The notes beneath the pieces are model-generated. The model saw only the letters and a program-made list of their open reading frames with translations, was not told the DNA's origin and made no database searches. A stretch of 64,000 nt of DNA from Pseudomonas sp. Irchel s3h14. GTDB lineage: Bacteria; Pseudomonadota; Gammaproteobacteria; Pseudomonadales; Pseudomonadaceae. Shown here one piece after another: positions 1-64,000 of this stretch; positions within the stretch are counted from its first letter, which is position 1, and the number at the start of each line of letters is the position of its first letter. Both the position numbers and the translations under genes were made by a program. The DNA is taken from NCBI RefSeq assembly GCF_900187425.1, contig NZ_FYDJ01000001.1, forward strand, positions 186,001 through 250,000. Reading direction: 5' to 3'.

Positions 1-1407
1 AAGATCCTGATCGCCAACCGTGGTGAGATTGCCGTACGAATCGTGCGTGCCTGCGCCGAGATGGGCATTCGCTCGGTCGCGATCTATTCCGACGCCGACC
101 GCCATGCGTTGCATGTGAAACGCGCGGACGAGGCCCACAGCATTGGTGCCGAGCCACTGGCCGGTTACCTGAATGCGCGCAAGCTGGTGAATCTGGCGGT
201 AGAAACCGGTTGCGATGCGCTGCACCCCGGCTACGGTTTCCTCTCGGAAAACGCTGAACTGGCAGATATCTGCGCAGAGCGCGGCATCAAGTTCATTGGT
301 CCATCGGCTGAAGTGATTCGCCGCATGGGCGACAAGACCGAAGCCCGTCGCAGCATGATCAAGGCTGGCGTACCGGTTACCCCGGGGACCGAAGGCAACG
401 TCGCGGATATCGCGGAAGCCTTGATCGAAGGCGACCGCATCGGTTATCCGGTGATGCTCAAGGCGACTTCCGGTGGTGGTGGCCGTGGTATCCGTCGCTG
501 CGACAGCCGGGAAGAACTTGAACAAGCATTCCCGCGGGTGATTTCCGAAGCCACCAAGGCCTTCGGTTCCGCGGAAGTGTTCCTGGAAAAATGCATCGTC
601 AATCCAAAACACATCGAAGCGCAGATCCTCGGCGACAGCTTTGGCAACGTGGTGCACCTGTTCGAGCGTGACTGTTCGATCCAGCGCCGTAACCAGAAGC
701 TCATCGAGATCGCCCCGAGCCCGCAACTGACCCCGGAACAGCGCGCCTACATCGGCGACCTGTCGGTGCGCGCAGCCAAAGCCGTGGGTTACGAGAACGC
801 CGGCACCGTGGAGTTCCTGCTCGCCGAGGGCGAGGTGTACTTCATGGAGATGAACACCCGGGTGCAGGTGGAACACACCATCACCGAAGAAATCACCGGC
901 ATCGACATCGTTCGCGAGCAGATTCGCATCGCGTCAGGCCTCCCGCTTTCGGTGAAACAGGAAGACATCCAGCACCGCGGTTTCGCGCTGCAATTCCGGA
1001 TCAACGCCGAAGACCCGAAAAACAACTTCCTGCCGAGCTTTGGCAAGATCACCCGTTACTACGCGCCCGGCGGCCCCGGCGTGCGCACCGACACGGCGAT
1101 CTACACCGGCTACACCATTCCGCCGTTCTACGACTCCATGTGCCTGAAACTGGTGGTCTGGGCGCTGACGTGGGAAGAGGCGATGGACCGTGGCTTGCGT
1201 GCCCTCGACGACATGCGTCTGCAAGGGGTCAAGACCACCGCCGCGTACTACCAGGAAATCCTGCGTAACCCGGAATTCCGTAGCGGTCAGTTCAATACCA
1301 GCTTCGTTGAAAGCCACCCTGAACTGACCAACTACTCGATCAAGCGCAAACCCGAAGAGCTGGCCCTGGCCATCGCCGCCGCCATCGCCGCCCACGCAGG
1401 CCTGTGA
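1..1407 (+). CDS. pycA: Pyruvate carboxylase subunit A, biotin carboxylase (5' end outside window)
   Basis: ATP-dependent biotin carboxylase subunit of the two-subunit pyruvate carboxylase; it carboxylates the biotin carried by PycB. The reading frame is open from base 1 (KILIANRGEIAVRI...), so only the extreme N-terminus is missing. The glycine-rich ATP-grasp loop (GGGGRGIRR) lies near 470-500. The MEMNTRVQVEH motif of the carboxylase active site starts at 844. The C-terminal biotin-carboxylase domain follows and ends at about 471 visible residues, the normal length for AccC-type subunits. The partner pycB begins 11 bases after the stop, so the two form an operon. An AccC of acetyl-CoA carboxylase would look similar, but that gene normally sits beside accB. 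The pycB neighbour decides the assignment. Confidence 0.95.
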   Translation, partial: KILIANRGEIAVRIVRACAEMGIRSVAIYSDADRHALHVKRADEAHSIGAEPLAGYLNARKLVNLAVETGCDALHPGYGFLSENAELADICAERGIKFIGPSAEVIRRMGDKTEARRSMIKAGVPVTPGTEGNVADIAEALIEGDRIGYPVMLKATSGGGGRGIRRCDSREELEQAFPRVISEATKAFGSAEVFLEKCIVNPKHIEAQILGDSFGNVVHLFERDCSIQRRNQKLIEIAPSPQLTPEQRAYIGDLSVRAAKAVGYENAGTVEFLLAEGEVYFMEMNTRVQVEHTITEEITGIDIVREQIRIASGLPLSVKQEDIQHRGFALQFRINAEDPKNNFLPSFGKITRYYAPGGPGVRTDTAIYTGYTIPPFYDSMCLKLVVWALTWEEAMDRGLRALDDMRLQGVKTTAAYYQEILRNPEFRSGQFNTSFVESHPELTNYSIKRKPEELALAIAAAIAAHAGL

Positions 1408-1418
1408 GGAATAGAACA

Positions 1419-3227
1419 ATGAGCAAACAAATCTACGTTACCGACACAATCCTGCGCGACGCCCACCAATCGCTGCTCGCCACCCGCATGCGCACCGAAG
1501 ACATGCTGCCGATCTGCGACAAGCTCGACAAAGTCGGCTACTGGTCGCTGGAATGCTGGGGCGGCGCGACCTTCGACGCCTGCGTACGCTTTCTGAAAGA
1601 AGACCCGTGGGAGCGTCTGCGCCAGCTGCGCGCGGCGCTGCCTAACACTCGCCTGCAAATGCTTCTGCGTGGCCAGAACCTGCTGGGTTACCGCCACTAC
1701 AGCGACGACGTGGTCAAAGCCTTCGTCGCCAAGGCCGCGGTCAATGGCATCGATGTGTTCCGCATCTTCGACGCCATGAACGACGTGCGTAACCTGCGAG
1801 TCGCCATCGAAGCGGTGAAAGCCGCCGGCAAACACGCTCAAGGCACCATCGCCTACACCACCAGCCCGGTGCACACCATCGAGGCGTTCGTGGCGCAAGC
1901 CAAGCAAATGGAAGCCATGGGTTGCGACTCGGTGGCGATCAAGGACATGGCCGGCCTGCTGACTCCGTACGCCACCGGCGAACTGGTCAAGGCATTGAAA
2001 TCCGAGCAATCGCTGCCAGTGTTCATTCACTCCCACGACACGGCTGGTCTGGCCGCGATGTGCCAAATGAAGGCCATCGAAAACGGTGCCGACCACATCG
2101 ATACCGCGATCTCCAGCTTCGCCTGGGGCACCAGCCACCCGGGCACCGAGTCGATGGTTGCCGCCCTTAAAGGCAGCGAGTTCGACACCGGCCTGAACCT
2201 GGAACTGCTGCAAGAGATCGGTCTGTACTTCTACGCCGTGCGCAAGAAGTACCACCAGTTCGAAAGCGAGTTCACCGCCGTCGACACCCGCGTTCAAGTC
2301 AACCAGGTACCGGGCGGGATGATTTCCAACCTGGCCAACCAGTTGAAAGAGCAGGGCGCCCTGAACCGCATGAGCGAAGTGCTGGCCGAAATCCCGCGCG
2401 TTCGTGAAGACCTCGGCTTCCCGCCGCTGGTGACCCCGACCTCGCAGATCGTCGGCACCCAGGCGTTCTTCAACGTGCTGGCCGGCGAGCGCTACAAGAC
2501 CATCACCAACGAAGTGAAGCTCTACCTGCAGGGCGGCTACGGCAAGGCGCCGGGCACCGTGAACGAAAAACTGCGTCGCCAGGCGATCGGCAGCGAAGAA
2601 GTGATCGACGTGCGTCCGGCCGACCTGCTCAAGCCAGAGATGACCAAACTGCGTGCCGAAATCGGTAACGTGGCCAAGTCTGAAGAAGACGTGCTGACCT
2701 ACGCCATGTTCCCGGACATCGGTCGCAAGTTCCTCGAAGAACGCGCTGCCGGCACCTTGACGCCTGAGGTGCTGCTGCCGATTCCTGAAGCTGGCGGCGT
2801 GACCTCGGCCGGTGGCGAAGGCGTACCGACCGAGTTCGTCATCGACGTCCACGGCGAAACCTACCGCGTCGACATCACCGGTGTCGGCGTCAAGGCTGAA
2901 GGCAAGCGTCACTTCTACCTGTCTATCGACGGCATGCCGGAAGAAGTGGTGTTCGAACCGCTCAACGAATTCGTCAGCGGCGGCAGCAGCAAGCGCAAGC
3001 AAGCCACTGCACCGGGCCACGTCAGCACCACCATGCCGGGCAACATCGTCGACGTGCTGGTCAAGGAAGGCGACACCGTGAAAGCCGGCCAGGCCGTGCT
3101 GATCACCGAAGCGATGAAGATGGAAACCGAAGTCCAATCGGCCATCGCCGGCAAAGTCACCGCCATCCACGTGGCCAAGGGCGATCGGGTGAACCCGGGC
3201 GAAATCCTGATCGAGATCGAAGGCTGA
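1419..3227 (+). CDS. pycB: Pyruvate carboxylase subunit B (oadA-like carboxyltransferase with biotinyl domain)
   Basis: Transfers the carboxyl group from biotin to pyruvate to make oxaloacetate, an anaplerotic step. An HMGL-like carboxyltransferase domain comes first (TDTILRDAHQSLLATR near the N-terminus), then the conserved PYC/OADA domain, then a biotinyl domain. The biotinylation motif EAMKME places the acceptor at Lys567, 35 residues from the end of a 602-residue protein. I chose the ATG at 1419, which has GAGGAA upstream, rather than an earlier in-frame codon at 1404 that overlaps the pycA stop. Many databases name this family oxaloacetate decarboxylase alpha subunit. No beta or gamma decarboxylase subunit is nearby, and pycA is adjacent, so pyruvate carboxylase is the better reading. 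Confidence 0.95.
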   Translation: MSKQIYVTDTILRDAHQSLLATRMRTEDMLPICDKLDKVGYWSLECWGGATFDACVRFLKEDPWERLRQLRAALPNTRLQMLLRGQNLLGYRHYSDDVVKAFVAKAAVNGIDVFRIFDAMNDVRNLRVAIEAVKAAGKHAQGTIAYTTSPVHTIEAFVAQAKQMEAMGCDSVAIKDMAGLLTPYATGELVKALKSEQSLPVFIHSHDTAGLAAMCQMKAIENGADHIDTAISSFAWGTSHPGTESMVAALKGSEFDTGLNLELLQEIGLYFYAVRKKYHQFESEFTAVDTRVQVNQVPGGMISNLANQLKEQGALNRMSEVLAEIPRVREDLGFPPLVTPTSQIVGTQAFFNVLAGERYKTITNEVKLYLQGGYGKAPGTVNEKLRRQAIGSEEVIDVRPADLLKPEMTKLRAEIGNVAKSEEDVLTYAMFPDIGRKFLEERAAGTLTPEVLLPIPEAGGVTSAGGEGVPTEFVIDVHGETYRVDITGVGVKAEGKRHFYLSIDGMPEEVVFEPLNEFVSGGSSKRKQATAPGHVSTTMPGNIVDVLVKEGDTVKAGQAVLITEAMKMETEVQSAIAGKVTAIHVAKGDRVNPGEILIEIEG

Positions 3228-3259
3228 GTTAACAGCCTCGATACACCGTTTTAAACCTC

Positions 3260-3288
3260 GGGGGGGCATGTGCTCCCCTTTTTTTTCG
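3260..3288 (+). terminator. Rho-independent terminator after pycAB
   Basis: A G-run followed by CATGTG and a C-run can fold into a short GC hairpin. A run of eight T follows directly. It lies 33 bases after the pycB stop and between convergent genes. Confidence 0.8.
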
Positions 3289-3305
3289 CCCCGGGTTTGT
3301 GGCTG

Positions 3306-5549
3306 TTAGAAACTCATTCGCCACTGACCCGTCACGCCGTGGTTTCGGCTGTCGGTGCCGATCTCACCAGTGAGGCCGACGCCCAGGGTGTGTTTTGCTG
3401 ACAATCCAAGGTCCAGCCCTGCATCGACCAGCAGGCTGTCACGATCCAGCGGCGCGCCGGAAACGGTGAAGTTTTTTCCGCCCGTCACCAATCGTTGGCG
3501 GGTATCGCTGTAGACGTCCCCGTAAGTGTGTTTCCAGCCGGCACTGAACCGCGGCGTCAGTTGCATGCCGTTATCCAGCGTGTTGAGCTTCGCCAGCCGC
3601 AGGCCGAATGTGCTGTTCAAATTGTTCTGCGTTTGACCGTGTACCTTCAGTGCCGCTGCGCCACCTTTTTCTGTGTAAGTGTCGCGCTGATAGCGTTGGT
3701 AGCCCAGGCTGGCAAACGGTTCGATGCTGACGTTCGCCCGGCCCAGGTTGTAACCCAATTCCGCAAAGGCCTGCTGGGTGTTGGCATCGTAACGGCCTTC
3801 GGGGCGGTCGCTGAAACCTTTGAAGGCAACCCGGCGTTTAGTGCTGCCGTCGTGGCTGCTATAGGTCGCGCCCAGGCGCAGGGACATTGGTCCGTTTTGA
3901 CGCAGGGCATAAGCTCCCACATGCCAGCTGTCGAGATCGCCGTCGAGTCCGCGGCTGTCCAGGCGCGTTTCGGACTTGCCGCTCATTACCCCGATGCGCC
4001 ATTCCTCATCGATGCCCCAATCAGCTCCCAGTACCAGGCCTTGGGTTGTGTGTTTCAGAGCGTCGTAATCGCGATCCAGCGTCCCACCGTGACCCAATGC
4101 TTGAAGCCAGACTCGGCCATTGTCCTCGCTACCCGCGGCCAGGCGTGGTGCATTGCGCTTGATGGAATTGCTGTAGCTACTGGCGCTGTCCAGCTGACGC
4201 ATGGCCGAGAGCATGGTCGCACTGATTGGGCTGTCACTGTTCAGGGTCGCTTTCGCGAGGTTGGCGTTATTGCCGCCAGCCAGCTGTTCGATGGCAACAG
4301 ATGCCGTTTGTTTGTCAGCGCTGAGCAGGGCCGCGACAGCAGCGTTTGTGGGGCTGGATGCCTTTGGCACTGTGGCGACGGAATGGGTAGCTGGGGGTGG
4401 AGTTGCAGCTGTGACGGGCTGGTCGGTAGTAGTTGTCGGTGTGGAGACCGGAACGGATGTGTCGGTAATTGCAGGTGGATTCGGAGCTTCAGCGACGGAG
4501 GGTGCTTGAGGTATGTCCGTTGACTCTTCAATGCTTTGGGCGACTTCCTTCCCGTTATCCGTGATTGCGACAGCATCCAACGGCACATCGTTACGGACGA
4601 GGATCAGGTCGACACTCTTGTCTTGGTAGTCGAGATTGGGCGTTAAAAAGGCAAGGTTGTTGAGGACTTTCCCAAATTCCCCTTCGACTTTATTGGCAAT
4701 TAGGATGTTTTTTTCGCTGATTAGCGGGTATTCACCCGGTGCTGCAACGATGTTCAGTGTGGCGCCGCCAAGGCTGGCGGTGCCATCGACTATTATCGTT
4801 TCACTTTTGCGGTCGGCATTGACCTCGTAAGTTAGCTCGGCAGTTTTGGAGAGATTCAAGTCACCTTTAACTTTCGGTGCGCCGTGCAAACCGTCGACAG
4901 AAAGCTTTCCGTTTACCTTCAGGGAACCCGTTAAACCGTTGCCCGCGAAAGCACCTTTTTCATGGATAACGACGTCGCCTTCGATAGTTCCCGGGTTGTT
5001 CAGGGTGCCTCCTGATTGCACGGTCGCTCCGCCGCCAATCTTTCCGTGGTTGACAAGCGTTCCTTGGGTCAACGCCCCACCCTGGATATGTCCATTATTT
5101 ATTAGCGTTGCTTTTGGACGTATCAGGACACCGGTATTGAAATCACCGGGACCATTCATGGTCCAAGTACTTCGTTTGAGCTCCAGGCCTTCAAAACGAC
5201 GACTCTCGCCTAACGTGCCACCGCTCGCGGTATCGAGCTGCAGGAAGTTGACACCGTCACCACCGTCAATCAATCCGGAAAGGACTCCGCGGCCAGACAC
5301 AAGGACCAGATCATCTCCATCGCCGAATGTCCGATCAATACCATCCGTTGCTTTGCTGATGGTTGTCTTGTCGGTGGCGGGATCATTTATAAATGCGTCC
5401 AGCGCCGCTATGAGCTGCTCCGGCGTTGCTCCCGAAGGAATGGTGTCATCGATGGATACTTGCTGGGCAAGCGAAATTTCAGCGCAACCCAGCGCAAGCG
5501 CAATGGCCAGCGCCAAGTGTTTTGGTCGGTATTTATGTTGAACGGACAT
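3306..5549 (-). CDS. Type V autotransporter outer-membrane beta-barrel protein
   Basis: A 747-residue classical autotransporter. Residues 1 to about 29 form a signal peptide (basic start, hydrophobic LALAIALALG, then SLAQ). A passenger of roughly 400 residues carries short glycine- and asparagine-rich strands typical of a beta-helix. A Pro/Thr/Val-rich linker (about residues 345-400) precedes a C-terminal barrel of about 270 residues starting near GRVWLQALGHGG. The protein ends in Phe (WRMSF), the usual barrel signature. No protease triad is apparent, so the passenger is probably an adhesin-like or structural domain of unknown ligand. I chose the ATG at 5549 because AGAGG lies just upstream. 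A TTG ten codons earlier lacks a clear ribosome site. The gene converges on pycB. Confidence 0.85.
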   Translation of the reverse strand: MSVQHKYRPKHLALAIALALGCAEISLAQQVSIDDTIPSGATPEQLIAALDAFINDPATDKTTISKATDGIDRTFGDGDDLVLVSGRGVLSGLIDGGDGVNFLQLDTASGGTLGESRRFEGLELKRSTWTMNGPGDFNTGVLIRPKATLINNGHIQGGALTQGTLVNHGKIGGGATVQSGGTLNNPGTIEGDVVIHEKGAFAGNGLTGSLKVNGKLSVDGLHGAPKVKGDLNLSKTAELTYEVNADRKSETIIVDGTASLGGATLNIVAAPGEYPLISEKNILIANKVEGEFGKVLNNLAFLTPNLDYQDKSVDLILVRNDVPLDAVAITDNGKEVAQSIEESTDIPQAPSVAEAPNPPAITDTSVPVSTPTTTTDQPVTAATPPPATHSVATVPKASSPTNAAVAALLSADKQTASVAIEQLAGGNNANLAKATLNSDSPISATMLSAMRQLDSASSYSNSIKRNAPRLAAGSEDNGRVWLQALGHGGTLDRDYDALKHTTQGLVLGADWGIDEEWRIGVMSGKSETRLDSRGLDGDLDSWHVGAYALRQNGPMSLRLGATYSSHDGSTKRRVAFKGFSDRPEGRYDANTQQAFAELGYNLGRANVSIEPFASLGYQRYQRDTYTEKGGAAALKVHGQTQNNLNSTFGLRLAKLNTLDNGMQLTPRFSAGWKHTYGDVYSDTRQRLVTGGKNFTVSGAPLDRDSLLVDAGLDLGLSAKHTLGVGLTGEIGTDSRNHGVTGQWRMSF

Positions 5550-5752
5550 CGAATTCGGCCTCTGTTGATAAGAGGCCAAACTCTAAGAGGGAGGCTATAG
5601 GTGCCGATGTCAGCTGCTTCCGGCGAGCTTGCGGGGGTTCTCAGAAGGTTGTGTAGAAAATTGCCAGCCTCCTGAGGAAGGTTGTTTTTACCCGTTCGGG
5701 CTGACGCTTTTTCTTACAACAAATCGAGACATGGTCGGCTATCGCAAACTCG

Positions 5753-5805
5753 GAAACTCATCTGCCACTGACTGGGCAACCCAGACTCCGTCTGTTGCTG
5801 CCGAT
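5753..5805 (-). pseudogene. Relic of the 3' end of a second autotransporter gene
   Basis: The plus-strand stretch GAAACTCAT..GCCACTGAC ... GCCGAT matches 3309-3362, the 3' end of the intact autotransporter gene, with nearly the same length (53 versus 54 bases). Read on the minus strand it gives SQWQMSF against GQWRMSF in the intact protein. The relic reads CGA where the intact gene has its TAA stop, and no barrel-coding frame continues upstream. It looks like the remnant of a tandem paralogue, cut off where the hipA module now stands. Confidence 0.6.
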
Positions 5806-5824
5806 ACTAGTATTGGTTCGAATC

Positions 5825-5963
5825 TGCATTGTTTTGCGTATTTTCTACGTAAGGTTGAATTAATCTGCATTTTATTGCGTATGGAGACGATGCTTGGTGA
5901 TGATAAATGCACTATATTGCAGTTATGGTGCGGGCTAGCTTCTGAGAGATGCATTTAAATGCA
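5825..5963 (+). promoter_or_regulatory. Four phased operator-like sites upstream of hipA
   Basis: Four copies of TGCA-N6-TGCR occur at 5825-5838, 5866-5879, 5908-5921 and 5950-5963. Their starts are 41, 42 and 42 bp apart, close to four helical turns. The last is a perfect palindrome (TGCATTTAAATGCA) ending one base before the hipA ribosome site (AGGTG, 5963-5967). The first two copies also match outside the core, 18 of 20 bases (5821-5840 and 5862-5881). This is the expected layout for cooperative autorepression by the Xre protein encoded after hipA. The protein that binds is an inference. Confidence 0.65.
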
Positions 5964-5975
5964 GGTGATGACGAT

Positions 5976-7328
5976 ATGTACGACCTGACTTTACAGATCT
6001 TTACCTCCGGGAATTGGCACGACGCCATGGTCTTAAGCTTCGACAGCCCTGAAAAAGGTTTCGAAAGTCGATGCAACTTTGGCTACGAAACCCCCTATCT
6101 CGTCGAAAACATTGAGGGTATTGGAACACCCTTTGCCAAAGCCGTAAGTGCTAGGTTTCCTTTGGACTGGGAGGGTAAGCGATCCAACGTGCCAGCATTT
6201 CTGCATGACATCGCACCTGCCGGTGCCGCCAAGAAATTTCTGCTGACACACATAGGTCGTGACAAGCCTGCTGACGTCAGTGCCGACCTTTATTTACTGG
6301 CCAGAAGCACTCCGGCACCGATTGGCAATATGCGCATAAAGGAATCCGCCGAGGCAGTAGATCAGCGCAAGCCTATAGGGTTTAAACGCCAGGACGTCAT
6401 TAGTCGGGATAACCGGTTTCTCGAATATGCCTATGAGCAGGGCGCTGCAATTGGGGGAGCAACGGGGGCAGGTGGCGAGGCGCCAAAACTCTTGTTAGCT
6501 CAGGGTAAGGGCACAGATCTATACCCCGATGCAGTATTGGACGATGCAGACGTTACCCAGCACTGGTTCGTGAAGTTCTCTCGCAATAAAGGAACCCGGA
6601 ACGATCAGGACATTCTCAGAAGCGAGTACCACTACTACAAGGCACTACAAAAACTAGGCATCGAAACGGTGGCAGAACAGGGCTTGGCCTTGGAGGAGGG
6701 GACCAAACCTAGCTTGTGGATGCAGCGTTTTGATCGGCAAGTGACCCCTCAGGGTGTCGAGCGTTTTGCCGTGGAGTCGATCTACTCTCTGGCGCAAATC
6801 ACCACGCCCGGTAGCCCGATGGACCACATGGAAGTTATCCGGCTGCTTGCGGGGCTATGGCGTGATGCGGGGCAGGCGGACCAAATCCCGAATCTCGTTG
6901 CTGACTATCTGCGTCGGGATCTGCTCAATAAAATCCTCGGCAACTCAGATAACCACGGGCGCAATACCGCAATCATCCGCGATACGGCCTCGTTTCGCCT
7001 GGCACCGATCTATGACTTGGCGCCAATGGTGATGGACGACGAAGGCGTCACAAGAACCACCAAGTGGCCGAAAGAGTTGGAGAGGGCTGGGGATGTAAAT
7101 TGGCGTGGTGTGTGCCAGGCATTGGCCGACATCGCTGATCCGAATGATCCGCTGGCAGCGCTAATTGATTTGCCGGGTTCTTTTGAACGCCTGCGTGAGG
7201 ATGCCAAACACTTGTTGGCACTCCCGGACATTCTGACTGACAACGGATTGCCCGACGCCACAATGAATCACCCGCGAATTGCATTGAAAAATCTGGAGCA
7301 GCGTTTGAAAGAGTGGGACCTGAAATGA
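5976..7328 (+). CDS. HipA-family serine/threonine kinase, putative toxin
   Basis: HipA-type kinases are toxins that phosphorylate translation factors such as GltX. This 450-residue protein has a HipA-like N-terminal region and a glycine-rich loop GGATGAGGEAPK at 160-171. The kinase core follows: GNSDNHGRN with catalytic Asp325, and IYDLAP with metal-binding Asp347. That is the same relative spacing as in E. coli HipA. I chose the ATG at 5976 because AGGTG precedes it; an upstream ATG at 5949 lies inside the operator array. The regulator gene follows with an ATGA overlap. This toxin-first order is the reverse of E. coli hipBA. The loop has Thr163 but no serine, so any autophosphorylation would differ from E. 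coli Ser150. Toxicity is inferred from family only. Confidence 0.85.
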   Translation: MYDLTLQIFTSGNWHDAMVLSFDSPEKGFESRCNFGYETPYLVENIEGIGTPFAKAVSARFPLDWEGKRSNVPAFLHDIAPAGAAKKFLLTHIGRDKPADVSADLYLLARSTPAPIGNMRIKESAEAVDQRKPIGFKRQDVISRDNRFLEYAYEQGAAIGGATGAGGEAPKLLLAQGKGTDLYPDAVLDDADVTQHWFVKFSRNKGTRNDQDILRSEYHYYKALQKLGIETVAEQGLALEEGTKPSLWMQRFDRQVTPQGVERFAVESIYSLAQITTPGSPMDHMEVIRLLAGLWRDAGQADQIPNLVADYLRRDLLNKILGNSDNHGRNTAIIRDTASFRLAPIYDLAPMVMDDEGVTRTTKWPKELERAGDVNWRGVCQALADIADPNDPLAALIDLPGSFERLREDAKHLLALPDILTDNGLPDATMNHPRIALKNLEQRLKEWDLK

Positions 7329-7603
7329 GCATGACGGTTGCCGAGCGCACATTGCTCATAGAAAGCATTCAAGAGGCGCTGGCCCAAGGCACTCTTGAGA
7401 TTGGTGAGGCAGTCCGTCGCTTGCGGGTGGAAGTCACAGGCCTGCACCAGACCCAGTTTGCAAAGATGTGCAAAGTCTCGGTGCGCACGCTGGTGCATAT
7501 CGAACATGGAGAAGGCAATCAGACGCTGAAATCGTTGAATTCGGTGTTCCGACCGTTTGGATTGAAGATGGGCGTAGTTCGGATTCGGCGCGATTTCAGC
7601 TGA
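7325..7603 (+). CDS. Xre-family HTH antitoxin/regulator paired with HipA
   Basis: A 92-residue DNA-binding protein. The helix-turn-helix lies in about residues 44-75 (QTQFAKMCKVSVRTLVHIE). This is the expected HipB role: neutralising HipA and repressing the operon. The ATG at 7325 overlaps the hipA stop as ATGA, so the two are probably translationally coupled. A GTG four codons earlier is possible but less likely. The four phased TGCA-N6-TGCR sites upstream of hipA are its likely operators. It could be only a repressor rather than a true antitoxin; sequence alone does not separate these. Confidence 0.8.
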   Translation: MSMTVAERTLLIESIQEALAQGTLEIGEAVRRLRVEVTGLHQTQFAKMCKVSVRTLVHIEHGEGNQTLKSLNSVFRPFGLKMGVVRIRRDFS

Positions 7604-7618
7604 AACTGCACGGACCAA

Positions 7619-7660
7619 TGTGGGAGCGAGCTTGCTCGCGATGGCGACACAGCAGTCAAC
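7619..7660 (+). repeat. Single REP element
   Basis: TGTGGGAGCGAGCTTGCTCGCGA is a standard P. fluorescens REP palindrome. It is followed by CAGCAGTCAACC, a fragment of the spacer seen in the double REPs at 19185 and 26674. Only one arm of the pair is present. Confidence 0.8.
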
Positions 7661-7787
7661 CAAGTATTGAATTCGTCACTTCATTCGGTGCTTGGTGTAG
7701 GACCGCTCTGAGATAAGGAGACCGGGTTTTACATCGAATGAGGGCTCGCCTATAGTTCGCCCGTCGCCGACGAATCGGTGATCGATC

Positions 7788-7957
7788 TTAGCCGGTCGAA
7801 CAAAGAGTGCACGGGCGCCCCCTGAAAGGAGGCGCTTTTTGCTGCCTATGTTTTTATGCCTATGGCGGCTGTGCGTGGGACACCTTCGGGTGTGCCGGAG
7901 TTCTCTTTGTCCGGTCGGCTAACCCGCGTACAGCTGTCACCTAAATTTGCTTAGCCG
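7788..7957 (+). ncRNA. Conserved structured leader of a small DUF gene (copy 1)
   Basis: This 5' leader shares a strong core with the leader at 49120-49282. Shared parts are GGCTGTGCGT, a TTCG-capped hairpin (ACACC/GGTGT, 7880-7893), and GCGTACAGCTG. GCTGTGCG (7868-7875) can pair with CGTACAGC (7927-7934) around the hairpin, with one G-U pair. TTAGCCG occurs at 7788-7794 and 7951-7957, and its exact complement CGGCTAA lies between them at 7916-7922. The middle strand could pair with either copy. In copy 2 all three strands carry the matching C-to-T/G-to-A change. The start codon of the downstream gene lies 38 bases after the second TTAGCCG. The ligand or signal is unknown, and I do not recognise a named RNA family. 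Confidence 0.6.
7815..7840 (+). terminator. Terminator-like hairpin inside the leader
   Basis: GCGCC (7815-7819) pairs with GGCGC (7831-7835). An inner CCT/AGG closes on a GAA loop, and five T follow. It lies between the first TTAGCCG and the conserved core, so it could stop transcripts early. In the second leader the same position holds a 6-bp CAGGTA/TACCTG hairpin without a T-run. Confidence 0.55.
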
Positions 7958-7994
7958 CGAACGGTGGGAGCTCTTCACTCAGAGAGAAATCCCC

Positions 7995-8264
7995 ATGTCC
8001 AAATATCACCCGCTCCAAGGCAACTTCAGCGTCGGCCCGACGTTGTACATCGACACCGAAGCCCGTACTTCCGACCTTCTTGAAACTGCCACCCATCGAA
8101 TCAAAGCCGCACGAAATCTGCTCAACAGCGTCACATGTCTGTGCGTGAAGGATGCGGAAGGTCATGACTTGGAACACTTTGCCAACGCTGCGCATATGTT
8201 GATCCAGGATGGCTGTGACGCCTTGGATGCGTTGGGCTGGAAGCTGGATAAAACCACACGTTAA
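7995..8264 (+). CDS. Small DUF3077/DUF6124-like protein of unknown function
   Basis: An 89-residue cytoplasmic protein with no signal peptide or membrane segment. It is mostly helical in appearance (DLLETATHRIKAARNLLNSV and a C-terminal LIQDGCDALDALGWKL). It resembles the small Pseudomonas proteins annotated DUF3077 or DUF6124, as does the 131-residue protein at 48686-49081. The two genes share the same leader, which supports common regulation. I chose the ATG at 7995, since the open frame upstream runs through the leader. The function is unknown; the family assignment is from memory of its look, not from a search. Confidence 0.65.
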   Translation: MSKYHPLQGNFSVGPTLYIDTEARTSDLLETATHRIKAARNLLNSVTCLCVKDAEGHDLEHFANAAHMLIQDGCDALDALGWKLDKTTR

Positions 8265-8269
8265 AGATT

Positions 8270-8333
8270 AAAAGATCGCAGCCTTCGGCAGCTCCTACAT
8301 GGGATTTGCGTACATTCGAAGGCTGCGACTTTT
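8270..8333. repeat. Long inverted repeat between convergent genes
   Basis: AAAAGATCGCAGCCTTCG (8270-8287) and CGAAGGCTGCGACTTTT (8317-8333) are near-perfect inverted copies around a 29-base loop that includes GCAGCTCCTAC. Both ends carry A/T runs, so it can act as a two-way terminator for the DUF gene and the ABC permease gene. The sequence is also a dispersed Pseudomonas repeat type. Confidence 0.65.
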
Positions 8334-8335
8334 CG

Positions 8336-9172
8336 CTAACTACGGCTCAAATACGCCTTCCCATAATGCCGCTCCATCCGCGCCTGAATCAGCTCCAGCC
8401 CAATCGACATCACCCAATAAATCACCGCTGCCGTCGTCAGCATTTCGATGTAGCGATAGCTCGAGCGCCCATACGATTGCGCCAGAAACATCACCTCCCA
8501 AACCCCCATCACCGAGATCAGCGACGAGTCTTTGAGCATTGAGATGAATTGGTTGGTGGTCGGCGGGATGATGGTGCGCATGGCCTGGGGCAGGGTGACG
8601 CGCCAGAAGATTACGGTTTCGCGCATGCCCAGGGCCAGGGATGCTTCGCGTTGGCCGTGGGCGACGCCGAGGATGCCGGCGCGGAAGATTTCGCTGAGGT
8701 ACGCGCCGTAGTTGAGCGACAGGGCAATGATGCCGGCGGCGATGGCGCCCGGGACGATGCCCAGTTGTGGCAGGCCGAGGTAGATCAGCAGGATCTGGAT
8801 CAGTAGCGGTGTGCCACGAAAGAACGAGGCATAGAAGCTCGCAATGCCGAAGGCCACGGCGCTTTTCGACAGCCGCGCCAGGGCGGTGATGAAGCCCAGC
8901 AGCGAGGAGGTCACGATCGAACACAGGCACAGAAACAGCGTCAGCGCCGCGCCCTGCAAGAAGCCGTTGGGCGCCAGGTGCAGACCGATCAGGTTCGGCA
9001 GTTTGTCGAGGATGATCGAGAACTTCAGGTCGAAGCTCAGGAAGAAGCTGGCGAACAACCCGAGCATCGCCGCCCACGTCAGGTACAGCCGCGTGCGGAA
9101 ACCGAATATCCGTTGCAACAGCGACTCAGCCACCGGTTGTGGCGGCTGAGGAGGTTTGGGGAAAGAAGTCAT
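8336..9172 (-). CDS. Amino-acid ABC transporter permease
   Basis: Inner-membrane permease of the His/Glu/Gln/Arg/opine type, 278 residues. After a proline-rich start it shows several hydrophobic segments and the EAA-type loop (GQREASLALGMRE). The binding-protein gene upstream overlaps it by ATGA, which decides the start at 9172. A start eight codons earlier would lie inside that gene. No ATPase gene is next to the pair, so it must borrow one from elsewhere or work with an unlinked subunit. Substrate is not clear from sequence; polar or basic amino acids are typical of the family. Confidence 0.85.
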   Translation of the reverse strand: MTSFPKPPQPPQPVAESLLQRIFGFRTRLYLTWAAMLGLFASFFLSFDLKFSIILDKLPNLIGLHLAPNGFLQGAALTLFLCLCSIVTSSLLGFITALARLSKSAVAFGIASFYASFFRGTPLLIQILLIYLGLPQLGIVPGAIAAGIIALSLNYGAYLSEIFRAGILGVAHGQREASLALGMRETVIFWRVTLPQAMRTIIPPTTNQFISMLKDSSLISVMGVWEVMFLAQSYGRSSYRYIEMLTTAAVIYWVMSIGLELIQARMERHYGKAYLSRS

Positions 9173-9990
9173 TTGCTGATGTCGGCGCCGATCCATTTTT
9201 GCGAAAGCTTGCTCAGGGTGCCGTCCTGTTTCAGCTGAGCGAAGACGTCACGCACTTTGGCGTCCCACTGGGCGTCGCCTTTTTCAATGGCCACCGAATT
9301 CGGCTCCGAGTACAGCGGCTCGCCGGCAAGCTTGAAGCGTTTGTCTTCGGTCAGGCGCGGTTGCGCGGTGACAAGGTTGGTGAGGATCGCGTCCAGTCGC
9401 ACGCCAGCACCCAGGCCGAGGTCCTGAAATGCCACGTTGTCAGTGTCATACGGGGCGATCTGCACATCCTCGAACGGGTACTGCAGCAGGGTGTCTTCGG
9501 CGCCTTCGATCACCAGGTTTTTGTTCAGGTAGCTTTCATAGCTGGAGGCGCTGGTGAGGCCGACTTTCTTGCCACTCAGGTCTTTGGCACTGTGGATGCT
9601 GTCGTCCTTGGCGTTGACCACGATCACCGCTGGCGAGGCGTAGTACTCGACCGGGAAGTCGAAGACCTCGGCGCGGGCCTTGCTCGGGGTCATGGAACAG
9701 ATGCAGATGTCGTAGCGACCACTCCAGCGGCCGGCCGCGATCACGTCCCAGGACGGGGTTTCGAGGCGCAGTTTGACGCCCAGTTTGTCTGCCACGGCCT
9801 TGGCCACGTCGACGTCGAAGCCGTCGAGCTGGTTCTGATCATTGAGGAACGAGAAGGGTGGATAGCTTTCCATCAACACGCCCACAAGCTCTTTCTTTTT
9901 TTCGACGCGATCCAGCGTGGCGCCACCAAAGGCTTGGGTGGAGGCAGCCAGAATCGTCAGGCCCAAGGCCAGTAGCGGTTGGAATTTCAC
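9169..9990 (-). CDS. Amino-acid ABC transporter periplasmic binding protein
   Basis: A 273-residue solute-binding protein of family 3. Residues 1 to about 20 are a signal peptide (LLALGLTILAASTQA). The mature part starts with the usual ligand-domain pattern VGVLMESYPPFSF and LDGFDVDVAKAVADKLG. The start is a GTG at 9990 with AGGGA upstream. The permease gene follows with a four-base overlap. The ligand cannot be told from the sequence. The homocysteine methyltransferase gene is divergent, so import of a methionine-related compound is possible but unproven. Confidence 0.85.
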   Translation of the reverse strand: MKFQPLLALGLTILAASTQAFGGATLDRVEKKKELVGVLMESYPPFSFLNDQNQLDGFDVDVAKAVADKLGVKLRLETPSWDVIAAGRWSGRYDICICSMTPSKARAEVFDFPVEYYASPAVIVVNAKDDSIHSAKDLSGKKVGLTSASSYESYLNKNLVIEGAEDTLLQYPFEDVQIAPYDTDNVAFQDLGLGAGVRLDAILTNLVTAQPRLTEDKRFKLAGEPLYSEPNSVAIEKGDAQWDAKVRDVFAQLKQDGTLSKLSQKWIGADISK

Positions 9991-10102
9991 AGTCGATCCC
10001 TGATAAAAAAGAGGTTGTTATTAACCGGATGGTGCGTATTAAATAGTTATAAGAACGACTCTGATAGTGAGTTATTTTCATAAGCTTATGAGTGAAAAGC
10101 AT

Positions 10103-11002
10103 ATGGGCGCAGCAAGCACAGTAATTCTGGATGGCGGCATGGGTCGTGAGTTGCAACGCCGAGGCGCGCCGTTCAGACAGCCCGAGTGGTCGGCGCTGGC
10201 CTTGAGCGAAGCGCCGCAAGCGGTAGAGGCGGTGCACACGGCTTATATCGAAAGCGGTGCGAACGTGATCACCAGCAACAGTTATGCGGTGGTGCCGTTT
10301 CACATTGGCGAAGAGCGTTTTGCAGCAGAAGGGCAGGCGCTCGCGGCGTTGGCCGGTGAGCTGGCTCGGCGCGCGGTAGAGGTTTCGGGCAAAGCGGTGC
10401 GTGTGGCCGGTTCATTGCCGCCGCTGTTTGGGTCCTACCGTCCGGACCTTTTCGATGCTGCTCGGGCGACTGAATTGTTGGCGCCGCTGGTGAAGGGGCT
10501 GGCACCTCATGTCGATCTGTGGCTGGCAGAAACCCAGAGTTCGATCGTTGAAGCGCGAGCGATCCATGCTGGTCTGCCGAAGGACGGCAAGCCGTTTTGG
10601 CTGTCGTTTACCCTGAAGGATGAGGACACGGACGAAGTGCCGCGCTTGCGTTCGGGCGAGCCGGTGGCTGAAGCCGCAGCAGTAGCGGCTGAGCTGGGCG
10701 TCGAGACGTTGCTGTTCAACTGCAGCCAGCCGGAAGTGATTGGAGCTGCGATTGATGCGGCGCGGGAAACCTTCGAGCGTTTAGGGGTGAAGATTCACAT
10801 CGGTGCGTACGCCAATGCCTTCCCGCCGCAACCGAAAGAGGCCACGGCCAACGACGGTTTGGACCCGTTGCGTGAAGACCTTGATCCGCCGGGTTACCTG
10901 CATTGGGCGGCTGATTGGCAGAAGCGTGGCGCCAGCCATTTGGGCGGGTGCTGTGGGATCGGGCCGGAGCATATTGCAGTGTTAGCCCAGAAATTAGCGT
11001 GA
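10103..11002 (+). CDS. mmuM: Homocysteine S-methyltransferase
   Basis: Transfers a methyl group, usually from S-methylmethionine or S-adenosylmethionine, to homocysteine to make methionine. The zinc ligands are visible: Cys207 in FNCSQP and Cys283-Cys284 in GGCCGI. The N-terminus has the family pattern VILDGGMGREL. Length is 299 residues from the ATG at 10103; ATG 10088 and GTG 10067 are alternatives, and none has a strong ribosome site. The cobalamin-free short form fits MmuM rather than MetH. No S-methylmethionine permease (mmuP) is adjacent. Confidence 0.85.
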   Translation: MGAASTVILDGGMGRELQRRGAPFRQPEWSALALSEAPQAVEAVHTAYIESGANVITSNSYAVVPFHIGEERFAAEGQALAALAGELARRAVEVSGKAVRVAGSLPPLFGSYRPDLFDAARATELLAPLVKGLAPHVDLWLAETQSSIVEARAIHAGLPKDGKPFWLSFTLKDEDTDEVPRLRSGEPVAEAAAVAAELGVETLLFNCSQPEVIGAAIDAARETFERLGVKIHIGAYANAFPPQPKEATANDGLDPLREDLDPPGYLHWAADWQKRGASHLGGCCGIGPEHIAVLAQKLA

Positions 11003-11007
11003 AGCCA

Positions 11008-11094
11008 TTCGCGAGCAAGCCCGCTCCCACAGGGTTTTGGATTGACCACAAAATTGTGATCCACCCCAATCCAGTGTGGGAGCGGGCTTGCTCC
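11008..11094. repeat. Inverted REP pair
   Basis: TTCGCGAGCAAGCCCGCTCCCACA (11008-11031) faces TGTGGGAGCGGGCTTGCTCC (11074-11094). The two arms and the 42-base spacer can fold into one large hairpin between the convergent genes. Confidence 0.85.
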
Positions 11095-11135
11095 GGGCGG
11101 CGTTCCGACGATGGCGTCCGTTCGGGCGCCGAAGA

Positions 11136-11807
11136 TTACCCGCGGCACTCGGCCAGGGTTTTCACCTGCCCCGAATCCGTCTGGTTCTCATCGGACAGCC
11201 ATCGCTCAAACCCCGCCCCGATCGCCGGCCATTCCGAGTCCAGAATCGAATACCACGCCGTGTCCCGATTCTGGCCCTTGACCACCATGTGCTGGCGAAA
11301 CACGCCCTCAAAACTGAACCCCAGCCGTTCGGCCGCGTATTTGGAGCGGGCATTGCCGTTGTTGCACTTCCACTCCAGACGGCGATAACCCAGCGCAAAG
11401 GATTCCTTGGCCAGCAAATAAACCGCCTCGGTGCTTTTCGGCGAGCGCTGCATCGGCGCACCGAAAGTGACATGGCCGATCTCGATCCGACCTTGTGAAG
11501 GAACAATCGACATCAAACTGAGGATGCCTTGCACATCGCCGCTGGCACGGTCGATCACGCTAAAGAAATACGGGTCGCTGTTAGCTGCATGATTGTTCAG
11601 CCAATCGTTGAACGCGCTGCGCTCCGGGAAAGGACCGTATGGCAAATAGTCCCAGAGTTTCGGGTCGGCACCCGGGCCTTGCAGGGCTTTCCACAAACCG
11701 TCGGCGTGACGCGCCGGGTCGAGTTTTTCCAGGCGGATGAAACGCCCTTCGATGGTTTGAACCGACGGCGCCGGGACGCCTTTCCAGTCGGCGAGTGAAG
11801 TCGACAT
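11136..11807 (-). CDS. GNAT acetyltransferase, RimL-like
   Basis: A 223-residue acetyltransferase of the Acetyltransf_3 type (GRFIRLEKLDPARHADGLW at the start, then IEIGHVTFGAPMQRS and LEWKCNNGNARSKYAAERLGF). The last motif is the acetyl-CoA binding end typical of RimL-like enzymes. The substrate is unknown. I chose the ATG at 11807, which has AAGGAGAACAGC upstream. It is the third gene of a minus-strand run with another GNAT gene and a PaiB-like gene, with 17 bases to its neighbour. Confidence 0.85.
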   Translation of the reverse strand: MSTSLADWKGVPAPSVQTIEGRFIRLEKLDPARHADGLWKALQGPGADPKLWDYLPYGPFPERSAFNDWLNNHAANSDPYFFSVIDRASGDVQGILSLMSIVPSQGRIEIGHVTFGAPMQRSPKSTEAVYLLAKESFALGYRRLEWKCNNGNARSKYAAERLGFSFEGVFRQHMVVKGQNRDTAWYSILDSEWPAIGAGFERWLSDENQTDSGQVKTLAECRG

Positions 11808-11824
11808 GCTGTTCTCCTTGGACC

Positions 11825-12271
11825 TTAAATGGCTTTGCGAAACTGGATAAAACCGGGGCGTTCGGCGATGCGCTCGTAGAGCTGGATCGCGGTGGCGTTG
11901 GTTTCGTGGGTCAGCCAGTGGACCTTGCCGCAACCGTCCTCTTTGGCTGTGGCGTAGACGAACTCGATCAGTTGTCGGCCGACGCCGGTGCCGCGAGTTT
12001 CCGGCACTACCAGCAAGTCTTGCAGGTAGCAGGAGTTTTCGATGCTCCAGTTCGAACGATGGTAGATGAAGTGCACCATGCCCACCGCTTTGCCATCGGC
12101 CCAGGCCAGTGCGGCATGGGTCGGTTCGCTCGGGTCGAGCAGGCGCTGCCAGGTGCTTTGGGTGACGGCCTCAGGCAGTTCGGTGTTGTAGAAACGCAGG
12201 TACGCTTGCCACAAGGGTAACCAGGCGGCGTGATCGTCGGCGGTGACCTGGCGGATGTCGATCTGACTCAT
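11825..12271 (-). CDS. GNAT-family N-acetyltransferase
   Basis: A 148-residue single-domain acetyltransferase. The acetyl-CoA loop is LLVVPETRGTGVGRQLIEFV, the classic R/Q-X-X-G-X-G/A motif. Later it has NATAIQLYERIAERPGFIQF, the usual C-terminal pattern. The ribosome site AAGGAACGAAC precedes the ATG. It lies 9 bases after the PaiB-like gene, so the pair is probably co-transcribed. PaiA/PaiB pairs in Bacillus link a GNAT enzyme acting on polyamines with an FMN-binding protein. That parallel is suggestive here but not proof of substrate. Confidence 0.85.
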   Translation of the reverse strand: MSQIDIRQVTADDHAAWLPLWQAYLRFYNTELPEAVTQSTWQRLLDPSEPTHAALAWADGKAVGMVHFIYHRSNWSIENSCYLQDLLVVPETRGTGVGRQLIEFVYATAKEDGCGKVHWLTHETNATAIQLYERIAERPGFIQFRKAI

Positions 12272-12280
12272 GTTCGTTCC

Positions 12281-12904
12281 TTAACGCATCAAGTGGGCGA
12301 GGGCTTGGTCGTGCACATCAGGGCTGGCGGCAAGCCCCTCGCGCACACCGGTGATGTCTGCAGCGTTGCGGTTCTGGCTGAGCTTGCGCTTGCCTTCCAG
12401 GCGCTGGATCGGCAAGGCAAAACCGACGATGGCCTTGAGCATCCCGTCAATGTAGTCGGCGGGGGCATCGGCGACTTTCCATGGACTGGCGCGACCCGCT
12501 TCATGACGATCAGTCAGCGCGCTGACCAGCGTGCGCAGGCGATCGGCGTCGGTGAACACTTCGGCCGTGCCGTAGGCGTGCACGGCGACGTAGTTCCAGG
12601 TCGGCACCACTTTGCCGTGCTCGGCTTTGCTCGGGTAAAACCCCGGGCTGACGTAAGCGTCGGCGCCAGCAAAAATCACCAAGGCTTCGGCGCCGTTCTG
12701 CAGTTCCTTCCATTGCGGATTGGCCTTGGCGAAGTGACCGTAAAGGGTGCCATTCGGGCCTTGGTCTGAACTCAACAGCAGCGGCAAATGGCTGGCTTGC
12801 AGACCTTGTTCCCCGTGTGTGACCAGCACAGCGAGGCGGGTGCCGAGTATCTGCTGGTGCAGTTCATGCAAATCATCTATGGCAAAGCTGCTTGGCGTGT
12901 ACAT
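12281..12904 (-). CDS. PaiB-like FMN-binding protein
   Basis: A 207-residue member of the PaiB/FMN-binding split-barrel family (MYTPSSFAIDDLHELHQQI, then SHLPLLLSS and VPTWNYVAVHAYG). In Bacillus PaiB is described as a negative regulator. In most proteobacteria the role is unclear and it may be a flavoenzyme. The start at 12904 has AAGGAAAA upstream. The longer open frame begins 26 codons earlier without a good ribosome site. It leads the operon with the two GNAT genes and is divergent from the MocR regulator, which is the likely controller. Confidence 0.85.
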   Translation of the reverse strand: MYTPSSFAIDDLHELHQQILGTRLAVLVTHGEQGLQASHLPLLLSSDQGPNGTLYGHFAKANPQWKELQNGAEALVIFAGADAYVSPGFYPSKAEHGKVVPTWNYVAVHAYGTAEVFTDADRLRTLVSALTDRHEAGRASPWKVADAPADYIDGMLKAIVGFALPIQRLEGKRKLSQNRNAADITGVREGLAASPDVHDQALAHLMR

Positions 12905-12994
12905 GGAGATTTTCCTTGGCGAATGCCTGCATCCTAGGCAGGCTAATGGTCTGTTGTAAGAGCCATTAACGACCAATTTCATAGGTCCATTGCC

Positions 12995-14545
12995 ATGACC
13001 AGCGAGCCACTGTCCTTGTCATTCAACCCGGCGGGTATCGAACTCGATCGCCGTCAGGGTTTGAGTCGTCAGCTCTATCAGGCCTTGCGGGTGCGAGTGC
13101 TCGACGGTCGTCTGGTCAGCGGTACGCGATTACCCGCCAGTCGCGATCTGGCGGCGGCGTTGTCGATTTCCCGAAACAGCGTGGTCCGGGCCTACGATCA
13201 GCTCTACGCCGAGGGCTTTATAGAAGGACGTGTGGGTGACGGGACGTATGTCGCGCAATTGCCTCAATCAGTGCTACCGGTGAAAAAACTATCCACAAAA
13301 GTATCCACAGGGTTATCAACAGGGTTACCCACAACCTTATCCACAAATTGGCTGGATTTACCTGTGGTTTCATCCAGCAAAGTTATCCACAGCGGCGCAT
13401 TGGGGCGGGTTGAAAGGAACCATTTGGCCCTGCCTCCCGTCGGTCCACCCCGCGCATTTCGTGTGGGTGTTCCGGCTTTTGATCTGTTCCCTTTCGAGGT
13501 CTGGGCCAAGCTGAATGCGGCTTTCTGGCGTAAACCGGATCTCCAGCAGCTGTGTTACGGCGATCCTGCGGGCGATGCACGGTTACGCGGCCTGATTGCT
13601 GCGTATTTGCGCAGTTCCCGGGGGATGCAGTGCACGGCTGAGCAAATAGTGATCACCAGTGGCGCACAGCAGGGGATTAGCCTTTGTGCACAGCTGCTGG
13701 TAGAGCCGGGCGATGGCGTGGCGATCGAGAATCCGGGGTATCGGGCGGCGGGTCATGCGTTCGCCGTGGCCGGTGCGCGATTGCATGGGGTGGCGGTGGA
13801 CAGCGAGGGCATCGACTGCACCGAATTGAACGGGCTCAACGATTGTCGATTGGCCTATGTCACACCGTCGCATCAGTACCCGACCGGGGTGGTGATGAGT
13901 CTGGCGCGGCGGCTGGAGTTGTTGGCCTGGGCCGAGCGAACCGAGGGATGGATCGTCGAGGATGATTACGACGGCGAATACCGTTACAGCGGCGCGCCAC
14001 TGGCACCGCTGGCTGCGCTTGATCGTCACGGTCGGGTGCTCTACGTCGGCACGTTCGGCAAAGTGGCTTTCCCGGCATTGCGCCTGGGCTATCTGGTGCT
14101 GCCACCGGCATTGGTGGACGCTTTCGCCCAACGTCGCGCGGTTGATGTGCGCCATTCCGAGGTGAGCACCCAGGCCGTCATGGCTGAGTTCATGGCGGCC
14201 GGGCATTTCCAGCGGCATATCCGCCGCATGCGCCGCGCTGCGTTGAGTCGCCGCAATACGCTTCTGGCCAACTGGCCTTCGGATATCCCAGGGGTGGGCA
14301 GCCTGCCGAGTGTGGCGGCAGGGCTGCACTTGACGGTGGCGGTCGACACTCAGGCCCGCGAACGCGAACTGATTGAAGCCGCCGCCAGCGTCGATGTCGA
14401 GATCAATGGCCTGAGCAGTTACTGGTTGCCGGATTCGAGATCCACTGTGGATCAACGCGCCGGGCTGGTGCTGGGCTTCGCGGCGGTGCCCGAGGCGGCG
14501 ATCATCGCAGCGCTCGGGCGATTGCAGAAGGCTTGGCGGCCCTGA
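12995..14545 (+). CDS. MocR/PdxR-family regulator (GntR HTH plus aminotransferase-like domain)
   Basis: A 516-residue PLP-dependent transcription regulator. Residues about 20-90 are a winged GntR helix-turn-helix (SGTRLPASRDLAAALSISRN). Residues about 150-510 are a fold-type I aminotransferase-like domain. The PLP lysine is Lys356 in GTFGKVAFPALRLGY; the residue before it is glycine where most members have serine. The linker contains a four-residue repeat (LSTK VSTG LSTG LPTT LSTN) whose codons form DnaA-box-like nonamers. It is divergent from the PaiB/GNAT/GNAT operon and probably controls it in response to an amino compound or vitamin B6 state. Confidence 0.9.
   Translation: MTSEPLSLSFNPAGIELDRRQGLSRQLYQALRVRVLDGRLVSGTRLPASRDLAAALSISRNSVVRAYDQLYAEGFIEGRVGDGTYVAQLPQSVLPVKKLSTKVSTGLSTGLPTTLSTNWLDLPVVSSSKVIHSGALGRVERNHLALPPVGPPRAFRVGVPAFDLFPFEVWAKLNAAFWRKPDLQQLCYGDPAGDARLRGLIAAYLRSSRGMQCTAEQIVITSGAQQGISLCAQLLVEPGDGVAIENPGYRAAGHAFAVAGARLHGVAVDSEGIDCTELNGLNDCRLAYVTPSHQYPTGVVMSLARRLELLAWAERTEGWIVEDDYDGEYRYSGAPLAPLAALDRHGRVLYVGTFGKVAFPALRLGYLVLPPALVDAFAQRRAVDVRHSEVSTQAVMAEFMAAGHFQRHIRRMRRAALSRRNTLLANWPSDIPGVGSLPSVAAGLHLTVAVDTQARERELIEAAASVDVEINGLSSYWLPDSRSTVDQRAGLVLGFAAVPEAAIIAALGRLQKAWRP
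13289..13391 (+). repeat. 12-bp tandem repeat with DnaA-box-like nonamers
   Basis: Five nonamers start exactly 12 bp apart: CTATCCACA (13289), GTATCCACA (13301), TTATCAACA (13313), TTACCCACA (13325) and TTATCCACA (13337). A sixth, TTATCCACA, lies at 13383. The last two are perfect matches to the TTATNCACA DnaA consensus. All lie inside the linker codons of the MocR gene. This may be a DnaA-titrating cluster or a simple expanded repeat that happens to match. Confidence 0.7.
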
Positions 14546-14566
14546 GATCGAGGACTTCCGTCAGGT

Positions 14567-15682
14567 TCAGGTCCCGGACTTGATCTTGGTCCAGGCCCGG
14601 GTCCGTGCCCGTTCGGCATCGCGGGGCAGAGGTTGCAGGGTGTAAAGCGTGCTCATCGCCGCTTCGGTTGGGTACAGATTCGGGTTGTTGCGGATCGCCG
14701 GGTCGACCAATTCTGTGGCGTCCTTGTTCGGGTTCGGGTAGCCGACGAAGTCGCTGACCGGTGCAATCACCTGCGGCTGCAACAAGTAGTTGATGAAGGT
14801 GTAGGCGTCTTCCGGGTTCTTCGCGCCTTTGGGGATCGAGAGCATGTCGAACCAGATTGGCGCGCCTTCTTTCGGCAGGCGCATGTCGACGATCACGCCG
14901 TTCTTGGCTTCCTTGGCGCGGTTCGCTGCCTGGGAGAAGCTGCCGGAGTAACCGACAGCGACGCAGATGTCACCGTTGGCGATGTCGGCCATGTACTTCG
15001 AGGAATGGAAGTAGGTGACGTACGGACGGATCTTCATCAGCAGCGCTTCAGCCTTTTCGTAGTCCGCCGGTTTCTTGCTGTTGGGGTCCAGACCCAGGTG
15101 TTGCAAGGCCAGTGGCAGGATCTCCGACGGCGAGTCGAGTAGCGCAACACCGCACTGCTTGAGCTTGCTGATGTTCTCTTCCTTGAAGATCAGGTCCCAG
15201 CTGTCCACCGGTGCGTTGTCACCCAATGCTGCCTTGATCTTGTCCGGGTTGAAGCCGATCAGGATGGTCCCGTACATGTACGGCACGGCAAATTTGTTGC
15301 CCGGATCGTTGGCTTCGATCAGCTTCATCAGCTTGGGATCGAGGTGGTTCCAGTTCGGCAGTTTGCTGCGATCCAGTGGCTGGAAAACGCCGGCCTCGAT
15401 TTGCTTGGCAAGGAATACGTTGGACGGCACGACCACGTCATAGCCGGAGTTACCAGTCAGCAACTTGGCCTCCAGCGCTTCGTTGGTGTCGAAGATGTCG
15501 TAGACCAGTTTGGTCTGGGTGTTCTGGGACTTGAAGTCTTCCAGCGCTTTGGGGGTGATGTAGTCGAACCAGTTGTAGACGCGCAACGTTCGCTCTTCAG
15601 CATGAACGGCGCCACTGAGCACTGTGGCGCAGAGCACTGTGGGAAAGAGTGCGGGCGCGATAAAACGCTTGAGACTGATCAT
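14567..15682 (-). CDS. PotF-like polyamine ABC transporter binding protein
   Basis: A 371-residue periplasmic binding protein for putrescine or related polyamines. It has a signal peptide (FIAPALFPTVLCATVLSGAVHA) and starts the mature part with RTLRVYNWFDYITPKALEDF, typical of PotD/PotF. The start has GAGGAAT upstream. No permease or ATPase gene is adjacent. The acetylpolyamine amidohydrolase gene lies 12 bases upstream, so the pair probably takes up and deacetylates acetylated polyamines. P. aeruginosa has the same pairing (PA1409-PA1410), from memory. Confidence 0.88.
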   Translation of the reverse strand: MISLKRFIAPALFPTVLCATVLSGAVHAEERTLRVYNWFDYITPKALEDFKSQNTQTKLVYDIFDTNEALEAKLLTGNSGYDVVVPSNVFLAKQIEAGVFQPLDRSKLPNWNHLDPKLMKLIEANDPGNKFAVPYMYGTILIGFNPDKIKAALGDNAPVDSWDLIFKEENISKLKQCGVALLDSPSEILPLALQHLGLDPNSKKPADYEKAEALLMKIRPYVTYFHSSKYMADIANGDICVAVGYSGSFSQAANRAKEAKNGVIVDMRLPKEGAPIWFDMLSIPKGAKNPEDAYTFINYLLQPQVIAPVSDFVGYPNPNKDATELVDPAIRNNPNLYPTEAAMSTLYTLQPLPRDAERARTRAWTKIKSGT

Positions 15683-15694
15683 TGTTCTAATTCC

Positions 15695-16726
<1,032 letters not shown>

Positions 16727-16868
16727 TTCTTGTTCTCCGCAGGCTGATTCGGTTGAACACAGTCTTGCGGCGCGCGGCGTTTGAGAGAACGGCAGGAAAG
16801 GCCAAAAGGGGATCGATATGGCCAAAAGAATTGACCGGAATTCGCCCCTTATTGGCGCGAGCCCTGGC

Positions 16869-16973
16869 CGATCGTTCCCACGCTCCGCGTGGGAATGCCT
16901 CTTGGGACGCTCCGCGTCCCGGTGACGCAGAGCGTCACTGGCTGCATTCCCACGCAGAGCATGGGAACGATCA
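16869..16973. repeat. Four-hairpin dispersed repeat, copy A
   Basis: A chain of palindromes: GTTCCCACGCTCCGCGTGGGAA, then GGGACGCTCCGCGTCCC, then TGACGC..GAGCGTCA, then the inverse of the first block ending in GGGAACGATCA. The whole unit has inverted ends (GATCGTTCCCACGCTC and GCATGGGAACGATC). A second copy lies at 39725-39834 in the same orientation. It differs from the REP families seen elsewhere in the window. Confidence 0.8.
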
Positions 16974-16981
16974 GTGGGAAC

Positions 16982-17974
16982 TCATGGTCTGAACTGACTC
17001 GGCGCCACACCGCTCCAGCGCACAAACGCATGACGGAAACTCGCGGTCTCGCTGAAACCCAATGCTTCAGCGATTTGATAGATCGGCAGTTGGTCCTCGC
17101 AGAGCATGCGTTTGGCCTGCTCGAACCGCAGCTCATCAAGCAATTCCTGATAGCTGCAACCCAGGTCATTCAGGTGCCGACGCAAGGTGCGCGCCGAGCA
17201 ATTCATCTGTTCGGCCAAACCTTCGAGGCCGGGCGCCGCATTCAACTGCGCGCTGAGTAGCTGGCGGATTCGTCCCAGCCACACCTGGCGACCCGTGAAC
17301 TCGGTGTTCTGTTTGCGGCAGCGTTCGGCCATGGCTTGATGGGTGATGGCGTCGGCCAGAGGCAGGGGGTGCTCCAGCCAGGCTTTGTCGAAGGCAAAGG
17401 CGTTGGACGCAGCGTCGAACTGCAAGGGGCAAGCGAAACGTTCGGTGTAGCGTGCCTGATAGTCCGGTGCCGGGTATTCGAAGCGGGCGCCAAGCAGCGG
17501 CAACGGTTGGCCGAGCAGGTCTTCGCAAGTGACCTTCATCGAAACCAGGCAAAACTCGACATTGAATGGCGCCAGCGCAGGGTTTTCCCGATAGTCGCCA
17601 GCGGTGAGCCAGATGCGCTCGTTATCCTCTTCCAGGCTCAACTCGAACAGTGTTCCTAATAGCGCCGGATAATGCAGTGCCAGCCGCAAGGCGTCACCTA
17701 AAGTGGCGCTGGTGAGTAAGGCGTACCCGAGCATGCCGTAGGACGAAACATGCATTCGCCGGCCCAATTCCAGGCCGATGTCACGCTTCAGCGCGACGGC
17801 GTTGGCGCAGACCTGCATCTCCTGATTGGTGGTGATGCGCGTGTCCGCCCGGCTCAGATCCGCCGCGCTGATGCCGCTTCCAGCCAGCAAGGCTTCGCTG
17901 GGCAGCCCCTGGTCCTTGAAAGCGCTGAGCACCAAAGAGACGGCGTTGAGGGTGGTGAGGTGGGAGTGGAGCAT
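16982..17974 (-). CDS. AraC-family transcription regulator
   Basis: A 330-residue regulator with an N-terminal Arabinose-binding-like sensor domain (about 20-210) and a C-terminal AraC HTH pair (GLEGLAEQMNCSARTLRRHL, then IYQIAEALGFSETASFRHAF). This OruR/ArgR-like architecture is common beside amine and amino-acid catabolic genes in Pseudomonas. I chose the ATG at 17974; the TTG 12 codons earlier has no ribosome site. It sits upstream of aphA on the same strand, separated by repeat copy A. Control of aphA and the PotF-like gene is plausible. Confidence 0.85.
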   Translation of the reverse strand: MLHSHLTTLNAVSLVLSAFKDQGLPSEALLAGSGISAADLSRADTRITTNQEMQVCANAVALKRDIGLELGRRMHVSSYGMLGYALLTSATLGDALRLALHYPALLGTLFELSLEEDNERIWLTAGDYRENPALAPFNVEFCLVSMKVTCEDLLGQPLPLLGARFEYPAPDYQARYTERFACPLQFDAASNAFAFDKAWLEHPLPLADAITHQAMAERCRKQNTEFTGRQVWLGRIRQLLSAQLNAAPGLEGLAEQMNCSARTLRRHLNDLGCSYQELLDELRFEQAKRMLCEDQLPIYQIAEALGFSETASFRHAFVRWSGVAPSQFRP

Positions 17975-18031
17975 GGGGTATTCCAGCCTTGGGATGCTGG
18001 AACGCAGCAAGTTGTATGCCTGATGGAGATC

Positions 18032-18138
18032 CTGTGGGAGCGAGCCGGCTCCGGGCGGCGCTCCGACGATGGCGGTGTGTCAGTCAGCATCAATGTTGGA
18101 TGGACGACCGCTATCGCGAGCAGGCTCGCTCCCACAGG
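18032..18138. repeat. Inverted REP pair (REPIN)
   Basis: CTGTGGGAGCGAGCCGGCTCC at the left faces TCGCGAGCAGGCTCGCTCCCACAG at the right. The spacer contains GTGTGTCAGTCAGCATCAATGTT, related to the spacers at 19185 and 26674. Confidence 0.85.
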
Positions 18139-18151
18139 GTTTTGCAGGGTG

Positions 18152-19156
18152 TCAGATGAGTTCGCCGCAGAGGTCGAGCTCTACAAGACGCCGCACTTCA
18201 GCGATGTCGAGCCCGGCACCCAGCAACCCATGCAACTTGCCGAACGCGGCTTCACGGGTCATGCCACCACCCGACAGCACGCCCACGCCGCGCAACCGAC
18301 TGCCAGCCTCGTAAACATCCAGCTCGACGCCACCTTCATGGCATTGGGTGACGGCTACAACCACAACACCCTTGTCCCGCGCCCGTTCCAGGCTGGCGAG
18401 GAACTCTGGATTGTCGCTCGGTCCGGTGCCGCTGCCGTAGCACTCCAGCACCAGTCCCTGAATGCCACTGTCGAGCAGGCCATCCAGTATCTCGGCGCCG
18501 ATGCCGGGGAACAGCGGCAACACGGCGACCTTCGCCAGTTGCTTGGGCTGGTTGTAGGTCAGCGGCACCGGTATTGAAGACGCCTTCGCACCGCCACCCT
18601 GACGCTCAAGACGCTTGAACGGATGACGACCGAAACTGCGAACCTTCGCGCAACGGGTCGGGTCCAGCAGTTCGCCGTGGAAGTACAGATGAACGCCCGG
18701 CGCAAGGCCTTGGCCGAGGGCTACCAGCGCGCCACTGAGGTTTTCCCAGGCATCGCTGTCGGTCACGCCGGCCGGCAGCATGGAACCGGTGAACACCACG
18801 CGGGCATGCAGGCCGAGCAATTGAAAACTCATGGCCGCAGCGCTGTAGGCGAGGGTGTCGGTGCCGTGCAGGATCAGCACGCTGTCGCAGCCCTGGACAT
18901 CGACGGCGTCGACCACCGCTTCACGCAGTTGCTGCCAGTAAGCCGGGCTCATGTTGGCGCTGTCGATCAGCGGCGACATCTCGCGAAAGCGCCACTGCGG
19001 TACGACAAGGTCAGGCTGGCTGTGCAGATATTCGCGCATCCGGGCTTCGAAACCGGATGCCGGGGCCAGGCCATGAGCGCTGGCTTGCATACCGATGGTG
19101 CCGCCGGTGTAGAGCACCATGACGTGCTGGGCGGCAGGGTAGGTCGAGGAATTCAT
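18152..19156 (-). CDS. ansA: L-asparaginase, type I-like
   Basis: Hydrolyses asparagine to aspartate and ammonia. The two catalytic threonine motifs are present: LYTGGTIGMQ near the start and ILHGTDTLAYSA around residue 95. It is 334 residues with no signal peptide, which fits the cytoplasmic type I form. The ATG has GGAGCGTCTCC upstream. Aspartase (aspA) lies 2 kb away on the same strand, with an alanine/glycine symporter between. The block therefore groups asparagine, aspartate and alanine metabolism. Confidence 0.9.
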   Translation of the reverse strand: MNSSTYPAAQHVMVLYTGGTIGMQASAHGLAPASGFEARMREYLHSQPDLVVPQWRFREMSPLIDSANMSPAYWQQLREAVVDAVDVQGCDSVLILHGTDTLAYSAAAMSFQLLGLHARVVFTGSMLPAGVTDSDAWENLSGALVALGQGLAPGVHLYFHGELLDPTRCAKVRSFGRHPFKRLERQGGGAKASSIPVPLTYNQPKQLAKVAVLPLFPGIGAEILDGLLDSGIQGLVLECYGSGTGPSDNPEFLASLERARDKGVVVVAVTQCHEGGVELDVYEAGSRLRGVGVLSGGGMTREAAFGKLHGLLGAGLDIAEVRRLVELDLCGELI

Positions 19157-19184
19157 GGAGACGCTCCGAGAACAATGAGTTCCA

Positions 19185-19276
19185 TTGTGGGAGCGGGCTT
19201 GCTCGCGAATGCGGTGTATCAGTCAACGATGATGTTGAATGTTACGACCTCTTCGCGAGCAAGCCCGCTCCCACAG
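19185..19276. repeat. Inverted REP pair (REPIN)
   Basis: TGTGGGAGCGGGCTTGCTCGCGAA faces TTCGCGAGCAAGCCCGCTCCCACA. The spacer CAGTCAACGATGATGTTGAA also occurs in the element at 26674-26780, so the two are copies of one composite unit. Confidence 0.9.
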
Positions 19277-19297
19277 GGGATACCGCACTTTAACCGA

Positions 19298-20749
19298 TCA
19301 GCGTTGCGCTGCGGGTACGCCTTGCTGCTCAGCTTCAGCCTTGGTGGCGGCGGCTGGCGGATTGGCTGGCCAGGCTTTCAGGTCCAGGTCCAGATCCGGG
19401 AATTTGCTCGAATCGAACACAGGCGTCTTGATGCCGGCCGCGCGCTGGTCATCGTAGTCACGCAGGATGCGCATGCCGACTTTGAACAGCAGGAACAGCG
19501 CGATCAGGTTCACGAATGCCAGCATCGTCATGGTGATGTCGGCGAAGGCGAACACCGTGCCCAGGTTCTCGATAGCGCCCCAGAAAATCAACACCAATAC
19601 CAGCGCGCGGTAGCCGATCAACGCCTTGCGGTTTTCACCGATCAGGAAGCGCAGGTTGCTCTCGCCCAGGTAGTAGTTGTAGAGGATCGAGGTGAACACG
19701 AACAACGACAGGGCCACGGAGATGAAGCTCCGGCCCCAGTCACCGACCACGGCGGCCAGGGAGTTCTGGGTCAGGGCAATGCCGTCGCCTTCGAAGCCCG
19801 GGGTGTAGAAGCCCGAGAGCAGAATCAGCAACGCGGTGCAGGTGCAGATCACGAAGGTGTCGAGGAACACGCTGAACGCCTGAACCACACCTTGTGACAC
19901 CGGGTGCTCGACCGACGCGACCGCGGCCACGTTCGGCGCACTGCCCAGGCCTGCTTCGTTGGCGAATACGCCGCGCTTCACGCCCATGACAATGGCGCTG
20001 CCGATCAGGCCGCCGAAGGCCTGGTCGAGACCGAAGGCGCTTTTGACGATGGTCATCAGCATCGCTGGAACGTGGTCGAATTGCAGCACGATCACGTAGA
20101 TGGTCACGCCGATGTACACCAGGGTTTTCACCGGCACCAGCAGGTCAGCGACCTTGGCGATGCGCTTGATCCCACCGATGAACACCAGACCCAGCAACAC
20201 CGCCAGGGCCAGACCGGTGTAAGTGGTGTCGAGGCCGAAAGCGTTGTTCAGCGAGTGGGTCACGGCGTGGGATTGCAGACCGTTGAAGGCGAAGCCGAAG
20301 GTGATCAGCAGCAGGAACGCCATGATCATGCCCAGCCAGCGTTTCTGCAGGCCGTGCTGGATGTAGTAGGACGGGCCGCCACGGTAGGTGCCGTCGGAGT
20401 CGCAACGCTTGTAGAGCTGGCCGAGGGAGCATTCGAAGAAGCTGCTGGACATGCCGACCAGCGCGGTCACCCACATCCAGAACACCGCACCCGGACCACC
20501 CAGGGTCACGGCGATACCGACACCGGCGATGTTACCCGCACCGACGCGGCCGGCGAGGCTGAGCATCAAGGCCTGGAACGAACTGAGTTGGCCGGCGCTG
20601 CTTTTCAGGCTGTCGCGGAACACCGCGAACATGTGGAAGAAGTGGCGTAATTGAACGAAACGCGAGCGGATCGTGAAGTAGCTACCGAGCCCGACAATGA
20701 GCACGATCAGTACTTTCCCTGAGAGGAAGTCGTTGATGACTTCGAGCAT
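19298..20749 (-). CDS. Alanine/glycine:cation symporter (AgcS/AlsT family)
   Basis: A 483-residue inner-membrane symporter that imports alanine or glycine with Na+ or H+. The family motifs are clear: GAGNIAGVGIAVTLGGPGAVFWMW near residue 70 (given in two parts, GAGNIAGVGIA and LGGPGAVFWMW), and FANEAGLGSAPNVAA around 270. Many hydrophobic segments run through the protein, with a hydrophilic Ala-rich C-terminal tail. The gene is monocistronic by its spacing, with a REP pair downstream and a long gap upstream. Confidence 0.9.
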   Translation of the reverse strand: MLEVINDFLSGKVLIVLIVGLGSYFTIRSRFVQLRHFFHMFAVFRDSLKSSAGQLSSFQALMLSLAGRVGAGNIAGVGIAVTLGGPGAVFWMWVTALVGMSSSFFECSLGQLYKRCDSDGTYRGGPSYYIQHGLQKRWLGMIMAFLLLITFGFAFNGLQSHAVTHSLNNAFGLDTTYTGLALAVLLGLVFIGGIKRIAKVADLLVPVKTLVYIGVTIYVIVLQFDHVPAMLMTIVKSAFGLDQAFGGLIGSAIVMGVKRGVFANEAGLGSAPNVAAVASVEHPVSQGVVQAFSVFLDTFVICTCTALLILLSGFYTPGFEGDGIALTQNSLAAVVGDWGRSFISVALSLFVFTSILYNYYLGESNLRFLIGENRKALIGYRALVLVLIFWGAIENLGTVFAFADITMTMLAFVNLIALFLLFKVGMRILRDYDDQRAAGIKTPVFDSSKFPDLDLDLKAWPANPPAAATKAEAEQQGVPAAQR

Positions 20750-21126
20750 GGATTATTCCTCGCTGTTTTTTGTGTAGGCAAATGCTGTGCGGTCAGAAAC
20801 ATCGCGTTACACCGGATTGCGCGCGGCAAAACAGGTGAGGCGAAGGTTCGTCCCGATTTCATATTGCGGGTTTGTTATTAGTTCGGGTTTCGCATGGTTT
20901 TGGGCCTCGTTACCGACGACCGCTCACGCGAAGAGGGGCGGCACTATACCGATGAGCGTGCCGTCCGTCTGCACGATTGTGGTGCAAGCATCGAAACGAG
21001 GTCCCTTTCTCTTGTAGGAGCATGGCTTGCCAGCGATGGCGATCTTGAGGGCGCCATCGCCGGCAAGCCGTGCTCCTACAGAAGTCGAGCCAGGCACGAC
21101 CTATACGGTCGGGCCTGCAAATAATT
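20750..21126. other. Intergenic stretch between the symporter and aspA
   Basis: It holds the symporter promoter region and one REP pair (21013-21080). I see no supported gene. Short open frames here have no ribosome site. The aspA terminator starts at 21127. Confidence 0.7.
21013..21080. repeat. Inverted repeat of the TGTAGGAGCA class
   Basis: TTGTAGGAGCATGGCTTGCC faces GGCAAGCCGTGCTCCTACA, with inner arms CAGCGATGGCG and CGCCATCGCCG. This is the second REP class in the window, also at 23771, 32571 and 36773. Confidence 0.85.
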
Positions 21127-21165
21127 AAAAAAAAGGGCTTGGGGAATAAATCCCCAAGCCCTCAA
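21127..21165 (-). terminator. Rho-independent terminator of aspA
   Basis: On the minus strand GGGCTTGGGG pairs with CCCCAAGCCC over a 7-base loop. Eight T follow (the A-run at 21127-21134). The stem is ten perfect base pairs and lies about 90 bases after the aspA stop. Confidence 0.9.
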
Positions 21166-21252
21166 AAGGTGAGAGGTGTCTAGTCCCTCGACCTGGTGAG
21201 CGTGGCGCTTCGTGCTCTTCGTTAAAAGAGCCAGCGCCGGCGTTGCGTTCGG

Positions 21253-22677
21253 TTAAGCCTTCAGAGGCACCAGACGCGGAGCAATCATGTTTTCCGGGCG
21301 CAGGATGTCGGCGAGCATTTCGTCGTCGAGCAAGCCTTCTTCGCGCACCAGTTCCAGCACGCCGCGGCCGCTTTCGAGGGCGATACGCGCGATGCGGGTG
21401 GCGTTTTCATAGCCGATGTACGGGTTCAGCGCGGTGACCAGACCGATCGAGTGTTCGACCAGTTCGCGGCAGCGCTCTTCGTTGGCGGTGATGCCGACAA
21501 TGCAGTGCTCGCGCAGCATGTCCATGGCGCGTTGCAGCAGGCGGATCGAGTCGAAGATCTTGAACGCGATCAGCGGCTCCATCACGTTCAGTTGCAACTG
21601 GCCGCCTTCGGCCGCGATGGTCAGGGCCAGGTCGTTGCCGATGATCTGGAACGCCACCTGGTTAACCGCTTCCGGGATAACCGGGTTGACCTTGCCAGGC
21701 ATGATGGAGCTACCTGGCTGACGCGCTGGCAGGTTGATTTCGTTGATGCCGGTGCGTGGGCCGCTGGACAGCAGGCGCAGGTCATTGCAGATCTTCGACA
21801 GCTTGACCGCGGTGCGCTTGAGCATGCCGGAGAACAGCACGAAGGCGCCCATGTCGGAGGTGGCTTCGATCAGGTCGGCGGCCGGAACCAGCGGTTGACC
21901 GCTGATCAGTGCCAGACGCTCAACGGCCAGGTGCTGGTAACGCGGGTCAGCGTTGATGCCGGTACCGATCGCGGTGCCGCCCAGGTTCACTTCGGTCAGC
22001 AGTTCAGGTGCCAGTGTTTTCAGACGTGCCAGGTCTTCGCTCAATGTGGTGGCGAAGGCACGGAATTCTTGACCCAGGGTCATCGGCACGGCGTCTTGCA
22101 GCTGGGTACGACCCATCTTCAGGACGTGGCTGAACTCAACACCCTTGGCAGCGAACGCCTGGATCAGGCTGTCGAGGCTGGCCAGCAGCGCGTCGTGACC
22201 CAGCAGCAGACCCAGACGGATCGCGGTCGGGTAGGCGTCGTTGGTCGACTGCGCCATGTTCACGTCGTTGTTCGGGTGCAGGTATTGGTATTCGCCCTTC
22301 TGGTGACCCATGGCCTCCAGCGCGATGTTGGCGATGACTTCGTTGGCATTCATGTTGGTTGAAGTGCCAGCGCCGCCTTGAATCATGTCCACCACGAACT
22401 CTTCGTGGAAATCGCCGCGGATCAAACGTGCACAGGCTTCGCTGATGGCAGCGTGCTTGGCTTCGCTCAGGTGACCCAGTTCGCGGTTGGCGTCAGCGGC
22501 GGCCTGTTTGACCATGGCCAGGCCGACAACCAGCTTCGGGTAATGCGAAATCGGAACGCCGGAGAGACGGAAGTTGTTCACCGCTCGCAGGGTCTGGATG
22601 CCGTAATACGCTTGAGCAGGTACTTCGAGTACGCCAAGCAGGTCTTTTTCTGTGCGGAAAGATGCAGCGGAGGACAT
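21253..22677 (-). CDS. aspA: Aspartate ammonia-lyase
   Basis: Converts aspartate to fumarate and ammonia. The fumarase/aspartase signature GSSIMPGKVNP is present, as are GGAGTSTNMNANEV and the substrate loop TGINADPRY. Length is 474 residues from the ATG at 22677, matching AspA. An open frame 16 codons longer has no support. A LysR gene is divergent 180 bases away, the same pair as in P. aeruginosa from memory. It works with ansA nearby to feed asparagine nitrogen and carbon into the TCA cycle. Confidence 0.95.
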   Translation of the reverse strand: MSSAASFRTEKDLLGVLEVPAQAYYGIQTLRAVNNFRLSGVPISHYPKLVVGLAMVKQAAADANRELGHLSEAKHAAISEACARLIRGDFHEEFVVDMIQGGAGTSTNMNANEVIANIALEAMGHQKGEYQYLHPNNDVNMAQSTNDAYPTAIRLGLLLGHDALLASLDSLIQAFAAKGVEFSHVLKMGRTQLQDAVPMTLGQEFRAFATTLSEDLARLKTLAPELLTEVNLGGTAIGTGINADPRYQHLAVERLALISGQPLVPAADLIEATSDMGAFVLFSGMLKRTAVKLSKICNDLRLLSSGPRTGINEINLPARQPGSSIMPGKVNPVIPEAVNQVAFQIIGNDLALTIAAEGGQLQLNVMEPLIAFKIFDSIRLLQRAMDMLREHCIVGITANEERCRELVEHSIGLVTALNPYIGYENATRIARIALESGRGVLELVREEGLLDDEMLADILRPENMIAPRLVPLKA

Positions 22678-22857
22678 GATAGAAATCATCTCGATATGGA
22701 CCCGGTCTGTGCCGGAACACTGCAAATGCTAGGCTTGTGGAGAATTTTGGGCCAATGCTGTTAAACACTAGCCTATGCACATTCGGCATAATGCCCGTGT
22801 GACGCCGTGTCTGCGGCGAGCGTGTGACCTAAATTGGTGCGTGTCCGGGAGGCCGTG

Positions 22858-23775
22858 ATGAACCTTGAAAGTAAATGGCTGGAGGACTTTAGTGCTCTGG
22901 CCGCCACCCGCAGCTTCTCCCAGGCTGCCGAACGACGCTTCGTGACTCAGCCGGCATTCAGTCGACGGATCCGCAGCCTTGAAGCCGCGCTGGGGCTGAC
23001 CTTGGTCAATCGCTCGCGTACGCCGATCGAGCTGACGGCGGCGGGGCAGCTGTTTCTGGTCACCGCGCGGACGGTGGTCGAGCAACTCGGTGAAGTGTTG
23101 CGTCACCTTCATCACCTGGAAGGCGGGCAGGGCGAGGTGATGCAGGTCGCTGCCGCTCACTCCCTGGCGTTGGGGTTCTTTCCGCGCTGGATCGCGCAGT
23201 TGCGTAACGAAGGCCTGAACATCGCGACGCGCCTGGTGGCAACCAACGTCGGTGATGCCGTGCATGCCCTGCGCGAAGGCGGTTGCGATCTGATGCTGGC
23301 GTTCTACGACCCGGATGCCGCGATGCAGATGGACCCGGAAATCTTCCCGTCGCTGCACCTTGGCGACACTGAAATGCTCCCGGTCTGCGCGGCAGACGCC
23401 GAGGGCAAGCCACTGTTCGATCTGGAAGGCGAAGGCAGCGTGCCGCTGCTCGCCTACAGCGCCGGTGCGTTTCTCGGGCGTTCGGTGAACATGCTGCTGC
23501 GTCAGCGTGCGCTGCGGTTCACTACCATTTACGAAACCGCCATGGCCGACAGCCTTAAAAGCATGGCGCTGGAAGGATTGGGCATTGCCTGGGTGCCGCG
23601 GCTCAGCGTGCGCGCCGAACTGGCTCGTGGCGAACTGGTGGTTTGCGGCGGCCCGCAATGGCATGTGCCGCTGGAGATTCGCCTGTACCGCTGCGCCTTG
23701 GTGCGCAAGGCGAATGTGCGGTTGCTGTGGCGCAAGCTTGAAGGCGGTGCCGCGCAGGGCACAACCTCCCTGTAG
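22858..23775 (+). CDS. LysR-family transcription regulator
   Basis: A 305-residue regulator. The N-terminal winged HTH is clear (SFSQAAERRFVTQPAFSRRI, residues about 19-38). A substrate-binding domain follows from about residue 90. The ATG at 22858 has GGAGG upstream and is preferred over a GTG at 22834. It is divergent from aspA and is the natural candidate to regulate it. The 180-base gap would contain the operator, but I could not pick out a convincing T-N11-A pair with confidence. Confidence 0.9.
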   Translation: MNLESKWLEDFSALAATRSFSQAAERRFVTQPAFSRRIRSLEAALGLTLVNRSRTPIELTAAGQLFLVTARTVVEQLGEVLRHLHHLEGGQGEVMQVAAAHSLALGFFPRWIAQLRNEGLNIATRLVATNVGDAVHALREGGCDLMLAFYDPDAAMQMDPEIFPSLHLGDTEMLPVCAADAEGKPLFDLEGEGSVPLLAYSAGAFLGRSVNMLLRQRALRFTTIYETAMADSLKSMALEGLGIAWVPRLSVRAELARGELVVCGGPQWHVPLEIRLYRCALVRKANVRLLWRKLEGGAAQGTTSL

Positions 23776-23838
23776 GAGCACAGCTTGCTGGTGATGGCGT
23801 CCGCCAAATCGCCATCGCCGGCAAGCCGTGCTCCTACA
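23771..23838. repeat. Inverted repeat of the TGTAGGAGCA class
   Basis: TGTAGGAGCACAGCTTGCTG faces CCGGCAAGCCGTGCTCCTACA. It begins inside the last codons of the LysR gene (the stop codon TAG is part of the repeat), so the repeat has replaced or formed the gene's end. Confidence 0.8.
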
Positions 23839-23950
23839 AGGACAGGATGCGCCAGCAAGCATTTTGGCTGACCCTGAAGTCAATAAAACCGGGACTTTGG
23901 CCCGAATGACAGATGGTCGTATCGGGGGCTGTTTATCTGCTTCATTGAGG

Positions 23951-24032
23951 TATACTGCGCGGCCTTCGGCCGGTTCGTCCGGCCATAATTCGTACAATCA
24001 AGCCACGCATTTTGCGTGGCTTGTTGTTTTTT
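23951..24032 (+). promoter_or_regulatory. purE promoter and leader with strong terminator (attenuator candidate)
   Basis: A TATACT -10-like box lies at 23951. After it come two overlapping hairpins that exclude each other: GGCC-TTC-GGCC (23961-23971) and GGCCGG/CCGGCC (23968-23984). Then comes a perfect 10-bp stem CAAGCCACGC/GCGTGGCTTG (23999-24023) and a T-rich tail to 24032. The purE ATG is 39 bases further on. A terminator between promoter and gene suggests attenuation. It may instead just end transcripts from the LysR gene; the -35 region is weak, so the promoter call is tentative. Confidence 0.55.
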
Positions 24033-24070
24033 GACGCGCCTGCGGGCGCCCAGAGAGAAGAGGCACGACG

Positions 24071-24562
24071 ATGAGTGCACTGGTTGGCGTGATCATGGGC
24101 TCCAAGTCCGATTGGTCCACCCTTAGCCACACCGCCGATATGCTGGAAAAGCTCGGCATTCCTTACGAGGTGAAAGTGGTCTCTGCCCACCGCACCCCGG
24201 ACCTGCTGTTCCAGTACGCCGAAGAGGCTGAGGCGCGTGGCATCGAGGTGATTATCGCCGGTGCCGGCGGCGCAGCCCACTTGCCAGGCATGTGTGCGGC
24301 CAAAACCCACCTGCCGGTGCTTGGCGTGCCGGTGCAGTCGTCGATGCTCTCGGGCGTCGATTCGCTGCTGTCTATCGTGCAGATGCCCGCGGGCATTCCG
24401 GTCGCCACCCTGGCCATCGGCAAGGCTGGCGCGATCAACGCAGCACTGCTCTCGGCGAGCATCCTCGGCGCCAAGCGCCCGCAGTTCCACGCGGTGCTGA
24501 AAAAATTCCGCGCTGAGCAGACAGACAGCGTCCTGGAAAATCCAGACCCACGCATCGCCTGA
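24071..24562 (+). CDS. purE: N5-carboxyaminoimidazole ribonucleotide mutase
   Basis: Purine biosynthesis: converts N5-CAIR to CAIR. It is 163 residues and begins with the family pattern [20 protein letters not shown]. The motif [20 protein letters not shown] and the [11 protein letters not shown] loop follow. The ribosome site is GAGAAGAGG. purK follows 11 bases later. The two proteins act in succession, PurK making the unstable N5-CAIR that PurE rearranges. Confidence 0.96.
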
Positions 24563-24573
24563 GGTTGTTGACG

Positions 24574-25656
24574 ATGAAGATCGGTGTAATCGGTGGCGGC
24601 CAGTTGGGTCGCATGTTGGCGCTGGCGGGCACTCCGCTGGGCATGAACTTCGCTTTCCTGGACCCCGCGCCGGATGCTTGCGCAGCCGCGTTGGGCGAAC
24701 ATCTGCGGGCCGATTACGGCGATCAGGATCACCTGCGTCAGCTGGCCGATGAAGTCGATCTGGTGACTTTCGAGTTCGAAAGCGTCCCGGCCGAAACCGT
24801 GGCCTTCCTGTCGCAATTCGTCCCGGTTTACCCGAGCGCCGAAGCCCTGCGCATCGCCCGTGATCGCTGGTTCGAGAAGAGCATGTTCAAGGACCTGGGG
24901 ATTCCCACCCCGGCGTTCGCCGACATTCAATCGCAAGCCGATCTGGACGCTGCCGTGGCTTCCATCGGTCTGCCTGCCGTGCTGAAAACCCGCACCTTGG
25001 GTTACGACGGCAAGGGCCAGAAGGTCCTGCGCAAGCCTGAAGACGTGGCCGGCACGTTCGCCGAACTGGGCAGCGTGGCCTGCCTGCTGGAAGGTTTCGT
25101 GCCGTTCACCGGTGAAGTCTCGTTGATCGCCGTGCGCGCTCGCGATGGCGAAACCAGGTTCTATCCGCTGGTTCACAACACCCACGACAGCGGCATCCTC
25201 AAGTTGTCCGTGGCCAGCACCGACCACCCGCTGCAAGTCTTGGCCGAAGATTATTCCAGTCGTGTGCTCAAGCAGCTGAACTACGTCGGCGTGATGGCGT
25301 TCGAGTTCTTTGAAGTCGACGGTGGCCTCAAGGCCAACGAGATAGCCCCGCGTGTGCATAACTCGGGTCACTGGACCACTGAAGGTGCCGAGTGCAGCCA
25401 GTTCGAAAACCACCTGCGGGCCGTCGCCGGTCTGCCGCTGGGTTCGACGGCCAAGGTCGGCGAGAGCGCGATGCTCAACTTCATCGGTGTTGTACCACCG
25501 GTAGAGAAAGTGATCGCGATCGACGATTGCCATTTGCATCACTATGGCAAGGCCTTCAAGGTCGGCCGCAAGGTCGGTCACGCCAATCTGCGCTGTGCAG
25601 ACCGTGATACGTTGGCTGCACAGATCCTCAAGGTCGAAGCGCTCATCGCCGAATAG
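24574..25656 (+). CDS. purK: N5-carboxyaminoimidazole ribonucleotide synthase
   Basis: ATP-grasp enzyme that joins bicarbonate to AIR. It starts with the nucleotide-fold pattern MKIGVIGGGQLGRML. The ATP-grasp part has LKTRTLGYDGKGQ around residue 140 and EIAPRVHNSGHWT near 255. Length is 360 residues from the ATG at 24574. A TTG three codons earlier is the only upstream alternative. It is the second gene of the purEK operon. Confidence 0.96.
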   Translation: MKIGVIGGGQLGRMLALAGTPLGMNFAFLDPAPDACAAALGEHLRADYGDQDHLRQLADEVDLVTFEFESVPAETVAFLSQFVPVYPSAEALRIARDRWFEKSMFKDLGIPTPAFADIQSQADLDAAVASIGLPAVLKTRTLGYDGKGQKVLRKPEDVAGTFAELGSVACLLEGFVPFTGEVSLIAVRARDGETRFYPLVHNTHDSGILKLSVASTDHPLQVLAEDYSSRVLKQLNYVGVMAFEFFEVDGGLKANEIAPRVHNSGHWTTEGAECSQFENHLRAVAGLPLGSTAKVGESAMLNFIGVVPPVEKVIAIDDCHLHHYGKAFKVGRKVGHANLRCADRDTLAAQILKVEALIAE

Positions 25657-25763
25657 TTTCATGTGGCAGCGGCGGAACCATTCAGGGGCCGCCGTTCTCT
25701 GATGGCAGGATGCCAAAGTCTGACTAGGCTTTGGGCATTGCCATTCAATCAGAGGGAAATGCC

Positions 25764-26012
25764 ATGGGAATTATTGGAACCATCTTTATCGGCTTGATCG
25801 TCGGCCTGCTGGCTCGGTTTCTGAAACCGGGCGATGACAGCATGGGCTGGATCATGACCATCCTGCTCGGTATCGGCGGTTCGTTGGCGGCCACTTATGG
25901 CGGCCAGGCTCTGGGCATCTACCGCGCTGGCGAAGGCGCAGGTTTCATCGGTGCGCTGGTGGGCGCGGTGGTATTGCTGGTGATTTACGGCCTGATCAAA
26001 AAAAGGACCTGA
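25764..26012 (+). CDS. GlsB/YeaQ/YmgE-type small membrane protein
   Basis: An 82-residue inner-membrane protein of the transglycosylase-associated family. Three hydrophobic segments are visible (IIGTIFIGLIVGLLARFL, ILLGIGGSLAATYGG and FIGALVGAVVLLVIYGL), with the family's GWIMTILLGIGG motif. It ends in KKRT. The ATG at 25764 has GAGGGAA upstream; an open frame 11 codons longer lacks one. Members are often induced by stress. The molecular role is not known. Confidence 0.88.
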   Translation: MGIIGTIFIGLIVGLLARFLKPGDDSMGWIMTILLGIGGSLAATYGGQALGIYRAGEGAGFIGALVGAVVLLVIYGLIKKRT

Positions 26013-26025
26013 TTGAAGTGACAAA

Positions 26026-26054
26026 GCCCTCTCTGCGCCATCGCCGGAGAGGGC
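26026..26054 (+). terminator. Hairpin after the GlsB-type gene
   Basis: GCCCTCTC (26026-26033) pairs with GAGAGGGC (26047-26054). No T-run follows, so it is a weak terminator or an RNA-stabilising hairpin. Confidence 0.45.
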
Positions 26055-26109
26055 TAGAATGCTCGGCGTTGCCATCGTCACATTGTCCTATCCTTTGCCG
26101 AGCACTTTC

Positions 26110-26646
26110 ATGCGCCGTCTTCTGTTGACTCTTCTCTTCCTGGGCAGTGGTTTGGCCCATGCCGGCGAACTGCCGGAAACCGACTGGCTCGAACTGATGC
26201 CCAAGTCGGACCAGAAAGCCCTCGAGGCCATGCCCGAAATCGACCACAACTCCCCCGAAGCCAATGGCACCTTTACCGAAAAGGGTGGCATGAAGCAGAG
26301 CAAGGGCTTGCCGGCGGTGATGTATTCGACCAAAACCGTGCCGTCGATGAACGACAAGAACATCCGCATCGGTGGTTATCCGGTGCCGCTGGAGTCCGAC
26401 GCCCAGGGCCGCAGCACGCTGTTCTTCCTCGTGCCGTATCCGGGCGCCTGCATTCACGTGCCGCCGCCGCCACCTAATCAATTGGTGTTGGTGCGTTATC
26501 CGAAAGGGTTGAAGCTGAATGACATCTATACACCGCTGTGGGTGACCGGCACGCTGAAGGTCGAGAAGGTCAACAACGACCTGGCTGACGCAGCGTATGC
26601 GCTGGATGCGGCGAAGGTGCGGGTGGTGAAAGAGTCGGATCTGTAA
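26110..26646 (+). CDS. DUF3299-like secreted protein
   Basis: A 178-residue exported protein. Residues 1-18 are a signal peptide (MRRLLLTLLFLGSGLAHA). The mature part has WLELMPKSDQKALEAM, then GYPVPLE and FFLVPYPGACIHVPPPPPNQ. That combination is the mark of DUF3299, a periplasmic family of unknown function. The invariant Cys-His next to a proline run suggests metal or haem contact, but this is a guess. I chose the ATG at 26110 because the signal peptide starts there; the ribosome site is weak. Confidence 0.8.
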   Translation: MRRLLLTLLFLGSGLAHAGELPETDWLELMPKSDQKALEAMPEIDHNSPEANGTFTEKGGMKQSKGLPAVMYSTKTVPSMNDKNIRIGGYPVPLESDAQGRSTLFFLVPYPGACIHVPPPPPNQLVLVRYPKGLKLNDIYTPLWVTGTLKVEKVNNDLADAAYALDAAKVRVVKESDL

Positions 26647-26673
26647 AGCGCCAGTAGGCCTGGCACAAACCAA

Positions 26674-26780
26674 ATGTGGGAGCGGGCTTGCTCGCGAAGG
26701 CGGTGTAACAGTCAACGATGATGTTGAATGTTATGGCCTCTTCGCGAGCAAGTCGAATCGTCGCACCGCCGCTCCCACAT
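26674..26780. repeat. Inverted REP pair with an interrupted right arm
   Basis: TGTGGGAGCGGGCTTGCTCGCGAA is intact at the left. The right arm reads TTCGCGAGCAAG, then TCGAATCGTCGCACCGC, then CGCTCCCACA. The 17 bases sit where the normal element has CC. The spacer CAGTCAACGATGATGTTGAA matches the element at 19185. Confidence 0.85.
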
Positions 26781-26792
26781 TGGTTTACCGTG

Positions 26793-27692
26793 TTAGAGAG
26801 ATTTGCTGGCGATGCTGACACCCAGGGTATGGCTCGCACCCGGCGCCAGCGTCACCACATCATCCATCACATTCGCCGTTTCAATGCACAGCATCCGCTG
26901 CCAGCCATCGTCGGCCATGTCACTGAACGCCGCAGCGCGTTCAATCCACGGATTCCAGATCACCGCCGAGCGTGAACCGCTGCTGGTCAGCTCGATGCGC
27001 CGTTCCCAGGCCGGATCGACAATGCTCAGCTTCGCCGGGGTATTGAGATAGATACGATCGGTCTCGCCAGTAAAATGCAGATCGCCGGCCTGAGTGACAG
27101 TTTTCCAGTCGTCCAGGGTTTCGATGTAACTCAAGCCATCCAGCCCTTCGACATGCACATCGCGTACATCGCTGACCGCGAAATAACTGTGCAGTGCCTG
27201 GCTGATGGTGACTTTGTCAGCGCCCTGGTTATGGCTGGTCAGGTTGATATGCAGTTGCTCATCCAGACGAATGCTCAGCTTCAAATCCACTTGATGCGGC
27301 CAGCCTGGCAAGCCGCCTTCAGGGTAAGGTAGAACAAACTCCACCTTCAGGCTTTCGCCCTCGGTTTCAATGCCGCCCAGTTCCCAGTCCATCGCCCGCA
27401 CCAACCCGTGGGCGGTCGGCGCTTCGTTGCTGACGCGCATCGCCTGAACGCTCTGCGGGTTGCGCGGCAGATTGCCGAACCACGGCCAGCACACCGGAAC
27501 CCCGGCGCGGATGCTCTTGCCAGTCTTGAACACTGCCTCGTCGTTGAGCCAGATCAGCGGCGGTTCCCCGGCCACTTGATAACTGAGGATGTGCGCGCCC
27601 TGCTGGGCAACCAGCAGTTCGGCCTGACCGTGGCGGATGCGCCAGCAGTTCAGTTCATCCAGTTTCACGGCTTCAACGTTGGGCGTGCTCAT
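26793..27692 (-). CDS. D-hexose-6-phosphate mutarotase (YeaD-like)
   Basis: Interconverts alpha and beta anomers of glucose-6-phosphate or related hexose phosphates. It is 299 residues with an aldose-1-epimerase fold. Visible landmarks are RAGVPVCWPWFGN, EAPTAHGLVRAMDWEL (His of the active site) and SGSRSAVIWNPW near the end. I chose the ATG at 27692 with GAGAG upstream; an open frame 11 codons longer has no support. It lies close to the thioesterase gene on the same strand (57 bases). Confidence 0.88.
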   Translation of the reverse strand: MSTPNVEAVKLDELNCWRIRHGQAELLVAQQGAHILSYQVAGEPPLIWLNDEAVFKTGKSIRAGVPVCWPWFGNLPRNPQSVQAMRVSNEAPTAHGLVRAMDWELGGIETEGESLKVEFVLPYPEGGLPGWPHQVDLKLSIRLDEQLHINLTSHNQGADKVTISQALHSYFAVSDVRDVHVEGLDGLSYIETLDDWKTVTQAGDLHFTGETDRIYLNTPAKLSIVDPAWERRIELTSSGSRSAVIWNPWIERAAAFSDMADDGWQRMLCIETANVMDDVVTLAPGASHTLGVSIASKSL

Positions 27693-27749
27693 GGGGCAAC
27701 TCTCGATCAGGAACAATGACTGCAATGGACCGCAGAAAGGTCGCAGTGT

Positions 27750-28154
27750 TTAACGAGCTCTAGGCGGAACCGAGCGGGTGCGACCGCTGCCGTCGATGGC
27801 GACGAACACAAACACAGCTTCAGTCACTTTACGCCATTCGCTGGACAGCGGATCGTCACTCCAGACTTCGACCATCATCTGAATCGAGCTGCGGCCGATT
27901 TCCAGCGCCTGGGTATAGAAGGAGAGCTGAGCACCCACCGCCACCGGAACCAGAAATGCCATGCGGTCGATCGCAACCGTAGCCACGCGGCCACCCGCGA
28001 CTTTGCTGGCCATTGCGGTGCCGGCCAAATCCATCTGCGACACCAGCCAACCGCCGAAAATATCGCCAAAGCCGTTGGTTTCGCGAGGGAGCGCGGTAAT
28101 TTGCAGGGCAAGGTCGCCTTGCGGGATTGGATCTTCTTGTTCGAGCTCTATCAT
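27750..28154 (-). CDS. YciA-like acyl-CoA thioesterase
   Basis: A 134-residue hot-dog thioesterase. The pattern NGFGDIFGGWLVSQMDLAGTAMA holds the catalytic Asp and the helix start of the family (seen as GDIFGGWLVSQMDLAG). VATVAIDRMAFLVPV is the second landmark. YciA enzymes hydrolyse many acyl-CoAs. The gene is upstream of the mutarotase and may share a transcript with it. Confidence 0.88.
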   Translation of the reverse strand: MIELEQEDPIPQGDLALQITALPRETNGFGDIFGGWLVSQMDLAGTAMASKVAGGRVATVAIDRMAFLVPVAVGAQLSFYTQALEIGRSSIQMMVEVWSDDPLSSEWRKVTEAVFVFVAIDGSGRTRSVPPRAR

Positions 28155-28518
28155 GCCGGGGGTGCCTCTGACCCGTGACTCTCATTGGTACTTCAGGTGA
28201 ATAGCCGTCTCAAGGAAAAACGATTCAGCCCCGAACATACTACGTTCGTCACGTTTTTCGTAAGGCGCCTAAAGGGAAACTCTGCGAAATCGGCTGGCGG
28301 GTGCCAACGACGTTTTCGCACAGCAACCCCTTACAAGCAGGTGCAGGATTGCGAGTATATCGGTCGGTAGACTCCGAGACGACCGTCCGGTTCTCATTTC
28401 GACCGTCAATTACGCACCTCTATGTGCTTTTTCGAACAATTTGCTATCGTGCCGGACCTGCCCAAGCCTCAGCCAGCGTTGTTGGGGTTGCAGATCCGAC
28501 TATAAGAGAAGCCTTGCC
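28155..28518. other. Divergent intergenic region before the MFS gene
   Basis: The region carries the promoters of the thioesterase and the MFS gene. TAAGAGAAG just before 28519 is the likely MFS ribosome site. I found no REP, no gene with a credible start, and no strong hairpin. Confidence 0.6.
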
Positions 28519-29817
28519 ATGACCACAGCGCCCTCGAGCATCGCGCAGCCAACCCAATCCGCACGTCCGCTGACCCGCAGCGATTACAAGACTTTGTCAC
28601 TGTCAGCCCTGGGCGGTGCGCTGGAGTTTTACGATTTCATCATCTTCGTGTTCTTCGCCACGGTGGTCGGCAAGCTGTTCTTCCCGGCCGACATGCCCGA
28701 GTGGCTGCGCTTGATGCAGACCTTCGGGATCTTTGCCGCCGGCTACCTGGCGCGGCCGCTGGGCGGCATCGTCATGGCACACTTCGGCGACCTGCTGGGA
28801 CGCAAGAAGATGTTCACCCTGAGCATTTTCATGATGGCGGTGCCGACCCTGATCATGGGCCTGCTACCGACTTACGCGCAGATAGGCATGTGGGCGCCGA
28901 TCCTGTTGCTGCTGATGCGGGTGATCCAAGGCGCTGCGATTGGCGGTGAAGTGCCGGGCGCGTGGGTATTCGTTTCCGAACATGTGCCGCAGCGGCACAT
29001 CGGCTACGCCTGCGGCACCCTGACCTGCGGCCTGACGGCCGGTATCCTGCTGGGCTCGCTGGTCGCCACCGCGATCAACAGCATTTACACCCCGGTCGAA
29101 GTTTCGGATTACGCCTGGCGGATTCCGTTCCTGCTGGGTGGCGTGTTCGGCCTGTTCTCGGTTTACCTGCGCCGCTGGCTGCACGAGACACCGGTATTCG
29201 CCGAGCTGCAACTGCGCAAGGCCCTGGCAGAAGAAGTGCCGCTGCGCGCCGTGTTGCGCGACCATCGCGGGGCGATCCTGATTTCCATGCTGCTGACCTG
29301 GCTGCTGTCCGCCGGCATCATCGTGGTCATCCTCATGACCCCGACCGTGCTGCAGACCGTCTACCACTTCTCGCCAACCACCGCATTGCAGGCCAACAGC
29401 CTGGCGATCGTGTTTCTGAGCCTGGGCTGCGTCGCCTCCGGTGCACTGGCTGACCGCTTCGGTGCAGGTCGTGTCTTCGTGTTCGGCAGTGCTGCGTTGC
29501 TGATCAGTTCGTGGACCTTCTACCACAGCCTGTTCAACCACCCTGACTGGCTGTTCCCGATGTACGCCTTGACCGGCTTGCTGGTCGGCACCATCGGTGC
29601 AGTGCCGTATGTGATGGTCAAAGCCTTCCCGGCGGTGGTGCGCTTCAGCGGGCTGTCGTTCTCCTACAACCTGGCCTACGCCATCTTCGGCGGCCTGACC
29701 CCGATGGTTGTCACCCTGCTGCTGAAGGAAAGCCCGTTGGGGCCTGCCTATTACGTGGCGATCATCTGCGGTGTCGGGATTCTGGTGGGCGCTTACCTCT
29801 GGAAGAAGGGTCGATAG
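28519..29817 (+). CDS. MFS transporter of the metabolite:H+ symporter type
   Basis: A 432-residue major facilitator protein with about twelve hydrophobic segments. The N-terminal YKTLSLSALGGALEFYDFII and the loop GDLLGRKKMF (motif A) match the metabolite:H+ symporters such as ProP, KgtP and dicarboxylate carriers. QGAAIGGEVPGAWVFVSEH is the second landmark. The substrate is probably a carboxylate or small zwitterion. I chose the ATG at 28519; an earlier open frame has no ribosome site and no membrane pattern. No terminator is obvious before the convergent PIN gene 17 bases later. Confidence 0.88.
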   Translation: MTTAPSSIAQPTQSARPLTRSDYKTLSLSALGGALEFYDFIIFVFFATVVGKLFFPADMPEWLRLMQTFGIFAAGYLARPLGGIVMAHFGDLLGRKKMFTLSIFMMAVPTLIMGLLPTYAQIGMWAPILLLLMRVIQGAAIGGEVPGAWVFVSEHVPQRHIGYACGTLTCGLTAGILLGSLVATAINSIYTPVEVSDYAWRIPFLLGGVFGLFSVYLRRWLHETPVFAELQLRKALAEEVPLRAVLRDHRGAILISMLLTWLLSAGIIVVILMTPTVLQTVYHFSPTTALQANSLAIVFLSLGCVASGALADRFGAGRVFVFGSAALLISSWTFYHSLFNHPDWLFPMYALTGLLVGTIGAVPYVMVKAFPAVVRFSGLSFSYNLAYAIFGGLTPMVVTLLLKESPLGPAYYVAIICGVGILVGAYLWKKGR

Positions 29818-29834
29818 CGCTAGACCGCCAGTTG

Positions 29835-30326
29835 TTAAGGCTTTCGCCAGTGCGAAAGCCTTGCTCCACATTCGCCCGTCGGTAAACGTGCTCCATGCTC
29901 AAGCATATGGTCCAGAGCATCTGCGGCGTGCTTCGGTTGAATGACCCGATGCTCCACCATCAAATCGAGTAACCAGAGTGCGCCATGCACGTGTAAGCCA
30001 TCCCTCTGCGCTTGACGCCTCAGCTTGCCATCTCCGGTGAGCAACGGCCGACCTGTTTCTTTTGCGAGCAGATAGCACGACACATCGGCTAATGAGCTGT
30101 TGTTGTGCTCTATTTTGAGACTGAACAGCTTGGTAACCCCTGATTCGTCGAAGGACTCAACAATCAACCCCCGTCCGAGCAATTCGTCATGGGGGAAATC
30201 TTCGAGTTCATGCAGCACGAAATCTGTGCAGCAAAGAGTGAATGGCAGTCTGAACATCTGCTCCAGCAGTCCGGCATTTCTGAAGTCGATCCAGATATTC
30301 GTATCGCTGATGTAGATCAGACTCAT
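29835..30326 (-). CDS. PIN-domain protein paired with Xre-ImmA gene
   Basis: A 163-residue protein with the PIN nuclease fold. The first acidic residue is Asp8 (IYISDTNIWIDF). Later come SSLADVSCYLLAKE and PLLTGDGKLRRQA, the usual second and third metal-site regions. PIN toxins cut RNA. The start overlaps the stop of the Xre-ImmA gene as ATGA, so the pair is coupled. It resembles the DUF3368 kind of PIN protein. Toxicity and target are inferred from family. Confidence 0.8.
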   Translation of the reverse strand: MSLIYISDTNIWIDFRNAGLLEQMFRLPFTLCCTDFVLHELEDFPHDELLGRGLIVESFDESGVTKLFSLKIEHNNSSLADVSCYLLAKETGRPLLTGDGKLRRQAQRDGLHVHGALWLLDLMVEHRVIQPKHAADALDHMLEHGARLPTGECGARLSHWRKP

Positions 30327-31381
30327 GCACTCTCCAGTGAGCCCAGAAAATTGGGGTCAAGAGCGCTCACTGGTTTACGTAGAAGTTCGGCTGCACGGGA
30401 TTTGGTGATCAACCCTTCCGCTAGCCCCCAGAACACCAAAGATTCAAAACGTTGCGGTGGTTTGCATGGCAAGGGGTCGGGTTCGGCCTTGCGCCAGCCG
30501 TTCGCACTGAACTGGATGGTGAGGGATTTATATCCACTGTCGCTAAGGAGGTTCAGATCCTTGAGGCGCCTCAATGCTGCATGCATTGAAATCCCGTATT
30601 GGCGCTTGGCGATCAACAACTCACGAGGATGGACCCGTGAGCGAGGATGGTTACCGAAGTCGCTGGTTACACCTTTGGCCGGGTAGAGGAAGGCGCCTGC
30701 GAAACGATGGCAACAGTTTTCCTTATCCCGTTCAGGCATATCATCGGGTAACTGCATGACCCAATGACCCAGTTCATGTGCCGCGGTGAAGCGTATGCGT
30801 TCACCTGGTCGCTCGGCATTCAGTGCAATCAAGACGTGGCGACCGTCACTGGTGGCGGCGCAGGCTCCGTCGAAGTCATCCGGTCCCATAAGCATCGCGA
30901 CCTTGATGCTGTGCTCTTCCAGCTGTTCGGTCAGGTTGGAGATGGGGTCGCTACCAATTCCCCAGAAGTTCCTGAGTGACTCGGCAGCATGCTCGGCATC
31001 TTCGATAGAAGAAACGGGCAGCATTTGAGCCGGGGTGGCTGGAGTCTGGATGTCGACTGGGTCGAAGCATTCCTCCAGAGCCATATAGCGCTCAAGGTGC
31101 TCGCGAATCTGCTCTTCGACCTGAATCTGGCGATACTTCGGCATTTTCGCGAGTTTGCGAAACTCAAGGGGGGCAAGCGGAACGGCATCCGCACGGAAGA
31201 AGTATTCAGGATTGACCTGCAGTACTTTGGCCATTTGCAGCAGGCGCGCCGAGTTCGGGATACTTAACCCCTTCTCATATTTGCTGAGGGCTTGCTTGGT
31301 GATGTCTCCAAGTTGGAGCGCCAGAGCCTCCAGGGACATGCCGCGCAGTAGGCGAGCGCGGCGAATTCGGTCGTTGATCAT
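30323..31381 (-). CDS. Xre HTH fused to ImmA/IrrE metallopeptidase
   Basis: A 352-residue two-domain protein. Residues about 6-60 are an Xre helix-turn-helix (LRGMSLEALALQLGDITKQ). Residues about 160-270 are an ImmA/IrrE (COG2856) zinc peptidase with HELGH at 202-206 and a downstream ENCCHRFAGAFLYP. The ATG at 31381 has AGAGGAAC upstream. The PIN gene overlaps its end. Such Xre-COG2856 genes are known to accompany small toxin-like genes. The protease may cut itself or another repressor on a signal. The inverted repeat at 31395-31432 is its likely operator. Confidence 0.85.
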   Translation of the reverse strand: MINDRIRRARLLRGMSLEALALQLGDITKQALSKYEKGLSIPNSARLLQMAKVLQVNPEYFFRADAVPLAPLEFRKLAKMPKYRQIQVEEQIREHLERYMALEECFDPVDIQTPATPAQMLPVSSIEDAEHAAESLRNFWGIGSDPISNLTEQLEEHSIKVAMLMGPDDFDGACAATSDGRHVLIALNAERPGERIRFTAAHELGHWVMQLPDDMPERDKENCCHRFAGAFLYPAKGVTSDFGNHPRSRVHPRELLIAKRQYGISMHAALRRLKDLNLLSDSGYKSLTIQFSANGWRKAEPDPLPCKPPQRFESLVFWGLAEGLITKSRAAELLRKPVSALDPNFLGSLESA

Positions 31382-31394
31382 GAGTTCCTCTCGT

Positions 31395-31432
31395 GGTTGA
31401 CAAGGCTATATTTTAGTTTTGATTTGTCAACC
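31395..31432 (-). promoter_or_regulatory. Inverted-repeat operator for the Xre-ImmA/PIN pair
   Basis: GGTTGACAA (31395-31403) and TTGTCAACC (31424-31432) are perfect inverted 9-mers separated by 20 bp. They sit 14 bases upstream of the gene start. The minus-strand copy includes TTGACA, a -35 match, so a bound repressor would block the promoter. Binding by the Xre domain is inferred. Confidence 0.7.
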
Positions 31433-31473
31433 TTGCTTTGACGGGGCAGGGCATCTGCGTTTCGAATGCTGGC

Positions 31474-31502
31474 CTTTCATCTAATTGTCATATTTCAGCC
31501 AT
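31474..31502 (+). promoter_or_regulatory. Pho box upstream of pstS
   Basis: Three direct 7-mers spaced by 4 bases: CTTTCAT, TTGTCAT and CAGCCAT. This matches the PhoB consensus CTGTCAT-N4-CTGTCAT. The pstS start is 66 bases downstream. Confidence 0.85.
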
Positions 31503-31568
31503 AGAGTGTTCACACGGCCTGCTGATACTTGGCCCCGACTTAACACACCTATCTGCTAGGAGTAAGGC

Positions 31569-32567
31569 ATGAAACTGAAGCGTTTGATGGCGGCAATGAC
31601 TTTTGTCGCTGCTGGCGTTGCGACTGCCAACGCGGTTGCCGCTGTTGACCCTGCTATCCCGAGCTACACCAAGACCACTGGTGTGTCGGGCAACCTGTCC
31701 AGCGTCGGCTCCGATACCCTGGCCAACCTCATGACCCTGTGGGCTGAGAACTACAAAAAAGAATACCCGAACGTAAACATCCAGATTCAGGCTGCCGGTT
31801 CTTCTACCGCGCCACCTGCGCTGACTGAAGGCACCGCTAACCTGGGCCCGATGAGCCGCAAGATGAAGGACAACGAGCTGCAAGCCTTCGAAACCAAATA
31901 CGGCTACAAGCCAACCGCTATCCCGGTCGCCGTGGACGCCCTGGCTGTGTTTGTGCACAAGGACAACCCGATCCAGCACCTGACCATGGAACAAGTCGAC
32001 GCGATCTTCTCCTCGACTCGTCTGTGCGGCGCCAAAGCTGACGTGAAAACCTGGGGCGACCTGGGTGTGACCGGCGACCTGGCCAACAAGCCAGTGCAAC
32101 TGTTCGGTCGTAACTCGGTATCCGGCACTTATGGCTACTTCAAAGAAGAAGCCCTGTGCAAAGGCGACTACAAGCCAAACGTCAACGAACAACCAGGCTC
32201 GGCTTCGGTCGTGCAATCGATCAGCTCCTCGCTGAACGGCGTCGGTTACTCGGGCATCGGCTACAAGACCGCTAGCGTGAAAACTGTGGCCCTGGCCAAG
32301 AAAGGCAGCACCGAGTTCGTTGAAGACACTGAAGAAAACGCCCTGAACGGCAAGTACCCGCTGTCGCGTTTCCTCTACGTTTACGTCAACAAGGCCCCGA
32401 ACAAGCCTCTGGCCCCGCTGGAAGCCGAGTTCGTGAAGCTGATTCTGTCCAAACAGGGTCAGGAAGTTGTAGTGAAAGACGGCTACATCCCACTGCCAGC
32501 CAAAGTTGCTGCAAAAGCACTGGCTGACCTGGGTCTGCAAGAAGGTAACAACGTAGCAAAAAAGTAA
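31569..32567 (+). CDS. pstS: Phosphate ABC transporter binding protein PstS
   Basis: Periplasmic phosphate-binding protein, 332 residues. A signal peptide ([20 protein letters not shown]) is followed by [17 protein letters not shown] and [11 protein letters not shown], the phosphate-contacting loops. [14 protein letters not shown] is also characteristic. The ribosome site is AGGAG. It leads the pst block and has its own Pho box. A repeat with inverted arms (32571-32658) follows the stop, so pstC is expressed partly from a second Pho box. Confidence 0.96.
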
Positions 32568-32570
32568 AAC

Positions 32571-32658
32571 CGTAGGAGCCGAGCTTGCTCGCGATGGGGC
32601 GCCGCGTTTCACCTTTGAAACCGTGGCGCTACCATCGCGGGCAAGCCTCGCTCCTACA
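32571..32658. repeat. Inverted repeat of the TGTAGGAGC class after pstS
   Basis: CGTAGGAGCCGAGCTTGCTCGCGATGG faces CCATCGCGGGCAAGCCTCGCTCCTAC. It begins three bases after the pstS stop and may stabilise the pstS message or reduce read-through into pstC. Confidence 0.8.
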
Positions 32659-32740
32659 ACGGCTCAGGGTTACCACGCAGGTAACCCGGCCTCCCCAAAT
32701 TTTCGGTCCACTGCCAGTTTCCACGGGCGGCGGATTTGTT

Positions 32741-32769
32741 GCGTCACTGCATTGTCATCTTTCTGTCAT
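32741..32769 (+). promoter_or_regulatory. Pho box upstream of pstC
   Basis: GCGTCAC, TTGTCAT and CTGTCAT are spaced by 4 bases each. The last two are near-perfect PhoB half-sites. The start of pstC is 23 bases downstream, which gives a short or leaderless-like 5' end. Confidence 0.8.
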
Positions 32770-32791
32770 ACAGGATCGCTAGGGTGTGCGC

Positions 32792-35074
32792 ATGACTGAT
32801 CTGGCCAATTCCACCATGACTACAAATCCCCCCAAGCGAATTGACTTCAATACGCCTGAGCTGCAACGCAAGCGCCGCATCCGCGCGCTCAAGGATCGAC
32901 TGACCCGCTGGTACGTCCTCGTAGGCGGCCTTGCCGTCCTCGGCGCGATCACGCTGATCTTCTTCTTCCTCGCCTACGTCGTCTTCCCTCTGTTCCAGGG
33001 TGCCGACCTGACCGCCAAAGACGCCATCACGCCCGCCTGGATGCAAGACGCCGGCAAGCCGTTGATGATCTCCCTGGAAGAACAGAACCAGGTTGCCATG
33101 CGGGTTTCCGACAAGGGCCAGGCACTGTTCTTTGATATCGACAGTGGCGCTGAACTCAAGCGTGTCGATCTGAAGGTTCCGGCCGGCGTCAGCGTGACTT
33201 CTATCGGTGAAGACCAGCCAGGTCATCCACTGGTAGCGGTGGGCCTGTCCAACGGTCAGGCACTGGTGTTCCGTCATACCTATAAAGTCAGCTACCCGGA
33301 CGGCAAGAAGACCATTACGCCAGCCGTCGAGTATCCGTACGGTGAAACGCCGATCGCACTGAACGAGACGGGCGGCGCGCTGGAGCACGTCAGCCTTAAC
33401 GCGACCGATTCGACCCTGATGCTGGTCGGCTCCACCGGTTCGCAACTCAATGTTTTGTCGCTGACCAGCGAAGAAAACATGATGACCGGCGAAATCACCA
33501 ACGAGCAGAAGCGTATTGATCTGCCGCAGATGAACGAGCCGGTGAAGAACATCTTCGTCGACCCGCGTCAGCAATGGCTGTACGTGATTAACGGTCGCGC
33601 CCAGGCCGACGTGTTCAGCCTGCGCGACAAGAGCCTCAACGGTCGCTACAAACTACTTGAAGACGGCGAAGCGCAAATCACTGCCAGTACTCAACTGGTG
33701 GGCGGCATCTCGCTGATCCTCGGCGATTCCAAAGGCGGTCTGGCCCAGTGGTTCATGGCGCGCGATCCCGATGGTGAACAGCGTCTGAAGCAGATTCGTA
33801 CCTTCCAGATGGGCACCGCACCGATTGTTGAAATCACCGCCGAAGAACGTCGCAAAGGCTTCCTTGCCCTCGACGCGTCCGGCAAGCTCGGCGTCTTCCA
33901 CAGTACCGCTCACCGCACGTTGCTGGTCGATCAGGTGGTGGAAGGCCAAGGCATTTTCGGTCTGTCGCCGCGTGCCAACCGCATCATCGTCGAGGCCAAC
34001 GGTAAGGTGCAGCCACTGTTGCTGGAGAACCCGCACCCGGAAGTATCGTGGAGCGCGTTGTGGAGCAAGGTCTGGTACGAGAACTACGACGAGCCTAAAT
34101 ACGTCTGGCAATCGACCGCGGCCAACACCGACTTCGAACCGAAAATGAGCTTGTCTCCGCTGACCTTCGGTACCTTGAAGGCCGCTTTCTACGCCATGCT
34201 GTTGGCCGCGCCGCTGGCCGTCGCTGCGGCGATCTACACCGCATACTTCATGGCCCCAAGCTTGCGCCGCAAGGTCAAACCGGTGATCGAGCTGATGGAA
34301 GCGATGCCGACGGTGATCCTCGGCTTCTTCGCCGGGTTGTTCCTGGCACCCTATGTCGAAGGGCATTTGCCGGGGATTTTCAGCCTGCTGCTGTTGATGC
34401 CGATCGGCATCCTGGTCGCCGGTTTCACCTTCAGTCGCCTGCCTGAATCGCTGCGCCTGCGGGTGCCGGAAGGCTGGGAAAGCGCGATCCTGATCCCGGT
34501 GATCCTGTTCGTGGGCTGGCTCTCGCTGTACATGAGCCCGTACATGGAAACCTGGTTCTTCGGCGGCGACATGCGCATGTGGATCTCCCACGACCTGGGC
34601 ATCACCTACGACCAGCGCAACGCTCTGGTGGTCGGTCTGGCCATGGGTTTTGCGGTCATCCCGAACATCTACTCCATCGCCGAAGATGCCGTGTTCAGCG
34701 TGCCACGTGGCCTGACTCTTGGCTCCCTGGCCCTCGGTGCCACGCCGTGGCAGACCATGACTCGCGTGGTGATCCTCACCGCCAGCCCGGGCATCTTCTC
34801 GGCGCTGATGATCGGCATGGGCCGTGCAGTCGGTGAAACCATGATCGTGCTGATGGCCACCGGTAACACGCCGGTCATGGAAATGAACCTGTTTGAAGGT
34901 CTGCGAACGCTGGCCGCCAACGTCGCGGTGGAAATGCCCGAATCGGAAGTCGGCGGCAGCCACTACCGCGTGCTGTTCCTCTCGGCGCTGGTGCTGCTGT
35001 TGTTCACCTTCATCATGAACACCCTCGCGGAACTGATTCGTCAGCGTCTGCGCAAGAAATACTCGTCGCTTTAA
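32792..35074 (+). CDS. pstC: Phosphate ABC transporter permease PstC, long form
   Basis: Inner-membrane permease of the Pst system, 760 residues. E. coli PstC is about 319. One membrane segment (about 36-65) is followed by roughly 370 residues of beta-rich, WD-like sequence (ISLEEQNQVAMRVSDKGQAL, ALEHVSLNATDSTLMLVG). The standard permease domain follows with IELMEAMPTVILGFFAGLFL and ALGATPWQTMTRVV. The long form is usual in Pseudomonas. I chose the ATG at 32792; GTG 32786 is two codons earlier. pstA follows 15 bases later. Confidence 0.93.
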   Translation: MTDLANSTMTTNPPKRIDFNTPELQRKRRIRALKDRLTRWYVLVGGLAVLGAITLIFFFLAYVVFPLFQGADLTAKDAITPAWMQDAGKPLMISLEEQNQVAMRVSDKGQALFFDIDSGAELKRVDLKVPAGVSVTSIGEDQPGHPLVAVGLSNGQALVFRHTYKVSYPDGKKTITPAVEYPYGETPIALNETGGALEHVSLNATDSTLMLVGSTGSQLNVLSLTSEENMMTGEITNEQKRIDLPQMNEPVKNIFVDPRQQWLYVINGRAQADVFSLRDKSLNGRYKLLEDGEAQITASTQLVGGISLILGDSKGGLAQWFMARDPDGEQRLKQIRTFQMGTAPIVEITAEERRKGFLALDASGKLGVFHSTAHRTLLVDQVVEGQGIFGLSPRANRIIVEANGKVQPLLLENPHPEVSWSALWSKVWYENYDEPKYVWQSTAANTDFEPKMSLSPLTFGTLKAAFYAMLLAAPLAVAAAIYTAYFMAPSLRRKVKPVIELMEAMPTVILGFFAGLFLAPYVEGHLPGIFSLLLLMPIGILVAGFTFSRLPESLRLRVPEGWESAILIPVILFVGWLSLYMSPYMETWFFGGDMRMWISHDLGITYDQRNALVVGLAMGFAVIPNIYSIAEDAVFSVPRGLTLGSLALGATPWQTMTRVVILTASPGIFSALMIGMGRAVGETMIVLMATGNTPVMEMNLFEGLRTLAANVAVEMPESEVGGSHYRVLFLSALVLLLFTFIMNTLAELIRQRLRKKYSSL

Positions 35075-35089
35075 GAAAGGTAGAAGTCT

Positions 35090-36760
35090 GTGAAACAGAA
35101 CTCCCTGAAAGGATGGTTCAAGAGCGGCGCCCCCGGCGTCTGGATCAGCGGTGGCGCGGTGTCCATCGCGGTCATCATGACCATTGGCTTGCTGGCAGTG
35201 ATTGCCGTGCGCGGTCTGGGCCATTTCTGGCCGGCGGACCTGGTGCACGCCAGTTACGACGTGCCGGGCCAGGCCAATCACCTCGTCATCGGCGAAGTGG
35301 TGCAGAAAGAAGAAGTGCCGCGCGAGCGCCTGAAAAGCGCTGGCCTGCCGGTGCCCGATCAGGGCCCGGAGTTCATGACCCGCGAGCTGATCAAGGTCGG
35401 CAACCGTGACTTGAACGGCACTGACTTCACGTGGATTGTCGGCGAGTGGCTGACTAACCAAACGACCCCGACTGAGCTCATGGCTATCGAGCGTCGCGAA
35501 TGGGGCAACTTCTACGGCTACCTGGTCAACGTCAAACAGGACGGCAAGGTCATCGCTGAAGGCGAAGCGGCGTGGCCTGAGTTGCAGGCGCGTGTGGAAC
35601 GCGTGAACAAGCTCGCCGCGCAGCTCAAAACCCTTGAAAAGGTCGACATCGGCGCGATCAACGCAGGTCTGGAGCGTGTGCGTCTGCACGGCCGCAAACT
35701 GGAGTTGGCAGGCCAGCTCGACGCTGCCGCACAAGCGGACATGGAATCCGAGCGCGCTGAGCTCAATGCGCGCTATCAAGACATCGAAGCCCGTCTGAAT
35801 GACCTGCACGCCCAATTCAACCGCGACAGCCTCACGGCCCGCGATGCGAACGGCAAAGAAATCGAAATCAGCATCGGTAAAGTGGTACACGCCTACCAGC
35901 CGAACGCGATGGGCACCGTTACCAAGATCGGCTTCTACTTCAGCAAGGTGTGGGAATTCCTCAGTGATGACCCGCGTGAAGCGAACACCGAAGGCGGGAT
36001 CTTCCCGGCGATTTTCGGCACCGTGATGATGACGTTGATCATGGCGATGATCGTGACCCCGTTCGGCGTGCTGGCGGCGGTTTACCTGCGTGAATACGCC
36101 AAGCAGAACACGCTTACGCGGATTATCCGCATCGCCGTGAACAACCTGGCCGGTGTTCCAGCCATCGTTTACGGCGTGTTCGGTCTGGGCTTCTTCGTCT
36201 ACGTATTGGGCGGATCGGTTGACCGGTTGTTCTTCCCTGAAGCATTGCCGGCACCGACCTTTGGTACGCCGGGTCTGCTCTGGGCGTCCTTGACCCTGGC
36301 GCTGCTGGCGGTACCTGTGGTGATCGTGGCCACGGAAGAAGGTCTGGCGCGGATTCCTCGCACCGTGCGCGAAGGCTCGTTGGCCCTCGGCGCAACCAAG
36401 GCTGAAACCTTGTGGAAGATCGTGCTGCCGATGGCCAGCCCGGCGATGATGACCGGCATGATCCTCGCGGTGGCTCGCGCCGCCGGTGAAGTGGCGCCGC
36501 TGATGCTGGTAGGTGTGGTGAAACTGGCGCCGTCGCTGCCGCTGGACGGCAACTACCCGTACCTTCACCTGGACCAGAAGATCATGCACTTGGGCTTCCA
36601 TATTTATGACGTCGGCTTCCAGAGCCCGAACGTCGAAGCTGCGCGGCCGCTGGTGTACGCCACGGCGCTGCTGCTGGTGCTGGTGATCGCCACGCTTAAC
36701 CTGTCGGCCGTCTACATCCGTAACCACCTGCGCGAAAAATACAAAGCGCTGGATAGCTAA
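35090..36760 (+). CDS. pstA: Phosphate ABC transporter permease PstA, long form
   Basis: Second permease subunit, 556 residues. E. coli PstA is about 296. A first membrane segment (about 20-45) is followed by a soluble insert of about 250 residues with an alpha-helical, charged stretch (RVERVNKLAAQLKTLEKVDI and later LNARYQDIEARLNDLHAQFN) that may be a coiled coil. The permease core follows, with EGSLALGATKAETLWKIVLP near 435. The start is a GTG with AAAGG upstream. It is co-transcribed with pstC; a REP separates it from pstB. Confidence 0.93.
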   Translation: MKQNSLKGWFKSGAPGVWISGGAVSIAVIMTIGLLAVIAVRGLGHFWPADLVHASYDVPGQANHLVIGEVVQKEEVPRERLKSAGLPVPDQGPEFMTRELIKVGNRDLNGTDFTWIVGEWLTNQTTPTELMAIERREWGNFYGYLVNVKQDGKVIAEGEAAWPELQARVERVNKLAAQLKTLEKVDIGAINAGLERVRLHGRKLELAGQLDAAAQADMESERAELNARYQDIEARLNDLHAQFNRDSLTARDANGKEIEISIGKVVHAYQPNAMGTVTKIGFYFSKVWEFLSDDPREANTEGGIFPAIFGTVMMTLIMAMIVTPFGVLAAVYLREYAKQNTLTRIIRIAVNNLAGVPAIVYGVFGLGFFVYVLGGSVDRLFFPEALPAPTFGTPGLLWASLTLALLAVPVVIVATEEGLARIPRTVREGSLALGATKAETLWKIVLPMASPAMMTGMILAVARAAGEVAPLMLVGVVKLAPSLPLDGNYPYLHLDQKIMHLGFHIYDVGFQSPNVEAARPLVYATALLLVLVIATLNLSAVYIRNHLREKYKALDS

Positions 36761-36772
36761 TACCGCCGCTCC

Positions 36773-36841
36773 CTGTAGGAGCACAGCTTGCTGGCGATGG
36801 CGATCTTGAAGACGCCATCGCGGGCAAGCCTTGCTCCTACA
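36773..36841. repeat. Inverted repeat of the TGTAGGAGCA class after pstA
   Basis: CTGTAGGAGCACAGCTTGCTGGCGATGGCG faces CGCCATCGCGGGCAAGCCTTGCTCCTACA (shortened here: TGTAGGAGCAC and GCTCCTAC). It lies between pstA and pstB. Confidence 0.8.
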
Positions 36842-36917
36842 AGACGGCAACACCGCTGGCCCATTTTGTGAGGCCAGCGGCCAACCGAACCGAATTTGTT
36901 AGCACAGGGAGCCTCCC

Positions 36918-37751
36918 ATGCAGCACGAAGCACATACCCACGGCATCAACATGTCGGCGCTGGGTCGCGACAAACAGAGCCTGAGTCTCGAGCAGGAAAC
37001 CGTGGCCATTGAAGTGCCGGGCCTGAGCCTGTTCTACGGTGACAAACAAGCGCTGTACGACGTCAGCATGAACATCCCGAAACAGCGCGTGACCGCCTTC
37101 ATCGGCCCATCCGGCTGCGGCAAGTCCACGCTGCTGCGCACCTTCAACCGCATGAACGACCTGGTGGATGGCTGCCGTGTCGAAGGCGAGATCAACCTTT
37201 ACGGCAACAACATTTACCGTAAGGGTGAAGATGTCGCCGAGCTGCGTCGTCGCGTCGGCATGGTGTTCCAGAAGCCGAACCCGTTCCCGAAAACCATCTA
37301 CGAGAACGTGGTTTACGGCCTGCGCATCCAGGGCATCAACAAAAAACGCGTACTCGACGAAGCCGTCGAGTGGGCGTTGAAAGGCGCGGCGCTGTGGGAC
37401 GAAGTCAAAGACCGTCTGCACGAGTCGGCACTTGGGCTGTCCGGTGGTCAGCAACAACGTCTGGTGATCGCTCGCACCATCGCCGTGGAGCCGGAAGTGC
37501 TGCTGCTCGACGAACCGTGCTCGGCACTCGACCCGATCTCCACGCTGAAAGTCGAAGAGCTGATCTACGAACTGAAATCGAAGTTCACCATCGTCATCGT
37601 GACCCACAACATGCAACAGGCCGCGCGGGTTTCCGACTACACGGCGTTCATGTACATGGGCAAACTGGTGGAATTCGGCGACACCGATACCCTGTTCACC
37701 AATCCGGCGAAGAAGCAGACCGAAGACTACATCACTGGTCGCTACGGCTAG
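36918..37751 (+). CDS. pstB: Phosphate ABC transporter ATPase PstB
   Basis: ATP-binding subunit, 277 residues. Walker A is GPSGCGKST, the signature is [14 protein letters not shown], and Walker B is [29 protein letters not shown] after the Q-loop is specific to PstB. The N-terminal 30 residues are a His-rich extension. The ribosome site is GGGAGCC. phoU follows 71 bases later. Confidence 0.97.
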
Positions 37752-37822
37752 GAAGCTGTTGTTGCTCACTGAACTGACGCTGCGGTCCACCGCACCTTAC
37801 CGGACGCTCCAAGGACGCCAAC

Positions 37823-38584
37823 ATGATTAGTAAAGAAGGCCTTACCCATCACATCTCCGCGCAGTTCAACGCTGAGCTCGAGGAAGTGCGCAGCCACCTC
37901 CTGGCCATGGGCGGGCTGGTGGAAAAGCAGGTCAACGACGCGGTGACCGCGCTGATTGAGGCCGACTCCGGCCTGGCCCAGCAGGTTCGCGAGATCGACG
38001 ACCAGATCAACCAGATGGAACGCAACATCGACGAAGAATGCCTGCGCATTCTGGCTCGCCGTCAGCCGGCAGCATCGGACTTGCGTTTGATCATTAGCAT
38101 CTCCAAGTCGGTGATCGACCTGGAGCGCATCGGTGACGAAGCGACCAAGATCGCCCGTCGCGCCATCCAGTTGTGTGAAGAAGGCGAAGCCCCGCGGGGT
38201 TACGTCGAGGTTCGCCACATCGGCGACCAGGTCCGCAACATGGTTCGCGATGCACTGGACGCCTTTGCCCGCTTCGACGCCGACCTGGCGTTGTCGGTGG
38301 CCCAGTACGACAAGATCATCGACCGCGAATACAAAACCGCGTTGCGTGAGCTCGCCACCTACATGATGGAAGACCCGCGCTCTATCTCGCGGGTCTTGAG
38401 CATCATTTGGGTGCTGCGTTCGCTGGAACGGATCGGCGACCACGCACGCAATATCTCGGAGCTGGTGATTTACCTGGTGCGCGGCACCGACGTGCGGCAT
38501 CTGGGCCTCAAGCGCATGAAAGAAGAAGTTGAAGGCACAAGTGGCGAAACCGCTAATGTTCCGGGCAAAGCTGACGATAAGTAA
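37823..38584 (+). CDS. phoU: Phosphate signalling protein PhoU
   Basis: Links the Pst transporter to PhoR and keeps the regulon off when phosphate is plentiful. It is 253 residues with two PhoU helix bundles. Metal-binding motifs are EATKIARRAIQL (here DEATKIARRAIQ) and DHARNISELVIYL. The ribosome site is AAGGACG. It ends the pst block and is followed by a strong terminator. Confidence 0.96.
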   Translation: MISKEGLTHHISAQFNAELEEVRSHLLAMGGLVEKQVNDAVTALIEADSGLAQQVREIDDQINQMERNIDEECLRILARRQPAASDLRLIISISKSVIDLERIGDEATKIARRAIQLCEEGEAPRGYVEVRHIGDQVRNMVRDALDAFARFDADLALSVAQYDKIIDREYKTALRELATYMMEDPRSISRVLSIIWVLRSLERIGDHARNISELVIYLVRGTDVRHLGLKRMKEEVEGTSGETANVPGKADDK

Positions 38585-38600
38585 GATTGCCTGAGAAAAG

Positions 38601-38627
38601 CGCCCGGCCTTTTGGCCGGGCGTTTTT
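38601..38627 (+). terminator. Rho-independent terminator after phoU
   Basis: CGCCCGGCC (38601-38609) and GGCCGGGCG (38614-38622) pair perfectly over a TTTT loop. Five T follow. It closes the pst-phoU transcript. Confidence 0.93.
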
Positions 38628-38751
38628 GTTTGTGGTTGATGAATTCGAAAGCAGCACCCGCGAACGAAAAGTCCCGGCGTGACTGAAGGTTTTTGGCAAT
38701 GTGCCATCAGCAAAGCGGTATGCTTGCCGGGATTTTTTAAAGGGGTGATGG

Positions 38752-39705
38752 ATGAGTAAGGTCAGTGTGTTGGTCGTGGACGACGCGTCGTTCATTCGTG
38801 ACCTGGTGAAGAAGTGCTTGCGCAACTACTTCCCGGGTATCCGGATCGAAGACGCGGTCAACGGCAAAAAGGCTCAGGCCTTGCTGGCACGGGAAGCGTT
38901 CGACCTGGTCCTGTGCGACTGGGAAATGCCGGAAATGTCCGGTCTGGAGCTGCTGACCTGGTGCCGCGAGCAGGACAACCTCAAGACCATGCCGTTCGTG
39001 ATGGTGACCAGCCGTGGCGATAAAGAGAACGTCGTCCAGGCGATCCAGGCCGGGGTTTCCGGCTACGTCAGCAAGCCGTTCACCAACGAGCAACTGCTGA
39101 CCAAGGTCAAGCAGGCCCTGAACAAGGTCGGCAAGCTCGATACCTTGATGAACAGCGCGCCGACCAAAATGAACTCGGCGTTCGGCAACGATTCCCTGAG
39201 CGCATTGACCGGTGGCAAGGCTGCCGTGGTCGCGCCCGCAGCAGCGCCGGTCAACCCGTTCGCCAAACCTGTCGCCGCCGCGCCAGCCCCGGCGGCTGCT
39301 GCTGCGTCTCGCGGTCTGCTCAACAGCCCGCCGATCAAGCCTCCAGCGTCCTCCGCGGCGCCAACGGGCGGTCGTGGTCAGGGCCAACTGCGCCTGCCGA
39401 ACGGCATTCAGCAATGTGTGATCAAGGCCTTGAGTCTCAAGGAAGCCTTGCTGGTGGTGAAACGTACCGACACCCTGCCGCAAGTGCTCGACAGCGCCGT
39501 GCTGGACCTGGAGCAGGGCGATAACGCCGAAACCGCCCGTCTGAACGGCTACCTGCACGCCATCGTCGCCCACGAGCCAAAACCCGACAGCGACTGGTTG
39601 CAACTGACCTTCCGCTTCGTCGACCAGGATGCGCAGAAGCTCGATTACATCTCCCGTTTGATAGCACGTGGTACGGCGCAGAAGCATTTCATACCCGGCG
39701 CTTAA
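38752..39705 (+). CDS. Response regulator with a C-terminal PilZ-like domain
   Basis: A 317-residue protein. Residues 1-125 are a CheY-like receiver with phospho-acceptor Asp56 (LVLCDWEMPEMSG) and the Lys of GYVSKPFTNEQ. An Ala/Pro linker (about 155-205) follows. The last 95 residues (IQQCVIKALSLKEALLVVKR to the end) look like a small beta-barrel, possibly PilZ-type or related, but I cannot confirm it. P. aeruginosa has the same gene after phoU (PA5364, from memory). No histidine kinase is adjacent except phoR, 3.6 kb away. Confidence 0.82.
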   Translation: MSKVSVLVVDDASFIRDLVKKCLRNYFPGIRIEDAVNGKKAQALLAREAFDLVLCDWEMPEMSGLELLTWCREQDNLKTMPFVMVTSRGDKENVVQAIQAGVSGYVSKPFTNEQLLTKVKQALNKVGKLDTLMNSAPTKMNSAFGNDSLSALTGGKAAVVAPAAAPVNPFAKPVAAAPAPAAAAASRGLLNSPPIKPPASSAAPTGGRGQGQLRLPNGIQQCVIKALSLKEALLVVKRTDTLPQVLDSAVLDLEQGDNAETARLNGYLHAIVAHEPKPDSDWLQLTFRFVDQDAQKLDYISRLIARGTAQKHFIPGA

Positions 39706-39724
39706 TCTGTACCGCTGATCGGCT

Positions 39725-39834
39725 GATCGTTCCCACGCTCTGCGTGGGAATGCCTCTCGGGACGCTCTGCGTCCCTGCGGCTGTGACGCGGAGCGTCACT
39801 GGCTGCATTCCCACGCAGAGCGTGGGAACGATCA
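39725..39834. repeat. Four-hairpin dispersed repeat, copy B
   Basis: Second copy of the unit at 16869-16973, in the same orientation. GTTCCCACGCTCTGCGTGGGAA, GGGACGCTCTGCGTCCC, GTGACGCGGAGCGTCAC and the inverse of the first block follow each other. Copy B has five extra bases (TGCGGC region) between the second and third hairpins. Confidence 0.8.
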
Positions 39835-39913
39835 TTTGAAACATCTGCCGACTACCTGGGTCCATTGCAGCTGCTAGGCTCTTTCCCAGGCCTTACTCGA
39901 CAGAATTTTGCCC

Positions 39914-40810
39914 ATGCTCGCGCGCCTGCTGTTTCTCTGCGGTCTTTTCATGGCATCCGCCTCGGCGATGGCCATGACGATCTACAAGTCCACCGACGCC
40001 AGTGGCGTGGTCTCCTACAGCGACCGCCCCACGACGGGCTCCAAGGTGTTCGTTTTTCGTGATCGCATGGTCGAGAATCTAGAGCGCCAGGTGTACCTCA
40101 TCATCACGAAGAAGAAGGGCGTGGACAGCGTTTACGTGCGCAATGACTTGTATGCGCCGGTAGAAATCGAGTTGAGCTTCGGCGGGCTGAAGAACGTCAG
40201 TGGTGCGCCAAGCCGACCGATTCGCCGGGTGATGCCGGCACGCAGCAGTATTCGTCTGGCGCTGCTCACAGCCTCGCAGCCCGGAAGGCCGCTCGCGTAT
40301 GTCCCAAAATTTGAATACTCCCTGGGCGACCCCTCAGGGGCCGCTATGGCCTATCGATACCCGTTGCCCTGGCGCGGCGGACCGTTTCGGCTGAGTCAGG
40401 GCGCCAACGGTCAATACAGCCACTTTGGTCCAAAGAACCGCTACGCCATGGACATCGCCATGCCGGTAGGCACGCCGATCATCGCGGCGCGAGGCGGTGT
40501 AGTGGTGAAAACCGAGAATGCCCAGACCGGGCGCGGCACCGATCCGTCGGGTAATTTCGTGCGGGTGCTGCACGATGACGGGACGATGGGCGTGTACCTG
40601 CACCTCAAGCGAGGTTCGGTGAGCGTTCGCGAGGGGCAACGGGTGTCGGTGGGGAGTCCGCTGGCCTTGTCGGGCAATACCGGCAACAGCAGCGGGCCGC
40701 ACCTGCATTTCGTGGTGCAGCGCAATACCGGGTTGGGGCTGGTGTCGATCCCGTACCAGTTCAATCAACCGGTGGGTAGCCTGCCGAACTTTGCGCTCGG
40801 CAAACAGTGA
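39914..40810 (+). CDS. M23-family periplasmic peptidase with DUF4124 start
   Basis: A 298-residue exported protein. The signal peptide is LLFLCGLFMASASAMA. TIYKSTDASGVVSYSDRP is the DUF4124 pattern. A C-terminal LytM/M23 domain has HFGPKNRYAMDIAMPVGTP and GPHLHFVVQ. His and Asp of the zinc site are therefore present (YAMDIA, HLH). It may cut peptidoglycan or serve as an activator of an amidase. I chose the ATG at 39914 over a TTG two codons earlier. Confidence 0.88.
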   Translation: MLARLLFLCGLFMASASAMAMTIYKSTDASGVVSYSDRPTTGSKVFVFRDRMVENLERQVYLIITKKKGVDSVYVRNDLYAPVEIELSFGGLKNVSGAPSRPIRRVMPARSSIRLALLTASQPGRPLAYVPKFEYSLGDPSGAAMAYRYPLPWRGGPFRLSQGANGQYSHFGPKNRYAMDIAMPVGTPIIAARGGVVVKTENAQTGRGTDPSGNFVRVLHDDGTMGVYLHLKRGSVSVREGQRVSVGSPLALSGNTGNSSGPHLHFVVQRNTGLGLVSIPYQFNQPVGSLPNFALGKQ

Positions 40811-40830
40811 GGTGTTGCCTGTTCTGACGC

Positions 40831-40898
40831 CTTCGCGAGCAAGCCCGCTCCCACAAGGTCTGTGCAAAACCTGTGGGAGCGGGCTTGCTCGCGAAGGG
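40831..40898. repeat. Perfect inverted REP pair
   Basis: CCTTCGCGAGCAAGCCCGCTCCCACA faces its exact inverse, TGTGGGAGCGGGCTTGCTCGCGAAGG (arms given by ends CCTTCGCGAG and CTCGCGAAGG). The spacer is only about 16 bases. It separates convergent genes. Confidence 0.9.
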
Positions 40899-40923
40899 AT
40901 CGACGCGGATCCGGATCTGCGTA

Positions 40924-42264
40924 TTAATCGAGCATCAACACCTTGGCCAGAATGATCTTCGGCCCTTTCATCTTCTTGATGATGATCCGCAAGCCTTCGA
41001 CTTCCAGCACTTCTTCCTCTTCCGGCACCCGTTTCAGGGTTTCGTAGACCAGCCCGGCGAGAGTTTCGGCTTCGATGTGGTCCAGGTCGATGCCCAGCAG
41101 GCGCTCGACCTTGAACAGCGGCGTGTCGCCGCGCACCAGCAGCTTGCCCGGCTGGTACGCGAGGATCCCGCGCTCAGCCTTGCGGTGTTCGTCCTGAATG
41201 TCGCCGACCAGTACTTCCAGCACGTCTTCCATGGTCAGGTAGCCGATGATGTTGCCGTCGGCCTCTTCAACCACGGCGAAGTGCGAGCCGCCTTTGCGGA
41301 ACTGTTCCAGCAACTGCGACAGCGGCATATGGCGCGAAACGCGCTCCAGCGGCCGGGTCAGTTCGGCGAGGTTGAACGACTCGGGAATGTGGTCCAGAGC
41401 CGCCAGTTCCAGCAGCAAATCCTTGATGTGCAGCAGGCCGACGAACTCCTGACGATCGCTGTCGTACACCGGATAACGGCTGAACTTGTGGCGACGGAAC
41501 ATCGCCAGGATTTCCTTCAGCGGCGCGTTGAACTCCAGCGTCACCAGGTCTTCCCGGGAATTGGCCCAGTCGACCACTTCCAGCTCGCCCATTTCCACCG
41601 CGGAGGCCAAAACGCGCATGCCTTGGTCGCTCGGGTCCTGGCCACGGCTGGAGTGCAGGATCAGTTTCAGTTCTTCACGGCTGTAATGGTGCTCGTGATG
41701 CGGGCCGGGTTCACCCTGGCCGGCGATCCGCAAGATCTGGTTGGCGCTGGCGTTGAGCAGGTAGATGGCCGGGTACATGGCCCAGTAGAACAGGTACAGC
41801 GGCACCGCCGTCCAGAGCGACAGCAGCTCGGGTTTGCGGATGGCCCAGGATTTCGGGGCCAGTTCGCCGACCACGATGTGCAGGTACGAAATGATGAAGA
41901 ACGCCGTGAAGAACGACACGCCTTTGACCACTTCGGCGGACTCTACGCCGACAGCGCTCAGTACCGGCTCGAGAATATGGGCGAACGCCGGCTCACCGAC
42001 CCAGCCCAGGCCGAGGGAGGCGAGGGTGATACCCAATTGGCACGCCGACAGGTAGGCATCGAGCTGACTGTGAACGGTGCGCAGGATATGTCCGCGCCAG
42101 CCGTTTTTATCAGCGATGGCCTCGACCCGGGTCGAGCGCAATTTGACCATGGCAAATTCCGCCGCAACGAAAAAGCCGTTGAGCAAAACCAGGATCAGAG
42201 CAAAAAGAATCATGCCGAAATCGGCGAAGAGTGTCGCGAGGGTCAAGCCAGGGGAAGGGTCCAT
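40924..42264 (-). CDS. CNNM/CBS-domain membrane protein (CorC/TlyC-like)
   Basis: A 446-residue inner-membrane protein. The N-terminal CNNM (DUF21) domain has FALILVLLNGFFVAAEFAMV and LTRVAELAPKSWAIRKPE-type loops (seen as VVGELAPKSWAIRKPE). A CBS pair lies at about 205-345. A CorC_HlyC transporter-associated domain ends the protein. Members act in magnesium, cobalt or sodium handling, and are often annotated hemolysin-like for historic reasons. It is the last gene of a block facing the M23 gene. P. aeruginosa keeps the same gene next to phoR (PA5362, from memory). Confidence 0.9.
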   Translation of the reverse strand: MDPSPGLTLATLFADFGMILFALILVLLNGFFVAAEFAMVKLRSTRVEAIADKNGWRGHILRTVHSQLDAYLSACQLGITLASLGLGWVGEPAFAHILEPVLSAVGVESAEVVKGVSFFTAFFIISYLHIVVGELAPKSWAIRKPELLSLWTAVPLYLFYWAMYPAIYLLNASANQILRIAGQGEPGPHHEHHYSREELKLILHSSRGQDPSDQGMRVLASAVEMGELEVVDWANSREDLVTLEFNAPLKEILAMFRRHKFSRYPVYDSDRQEFVGLLHIKDLLLELAALDHIPESFNLAELTRPLERVSRHMPLSQLLEQFRKGGSHFAVVEEADGNIIGYLTMEDVLEVLVGDIQDEHRKAERGILAYQPGKLLVRGDTPLFKVERLLGIDLDHIEAETLAGLVYETLKRVPEEEEVLEVEGLRIIIKKMKGPKIILAKVLMLD

Positions 42265-42387
42265 GATGGAGTTTTGCGGGTTCCGTGTATTCGAAAGGAA
42301 AGAAAAAAGTGCGCCTGAAGGGCAGGCACAAGTCAGCCAATGTAGCGGCTGACCGTGCGATTGCCTAGTGGCGCGTGCCGGCCGGTA

Positions 42388-43710
42388 TCAGTCGGTGGCG
42401 CTGATGACCCGGGATTTGGTGACCTGAGCCGGCGCAAAATGGCAGGTAAAGGTGCTGCCGTGCCCCGGCACACTGCTGATTTCCATCCGTGCGCGGTGGC
42501 GCAGCAGCACGTGTTTGACAATGGCCAGCCCAAGCCCGGTGCCGCCGGTGTTGGAGTTGCGGCTGGAATCGACGCGGTAGAAGCGTTCGGTCAGGCGCGG
42601 CAAGTGTTTGCTGTCGATGCCGATCCCGGAATCCTGCACGCTCAGGTGTGCGCCTTGCTCATCGCCCCACCAGCGGATGCGGATATTGCCTTCGGCCGGG
42701 GTGTATTTCACCGCGTTGAACACCAGATTGGAAAACGCGCTGCGCAATTCGGCTTCGCTGCCCTTGAGCAGAATCGTCGGGTCGGCTTCCAGGGTTATTT
42801 TCTGATTGCGCTGGGCGGACAGTTGCTGAGCGTCGCTCTTGATCGATTGCAGCAAGCCGTCGATGGCCACTGGCTGGTTGTCCGACGGGTAATCGGTGGC
42901 TTCCAGTTTGGCCAGCAGCAGCAAATCGTTGAGCAACGTCTGCATGCGCCCGCCTTGCTGCTGCATCTGCTGCAAGGCACGGGACCAGCGCGGGTTCACG
43001 TCCTCGACGTTGTCGAGCAGGGTTTCCAGATAACCGCAGATCACCGTCAACGGCGTGCGCAGTTCATGGGAGACGTTGGCGATGAAGTCTTTGCGCATCT
43101 GTTCCAGTTGATGGATACGCGTCACGTCGCGCACCAGCATCAAGTGTTCGTTGTTGCCGTAGCGGGTGATGTACAGCTGAATGCGCAGACGGTCGTTGAT
43201 CGGTGACGGGATTTCCAGCGGCTCGGCGTAGCTGTCCTGCTCGAAGTATTCCTTGAAGCGCGGATGACGGACGAGGTTGGTTACCGGCTGGCCGCTGTCT
43301 TGTGGAGTCTTGAGGCCGAGCAGGGTTTCGGCGGCGCGGTTCCACCATTCAAGGTTGCCGTCGCTGTCGAGCATGATCACTGCGTCTTTCAGCGCGGCTG
43401 TGGATTCCTGGACCCGGTCGATTACCGCTTGCAGACGCCCGCGTACGCGTTGATCGCGGCGTTGCAGGTGGTAGATGCTGTCGAACACTTCGCCCCACAG
43501 GCCATAACCATCGGGCGGTGCTTCATCGGGTTTGTGCAGGCGCAGCCATTCGTGCAGTCGCAGCAGTTGCTTGAGGGTCCAGGCCAGGTAAAGGCCCAGG
43601 CCCGCGGCGAGGCTCCAGCCGTAGTAGCCGGTAATCAGGCCGATCACCAGGCAACCGGTCACCAGTAAAAGCATGTGGCGGATCAGGGTGCCATGCCAGT
43701 TTTGGTTCAC
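42388..43710 (-). CDS. phoR: Phosphate regulon sensor kinase PhoR
   Basis: Senses phosphate limitation through PstSCAB-PhoU and phosphorylates PhoB. It is 440 residues. Two hydrophobic segments lie at about 10-50, a PAS-like domain at about 100-195, and the dimerisation domain has His215 in FIANVSHELRTPLT. The ATPase region has N-box FSNLVFNAVKYT and the DSGIGI and GTGLGLAIVKH boxes. The start codon is a GTG at 43710 without a strong ribosome site. phoB is 45 bases upstream in the same operon. Confidence 0.95.
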   Translation of the reverse strand: MNQNWHGTLIRHMLLLVTGCLVIGLITGYYGWSLAAGLGLYLAWTLKQLLRLHEWLRLHKPDEAPPDGYGLWGEVFDSIYHLQRRDQRVRGRLQAVIDRVQESTAALKDAVIMLDSDGNLEWWNRAAETLLGLKTPQDSGQPVTNLVRHPRFKEYFEQDSYAEPLEIPSPINDRLRIQLYITRYGNNEHLMLVRDVTRIHQLEQMRKDFIANVSHELRTPLTVICGYLETLLDNVEDVNPRWSRALQQMQQQGGRMQTLLNDLLLLAKLEATDYPSDNQPVAIDGLLQSIKSDAQQLSAQRNQKITLEADPTILLKGSEAELRSAFSNLVFNAVKYTPAEGNIRIRWWGDEQGAHLSVQDSGIGIDSKHLPRLTERFYRVDSSRNSNTGGTGLGLAIVKHVLLRHRARMEISSVPGHGSTFTCHFAPAQVTKSRVISATD

Positions 43711-43755
43711 TTGAACGCGCGTCCTTGTCAGCTTGTCGGGCGGGAAAGGTCCGGA

Positions 43756-44445
43756 TCAGGCCTTGGTGGAGAACCGGTAGCCGGTGCCGCGCACGGTTTG
43801 TACCAGATTTTCGTAAGCATCGCCGAGGGCTTTGCGCAGGCGGCGGATGTGCACGTCGACGGTGCGCTCTTCGACATACACATTGCCGCCCCAGACCTGA
43901 TCCAGCAACTGGCCGCGGGTGTAGGCACGTTCCTGGTGGGTCATGAAGAATTGCAGCAAACGGTATTCGGTCGGGCCCATCTCGGCGGGTTTACCGTCGA
44001 TGGTCACGCGGTGGCTGATCGGGTCCAGCAGCAGGCCGCCGACTTCGATCGGTGTCTCGCCATCGGTAGGACCGGCACGGCGCAGCACGGCTTTCAGGCG
44101 CGCAACCAGCTCACGAGGGGAAAAAGGCTTGGTGATGTAGTCATCGGCGCCGACTTCCAGGCCCTGGATCTTGTTGTCCTCTTCACCCTTGGCGGTGAGC
44201 ATGATAATCGGGATGTCCCCGGTCAGCTCATCGCGCTTGAGGCGTCGGGCCAGTTCGATGCCGGACGTGCCGGGCAGCATCCAGTCGAGCAGGATCAGGT
44301 CCGGCTTGCGGTCGACAATGATGGCGTGGGCCTGCTGCGAGTTCTCAGCCTCCATGCAGTCATAGCCGGCCATTTCCAACGCAACGGCGATCATTTCGCG
44401 AATGGGCGCTTCGTCGTCGACGATCAGAATGCTCCTGCCAACCAT
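43756..44445 (-). CDS. phoB: Phosphate response regulator PhoB
   Basis: OmpR-type regulator that binds the Pho boxes. It is 229 residues. The receiver has phospho-acceptor Asp54 ([10 protein letters not shown]), then TAKGEED. A winged helix with the loop [23 protein letters not shown] is at the C-terminus. The ribosome site is AGAGGATTAAGG. Its own Pho box lies about 55 bases upstream, which gives the usual positive autoregulation. phoR follows in the same direction. Confidence 0.96.
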
Positions 44446-44498
44446 GCCTTAATCCTCTTGTCATTTAACTGTCTTGCGCCGCATTAGATAACGGAATT

Positions 44499-44516
44499 AT
44501 TGCAGTCGTGTGACAG
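44499..44516 (-). promoter_or_regulatory. Pho box upstream of phoB
   Basis: On the minus strand: CTGTCAC-ACGA-CTGCAAT. This is two PhoB half-sites with the correct 11-base period. It is weaker than those before pstS and pstC. Confidence 0.75.
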
Positions 44517-44597
44517 TATTTTAGTCGCCCGGCGATTGTCATGATCCTGAACTAAGCTCTAAGTCCGAATCCTGACAACCACAAAAGGAAGGTTTCC

Positions 44598-44987
44598 ATG
44601 AAGCACATCGCTCAATCCTGGAAGGCGCTGCTGGTCACTGCCGCGCTAACGCTGCCGACAATGGCCTTCGCCGAAGATCCGGGCATGGTTAAAGACGGCA
44701 TGTTGGTCGACCACAAGGGCATGACGTTGTACACCTTTGACAACGACACTGGCGGCAAGTCGGCGTGCACCGGCAAGTGCGCAGAAAACTGGCCGCCGCT
44801 GAAAGCCACTGCGGCCGACAAGGGCGATGGCAAAAAGTGGACCGTCATCGAGCGTGACGATGGCACGATGCAGTGGGCGTTCGATGGCAAGCCGCTGTAC
44901 TACTTCGTTCAAGACAAGAAGCCAGGAGACATGACCGGCGACAAGAAAATGGACAAGTGGCACATCCTCCAAGGGCCGAAGATGTAA
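44598..44987 (+). CDS. Small secreted repeat protein (COG4315-like)
   Basis: A 129-residue exported protein with signal peptide ALLVTAALTLPTMAFA. The mature part has MTLYTFDNDTGGKSACTGKCAENWPPL, the Y-x-F-x-x-D motif and a Cys pair (C-T-G-K-C) seen in COG4315 proteins (listed here in parts: TLYTFDND and ACTGKCAENW). Function is unknown; membrane or metal roles have been proposed for the family. It is divergent from phoB, with 152 bases between. A single TTGTCAT in that gap may let PhoB influence it, but that is weak. Confidence 0.8.
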   Translation: MKHIAQSWKALLVTAALTLPTMAFAEDPGMVKDGMLVDHKGMTLYTFDNDTGGKSACTGKCAENWPPLKATAADKGDGKKWTVIERDDGTMQWAFDGKPLYYFVQDKKPGDMTGDKKMDKWHILQGPKM

Positions 44988-44990
44988 ACC

Positions 44991-45122
44991 TGTAGCAGCT
45001 GGCGAAGCCTGCGTCCGGCTGCGAAGCAGTCGTAAATCCTGCGCACGCGGTTCATCTGATACACCGCATAAACAGACTTTACGACTGCTGCGCAGCCGAA
45101 CGCAGCCTGCGGCAGCTGCTAC
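44991..45122. repeat. Long inverted repeat of the GTAGCAGCTG class
   Basis: TGTAGCAGCTGGCGAAGCCTGCGTCCGGCTGCG faces CGCAGCCGAACGCAGCCTGCGGCAGCTGCTACA, with inner arms AAGCAGTCGTAAATC and GTAAAGTCTGTTT-like sequence (only short parts quoted: GTAGCAGCTG and CAGCTGCTAC). It lies between convergent genes and can form a long stem. Confidence 0.75.
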
Positions 45123-45137
45123 ATAAAAGCGTGTCCA

Positions 45138-46028
45138 TCAACGCAGTCCGTAATCCAGCACGATCCCGACAAAAATCGCCAACCCGGCCCAATGGTTGTG
45201 CAGAAACGCCTTGAAGCAACGCATCCGGTCTTTGCCGCGGGTGTACCAGAACTCCCACGCAAAACAGCCCGCCGCCGCCAGCAATCCCAGGTGGAACCAG
45301 CCGCCCAACTCGAATTTCGACCCGGCCAGCAGCAGGCAACCCAACGCCAACCCTTGCAGGATCAGGATGATCATCCGATCCGCATCACCAAACAGAATCG
45401 CCGTGGATTTCACGCCGATCTTCAAATCGTCGTCGCGGTCGGTCATCGCGTAATAAGTGTCGTAGCCGACGGTCCACATCAGATTGGCGATCCACAGCAA
45501 CCACGCCGCCGCCGGGAGTTCACCGGTCTCGGCGGTGAACGCCATCGGCATGCCCCAAGAGAACGCCGCGCCCAACACCACTTGCGGGTAATAGGTGTAG
45601 CGCTTCATGAACGGGTAAGTGAGGGCCAGTGCCAAACCACCGAACGACAGCCAGACCGTTGCCGCATTGGTGCACAACACCAGCAGGAAACTCACGCCCA
45701 TCAGCAGTGCGAAGAACACCAGCGCTTCTTTGGAACTGATCTTGCCGCTCACCAATGGCCGCTGTTCGGTGCGTTTCACGTAGCCATCGACCTTGCGGTC
45801 TGCCCAATCATTGATCACGCAGCCGCCGGCGCGGGTCAGCACCACGCCCAGGACGAAAATGACGATATTGGCCAGGGAGGGCGACCCTTTACCGGCGATC
45901 CACAGTGCCCACAGCGTCGGCCACAGCAGCAGATAAATGCCGATCGGTTTGTCCATGCGGGTCAGCTGAATGAAATCCCAGGCCCGTGGATTCAAGCGAT
46001 TCAGGGACTTGAGCAGGCTCTGATACAT
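45138..46028 (-). CDS. ubiA: 4-hydroxybenzoate polyprenyltransferase
   Basis: Integral membrane prenyltransferase in ubiquinone synthesis, 296 residues. The two Asp-rich motifs are [15 protein letters not shown] and [14 protein letters not shown]. Multiple hydrophobic segments surround them. The ATG at 46028 shares one base with the ubiC stop (TGATG), so they are coupled. A 36-codon longer frame would overlap ubiC and is rejected. Confidence 0.95.
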
Positions 46029-46591
46029 CAGCAGTTCTCCGGATGGGCGCGGGTAGCGTTCCACAAGGTCGGCAAGAAAATTTCGGCCACCAGCACGCTC
46101 AAGGCGCCGCGGTCGAAACGCGAACGGCGGCCCCACAGTTCAGGTGCCCGGGACTCCATCGGCAGCCACTCCTGAGGATAGTGACAAACCTCAATGACGC
46201 GCCGTTGAAACGCCTGATCGCAAAACAGCAATTCGCCCAGGGAGCGGCTGCCCAATTCGTCCATGTGCAATCCGTCGCCCTGCAACGCGCTGCGCGCTGC
46301 CACGCTGCGCGCAAATACCCAGGCTTCGCCGTGGCCGCGCAGATACACCTCGCGAACCCAGCCTTCGCTGCCTTCGGCCAGGTCCAGCGCGGCACATTCG
46401 TCGGCGCGAAGCGGTTGCCAGCCTTCGAAGAGTGGCGTGACGCTGAAACCGTCATTCGACAAACGGATCAGCCGTCGGGTCAAAGAGCTTTCATCGAACA
46501 GCCAGTCGAGGGTAGACGTGTCGGGGAGGGGCGTCAGTTGGCTTCGAGGGAGCCAAAGCGGGGTCGCGGCAGAGGATTTTGAGTGCGGCAC
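46028..46591 (-). CDS. ubiC: Chorismate pyruvate-lyase
   Basis: Makes 4-hydroxybenzoate from chorismate, the first step of ubiquinone ring synthesis. It is 187 residues. Landmarks are [35 protein letters not shown] and LGELLF. The start is a GTG at 46591. ubiA overlaps its end. Confidence 0.92.
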
Positions 46592-46791
46592 AGTGAGTCA
46601 TTATTGGCAGCAAATGAGGCGGCGAGCTTACCATGTCAGCCTGCGATTTTGATTGATCCGGCCGGCCATTGCGTCGAACAGGCTTGCATCTGCCGGGCCC
46701 GATCAGTACAAAACGCGCTGAGCCGGACGGCAGCGCTCCAACCATCGACCGTTCGCGCCGGCAAAAGCCTGAATCTTGAGGATGTACGTGA

Positions 46792-46959
46792 ATGAAAAAG
46801 TGGCAATGTGTGGTCTGCGGCCTGATCTACAACGAGGCCGACGGCTGGCCGGATGACGGCATTGCGCCGGGCACGCAGTGGCAGGACGTGCCGGAAGACT
46901 GGCTGTGCCCGGACTGCGGCGTCGGCAAGATGGATTTCGAAATGATCGAAATCAACTAA
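46792..46959 (+). CDS. rubA: Rubredoxin
   Basis: A 55-residue iron protein. The four cysteines are Cys6-Cys9 ([20 protein letters not shown], shown as CVVCG) and Cys39-Cys42 (CPDCGVGK). It carries electrons between rubredoxin reductase and a hydroxylase. The ATG has GAGG nine bases upstream. The reductase gene starts 20 bases after its stop. P. aeruginosa has two rubredoxin genes here (rubA1, rubA2); only one is present in this window. Confidence 0.94.
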
Positions 46960-46979
46960 GACATATAGAGGAGTAAGGA

Positions 46980-48128
46980 ATGAACGCACCTGTCGTGATC
47001 GTCGGCACCGGGCTGGCTGGCTACAACCTGGCCCGGGAGTTTCGCAAACTCGATGGCGAAACCCCGCTGCTGCTGATTACTGCAGATGACGGACGCTCCT
47101 ACTCCAAGCCGATGCTCTCCACCGGCTTCGGCAAAAACAAAGACGCCGACGGCCTGAGCATGGCCGAACCCGGCACCATGGCCGAGCAGTTGAAGGCCGA
47201 AGTGCGTACACACACGCGCATCAGCGGCATCGACCCTGGCCACAAGCGCTTGTGGATCGGTGAGGAGGCGGTGTTTTACCGTGACCTGATCCTCGCCTGG
47301 GGCGCGGAAACCGTGCGAGTGCCGATCGAAGGCGATGCGGCTGACGCAGTCTTCCCGATCAACGACCTGGAAGACTACGCGCGCTTTCGCGCAGCGGCGG
47401 CCGGCAAGCGTCGGGTGTTGTTGCTCGGTGCCGGCCTGATTGGTTGCGAGTTCGCCAACGACCTGATCCTTGGTGGCTACGAGGTGCAACTGGTTGCACC
47501 GTGCGAGCAGATCATGCCGACCCTGTTGCACCCGGCGGCAGCCGCTGCAGTCCAGGCCGGGCTGGAAAGCCTGGGCGCACGCTTCCACCTCGGGCCGGTG
47601 CTCAATCGCTTGCAGCGCGTTGCTGACGGACTGGAAGCGCATCTGTCCGATGGCCAGGTGATTCCTTGCGATGTGGTGGTGTCGGCCATTGGTCTGCGTC
47701 CGCGCATCGACCTGGCGGCTGCGGCCGGTGTGCAGGTCAATCGCGGCGTAGTGGTCGATCGCCACCTGAAAACCTCCCACGCCAATATCTATGCCTTGGG
47801 CGACTGCGCCGAAGTCGATGGGCTGAATCTGTTGTACGTGATGCCCCTCATGAGCTGTGCGAGAGCGCTGGCCCAGACCCTCGCCGGAAACCCGACGGCG
47901 GTGAGTTATGGCCCGATGCCCATCACCGTTAAAACGCCGGTCTGCCCATTGGTGGTTTCACCGCCACCACGGGGTTTGGAGGGCGTCTGGACGGTCGAAG
48001 GGCAGGGCGCGGACATCAAAGTATTGTGCCGCGATGCCAGCGGCAAACTGCTGGGTTATGCCCTGACAGGCGCGGCCGTGATGGAAAAACTGGCCCTGAA
48101 CAAAGAGCTTCCGGCACTGCTGGCGTAA
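46980..48128 (+). CDS. rubB: Rubredoxin-NAD+ reductase
   Basis: FAD enzyme passing electrons from NADH to rubredoxin, 382 residues. It has [19 protein letters not shown] at the start (FAD), the NAD fold [21 protein letters not shown] around 140, and [12 protein letters not shown] near 270. The ribosome site is GAGGAG. It is co-transcribed with rubredoxin. No alkane hydroxylase gene is in the window. Confidence 0.93.
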
Positions 48129-48320
48129 ATACCGGACGTTCTGTCGGAATCACCCCTCTTTTGCCCTTACAAAGGTCGCGCCGAGACTGGCGCGGCTCTT
48201 CGCTGCGTGCCATCCTCACTCCCGTCTGCCGCAGAGTAGAGCATCTGCGGCGCTTTGGGCGCTGTTCCAACGAGAACAGCACGGACATAACAACAAAAAA
48301 CCGTCAAAGGGGCTTCACTA

Positions 48321-48596
48321 ATGCGTAAACCAGAACTCGCCGCTGCAATTGCTGAAAAAGCAGACCTCACCAAAGAGCAGGCCAACCGCGTTCTCAACGC
48401 CGTTCTCGAAGAAATCACCGGCGCTCTGCACCGCAAGGACAGCGTTACGCTGGTGGGCTTCGGTACCTTCCTGCAACGCCACCGCGGTGCCCGCACCGGC
48501 AAAAACCCGCAAACCGGTGAGCCCGTCAAAATCAAGGCCAGCAACACTGTTGCGTTCAAGCCAGGCAAATCGTTGAAAGACAGCGTTAATCCGTAA
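48321..48596 (+). CDS. HU-family DNA-binding protein
   Basis: A 91-residue histone-like protein that bends DNA. The HU pattern KADLTKEQANRVLNAVLEEI is at the start. The arm signature GFGTFLQRHRGARTGKNPQTG follows (parts: GFGTFLQRHR and GKNPQTG). It is the distinct HU paralogue found after the rubredoxin reductase in Pseudomonas. The gene has its own terminator and a 190-base upstream gap. Confidence 0.92.
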   Translation: MRKPELAAAIAEKADLTKEQANRVLNAVLEEITGALHRKDSVTLVGFGTFLQRHRGARTGKNPQTGEPVKIKASNTVAFKPGKSLKDSVNP

Positions 48597-48632
48597 CACG
48601 CACCGACTTCCCGCGTAGCGGGTGAGCGGGAT

Positions 48633-48674
48633 AAAAAATGGGCACGCCAACTTGGTTGGGTGCCCATTTTTTTA
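48633..48674. terminator. Bidirectional terminator after the HU gene
   Basis: ATGGGCAC-G-CCAA pairs with TTGG-GTGCCCAT around CTTGG. An A-run precedes the stem and seven T follow it, so it can stop transcription from both sides. The converging small DUF gene ends 12 bases later. Confidence 0.9.
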
Positions 48675-48685
48675 TGGGTGGCGGT

Positions 48686-49081
48686 TTAGGTGACGCGGGT
48701 TTGTTGCTTGGCGAAAATCGCCGCCATCTCGGGTTCATCCAGATGATCCAGTGTTCGCTCCACCAACAAATGCACGCCGTCAGCCATGCGGCTGAGCGCC
48801 AGGGCTACGGAGCGGCGGGAACCGTCCACATCGTCGGCGAGGTTGGCGGCGATGGCGCTGATGGACAGCAAATCTTCCGAGGCATTGGCGAGAAGGGTTT
48901 CAGGGTTGATGCCCGGGCAGACGCTGAAGAGCTGGCCGTTGCGTTTTGGTGGTTTGGGGTCGGCTGGCGGGAAGTGATGGTCGAGGGCGCGCTCGGCGGC
49001 TTCGCTGAGTTTGTTTGAATCGGGGCTTTCGTAGGGAGAGACCGGATCGGTGTCGGGTGGGTTGGGTGTGACCTTGAACAT
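48686..49081 (-). CDS. Small DUF3077/DUF6124-like protein of unknown function
   Basis: A 131-residue cytoplasmic protein. The start MFKVTPNPPDTDPVSPYESPDSNKL is proline-rich. FSVCPGINPETLLANASEDL (only this part quoted) and a helical ADGVHLLVERTLDHL follow. It belongs with the family of small Pseudomonas proteins annotated DUF3077 or DUF6124, by recollection. I chose the ATG at 49081, with AAGGAA upstream. The leader (49120-49282) is shared with the gene at 7995. Function is unknown. Confidence 0.75.
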   Translation of the reverse strand: MFKVTPNPPDTDPVSPYESPDSNKLSEAAERALDHHFPPADPKPPKRNGQLFSVCPGINPETLLANASEDLLSISAIAANLADDVDGSRRSVALALSRMADGVHLLVERTLDHLDEPEMAAIFAKQQTRVT

Positions 49082-49119
49082 GATCTTCAATTCCTTGAAT
49101 GATGCTGACAACACTTCGC

Positions 49120-49282
49120 CGACTAAACGAAGGGGTGGCAGCTGTACGCAGGTTAGTCGGACCGGGGAATTGAAGAAGCCGGCGCACCCGAAGGTGCCCT
49201 ACGCACAGCCACCATCAAATGCAGGTAGGAAATACCTGTCTGACAGAAGCTTGTGCAACTTCAATTACCAGCGAGCGACTAA
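49120..49282 (-). ncRNA. Conserved structured leader of a small DUF gene (copy 2)
   Basis: Minus-strand leader matching copy 1 at 7788-7957. Core parts are GGCTGTGCGTAGG, the TTCG hairpin GCACC/GGTGC, GCCGG, CCGGTC, and TGCGTACAGCTG. TTAGTCG occurs first at 49282-49276 and again at 49126-49120; CGACTAA lies between at 49159-49153. Gap lengths are 116 and 26, against 121 and 28 in copy 1. Where copy 1 has C in TTAGCCG, this copy has T, and the partner base is A instead of G. A 6-bp CAGGTA/TACCTG hairpin occupies the place of the terminator in copy 1. Confidence 0.6.
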
Positions 49283-49499
49283 ACCCGATCACTGATGGGC
49301 AGTGACAGGAACCAAATTACCGACCGACCCCAAGGCGCACAAGCCGGCGGATTCTGGCGTAGCCGTAGGCAACGGCGCAAGGTGTTGTAGCTTGCAGGAC
49401 GTTACCTTGAGGCGTTTTAAACAAGCGCTTTCGAGTGGTGTTTAACCATCGTAAATGTTGGCACTCCTTAAATCCCGATATGAAATTTCCGCGATACCG

Positions 49500-49520
49500 A
49501 AAGTTCCAATGTGGAACTTT
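49500..49520. promoter_or_regulatory. Perfect palindrome, possible operator
   Basis: AAAGTTCCA-ATG-TGGAACTTT. The arms are nine perfect bases. It is the size of a dimeric regulator site. It is 467 bases from tssA, so it may serve another transcript. Confidence 0.45.
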
Positions 49521-49534
49521 GTTTTGTGAATGGG

Positions 49535-49559
49535 GTGCCATCACCGTGATGGCACTTTT
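49535..49559 (+). terminator. Ten-base perfect hairpin with short T-run
   Basis: GTGCCATCAC and GTGATGGCAC pair perfectly around a single C. TTTT follows. The loop is too small for a normal RNA hairpin without opening the top pairs, so it could instead be a protein site. Confidence 0.4.
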
Positions 49560-49986
49560 CATACAGACTGTTGTCGCTCCAATTTGTTGAAATATGACAG
49601 CGCCTTTCGGAAGCCTCCTACATTTAATATTTTTTATTGTTGTCATGATTCAGACGCGTGGCAGCGATTCAATCGGCAGCGACCGCGGGTGATTGACAGT
49701 GATGGCTCTAAGTCGGTGGTTTCCGATCGATACGCCGGGTGAGGAAACATTAAACTGATATCAGGGAATCCCTTGCGATATATAAGGAATTCTCCTGCGT
49801 GCAATAGAGACGCTTCGTCTCGTTGTTTAATCAGATGCTTGCTAGTGGCCATCATCGTGAGTACGATGCGCGCACTTGAAAGAGCACGAACTCAATTGGA
49901 TGAGACTCATCGCAGCTCTTTGATTCTGTCTCGCGTCGTTGGAACTCCAATAGACGTATGACTGTAATCCTAATTAAAGGCCATGG

Positions 49987-51543
49987 ATGTCCTACTCAAG
50001 CAAACTTTCCGCTCATTACCTCGAACTCGCAAAAGCCTCTGTTTCCAAAGAGAATTTCGCGGGCGAGGACGTTCGCTTTTCGAGCGAATATGAGGTGCTG
50101 GAAAGCGAGCTGGGCAAAGCCTCGTCCATGCACGAAAGCGGTCAGATCGACTGGCTGAAAATCCGCGAAAACAGTGAAAACCTGCTGCGCACCCAGTCCA
50201 AGGACTTGCGGGTTGGCGCCTGGCTGACCTGGGCGCTGTACCAGCGCGAATCCTTTCAAGGGCTGCTGGCCGGCCTCGGTTTGCTGCACTACCTGTGCGA
50301 AAGCCACTGGGCCGAAGTCCACCCGAACAAGGCCCGCACCCGCTCCGCTGCCATCAGTTGGCTGGTACCGCGTCTTGAGCAGGTGCTGACCGAAAACGTC
50401 GCGATCAAAGAGCAGTTGCCGATGTTCCGGCGGCTGGTCGAACACCTTGAGGGTCTCGATGCCGCTTGCACCGAGCACTTGGGCGATGATGCGCCGTTGC
50501 TGCTGCCGATCTCCCGCCGCTTGAAAAACATGGTTCAGCGCGCCGCCGACAACCAGCCCGAACCGGGTGTGGTGGGCGCCGCGGTGGCCCAGGTCAAACA
50601 GGCTGCCACGCAGTTGTTCACCCCCGGCGCACCGATCGATAACGAGAAAGAAGCCCACAAGGCCCTGCGTGCCCAGCAGGAAAGCGCGCGACCGTTGTGT
50701 GCCTGGTGGCTCAAGCAGAAAGCCACCGACCTGCGCGCCTTGCGCCTCAATCGCACACTGTTGTGGTTGCCCATCGACGCGGTGCCCGAGCGCAACGCCG
50801 AGCAGATCACCGTTCTGCGTGGTTTGCCAGCCGACAAGCTCAAGGCCTATCAGGACCGTTACGACCAGGCCAAATACGCTGACCTGCTGGTGGAACTGGA
50901 GGCGAGCCTGGCGAAGGCGCCGTTCTGGTTCGATGGCCAGCGAATGGTCTGGGAGTGCCTCCAGGGGCTCAACGCCGAGATGGCTATGCGCGAAGTGGAA
51001 ATCCACTTCGCGCTTTTGATTCAGCGCCTGCCCGGCATCATCGAATTGCGTTTCCATGACGGCGCCCCGTTTGCCGATCCGGCGACCCGCGCCTGGGTCA
51101 GCGCCCACGTCATGCCGCACCTGCAAAGCGCCAGTGCGCCGCGCAAGGTCGAAGTCGCCGACAGCCAGCCGGCCTGGGAACTGGCCCTGGAAGAAGTCTT
51201 GCCGATCCTGCGCAAGGACGGCCTCAAGGCCGCCGTGCAGATCCTCAAGCAAGGCTTGCAGAGCGCCCACGGCGGACGGGTCCGATTCTTCTGGCAGTTC
51301 GCCCTCGCGCGGCTGTGCTTCATGGCCAAGAAATACGAACTGGCCAAGACCCAACTCGAAACCCTGGACCAAACATTACAGGACTCAGGCCTGAACGCCT
51401 GGGAGCCCGATCTTGCGCTGGAAGTGCTGCATTTATTGCATAGCTGCTGCGAGTTGTTACCGCAGAACCATGCCGTACGTGAACGCAAGGAAGAGATTTA
51501 TCGCAGGCTGTGCCACCTCGATCTCGAAGTGGTACTCGAATAG
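49987..51543 (+). CDS. tssA: Type VI secretion protein TssA
   Basis: A 518-residue cap or priming protein of the T6SS sheath. The N-terminal ImpA domain is seen (DVRFSSEYEVLESELGKASS, then WLKIRENSENLLRTQSKDLRVGAWLTWAL in parts). A long C-terminal region includes WELALEEVLPILRKDGLKAA, the VasJ-like type. It is the first gene of the cluster. The order tssA-B-C-E-F-G-H-activator-small lipoprotein-fha matches H2-T6SS of P. aeruginosa as I recall it. Confidence 0.92.
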   Translation: MSYSSKLSAHYLELAKASVSKENFAGEDVRFSSEYEVLESELGKASSMHESGQIDWLKIRENSENLLRTQSKDLRVGAWLTWALYQRESFQGLLAGLGLLHYLCESHWAEVHPNKARTRSAAISWLVPRLEQVLTENVAIKEQLPMFRRLVEHLEGLDAACTEHLGDDAPLLLPISRRLKNMVQRAADNQPEPGVVGAAVAQVKQAATQLFTPGAPIDNEKEAHKALRAQQESARPLCAWWLKQKATDLRALRLNRTLLWLPIDAVPERNAEQITVLRGLPADKLKAYQDRYDQAKYADLLVELEASLAKAPFWFDGQRMVWECLQGLNAEMAMREVEIHFALLIQRLPGIIELRFHDGAPFADPATRAWVSAHVMPHLQSASAPRKVEVADSQPAWELALEEVLPILRKDGLKAAVQILKQGLQSAHGGRVRFFWQFALARLCFMAKKYELAKTQLETLDQTLQDSGLNAWEPDLALEVLHLLHSCCELLPQNHAVRERKEEIYRRLCHLDLEVVLE

Positions 51544-51575
51544 GCCCCAGGGCCACAACCGCAAGGAGAATAGCC

Positions 51576-52079
51576 ATGGCCAAAGAAGGCTCGGTAGCCC
51601 CCAAGGAACGCATCAACGTCACTTTCAAACCTGCCACCGGTGGTGCTCAGGAAGAGATTGAACTGCCGTTGAAACTACTGGCAATCGGTGACTACACCCA
51701 CCGCAAGGACGAACGTAAAGTCGAAGATCGCAAGCCGATCAGCATCGACAAGATGACCTTCGACGAAGTGCTGGCCAAGCAAGAGCTGCAGCTGACGTTG
51801 AGCGTACCGAACCGTCTTCAGGAAGAAGGCGACACTGAAGAACTGGCCGTGAAACTGCGCGTCAACTCGATGAAGGACTTCAACCCGGCCAGCCTGGTCG
51901 AGCAAGTGCCTGAGCTGAAAAAACTGATGGAACTGCGCGACGCGCTGGTGGCCCTCAAAGGTCCGCTGGGTAACGCGCCTGCGTTCCGCAAAGCCATCGA
52001 AGGCGTGCTCGCCGACGACGAATCCCGCGGTCGCGTACTGGGTGAGCTGGGCTTGAACGCCGCAGCCCAGGACGCCTGA
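51576..52079 (+). CDS. tssB: Type VI secretion sheath protein TssB
   Basis: Small sheath subunit, 167 residues. Landmarks are RINVTFKPATGGAQEEIELP, DRKPISIDKMTFDEVL and FNPASLVEQVPELKKLMELR. It pairs with TssC to form the contractile sheath. I chose the ATG at 51576, with AAGGAG upstream. The gap to tssC is 28 bases. Confidence 0.96.
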   Translation: MAKEGSVAPKERINVTFKPATGGAQEEIELPLKLLAIGDYTHRKDERKVEDRKPISIDKMTFDEVLAKQELQLTLSVPNRLQEEGDTEELAVKLRVNSMKDFNPASLVEQVPELKKLMELRDALVALKGPLGNAPAFRKAIEGVLADDESRGRVLGELGLNAAAQDA

Positions 52080-52107
52080 GTCTCCATCAGCCAAGGAAGC
52101 CAACACA

Positions 52108-53583
52108 ATGAGCACTAGCGCAGCACAGCAAAAGAGCAAAGAGAACGGCGAATACAGCATTCTCGACAGCATCATCGCCGAAACCCGCCTGACGCCGGAC
52201 GACGAAGCCTACGACATCGCCAAGCGCGGTGTGTCGGCCTTCATCGAAGAGCTGCTCAAGCCGCAGAACAACGGTGAGCCAGTCAAGAAGGCCATGGTTG
52301 ACCGCATGATCGCCGAGATCGATGCCAAGCTCAGCCGCCAGATGGACGAAATCCTGCACCACCCGGCCTTCCAGTCTCTGGAATCGTCGTGGCGTGGTCT
52401 GCAGTTGCTGGTCGACCGCACCAACTTCCGCGAAAACATCAAGATCGAAATCCTCAACGTCTCCAAAGAAGACCTGCTGGACGATTTCGAAGATTCGCCG
52501 GAAGTGATGCAGGCTGGCCTGTACAAGCACATCTACACCGCTGAGTACGGTCAGTTCGGTGGTCAGCCGGTTGGCGCGATCATCGCCAACTACTTCATGT
52601 CCCCAAGTTCGCCGGACGTGAAACTGATGCAGTACGTGTCCAGCGTTGCCTGCATGTCGCACGCGCCGTTCATCGCCGCGGCCGGCCCGAAATTCTTCGG
52701 TCTGGAAAGCTTCACCGGTCTGCCGGACCTGAAGGATCTGAAAGATCACTTCGAAGGCCCGCAATTCGCCAAATGGCAGAGCTTCCGCCAGTCGGAAGAC
52801 TCCCGTTACGTTGGCCTGACCGTGCCGCGTTTCCTGCTGCGTAACCCGTACGACCCGGAAGAAAACCCGGTCAAATCGTTCGTGTACAAAGAAACCGTCG
52901 CCAACAGCCACGAGCACTACCTGTGGGGCAACACCGCCTACGCGTTCGGCACCAAGCTGACCGACAGCTTCGCCAAATTCCGCTGGTGCCCGAACATCAT
53001 CGGCCCGCAGAGCGGTGGCGCGGTTGAAGACCTGCCGTTGCACCACTTCGAAAGCATGGGCGAAATCGAAACCAAGATTCCTACCGAAGTATTGGTTTCT
53101 GACCGTCGTGAATACGAACTGGCCGAGGAAGGCTTCATCTCCCTGACCATGCGCAAAGGCTCCGACAACGCGGCGTTCTTCTCCGCAAGCTCGGTGCAGA
53201 AGCCGAAGTTCTTCGGCATCAGCGCAGAAGGCAAGGCAGCAGAGCTGAACTACAAGCTCGGCACCCAACTGCCGTACATGATGATCGTCAACCGCCTGGC
53301 TCACTACTTGAAAGTGCTGCAGCGCGAGCAACTCGGTTCGTGGAAAGAACGTACCGACCTCGAGCTGGAACTCAACAAGTGGATCCGCCAGTACGTGGCC
53401 GACCAGGAAAACCCAAGTGCCGAAGTCCGTGGCCGTCGTCCACTGCGCGCTGCCCAGATCATCGTCAGCGATGTTGAAGGCGAGCCTGGCTGGTACCGCG
53501 TCAGCCTGAACGTGCGCCCGCACTTCAAGTACATGGGTGCCGATTTCACCCTGTCGCTGGTTGGCAAGCTGGACAAAGAGTAA
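52108..53583 (+). CDS. tssC: Type VI secretion sheath protein TssC
   Basis: Large sheath subunit, 491 residues. Family landmarks are LESSWRGLQLLVDRTNFREN, HAPFIAAAGPKFFG, GNTAYAFGTKLTDSFAKF and a C-terminal RPHFKYMGADFTLSLVG. TssB and TssC build the tail sheath. tssE follows 13 bases later. Confidence 0.97.
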   Translation: MSTSAAQQKSKENGEYSILDSIIAETRLTPDDEAYDIAKRGVSAFIEELLKPQNNGEPVKKAMVDRMIAEIDAKLSRQMDEILHHPAFQSLESSWRGLQLLVDRTNFRENIKIEILNVSKEDLLDDFEDSPEVMQAGLYKHIYTAEYGQFGGQPVGAIIANYFMSPSSPDVKLMQYVSSVACMSHAPFIAAAGPKFFGLESFTGLPDLKDLKDHFEGPQFAKWQSFRQSEDSRYVGLTVPRFLLRNPYDPEENPVKSFVYKETVANSHEHYLWGNTAYAFGTKLTDSFAKFRWCPNIIGPQSGGAVEDLPLHHFESMGEIETKIPTEVLVSDRREYELAEEGFISLTMRKGSDNAAFFSASSVQKPKFFGISAEGKAAELNYKLGTQLPYMMIVNRLAHYLKVLQREQLGSWKERTDLELELNKWIRQYVADQENPSAEVRGRRPLRAAQIIVSDVEGEPGWYRVSLNVRPHFKYMGADFTLSLVGKLDKE

Positions 53584-53596
53584 GCGGAGCTAACTC

Positions 53597-54004
53597 ATGA
53601 CTGGATACGGCAGCCTTTTCGAACGCCTGGGTGGCGACGCGGACAAACGCGTCGGCTGGAGCCGCGAGGTCTCCGCCATGGCGTCCGTGGCTGCCCATCT
53701 GGCCAAGATGCTCAGCACCCGTGCGGGCAGCGTGCAAACGCTGTCCGATTACGGGCTACCCGATCTCAATGACATGCGTCTGAGCCTGCACGACTCCCTG
53801 AGTCAGGCCCGTCTGGCCATCGAAAATTTCATCGAAGCCTACGAGCCACGCCTGAGCAATGTGCGTGTCATTTCCCTGCCGCGTGACCACGATCAGCTTC
53901 GCCTGTCCTTCAGCATCGAAGGCCTGCTGGAAGTTGATGGTTTCAAGCGCCAGGTCAGTTTCGCCGCGCGCCTGGATGGCAGCGGTCAGGTCAAGGTCAA
54001 CTAA
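53597..54004 (+). CDS. tssE: Type VI secretion baseplate protein TssE
   Basis: A 135-residue gp25-like baseplate wedge protein. The usual LSDYGLPDLNDM motif is present, followed by IENFIEAYEPRL and LSFSIEGLLEV. A PAAR gene follows 10 bases later. In the usual gene order tssF would come next, so the following four genes are an insertion. Confidence 0.93.
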   Translation: MTGYGSLFERLGGDADKRVGWSREVSAMASVAAHLAKMLSTRAGSVQTLSDYGLPDLNDMRLSLHDSLSQARLAIENFIEAYEPRLSNVRVISLPRDHDQLRLSFSIEGLLEVDGFKRQVSFAARLDGSGQVKVN

Positions 54005-54014
54005 GGAGACTCCG

Positions 54015-54539
54015 ATGTCCGGCAAACCCGCAGCACGCGTCACCGACCCCACCGCTTGCCCGCTCCCCGGTCATGGCACCAATCCGATCGCCGCCGGTTC
54101 CGGCGACGTGTTCTTCGACGGCCTCGCGGCCGCCCGCCAAGGCGATGCCTCGGCGTGTGGTGGTGCGATGTCGGGCGGGTTGGCGACGACGGTTTTGATT
54201 AACGGGAAACCGGCTGCGACGGTGGATTCCGTCGGGACTCATGGCAACAAGGTTACGGCCGGGTCCGGGACGGTGATTATCGGGAATTCTCATTCGGCGG
54301 TGCCGTTTGTGGCGCCGTTGCCGGTGGAGATTCAGTGGCCGTTTAATGAGCATTTTGTGATCAATTGCCAAGACACCGGGAAGCCGTTGGCTGGGGTTGA
54401 GTACACGCTTAAAACTGCCTCGGGAAAGATCATCACTGGTGTCACAGGCAGTGATGGTAAAACGCAAAAAATCTTTTCATCGGCGGCAGAAGAGTTCGAG
54501 CTAGTCATACAACCACAGTCCAAAGTGGTGCTCGCTTAA
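54015..54539 (+). CDS. PAAR-domain protein with C-terminal extension
   Basis: A 174-residue T6SS tip protein. The PAAR part (about 1-95) has ARVTDPTACPLPGHGTNPIA, LAAARQGDASACGGAMSGG, TVLINGKPAATVDS and GSGTVIIGNSHSAV. The last 75 residues (INCQDTGKPLAGVEYTLKT) look like a small beta domain of the transthyretin/CarboxypepD-reg kind, an effector-binding or adaptor extension. Codon use shifts from GC-rich to plainer around base 54150. The ribosome site is AAGGAGA. The candidate effector follows 63 bases later. Confidence 0.88.
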   Translation: MSGKPAARVTDPTACPLPGHGTNPIAAGSGDVFFDGLAAARQGDASACGGAMSGGLATTVLINGKPAATVDSVGTHGNKVTAGSGTVIIGNSHSAVPFVAPLPVEIQWPFNEHFVINCQDTGKPLAGVEYTLKTASGKIITGVTGSDGKTQKIFSSAAEEFELVIQPQSKVVLA

Positions 54540-54602
54540 AGAAAATTACAAGGAAGTGCCGTCGACGACGGTGTTCTTAATGTTTCTGGGACGGATTTTT
54601 AA

Positions 54603-55547
54603 ATGGCAGCGACAACCATCAAGTCAACCATGACGCCGGCAAGCAATCAAACCGGACAAACTGTCGCTGTGCGTCAATTTAAAATTACCGATATTCCGGA
54701 CGCCATGAAGAAAATCGAATGGCCGGTGGCGGCCGAGTTGATGCTTAAGTGGTTTGATGGCAAGCCTTGGTCCACAACAAAAGACGGAGGCATGGAAGAA
54801 GAAGTTAAGGGGCATCACAAATTTGCCCCTGATGAATATATTAATGAAAGTATTGTGAAAATGAGTTGGGCTCTTCAATTCGACAGAGCAAAAGAGTCCG
54901 TCGATCGTCTGCGCACCAAATGGAACAATCCGGCGGCGATTAATCTTATTAAAAGTAAAATGAAACCAGTCTATGGCGGTAGAACGCCAGGTGTTTATCC
55001 ATTTGCTTTCAATGGTGTGGCAAGTGCCGTAGAGAGGTTTGGTTACGCGAACAGTGAAACGATCGAGTTTGAGCAGTCTGGTGAAGACGAAGTCAATGAA
55101 CTGCGCGCCGCCCTCGCCAATTTTAATATCCATGTGTTCGCGGAAGGCGAAATAGTCGTTACTGAAAAGAGCGTAGTTTTTCTTCCGAATCGGATAGGTT
55201 TTTATATTGAAGATTCCTATGACTTCAATGATGCCCTCTCTCTGTATAGCCAGGGGTTGGGCTATTGGAATTTCGACGGGATTGAGGCGGACATTGTCGA
55301 AGGGGCTAATAAGAATGCGAGCAACACCCTTGAACAAAACAGACTGAAATTCAACTCTCGTGGCGGAATGAGCCCTGAAAAGCAAGCGGCTTATGATGAG
55401 TTGGGAAGAAAGCACTATATGTTAGTGCAGAACAGCGACTTTCAAAAATATCGGCAAGAAAATCAGAAAGGCGGGGATTTCCGTGTTTATTCTGACGTCC
55501 TATATGAAAGCGTTTCTGCTGCGCCGATCGAGATTCTGGTCAAATGA
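54603..55547 (+). CDS. Candidate T6SS effector (DUF6402-like)
   Basis: A 314-residue protein with no signal peptide. Landmarks are FKITDIPDAMKKIEWPVAAEL, SIVKMSWALQFDRAKES and RIGFYIEDSYDFNDALSLYS (all quoted in part). This looks like the DUF6402 family found beside PAAR genes, but that is from memory, not a search. The catalytic residues are unknown to me. The DNA is clearly more AT-rich than the surrounding tss genes. The start at 54603 has no good ribosome site. It overlaps the next gene by ATGA, as effector and immunity genes often do. A role as toxin is inferred from position. Confidence 0.65.
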   Translation: MAATTIKSTMTPASNQTGQTVAVRQFKITDIPDAMKKIEWPVAAELMLKWFDGKPWSTTKDGGMEEEVKGHHKFAPDEYINESIVKMSWALQFDRAKESVDRLRTKWNNPAAINLIKSKMKPVYGGRTPGVYPFAFNGVASAVERFGYANSETIEFEQSGEDEVNELRAALANFNIHVFAEGEIVVTEKSVVFLPNRIGFYIEDSYDFNDALSLYSQGLGYWNFDGIEADIVEGANKNASNTLEQNRLKFNSRGGMSPEKQAAYDELGRKHYMLVQNSDFQKYRQENQKGGDFRVYSDVLYESVSAAPIEILVK

Positions 55548-55954
55548 ATAATTCCAGAAGATCGATTAAAGCGTTTGCCACTCTGATAGTTGTGGTGTGC
55601 GCCGGCCTGTTTGTAGTCAATAACGAGTTGACCCGTGCTCCTTATGTGTCGTTTGCCAGTCCTTCAGGCGATTATCAAGTCGAGGCGGTTCGGGCCAGTT
55701 GGCTGTTGGGGGCGTCAGGCATGGTGTATCTGCGGTTTGTTGACAAGAAAAACTCCAGTCAAGTTTATCGAACGCCGCTGACGTCGGAGACGTCTCTGGA
55801 TATGCAGTCATTTGAAGATAAAGACATTGTCGGAGTTACATGGATTGATTTTGACAAGGATCGCCGGACTTTTACGTTGTCTGTTCCAAATTGGAAGGCT
55901 CACTGGGCAAGTTTCTTAATTAGTAACACCCCTTATGAAATCATGGATAACTGA
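55544..55954 (+). CDS. Candidate immunity protein with N-terminal membrane anchor
   Basis: A 136-residue protein with one hydrophobic segment near the start (FATLIVVVCAGLFVVN) and a soluble part likely in the periplasm (APYVSFASPSGDYQVEAVRA and later TLSVPNWKAHWASFLIS). I recognise no family. It overlaps the candidate effector gene by four bases, the usual layout for an immunity gene. The DNA is AT-rich like the effector gene. If it is immunity, the effector would act in the periplasm or inner membrane. Confidence 0.6.
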   Translation: MNNSRRSIKAFATLIVVVCAGLFVVNNELTRAPYVSFASPSGDYQVEAVRASWLLGASGMVYLRFVDKKNSSQVYRTPLTSETSLDMQSFEDKDIVGVTWIDFDKDRRTFTLSVPNWKAHWASFLISNTPYEIMDN

Positions 55955-56505
55955 TGGTTTATCTGACGCGGGGGGCTCTGTGCGAGCCAATAAAGAGAAA
56001 ACAAGGGACGAAAAAGTGGGCTCTCCCTAGCATCATGAGATGCCCAAAACGAGCCCGCTGTAAAATGACCTATTCCAGCTATTTCAAGTGGGCAGTATGG
56101 ATGCCCGCCATTTTGTTGCCGCTGTTATTTATTGCGGACACTCTATTGCCTCCTGTAACACCCTTCGGAGGGTGGAAGCAGTTTTTTCATATGTTCATAT
56201 TGGCTTTTGGCGTGGGTGCTTATTTCATATTTGCATTTTTGGCATCGCGAGTCATTGATCGAAAAACCGAGCGTGAAGTCGTCCGGCTCGCATGTTGGGC
56301 TCCGGTTATTTTTATACCCTTCTATGCCGCGCCGTGGTTTTTGTACGGCGTGATTTATTTAGTCAGTGGCCACTTGGCGGGTCTCAGGCTAATGGTTGAA
56401 TGGTTGGCATATATACCTTATTTGTTGGTTGCGGGGTATTTCTGTTCGATCGTCACAATAGTTATTTATCAAGTTGTCAAAAGATTTTTCCGCCAAGAGC
56501 TGTAG
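55954..56505 (+). CDS. Candidate multi-pass membrane protein of the T6SS cassette
   Basis: Up to 183 residues with about four hydrophobic segments (WAVWMPAILLPLLFIADTLL, FFHMFILAFGVGAYFIFAFL, VIFIPFYAAPWFLYGVIYLV and YIPYLLVAGYFCSIVTIVIY). The first ATG shares one base with the previous stop (TGATG). The first 37 residues are basic and unlike the rest, and internal ATGs at 56035 and 56065 are possible starts. I recognise no family. It may be a second immunity protein or an accessory. The stretch is AT-rich. Confidence 0.55.
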   Translation: MVYLTRGALCEPIKRKQGTKKWALPSIMRCPKRARCKMTYSSYFKWAVWMPAILLPLLFIADTLLPPVTPFGGWKQFFHMFILAFGVGAYFIFAFLASRVIDRKTEREVVRLACWAPVIFIPFYAAPWFLYGVIYLVSGHLAGLRLMVEWLAYIPYLLVAGYFCSIVTIVIYQVVKRFFRQEL

Positions 56506-56579
56506 TCAGGGATCAGCAGTAGCAGTCGGCAGTCACGAACTTAGCGAATTCACACGAACCCAAAATCAGGCAACTAGAA

Positions 56580-58367
56580 ATGTCCTTTAACCACTACTAC
56601 CAAAGCGAACTCACCGCACTTCGCCAGTTAGGTCGTCGATTCGCCGAGCGTAGCCCGGCGTTGGCGCCTTTCCTCGGCCAGGCCGGGCGGGATCCGGACG
56701 TGGAGCGGTTGCTGGAAGGCTTTGCGTTTCTGACCGGCCGCCTGCGTCAGAAGCTCGACGACGAGTTACCCGAACTCAGCCATTCGCTGATGCACCTGCT
56801 GTGGCCCAACTACATGCGGCCGCTGCCGGCGTTCAGCATTTTGCAGTTCGACCCGTTGAAGCGTTCGGGCCCGGCGTTGATGGTCGAGCGTGATACGCCG
56901 GTGGAAAGCGTGCCGATCGATGACGTGCGTTGCCGCTTCCGCACTTGCTACCCGACCGAAGTCTTGCCGCTGGATCTGGCCGCGCTGAATTACTCGGTGA
57001 AAGGCGACGGTTCGCTGTTGAGCCTGCGCCTGGAGATGAGCGCTGACGGTCACCTTGGTGAACTGGAACTGAGCCGTCTGCGTCTGCACTTCGCCGGTGA
57101 GCGCTACATCAGCCAGATGCTTTACCTGAGCCTGTTGCGCAACCTGGAAGGCATCGAGCTGATCCCGCTGGATGGCGCCGGCAAGCCCATCAACGGCGTC
57201 AACGGCACGCCAATGGCCTTCAAGATGCCCGGCGACCGCGTGCAGCCGGTGGGTTTCGCAGAAGAAGAGGCGTTGATCCCGTATCCGCTGAACACCTTCC
57301 GTGGCTACCGCTACTTGCAGGAATATTTCGCCTTCCAGGACAAATTCCTGTTCGTCGACGTCAACGGTCTGGACATTCTCAAGGCGCTGCCGGAAGACAC
57401 GCTGAAGCAGATGCGCGGCCTCGAATTGCGCTTCGATATTCGCAAGAGCGGTATCCAGCGCCTGCGCCCGACGCTGGACAACGTGAAGCTCTATTGCACG
57501 CCGATCGTCAACCTGTTCAAGCACGATGCACTGCCGATCCGCCTCGATGGAAAACAGGACGAATACCTGCTGCTGCCGGCCGAGTACGACCTGGAGAACT
57601 GCGGTGTGTTTTCGGTGGAAACCGTCACCGGCTGGAAGCCCGGCGGCCTTGGTTATCAGGAGTACGTGCCGTTCGAATCGTTCGAGCATGACCCGAGTTT
57701 CGACGTGCCCAACAGCCGTCCGCACTACAGCATTCGCCAGCGTTCGTCCTCGTTGCACGACGGCCTCGACACGTACCTGAGCTTCGGCATCCGTCACACC
57801 GAAGCCCACGAAACCCTGTCGATCGAGCTGATGTGCACCAACCAGAACCTGCCGCGCAAGCTCAAGCTCGGCGACATCTGCATGGCCTGCGAAGAGACGC
57901 CGGAGTTCCTCAGTTTCCGCAACATCACCCCGGCCACGCCCAGTTATGCGCCGCCGCTGAACCGTGACTTCCTCTGGAAGCTGATCAGCAACATGTCGCT
58001 TAACTATCTGTCGCTGGCCGACGTCAATGCGTTGAAGGTGATTCTCGAAACCTACGACCTGCCGCGCTACTACGACCAACACGCTGAAAAAGTCAGCAAG
58101 CGCCTGCTGGGCGGGCTCAAGTCGATCAAGCACCAACACGTCGACCGCTTGCACCGAGGGTTGCCGGTACGCGGGTTGCGCACCGAGCTGACCATCGACC
58201 CGGAAGGGTATATCGGCGAGGGCGACCTGTTCGTTTTCGCTTCGGTTCTTAACGAGTTTTTCGCGCTTTACGCCAGTCTCAACTCGTACCACGAGCTGCG
58301 AGTAAAAAGCACACAGGGAGAGGTGTACCAATGGACACCACGTATGGGTCTGCAACCCCTGCTTTAA
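56580..58367 (+). CDS. tssF: Type VI secretion baseplate protein TssF
   Basis: A 595-residue baseplate protein. The start MSFNHYYQSELTALRQLGRR is diagnostic, with LAPFLGQAGRDPDVERLLEG and FLTGRLRQKLDDELPELSHS. It ends with GLQPLL. It restarts the GC-rich cluster after the AT-rich cassette. tssG begins 37 bases before its stop in another frame. Confidence 0.96.
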   Translation: MSFNHYYQSELTALRQLGRRFAERSPALAPFLGQAGRDPDVERLLEGFAFLTGRLRQKLDDELPELSHSLMHLLWPNYMRPLPAFSILQFDPLKRSGPALMVERDTPVESVPIDDVRCRFRTCYPTEVLPLDLAALNYSVKGDGSLLSLRLEMSADGHLGELELSRLRLHFAGERYISQMLYLSLLRNLEGIELIPLDGAGKPINGVNGTPMAFKMPGDRVQPVGFAEEEALIPYPLNTFRGYRYLQEYFAFQDKFLFVDVNGLDILKALPEDTLKQMRGLELRFDIRKSGIQRLRPTLDNVKLYCTPIVNLFKHDALPIRLDGKQDEYLLLPAEYDLENCGVFSVETVTGWKPGGLGYQEYVPFESFEHDPSFDVPNSRPHYSIRQRSSSLHDGLDTYLSFGIRHTEAHETLSIELMCTNQNLPRKLKLGDICMACEETPEFLSFRNITPATPSYAPPLNRDFLWKLISNMSLNYLSLADVNALKVILETYDLPRYYDQHAEKVSKRLLGGLKSIKHQHVDRLHRGLPVRGLRTELTIDPEGYIGEGDLFVFASVLNEFFALYASLNSYHELRVKSTQGEVYQWTPRMGLQPLL

Positions 58368-59338
58368 GCGGGCTGACCCGGGTAATACGCGAGTACTCGC
58401 TGTTTCAGGCCGTGCTGCTGGTGGTTGACCGGCTGCGCGAGGCGCACCCGTACCTGAGCGAAGACGATCTGTATGACCAGCTGGAATTCCAGGCCAATCC
58501 GAGCCTGGGTTTTCCCGGCAGTGACGTCGATCGCGTGGAGTTTTTCGAAGAGCACGGGCAGATGCGCGCGCGTCTGCGTTTCAACCTGATCGGCCTGGTC
58601 GGTTCCGGTTCGCCGCTGCCGGCGTTCTACGGCGAACAGGCCCTGGGCGATAGCGAAGACGGCAACCCGACCCGCAACTTTCTCGACCTGTTTCACCATC
58701 GCCTGCAACGGCTGATGCTGCCGATCTGGAAAAAATACCGCTACCGCGCAAGCTTCCAGAGCGGCGCCCTCGACCCGTTTTCGTCGCAGCTGTTTGCATT
58801 GATCGGCCTCGGTGGCGAAGAGATCCGCCGGGCCAAGGAACTGAACTGGAAACGCCTGCTGCCGTACCTCGGCTTGCTCAGCTTGCGGGCGCACTCGGCG
58901 GCGCTGATCGAAGCGGTGCTGCGTTACTACTTCAAACACGCCGAACTGACCATCGAGCAGTGCATCGAGCGTCGCGTCGAAATCCTCGACGAGCAGCGCA
59001 ATCGCTTGGGCCGCGCCAACAGCCTGCTCGGTGAAGACCTGGTGCTGGGTGAACACGTGCGCGACCGCAGCGGTAAGTTCCGCATCCACATCCGCGAACT
59101 CGACTGGCAACGCTTCCACGAATTCCTGCCGATCGGTTTTGGCTACCAGCCGCTCTGTGCGCTGGTGCGGTTCACCCTGCGTGACCCGCTCGATTACGAC
59201 ATTCGCCTGGTGTTGCGCCAGGAAGAAATCCGCGAACTGCGCATCGGTGAGCAAAACGCCTGTCGCCTGGGATGGACCAGTTGGCTCGGCCGCGAAAAAG
59301 CGGACGGCGTGGTGACCCTGGGCAGCAAAATTCATTAA
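58331..59338 (+). CDS. tssG: Type VI secretion baseplate protein TssG
   Basis: A 335-residue baseplate partner of TssF. Landmarks are REYSLFQAVLLVVDRL, FQANPSLGFPGSDV and FYGEQALGD. The ribosome site GGGAGAGG lies inside the end of tssF, so the two are translationally coupled by the overlap. tssH follows 13 bases later. Confidence 0.94.
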   Translation: MDTTYGSATPALSGLTRVIREYSLFQAVLLVVDRLREAHPYLSEDDLYDQLEFQANPSLGFPGSDVDRVEFFEEHGQMRARLRFNLIGLVGSGSPLPAFYGEQALGDSEDGNPTRNFLDLFHHRLQRLMLPIWKKYRYRASFQSGALDPFSSQLFALIGLGGEEIRRAKELNWKRLLPYLGLLSLRAHSAALIEAVLRYYFKHAELTIEQCIERRVEILDEQRNRLGRANSLLGEDLVLGEHVRDRSGKFRIHIRELDWQRFHEFLPIGFGYQPLCALVRFTLRDPLDYDIRLVLRQEEIRELRIGEQNACRLGWTSWLGREKADGVVTLGSKIH

Positions 59339-59351
59339 GGACAGATGACCA

Positions 59352-62000
59352 ATGATCAACGTAGACCTGCAACAACTTATCCAGGCGCTGGACGCCGAAA
59401 CCCGTCGTGACCTGGAAAGTTCGGCCGAACGCTGTGTCGCCCGTGGCGGCAGCAAGATCCTCGTCGAAGACTTGCTGCTGGGCTTGCTGGAGCGCCCGCA
59501 AGGCTTGCTCGCACGCGCGCTGCAAGACGCCGAAGTCGATGCCGGTGAGCTCAGCGCCGCGTTGCAATCGCGGGTCGAGCACAGCGCTTCGCGCAACCCG
59601 GTGTTCGCCCCGGAACTGGTGCAGTGGCTGCAAGACGCGTTGCTGGTGGCCAACCTTGAACTGGGCCAGAGCCAGGTCGAGCAAGCCGCGTTGATCCTCG
59701 CACTGTTGCGCAACCCGATGCGCTACGCCGGCAGCCGCTACCAATCATTGCTGGCCAAACTGAACATCGAGCGCCTGAAAGAATTCGCCCTGTCGCAGAA
59801 AGAACAACCGGCCACGGGCAAACCCGCGGTGCCCGGCGAATCGCTGTTGCAGCGCTTCACCCACAACCTGACCCAACAAGCCCGCGACGGCAAACTCGAC
59901 CCGGTGCTGTGCCGCGATGGTGCGATCCGGCAGATGGTCGACATCCTCGCCCGTCGCCGCAAGAACAACCCGATCGTGGTCGGTGAAGCCGGCGTCGGCA
60001 AAACCGCCATCGTCGAAGGCCTGGCCTCGCGCATCGCCGCCGGTGAAGTGCCGCAAGTCTTGAAAGGCGTTGAGTTGCTGTCGCTGGACATGGGCCTGTT
60101 GCAGGCCGGCGCCAGCGTCAAAGGTGAGTTTGAACGCCGCCTCAAAGGCGTGATTGACGAAGTCAAAGCCTCGCCGAAACCGATCATCCTGTTCATCGAC
60201 GAAGCTCACACACTGATCGGCGCGGGCGGCAACGCCGGCGGTTCCGACGCGGCCAACCTGCTCAAGCCAGCCCTGGCCCGTGGCGAGTTGCGCACCATCG
60301 CCGCCACCACTTGGGCGGAGTACAAGAAGTACTTCGAAAAAGACCCGGCCCTGGCCCGTCGTTTCCAACCGGTGCAGCTGCACGAACCGACCGTCAGCGA
60401 AACGGTGACCATCCTGCGTGGCCTGGCTCAGGTTTACGAGAAGAGCCACGGCATCTACCTGCGCGATGACGCGGTGGTTGCGGCGGCCGAGTTGTCTGCC
60501 CGTTACCTGGCGGGTCGTCAGCTGCCGGACAAAGCCGTCGACGTCCTCGACACCGCGTGCGCCCGCGTACGCATCAGCCTCGCCGCTGCCCCGGAAAGCC
60601 TCGAACGCTTGCGTGGCGAACTGGCTGAAGGTGGCCGTCAGCGTCAGGCGCTGCGCCGTGATGCCGAGGCCGGTCTGCTGATCGATCACGAAGTGCTGGA
60701 CGCTTTGGAAGGTCGTCTGGCCGAAGCCGAAGATGAAAGGGTCGCCCTCGAAGCGCTGTGGACCGAGCAGAAAGAACTGGCCGAGCGCCTGCTGGACCTG
60801 CGTCAGCAATTGGCCAAGGCCCGCGAAGCCGTCGCCGTCGAGCCTACTGTCACGGTTGAAGAAGATACCGAAGGCACCGTGATCGAAACGCTGCCGGTGG
60901 ACGAAGCGCAAAGCGTCGAAACGCTGGAAAGCGCACTCAACGAAACTCACAAAGCGCTGACCGAGCTTCAGATCAAAGAGCGTCTGGTGAGCTTCGAAGT
61001 CTGCCCGCGTCTGGTGGCCGAAGTGATCAGCGCCTGGACCGGCGTGCCATTGGCGCAACTGGCCCGCGAGCACAACGCCAAGGTCGCGAGCTTCGCCACC
61101 GACTTGCGCACCCGCATCCGTGGTCAGGAACAAGCCGTTCACGCACTGGACCGCTCGATGCGCGCCACCGCTGCCGGCCTGAACAAACCTGATGCGCCGG
61201 TCGGCGTGTTCCTGCTGGTCGGCCCGAGCGGCGTCGGCAAGACCGAAACCGCGCTGGCCCTGGCGGACTTGCTGTACGGCGGTGATCGTTTCATCACCAC
61301 CATCAACATGTCCGAGTTCCAGGAAAAACACACCGTTTCGCGCCTGATCGGAGCACCGCCGGGCTACGTCGGTTACGGCGAGGGCGGCATGCTCACCGAA
61401 GCCGTGCGGCAGAAGCCGTACTCCGTCGTCCTGCTCGACGAAGTCGAAAAGGCTGATCCGGACGTGCTGAACCTGTTCTACCAAATCTTCGACAAAGGCG
61501 TGGCCAACGACGGCGAAGGGCGCGAGATCGACTTCCGCAACACGCTGATCCTGATGACCTCGAACCTGGGCAGCGATCGCATCGCCGAGCTCTGTGAAAA
61601 CGGCGCGCGGCCGTCGGCCGAAGTCCTTGAAGAAACCATCCGCCCGGTGCTGAGCAAACACTTCAAACCGGCGCTGCTGGCGCGCATGCGCGTCGTGCCT
61701 TACTACCCGGTCGGTGGCCCGGTGTTGCGCGAGCTGATCGAAATCAAACTCGGCCGTCTGGGCGAGCGCCTGAACCGTCGTCAGCTGGATTTCACGTACT
61801 CCCAGGACCTCGTCGACCACTTGGCCGAACGCTGCACCCAAAGCGACAGTGGCGCACGCCTGATCGACCACTTGCTCGACCTGCACGTGCTGCCGCTGGT
61901 GGCCGACCGCTTACTCGATGCGATGGCCACGGGCGAAAGCCTCAAGCGCGTTCACGCGACACTCGACGGCAACGCCAGCGTGACCTGCGAGTTCGCCTGA
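59352..62000 (+). CDS. tssH: Type VI secretion ATPase TssH (ClpV)
   Basis: AAA+ unfoldase that dismantles the contracted sheath, 882 residues. An N-terminal Clp-N type domain comes first. The first Walker A is GEAGVGKTA and its Walker B is IILFIDEAHTLIGAG. A middle coiled region of about 100 residues follows. The second Walker A is GPSGVGKTE with VVLLDEVEKADPDV. This is the ClpV type used by T6SS. The sigma-54 activator starts 10 bases later. Confidence 0.96.
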   Translation: MINVDLQQLIQALDAETRRDLESSAERCVARGGSKILVEDLLLGLLERPQGLLARALQDAEVDAGELSAALQSRVEHSASRNPVFAPELVQWLQDALLVANLELGQSQVEQAALILALLRNPMRYAGSRYQSLLAKLNIERLKEFALSQKEQPATGKPAVPGESLLQRFTHNLTQQARDGKLDPVLCRDGAIRQMVDILARRRKNNPIVVGEAGVGKTAIVEGLASRIAAGEVPQVLKGVELLSLDMGLLQAGASVKGEFERRLKGVIDEVKASPKPIILFIDEAHTLIGAGGNAGGSDAANLLKPALARGELRTIAATTWAEYKKYFEKDPALARRFQPVQLHEPTVSETVTILRGLAQVYEKSHGIYLRDDAVVAAAELSARYLAGRQLPDKAVDVLDTACARVRISLAAAPESLERLRGELAEGGRQRQALRRDAEAGLLIDHEVLDALEGRLAEAEDERVALEALWTEQKELAERLLDLRQQLAKAREAVAVEPTVTVEEDTEGTVIETLPVDEAQSVETLESALNETHKALTELQIKERLVSFEVCPRLVAEVISAWTGVPLAQLAREHNAKVASFATDLRTRIRGQEQAVHALDRSMRATAAGLNKPDAPVGVFLLVGPSGVGKTETALALADLLYGGDRFITTINMSEFQEKHTVSRLIGAPPGYVGYGEGGMLTEAVRQKPYSVVLLDEVEKADPDVLNLFYQIFDKGVANDGEGREIDFRNTLILMTSNLGSDRIAELCENGARPSAEVLEETIRPVLSKHFKPALLARMRVVPYYPVGGPVLRELIEIKLGRLGERLNRRQLDFTYSQDLVDHLAERCTQSDSGARLIDHLLDLHVLPLVADRLLDAMATGESLKRVHATLDGNASVTCEFA

Positions 62001-62010
62001 GGTGGGTGTG

Positions 62011-63531
62011 ATGTTCACTCAAGTGCCGCAACCACTGGTCTATGCCGAAGCCTTGCTGGCGCAATTCGCCAGCCTGTCGCGGTCGGCGGACGGTGCTGCG
62101 CTGCTGGGTGACTTCGTGCGTGGGTTGGCCGAGCTCAGCGGTTGCGAGTTGACGCAGCTGTACTTGCTGGACGCGACTCACACGTGCCTGGGGATGAACG
62201 CCGAATGCCTCAACGGCATCCTGCAGCCCCGGGAAGCGGCGAGCCTGCCGGCGGATTACAACGGTGAACAACTGCTGCAATTCGCCCTGTGCCAGAACCG
62301 CGTGGTGTGCCTCAGCGAGCTGAGCGGCAGCCTGCACGAAACCAGTTTCCTGCCGCCTCAGGCCATGCCTTGGCAGTCGCTGTTGTGTGTGCCGCTGGTC
62401 AATCAGCAGAAAGCCGTCGAAGGCTTGCTGCTGTGTGCCAGTCGCCGGCACATCGACCTGCAAGGCTTTGCCGATTCCCTCGGGCAACTTGGTTCGTTCG
62501 TGCTCGGCCAACTGCATTTGTTGCAACGTCTGCGTCAGCCGACCGGTGATGCACGTCCGGCGAAGGTCAGCGTCCCGAGCGCCAGCGGTTACGGTTTGAT
62601 CGGCAAGAGTTCGGCCATGCGCCAGACCTATTCGCTGATCAGCAAAGTCCTGCACAGCCCGTATACCGTGCTGCTGCGCGGCGAAACCGGCACCGGCAAG
62701 GAAGTGGTGGCGCGAGCGATTCACGATTGCGGCCCGCGCCGTTCCCAGGCGTTCATTGTGCAGAACTGCGCGGCGTTCCCCGAGAACCTGCTGGAAAGCG
62801 AGCTGTTCGGCTATCGCAAAGGTGCCTTCACCGGTGCTGATCGCGACCGTGCCGGGCTGTTCGACGCGGCCAACGGCGGCACCTTGCTGCTCGATGAAAT
62901 CGGCGATATGCCGTTGTCCCTGCAAGCCAAGCTGTTGCGGGTTCTGCAGGAAGGCGAGATCCGCCCGCTAGGTTCTAACGACACCCATAAAATCGACGTG
63001 CGCATCATCGCCGCGACTCACCGGGATTTGTCGGTGCTGGTCAGCGAAGGCAAATTCCGCGAGGACTTGTACTACCGCCTCGCGCAGTTCCCGATCGAGT
63101 TGCCGGCCCTACGCCAGCGCGAAGGCGACATCCTCGACCTGGCCCGGCACTTCGCCGACAAGGCGTGCTCGTTCTTGCAACGGGACGCCGTGAGTTGGTC
63201 CGATGCGGCGCTGGATCACCTGTCCGGTTATGCCTTCCCCGGCAACGTGCGTGAACTCAAAGGCCTGGTCGAACGCGCGGTGCTGTTGTGCGAGGGCGGT
63301 GAGTTACTGGCCGAGCATTTTTCCCTGCGCATGGAAGCCATGCCGGAAGACAGCAGCGGCCTGAACCTGCGCGAACGCCTGGAGCAGGTCGAGCGCAGTC
63401 TGTTGCTCGATTGCCTGCGCAAAAACGACGGCAACCAGACCCTCGCGGCCCGCGAACTCGGGCTGCCACGCCGCACGCTGCTGTATCGCCTCGGGCGCCT
63501 GAATATCAATTTGGGTGATTTCGATGGGTAG
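62011..63531 (+). CDS. Sigma-54-dependent activator of the T6SS (VasH/Sfa type)
   Basis: A 506-residue enhancer-binding protein. An N-terminal GAF-like sensor (about 30-170) comes first. The AAA+ domain has Walker A GETGTGKEV, the sigma-54 contact ESELFGYRKGAFTGAD (GAFTGA intact) and Walker B GGTLLLDEIGDM. The C-terminal Fis-type HTH is NQTLAARELGLPRRTLLYRL. I chose the ATG at 62011 over a GTG three codons earlier, because GAGGTG lies between. It matches Sfa2 of the P. aeruginosa H2-T6SS by position. It probably controls hcp or T6SS transcription through RpoN. Confidence 0.92.
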   Translation: MFTQVPQPLVYAEALLAQFASLSRSADGAALLGDFVRGLAELSGCELTQLYLLDATHTCLGMNAECLNGILQPREAASLPADYNGEQLLQFALCQNRVVCLSELSGSLHETSFLPPQAMPWQSLLCVPLVNQQKAVEGLLLCASRRHIDLQGFADSLGQLGSFVLGQLHLLQRLRQPTGDARPAKVSVPSASGYGLIGKSSAMRQTYSLISKVLHSPYTVLLRGETGTGKEVVARAIHDCGPRRSQAFIVQNCAAFPENLLESELFGYRKGAFTGADRDRAGLFDAANGGTLLLDEIGDMPLSLQAKLLRVLQEGEIRPLGSNDTHKIDVRIIAATHRDLSVLVSEGKFREDLYYRLAQFPIELPALRQREGDILDLARHFADKACSFLQRDAVSWSDAALDHLSGYAFPGNVRELKGLVERAVLLCEGGELLAEHFSLRMEAMPEDSSGLNLRERLEQVERSLLLDCLRKNDGNQTLAARELGLPRRTLLYRLGRLNINLGDFDG

Positions 63532-63624
63532 GCAAACGACCGTCGATTTCACCTCATCCGCTTCTAACAGCGCCACCCAAACGGGTCGGCGCTTTGTACT
63601 TTGTCTACCCCTGGAGACCCTCTG

Positions 63625-63765
63625 ATGTCTGTTCGTCACTGGCAAGCCGTCCTGCTGACCCTCGTCGTTCTATGCGGCCTCGGCGGCTGTAGCGGCAATT
63701 ACAAATACAACGACAACACCTATCGCCCATTGGGTGATCCGCAGGCGGTCAATCGCGGCAAGTGA
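63625..63765 (+). CDS. Small lipoprotein of the H2-type T6SS cluster
   Basis: A 46-residue lipoprotein. The signal peptide is QAVLLTLVVLCGLGG with lipobox LGGC, so the mature protein starts at Cys22. The rest is SGNYKYNDNTYRPLGDPQAVNRGK (24 residues; parts shown: NYKYNDNTYRPLGDP). The ribosome site is GGAGA. It corresponds by place and size to the small ORF between the activator and fha in H2-T6SS. It is too short for TssJ, and its function is unknown. Confidence 0.8.
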   Translation: MSVRHWQAVLLTLVVLCGLGGCSGNYKYNDNTYRPLGDPQAVNRGK

Positions 63766-63782
63766 CCGCAAGGAGTATCACC

Positions 63783-64000
63783 ATGGAACTGGTTTTCGAA
63801 ATGCTCAACACCAAGCAGTTCGTGCCCACGGATTTGTGCCAGAAGACCTTCAAACAGGCCGGTGGCGTGATTGGTCGGGGCGAGGATTGCGACTGGATCA
63901 TCCCGGACCGCAAGCGTCACCTGTCCAATCACCACGCGTTGATCAGCTACCGCGAAGGCACGTTTTTCCTGACCGATACCAGCAGCAACGGTATCCAGGA
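63783..64000 (+). CDS. FHA-domain T6SS protein (3' end outside window)
   Basis: The first 72 residues of an Fha/TagH-type protein. The FHA pattern is visible: GGVIGRGEDCDWIIPD, then RHLSNHHALI and FFLTDTSSNG. FHA proteins bind phosphothreonine and gate T6SS assembly, usually with a Stk/Stp kinase-phosphatase pair further on. The ribosome site is AAGGAGT. The gene runs off the window. Confidence 0.9.
   Translation, partial: MELVFEMLNTKQFVPTDLCQKTFKQAGGVIGRGEDCDWIIPDRKRHLSNHHALISYREGTFFLTDTSSNGIQ

Follow-up and report, generated by a model that had tools for sequence, protein, structure and literature searches.

Two leaders of the phage P1-type C4 antisense RNA family upstream of small genes in Pseudomonas sp. 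Irchel s3h14

The DNA studied was a stretch of 64,000 nt (the window, forward strand) covering positions 186,001–250,000 of contig NZ_FYDJ01000001.1 of Pseudomonas sp. Irchel s3h14 (GCF_900187425.1), whose genome has a size of 6.7 Mb in 46 contigs. Two leaders in the window, one before the gene at 7995 (copy 1) and one before the gene at 48686–49081 on the opposite strand (copy 2), had been reported in a first-pass annotation to share a core. Both were surrounded by non-phage chromosomal genes, and their neighbours were HipA-like, HTH, ABC-transporter, HU-like, rubredoxin-reductase-like, and T6SS genes. Directly 5' of copy 1, a HipA-like gene (PF07804) was followed by a small HTH gene resembling Y4mF-type antitoxins (5949–7603, +); the two are likely a toxin-antitoxin pair with the toxin first and the antitoxin second. 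The window also contained a large autotransporter gene (PF03797, 7.6e-60; 3306–5579, −) and, in the Rfam scan, a match to Pseudomonas sRNA P10 (RF01668, 91.6 bits; 54038–54109, +).

Rfam scanning of the 64-kb window identified the shared core as the C4 antisense RNA (RF01695), with 77.0 bits (E 2.6e-13) for copy 1 and 74.1 bits (E 1.3e-12) for copy 2; at these E-values chance is ruled out. Both matches covered model positions 1–87 of 87, and the gathering score of the family is 45 bits. The reported common core was therefore real and corresponded to the C4 scaffold at 7858–7944 and 49131–49219, a named RNA that the annotation had not recognised. The upstream flanks resembled a second family, c4-a1b1 (RF03163), with 34.6 bits for copy 1 (E 3.3e-7 over 401 bases, 1.3e-6 over the genome) and 29.0 bits for copy 2 (E 6.7e-5 over the genome). 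Neither flank reached the RF03163 gathering score of 46.7 bits, so the two window boxes are homologous in layout and are not filed as members; 12 a1b1 boxes of the same genome stood at or above that score. No Rfam riboswitch matched either leader, C4 being the sole gathering-level match there, and at E ≤ 0.1 the region 7700–8100 gave C4, c4-a1b1, and nothing else.

The three strands that had been noted, TTAGYCG, CGRCTAA, and TTAGYCG, correspond to a1, a', and a2, which are annotated in phage P1 at similar spacing. A second trio, b1/b'/b2, with b2 at the Shine-Dalgarno region, had been missed. The features of the two leaders were as follows.

Copy 1:
7750–7802 (+), c4-a1b1-like target region (RF03163, 34.6 bits, under 46.7)
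7751–7756 (+), TATAGT, likely -10 box (the same hexamer stands at the -10 annotated for promoter P1c4 in the P1 leader)
7788–7794 (+), a1, TTAGCCG
7800–7807 (+), b1, ACAAAGAG
7814–7840 (+), terminator-like hairpin and T run, between b1 and C4
7858–7944 (+), C4 antisense RNA (RF01695, 77.0 bits, 1–87 of 87)
7902–7910 (+), b', TCTCTTTGT, loop of the second C4 hairpin
7916–7922 (+), a', CGGCTAA, unpaired C4 junction strand
7951–7957 (+), a2, TTAGCCG
7980–7988 (+), b2, CAGAGAGAA, ribosome-binding region; one G-U in the pairing with b'
7995–8264 (+), gene for an 89-aa protein, no Pfam/NCBIfam family, predicted two-helix hairpin

Copy 2:
49276–49282 (−), a1, TTAGTCG
49259–49266 (−), b1, AATTGAAG
49131–49219 (−), C4 antisense RNA (RF01695, 74.1 bits, 1–87 of 87)
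49168–49174 (−), b' core, TTCAATT
49153–49159 (−), a', CGACTAA
49120–49126 (−), a2, TTAGTCG
49084–49092 (−), b2, AATTGAAGA, 2 bases 5' of the ATG at 49079–49081
48686–49081 (−), gene for a 131-aa DUF6124 protein (PF19619, 84.4 bits)

The repeats were found where they had been described, with gaps of 121 and 28 bases in copy 1 and of 116 and 26 bases in copy 2. A terminator placed between the first flank and the core of copy 1 was recovered as the hairpin at 7814–7840; the scan that found it detected none in copy 2. In both window copies, a' and b' were complementary to a2 and b2 ahead of the next gene, with b2 at the ribosome-binding site, and the target copy a1/b1 was present 5' of C4. The description of the guarded genes as two small DUF genes held for 48686–49081 and failed for the gene at 7995, whose protein had no Pfam/NCBIfam family at E 0.01. 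The copy 1 protein was modelled as a two-helix hairpin (pLDDT 79.7), with no PDB structure match at E ≤ 0.001 and no PDB sequence match better than E 0.15; the model of the DUF6124 protein was weaker (pLDDT 72.3). Common ancestry of the copy 1 and DUF6124 protein families was not found by hhalign (probability 0.2%).

In the P1 record AF234172, a1 is annotated at 48255–48261, b1 at 48269–48276, C4 at 48343–48419, a2 at 48423–48429, and b2 at 48452–48459, with icd starting from 48470 and ant1 from 48688. P1 a1 and a2 read TTGACAG, and a' in C4 reads CTGTCAA. The distance between the starts of a1 and a2 was 168 in P1 and 163 and 156 in the window copies; the same tool gave P1 68.8 bits for C4 and 51 for c4-a1b1. 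The window copies resembled the P1 C4 of immI (c4, icd, ant1/2) in the scaffold, in the positions of a' and b', in a1b1 upstream and a2b2 downstream, in b2 at the ribosome-binding site, and in the gene directly after it; the order was a1, b1, C4 (b' then a'), a2, b2, start codon. Unlike immI, the window cassettes stand among chromosomal genes and carry a DUF6124 gene or an unnamed small protein gene instead of icd-ant; neither copy has icd and ant downstream or lies within a phage. In P1, C4 is described as repressing ant, with a' and b' binding the target and b' lying over the ribosome-binding site (PMC8198154, PMC5320573), and the 5' end of C4 in P1/P7 is made by RNase P, as cited by PMC5320573. 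Both c4 antisense RNA, for Proteobacteria and phages, and c4-a1b1 are tabled in PMC2864571. The leaders are a real feature of a known RNA family, and both the scaffold and the mechanism that we infer are those of P1 C4.

The genome of strain s3h14 contained 24 C4 matches, 23 of them above the gathering score. The genes that followed encoded DUF6124 (12), DUF3077 (5), Bro-N (2), and small proteins without a Pfam family (5: L003, L007, L010, L013, and L023, L013 itself lying outside the Pfam scan). The two loci with Bro-N (antirepressor-like) cargo were L001 and L024 (5.3e-6 and 1.3e-7); L001 also matched anti-repressor PHROGs (best 5.1e-7). Between the C4 leader and the DUF3077 gene of L002 and L006 lay a short ORF of 52–53 aa, an order that resembles icd before ant in P1. 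A conserved peptide of ~52 aa (MHALNPSK.RAAAHRAMALAALHANSSLATRL...) followed the C4 leader in L002, L006, L061, L062, and others. Among 23 distinct DUF6124/DUF3077 loci of this genome, 17 had C4, 3 had an a1b1-like box only, and 3 had neither.

Pairing was analyzed over 114 loci, namely the 24 own copies, 30 from the genus survey (one genome each), and 60 further; the 90 foreign loci were top-scoring matches. Segment boundaries for a' and b' came from a script, except in L001, L014, and L024, where they were set by hand. By the ORF rule, a downstream open reading frame was present in 109 of the 114. The a' strand matched its own a2 in full (7/7 bases) in 99 loci, with 14 more at 6/7 and one at 4/7. 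Against its own a1 it scored 7/7 in 100 loci, 6/7 in 11, 5/7 in 2, and 4/7 in 1. Non-self comparisons with a different word (n = 12010) reached 7/7 in 0.2% (a2) and 0.8% (a1). By position, Watson-Crick pairs filled 781 of 798 cells for a'-a2 and 780 of 798 for a'-a1, the register being the best match and controlled for by the non-self figures. Distinct a' words numbered 38 and distinct loops 75 in these loci, and all four Watson-Crick pair types occurred at six of the seven a positions, in a'-a2 and a'-a1 alike. The longest b' run with the own downstream region (G-U allowed) averaged 10.1, compared with 6.65 with the regions of others (0 of 10000 permutations). Within the 24 own copies, self pairing exceeded non-self pairing for a' and for b', each tested against both the upstream and the downstream region (0 of 20000 permutations in every case); mean RNA duplex energies (self/non-self) in these four comparisons were −13.25/−9.54, −10.37/−7.64, −12.16/−9.44, and −12.91/−8.58 kcal/mol.

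Selection for pairing among the three strands, which had been proposed from one variable base, was thereby borne out over a far wider range of covariation. The search for further homologues that had been suggested found them, with the TTAGYCG and CGRCTAA bases covarying, and the pairing over the 114 loci also supports the idea that the middle strand can pair with either flank, one of which lies near the start codon. Family membership, the pairing sets, their covariation, and the place before the start codon can be read directly from the loci. A candidate -10 hexamer, TATAxT or one of three similar hexamers, was present in only 29 of the 114 loci; therefore, the -10 box is not uniform.

Based on these features, both leaders are very probably P1-type C4 cassettes, in which C4, cut from the leader of the gene itself, would pair a' and b' with a2 and b2 and block translation of the next gene. 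One transcript would carry a1-b1, the C4 RNA, a2-b2, and then the gene. Release of C4 from this transcript, a step carried out in P1 by RNase P, would leave a' and b' single-stranded; a' would pair with a2, and b' would pair with b2, whose sequence overlaps the ribosome-binding site. The next gene would thereby be kept silent, and since each copy has its own a'/b' word, it would act mainly on its own gene. The target of each Pseudomonas C4 is likely the linked gene in the same transcript. Transcription, processing, repression, and action of C4 in trans on other transcripts of its own locus are what we infer.

The degree to which the addresses are private was assessed in the own genome. All 24 copies had different b' loops; the a' words numbered about 18, an approximate count because segments were script-cut and three loci were set by hand. 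L005 and L011 were 94% identical in the coding region, 90% in the scaffold, and 45% in the loop; the means over 276 own pairs were 61%, 75%, and 51%, respectively. When a had to match at 6/7 or more and b in a run of 8 or more, the self pairs that passed were 18 of 24, compared with 9 of 552 cross pairs. By summed duplex energies, 9 of the 24 targets had their own C4 as the best partner, and 17 of the 24 C4 RNAs had their own target as theirs; RNA duplex energies alone fail to single out the cognate pair. Private action of C4 on the linked gene is, on these two counts, likely rather than proven. For P1 and P7, a 4-nt difference is given as enough against cross-reaction in PMC5320573, citing Citron and Schuster 1990.

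In the genus survey, 231 of 249 genomes had a C4 match, above the gathering score in 230, and 117 had at least 16 candidates; per-genome counts are lower bounds, with 16 candidates scored per genome here and 14 in the phylum survey. A looser search of 40 Pseudomonas genomes, which were hand-chosen and mostly single-contig, with poor and empty ones included on purpose, gave C4 counts from 0 (3 genomes) to 55, with a median of 24. Summed over the 40 genomes there were 873 C4, 671 DUF6124, and 161 DUF3077, and the 3 genomes with zero C4 also had no DUF6124 and no DUF3077. C4 and DUF6124 counts were correlated (Spearman 0.955); the genomes are related, and the correlation therefore does not represent 40 independent points. 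In the phylum sample, C4 matched in 42 of 299 genomes, own genus counted in. At 20 loci, mostly from other genera or families, an exact complement of at least 7 bases to a'/b' was found upstream in 19 and downstream in 14 (shuffled 4.3 and 2.4), and the cargo differed among these loci.

The DUF6124 protein had 1 match in 50,697 phage records and 0 in 72,556 plasmids. These counts suggested a purely chromosomal family, an idea that was dropped on finding 55 relatives in IMG/VR. Inspected by eye, 46 of the 55 had a C4 leader directly upstream, 8 had none, and 1 was cut off. In 43 of the 46 viral cassettes, which were parsed by script, a' matched the own a2 at 7/7 in all 43, and the b' run reached at least 8 in 29; the Rfam scan confirmed C4 in 5 of 5 cassettes checked. 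Tail genes adjoined two of them, a tape measure gene (phrog_794, 1.2e-54) at L340 and a tail protein gene (phrog_166, 1.5e-14) at L341. Judged by these sequences, the C4 cassette also occurs in prophages. On five IMG/VR contigs, two DUF6124 cassettes lay in opposite orientation about 17–19 kb apart (L336/L340, L338/L360, L343/L372, L347/L368, and L351/L369); each pair may mark both ends of a single phage or tailocin block.

Leaders with an a1b1-like region and without C4 were also observed before genes of the same families (L152–L181 and L186, 18 loci; L049, L050, and L054–L056 in the own genome). For the copy 1 protein, 52 named Pseudomonas loci were inspected by eye, of which 34 had C4 and 18 the a1b1-like leader only. 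The Rfam scan found no C4 in the 13 of these 18 leaders that were scanned, and the TTAGCC loop was kept in all 18. With the exact a' pattern, one of the 17 genomes that carry these leaders had a matching a', as did the own genome. With one mismatch allowed, 16 of 17 genomes gave matches, mostly other a' words; matches keeping GGCTAACC were C4 in G556 and G557 and were not C4 in G544, G547, G549, G551, G554, and G555. In total, a C4 with a matching a' was present in only 2 of 17 genomes. At L152, two matches to the TwoAYGGAY RNA (RF01731, 51.9 bits each; 3182–3246 and 3659–3723, −) lay near the copy 1-type gene.

The leader had been suggested to act as a switch. A ligand switch is unlikely because the strand in the middle is part of an antisense RNA already described in phage P1, and a ligand riboswitch was rejected, as Rfam names the core and the loops vary where a riboswitch core would stay constant. 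In another form, a'b' would pair with a1b1 or a2b2 of the same transcript and alter translation, or termination at 7814–7840, without any free C4. This part of the suggestion agreed with the lowest-energy fold of copy 2 (−90.1 kcal/mol, z −4.3), in which a1b1 was paired with a'b', and with the 48 of 114 loci that have a terminator-like hairpin in the a1-to-C4 interval, compared with a mean of 1.4 after shuffling; there is therefore room for a cis step before processing. However, the lowest-energy fold of copy 1 (−96.1 kcal/mol, z −2.7) formed the C4 scaffold; in it a' was unpaired, b' was paired at its last base only, and hairpin loops contained a1 and a2. The scan found no terminator-like hairpin in 66 of the 114 loci, copy 2 included. 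The family is an antisense RNA in P1, and the C4-like RNAs of Acinetobacter are described as processed from longer transcripts (PMC5320573), so that regulation purely in cis is improbable. Decaying repeats left by prophages, with no present function, would fit the sharing of cassettes with prophages, and also the 3 of 23 own DUF6124/DUF3077 loci that lack both C4 and a1b1; near-perfect compensating changes in two partner strands and the open reading frames downstream in 109 of 114 loci make this explanation highly implausible.

Two further alternatives place the main targets elsewhere. C4 RNAs could mainly govern other loci, including the a1b1 leaders without C4: several such own boxes stood 36 to 112 bases 5' of small same-family genes, L049 a1 paired well with L023 a' and L055 a1 with L014 a', and the TTAGCC loop was kept in the 18 of 52 named loci without C4. 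Such a network is unlikely, as, among the pairs tabulated, no own C4 fitted both a and b of one C4-less own leader, own-genome cross pairs were rare (9/552), and a matching a' in only 2 of 17 genomes (G556 and G557) left trans control of the C4-less leaders unsupported. Chromosomal C4 RNAs could also silence C4-controlled genes of incoming phages with the same address, an idea raised for Acinetobacter in PMC5320573 and consistent with the occurrence of the cassette in prophages and with viral cassette L340, whose address is almost that of window copy 2. However, own C4 RNAs fitted 7 of 43 viral cassettes, no more than shuffled loops did (mean 7.8); exclusion by a shared address was unsupported, and we give this role little probability. 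The preferred reading is that of P1-type cassettes acting on their own linked genes.

Many C4-like RNAs in one genome have been described in Acinetobacter baumannii AB5075, where 21 make up the Group 1 sRNAs, with higher coverage from a GGW site and with targets that are only hypothesised (Weiss et al. 2016, PMC5320573). The Pseudomonas set is similar in number (24 here) and in its variable a'. In Pseudomonas, unlike AB5075, each C4 directly precedes a gene with a fitting a2/b2; expression has been demonstrated in AB5075, and the Pseudomonas copies are sequence predictions. The open-licence literature searched, mostly by title and abstract, contained no description of C4 control of DUF6124 or DUF3077 genes in Pseudomonas. 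The RNA type is already known; what may be new is how many such cassettes Pseudomonas carries, how private they are, and that they are linked to DUF6124/DUF3077.

A broader picture can be offered tentatively, with doubt outweighing confidence. Small genes locked by antisense RNA may form one large family common to Pseudomonas chromosomes and prophages. Each C4 would make up, with its target, a private key of two parts (a' and b'); the b' key would diversify faster than the gene it guards, and tens of near-identical locks would work side by side in a cell without cross-talk. The cargo may be small helical proteins that replace, or descend beside, the phage antirepressor. The Pseudomonas cassettes offer a direct target candidate for the question left open in Acinetobacter (PMC5320573), and their pairing code is readable from the sequence and swappable. 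If the reading is true, a single genus would supply natural antisense-target pairs by the hundreds, all built to one design and possibly insulated from one another; they could be used to ask how many differing bases prevent cross-talk, and the uncharacterised DUF6124 and DUF3077 families would be tied to a phage-type silencing system.
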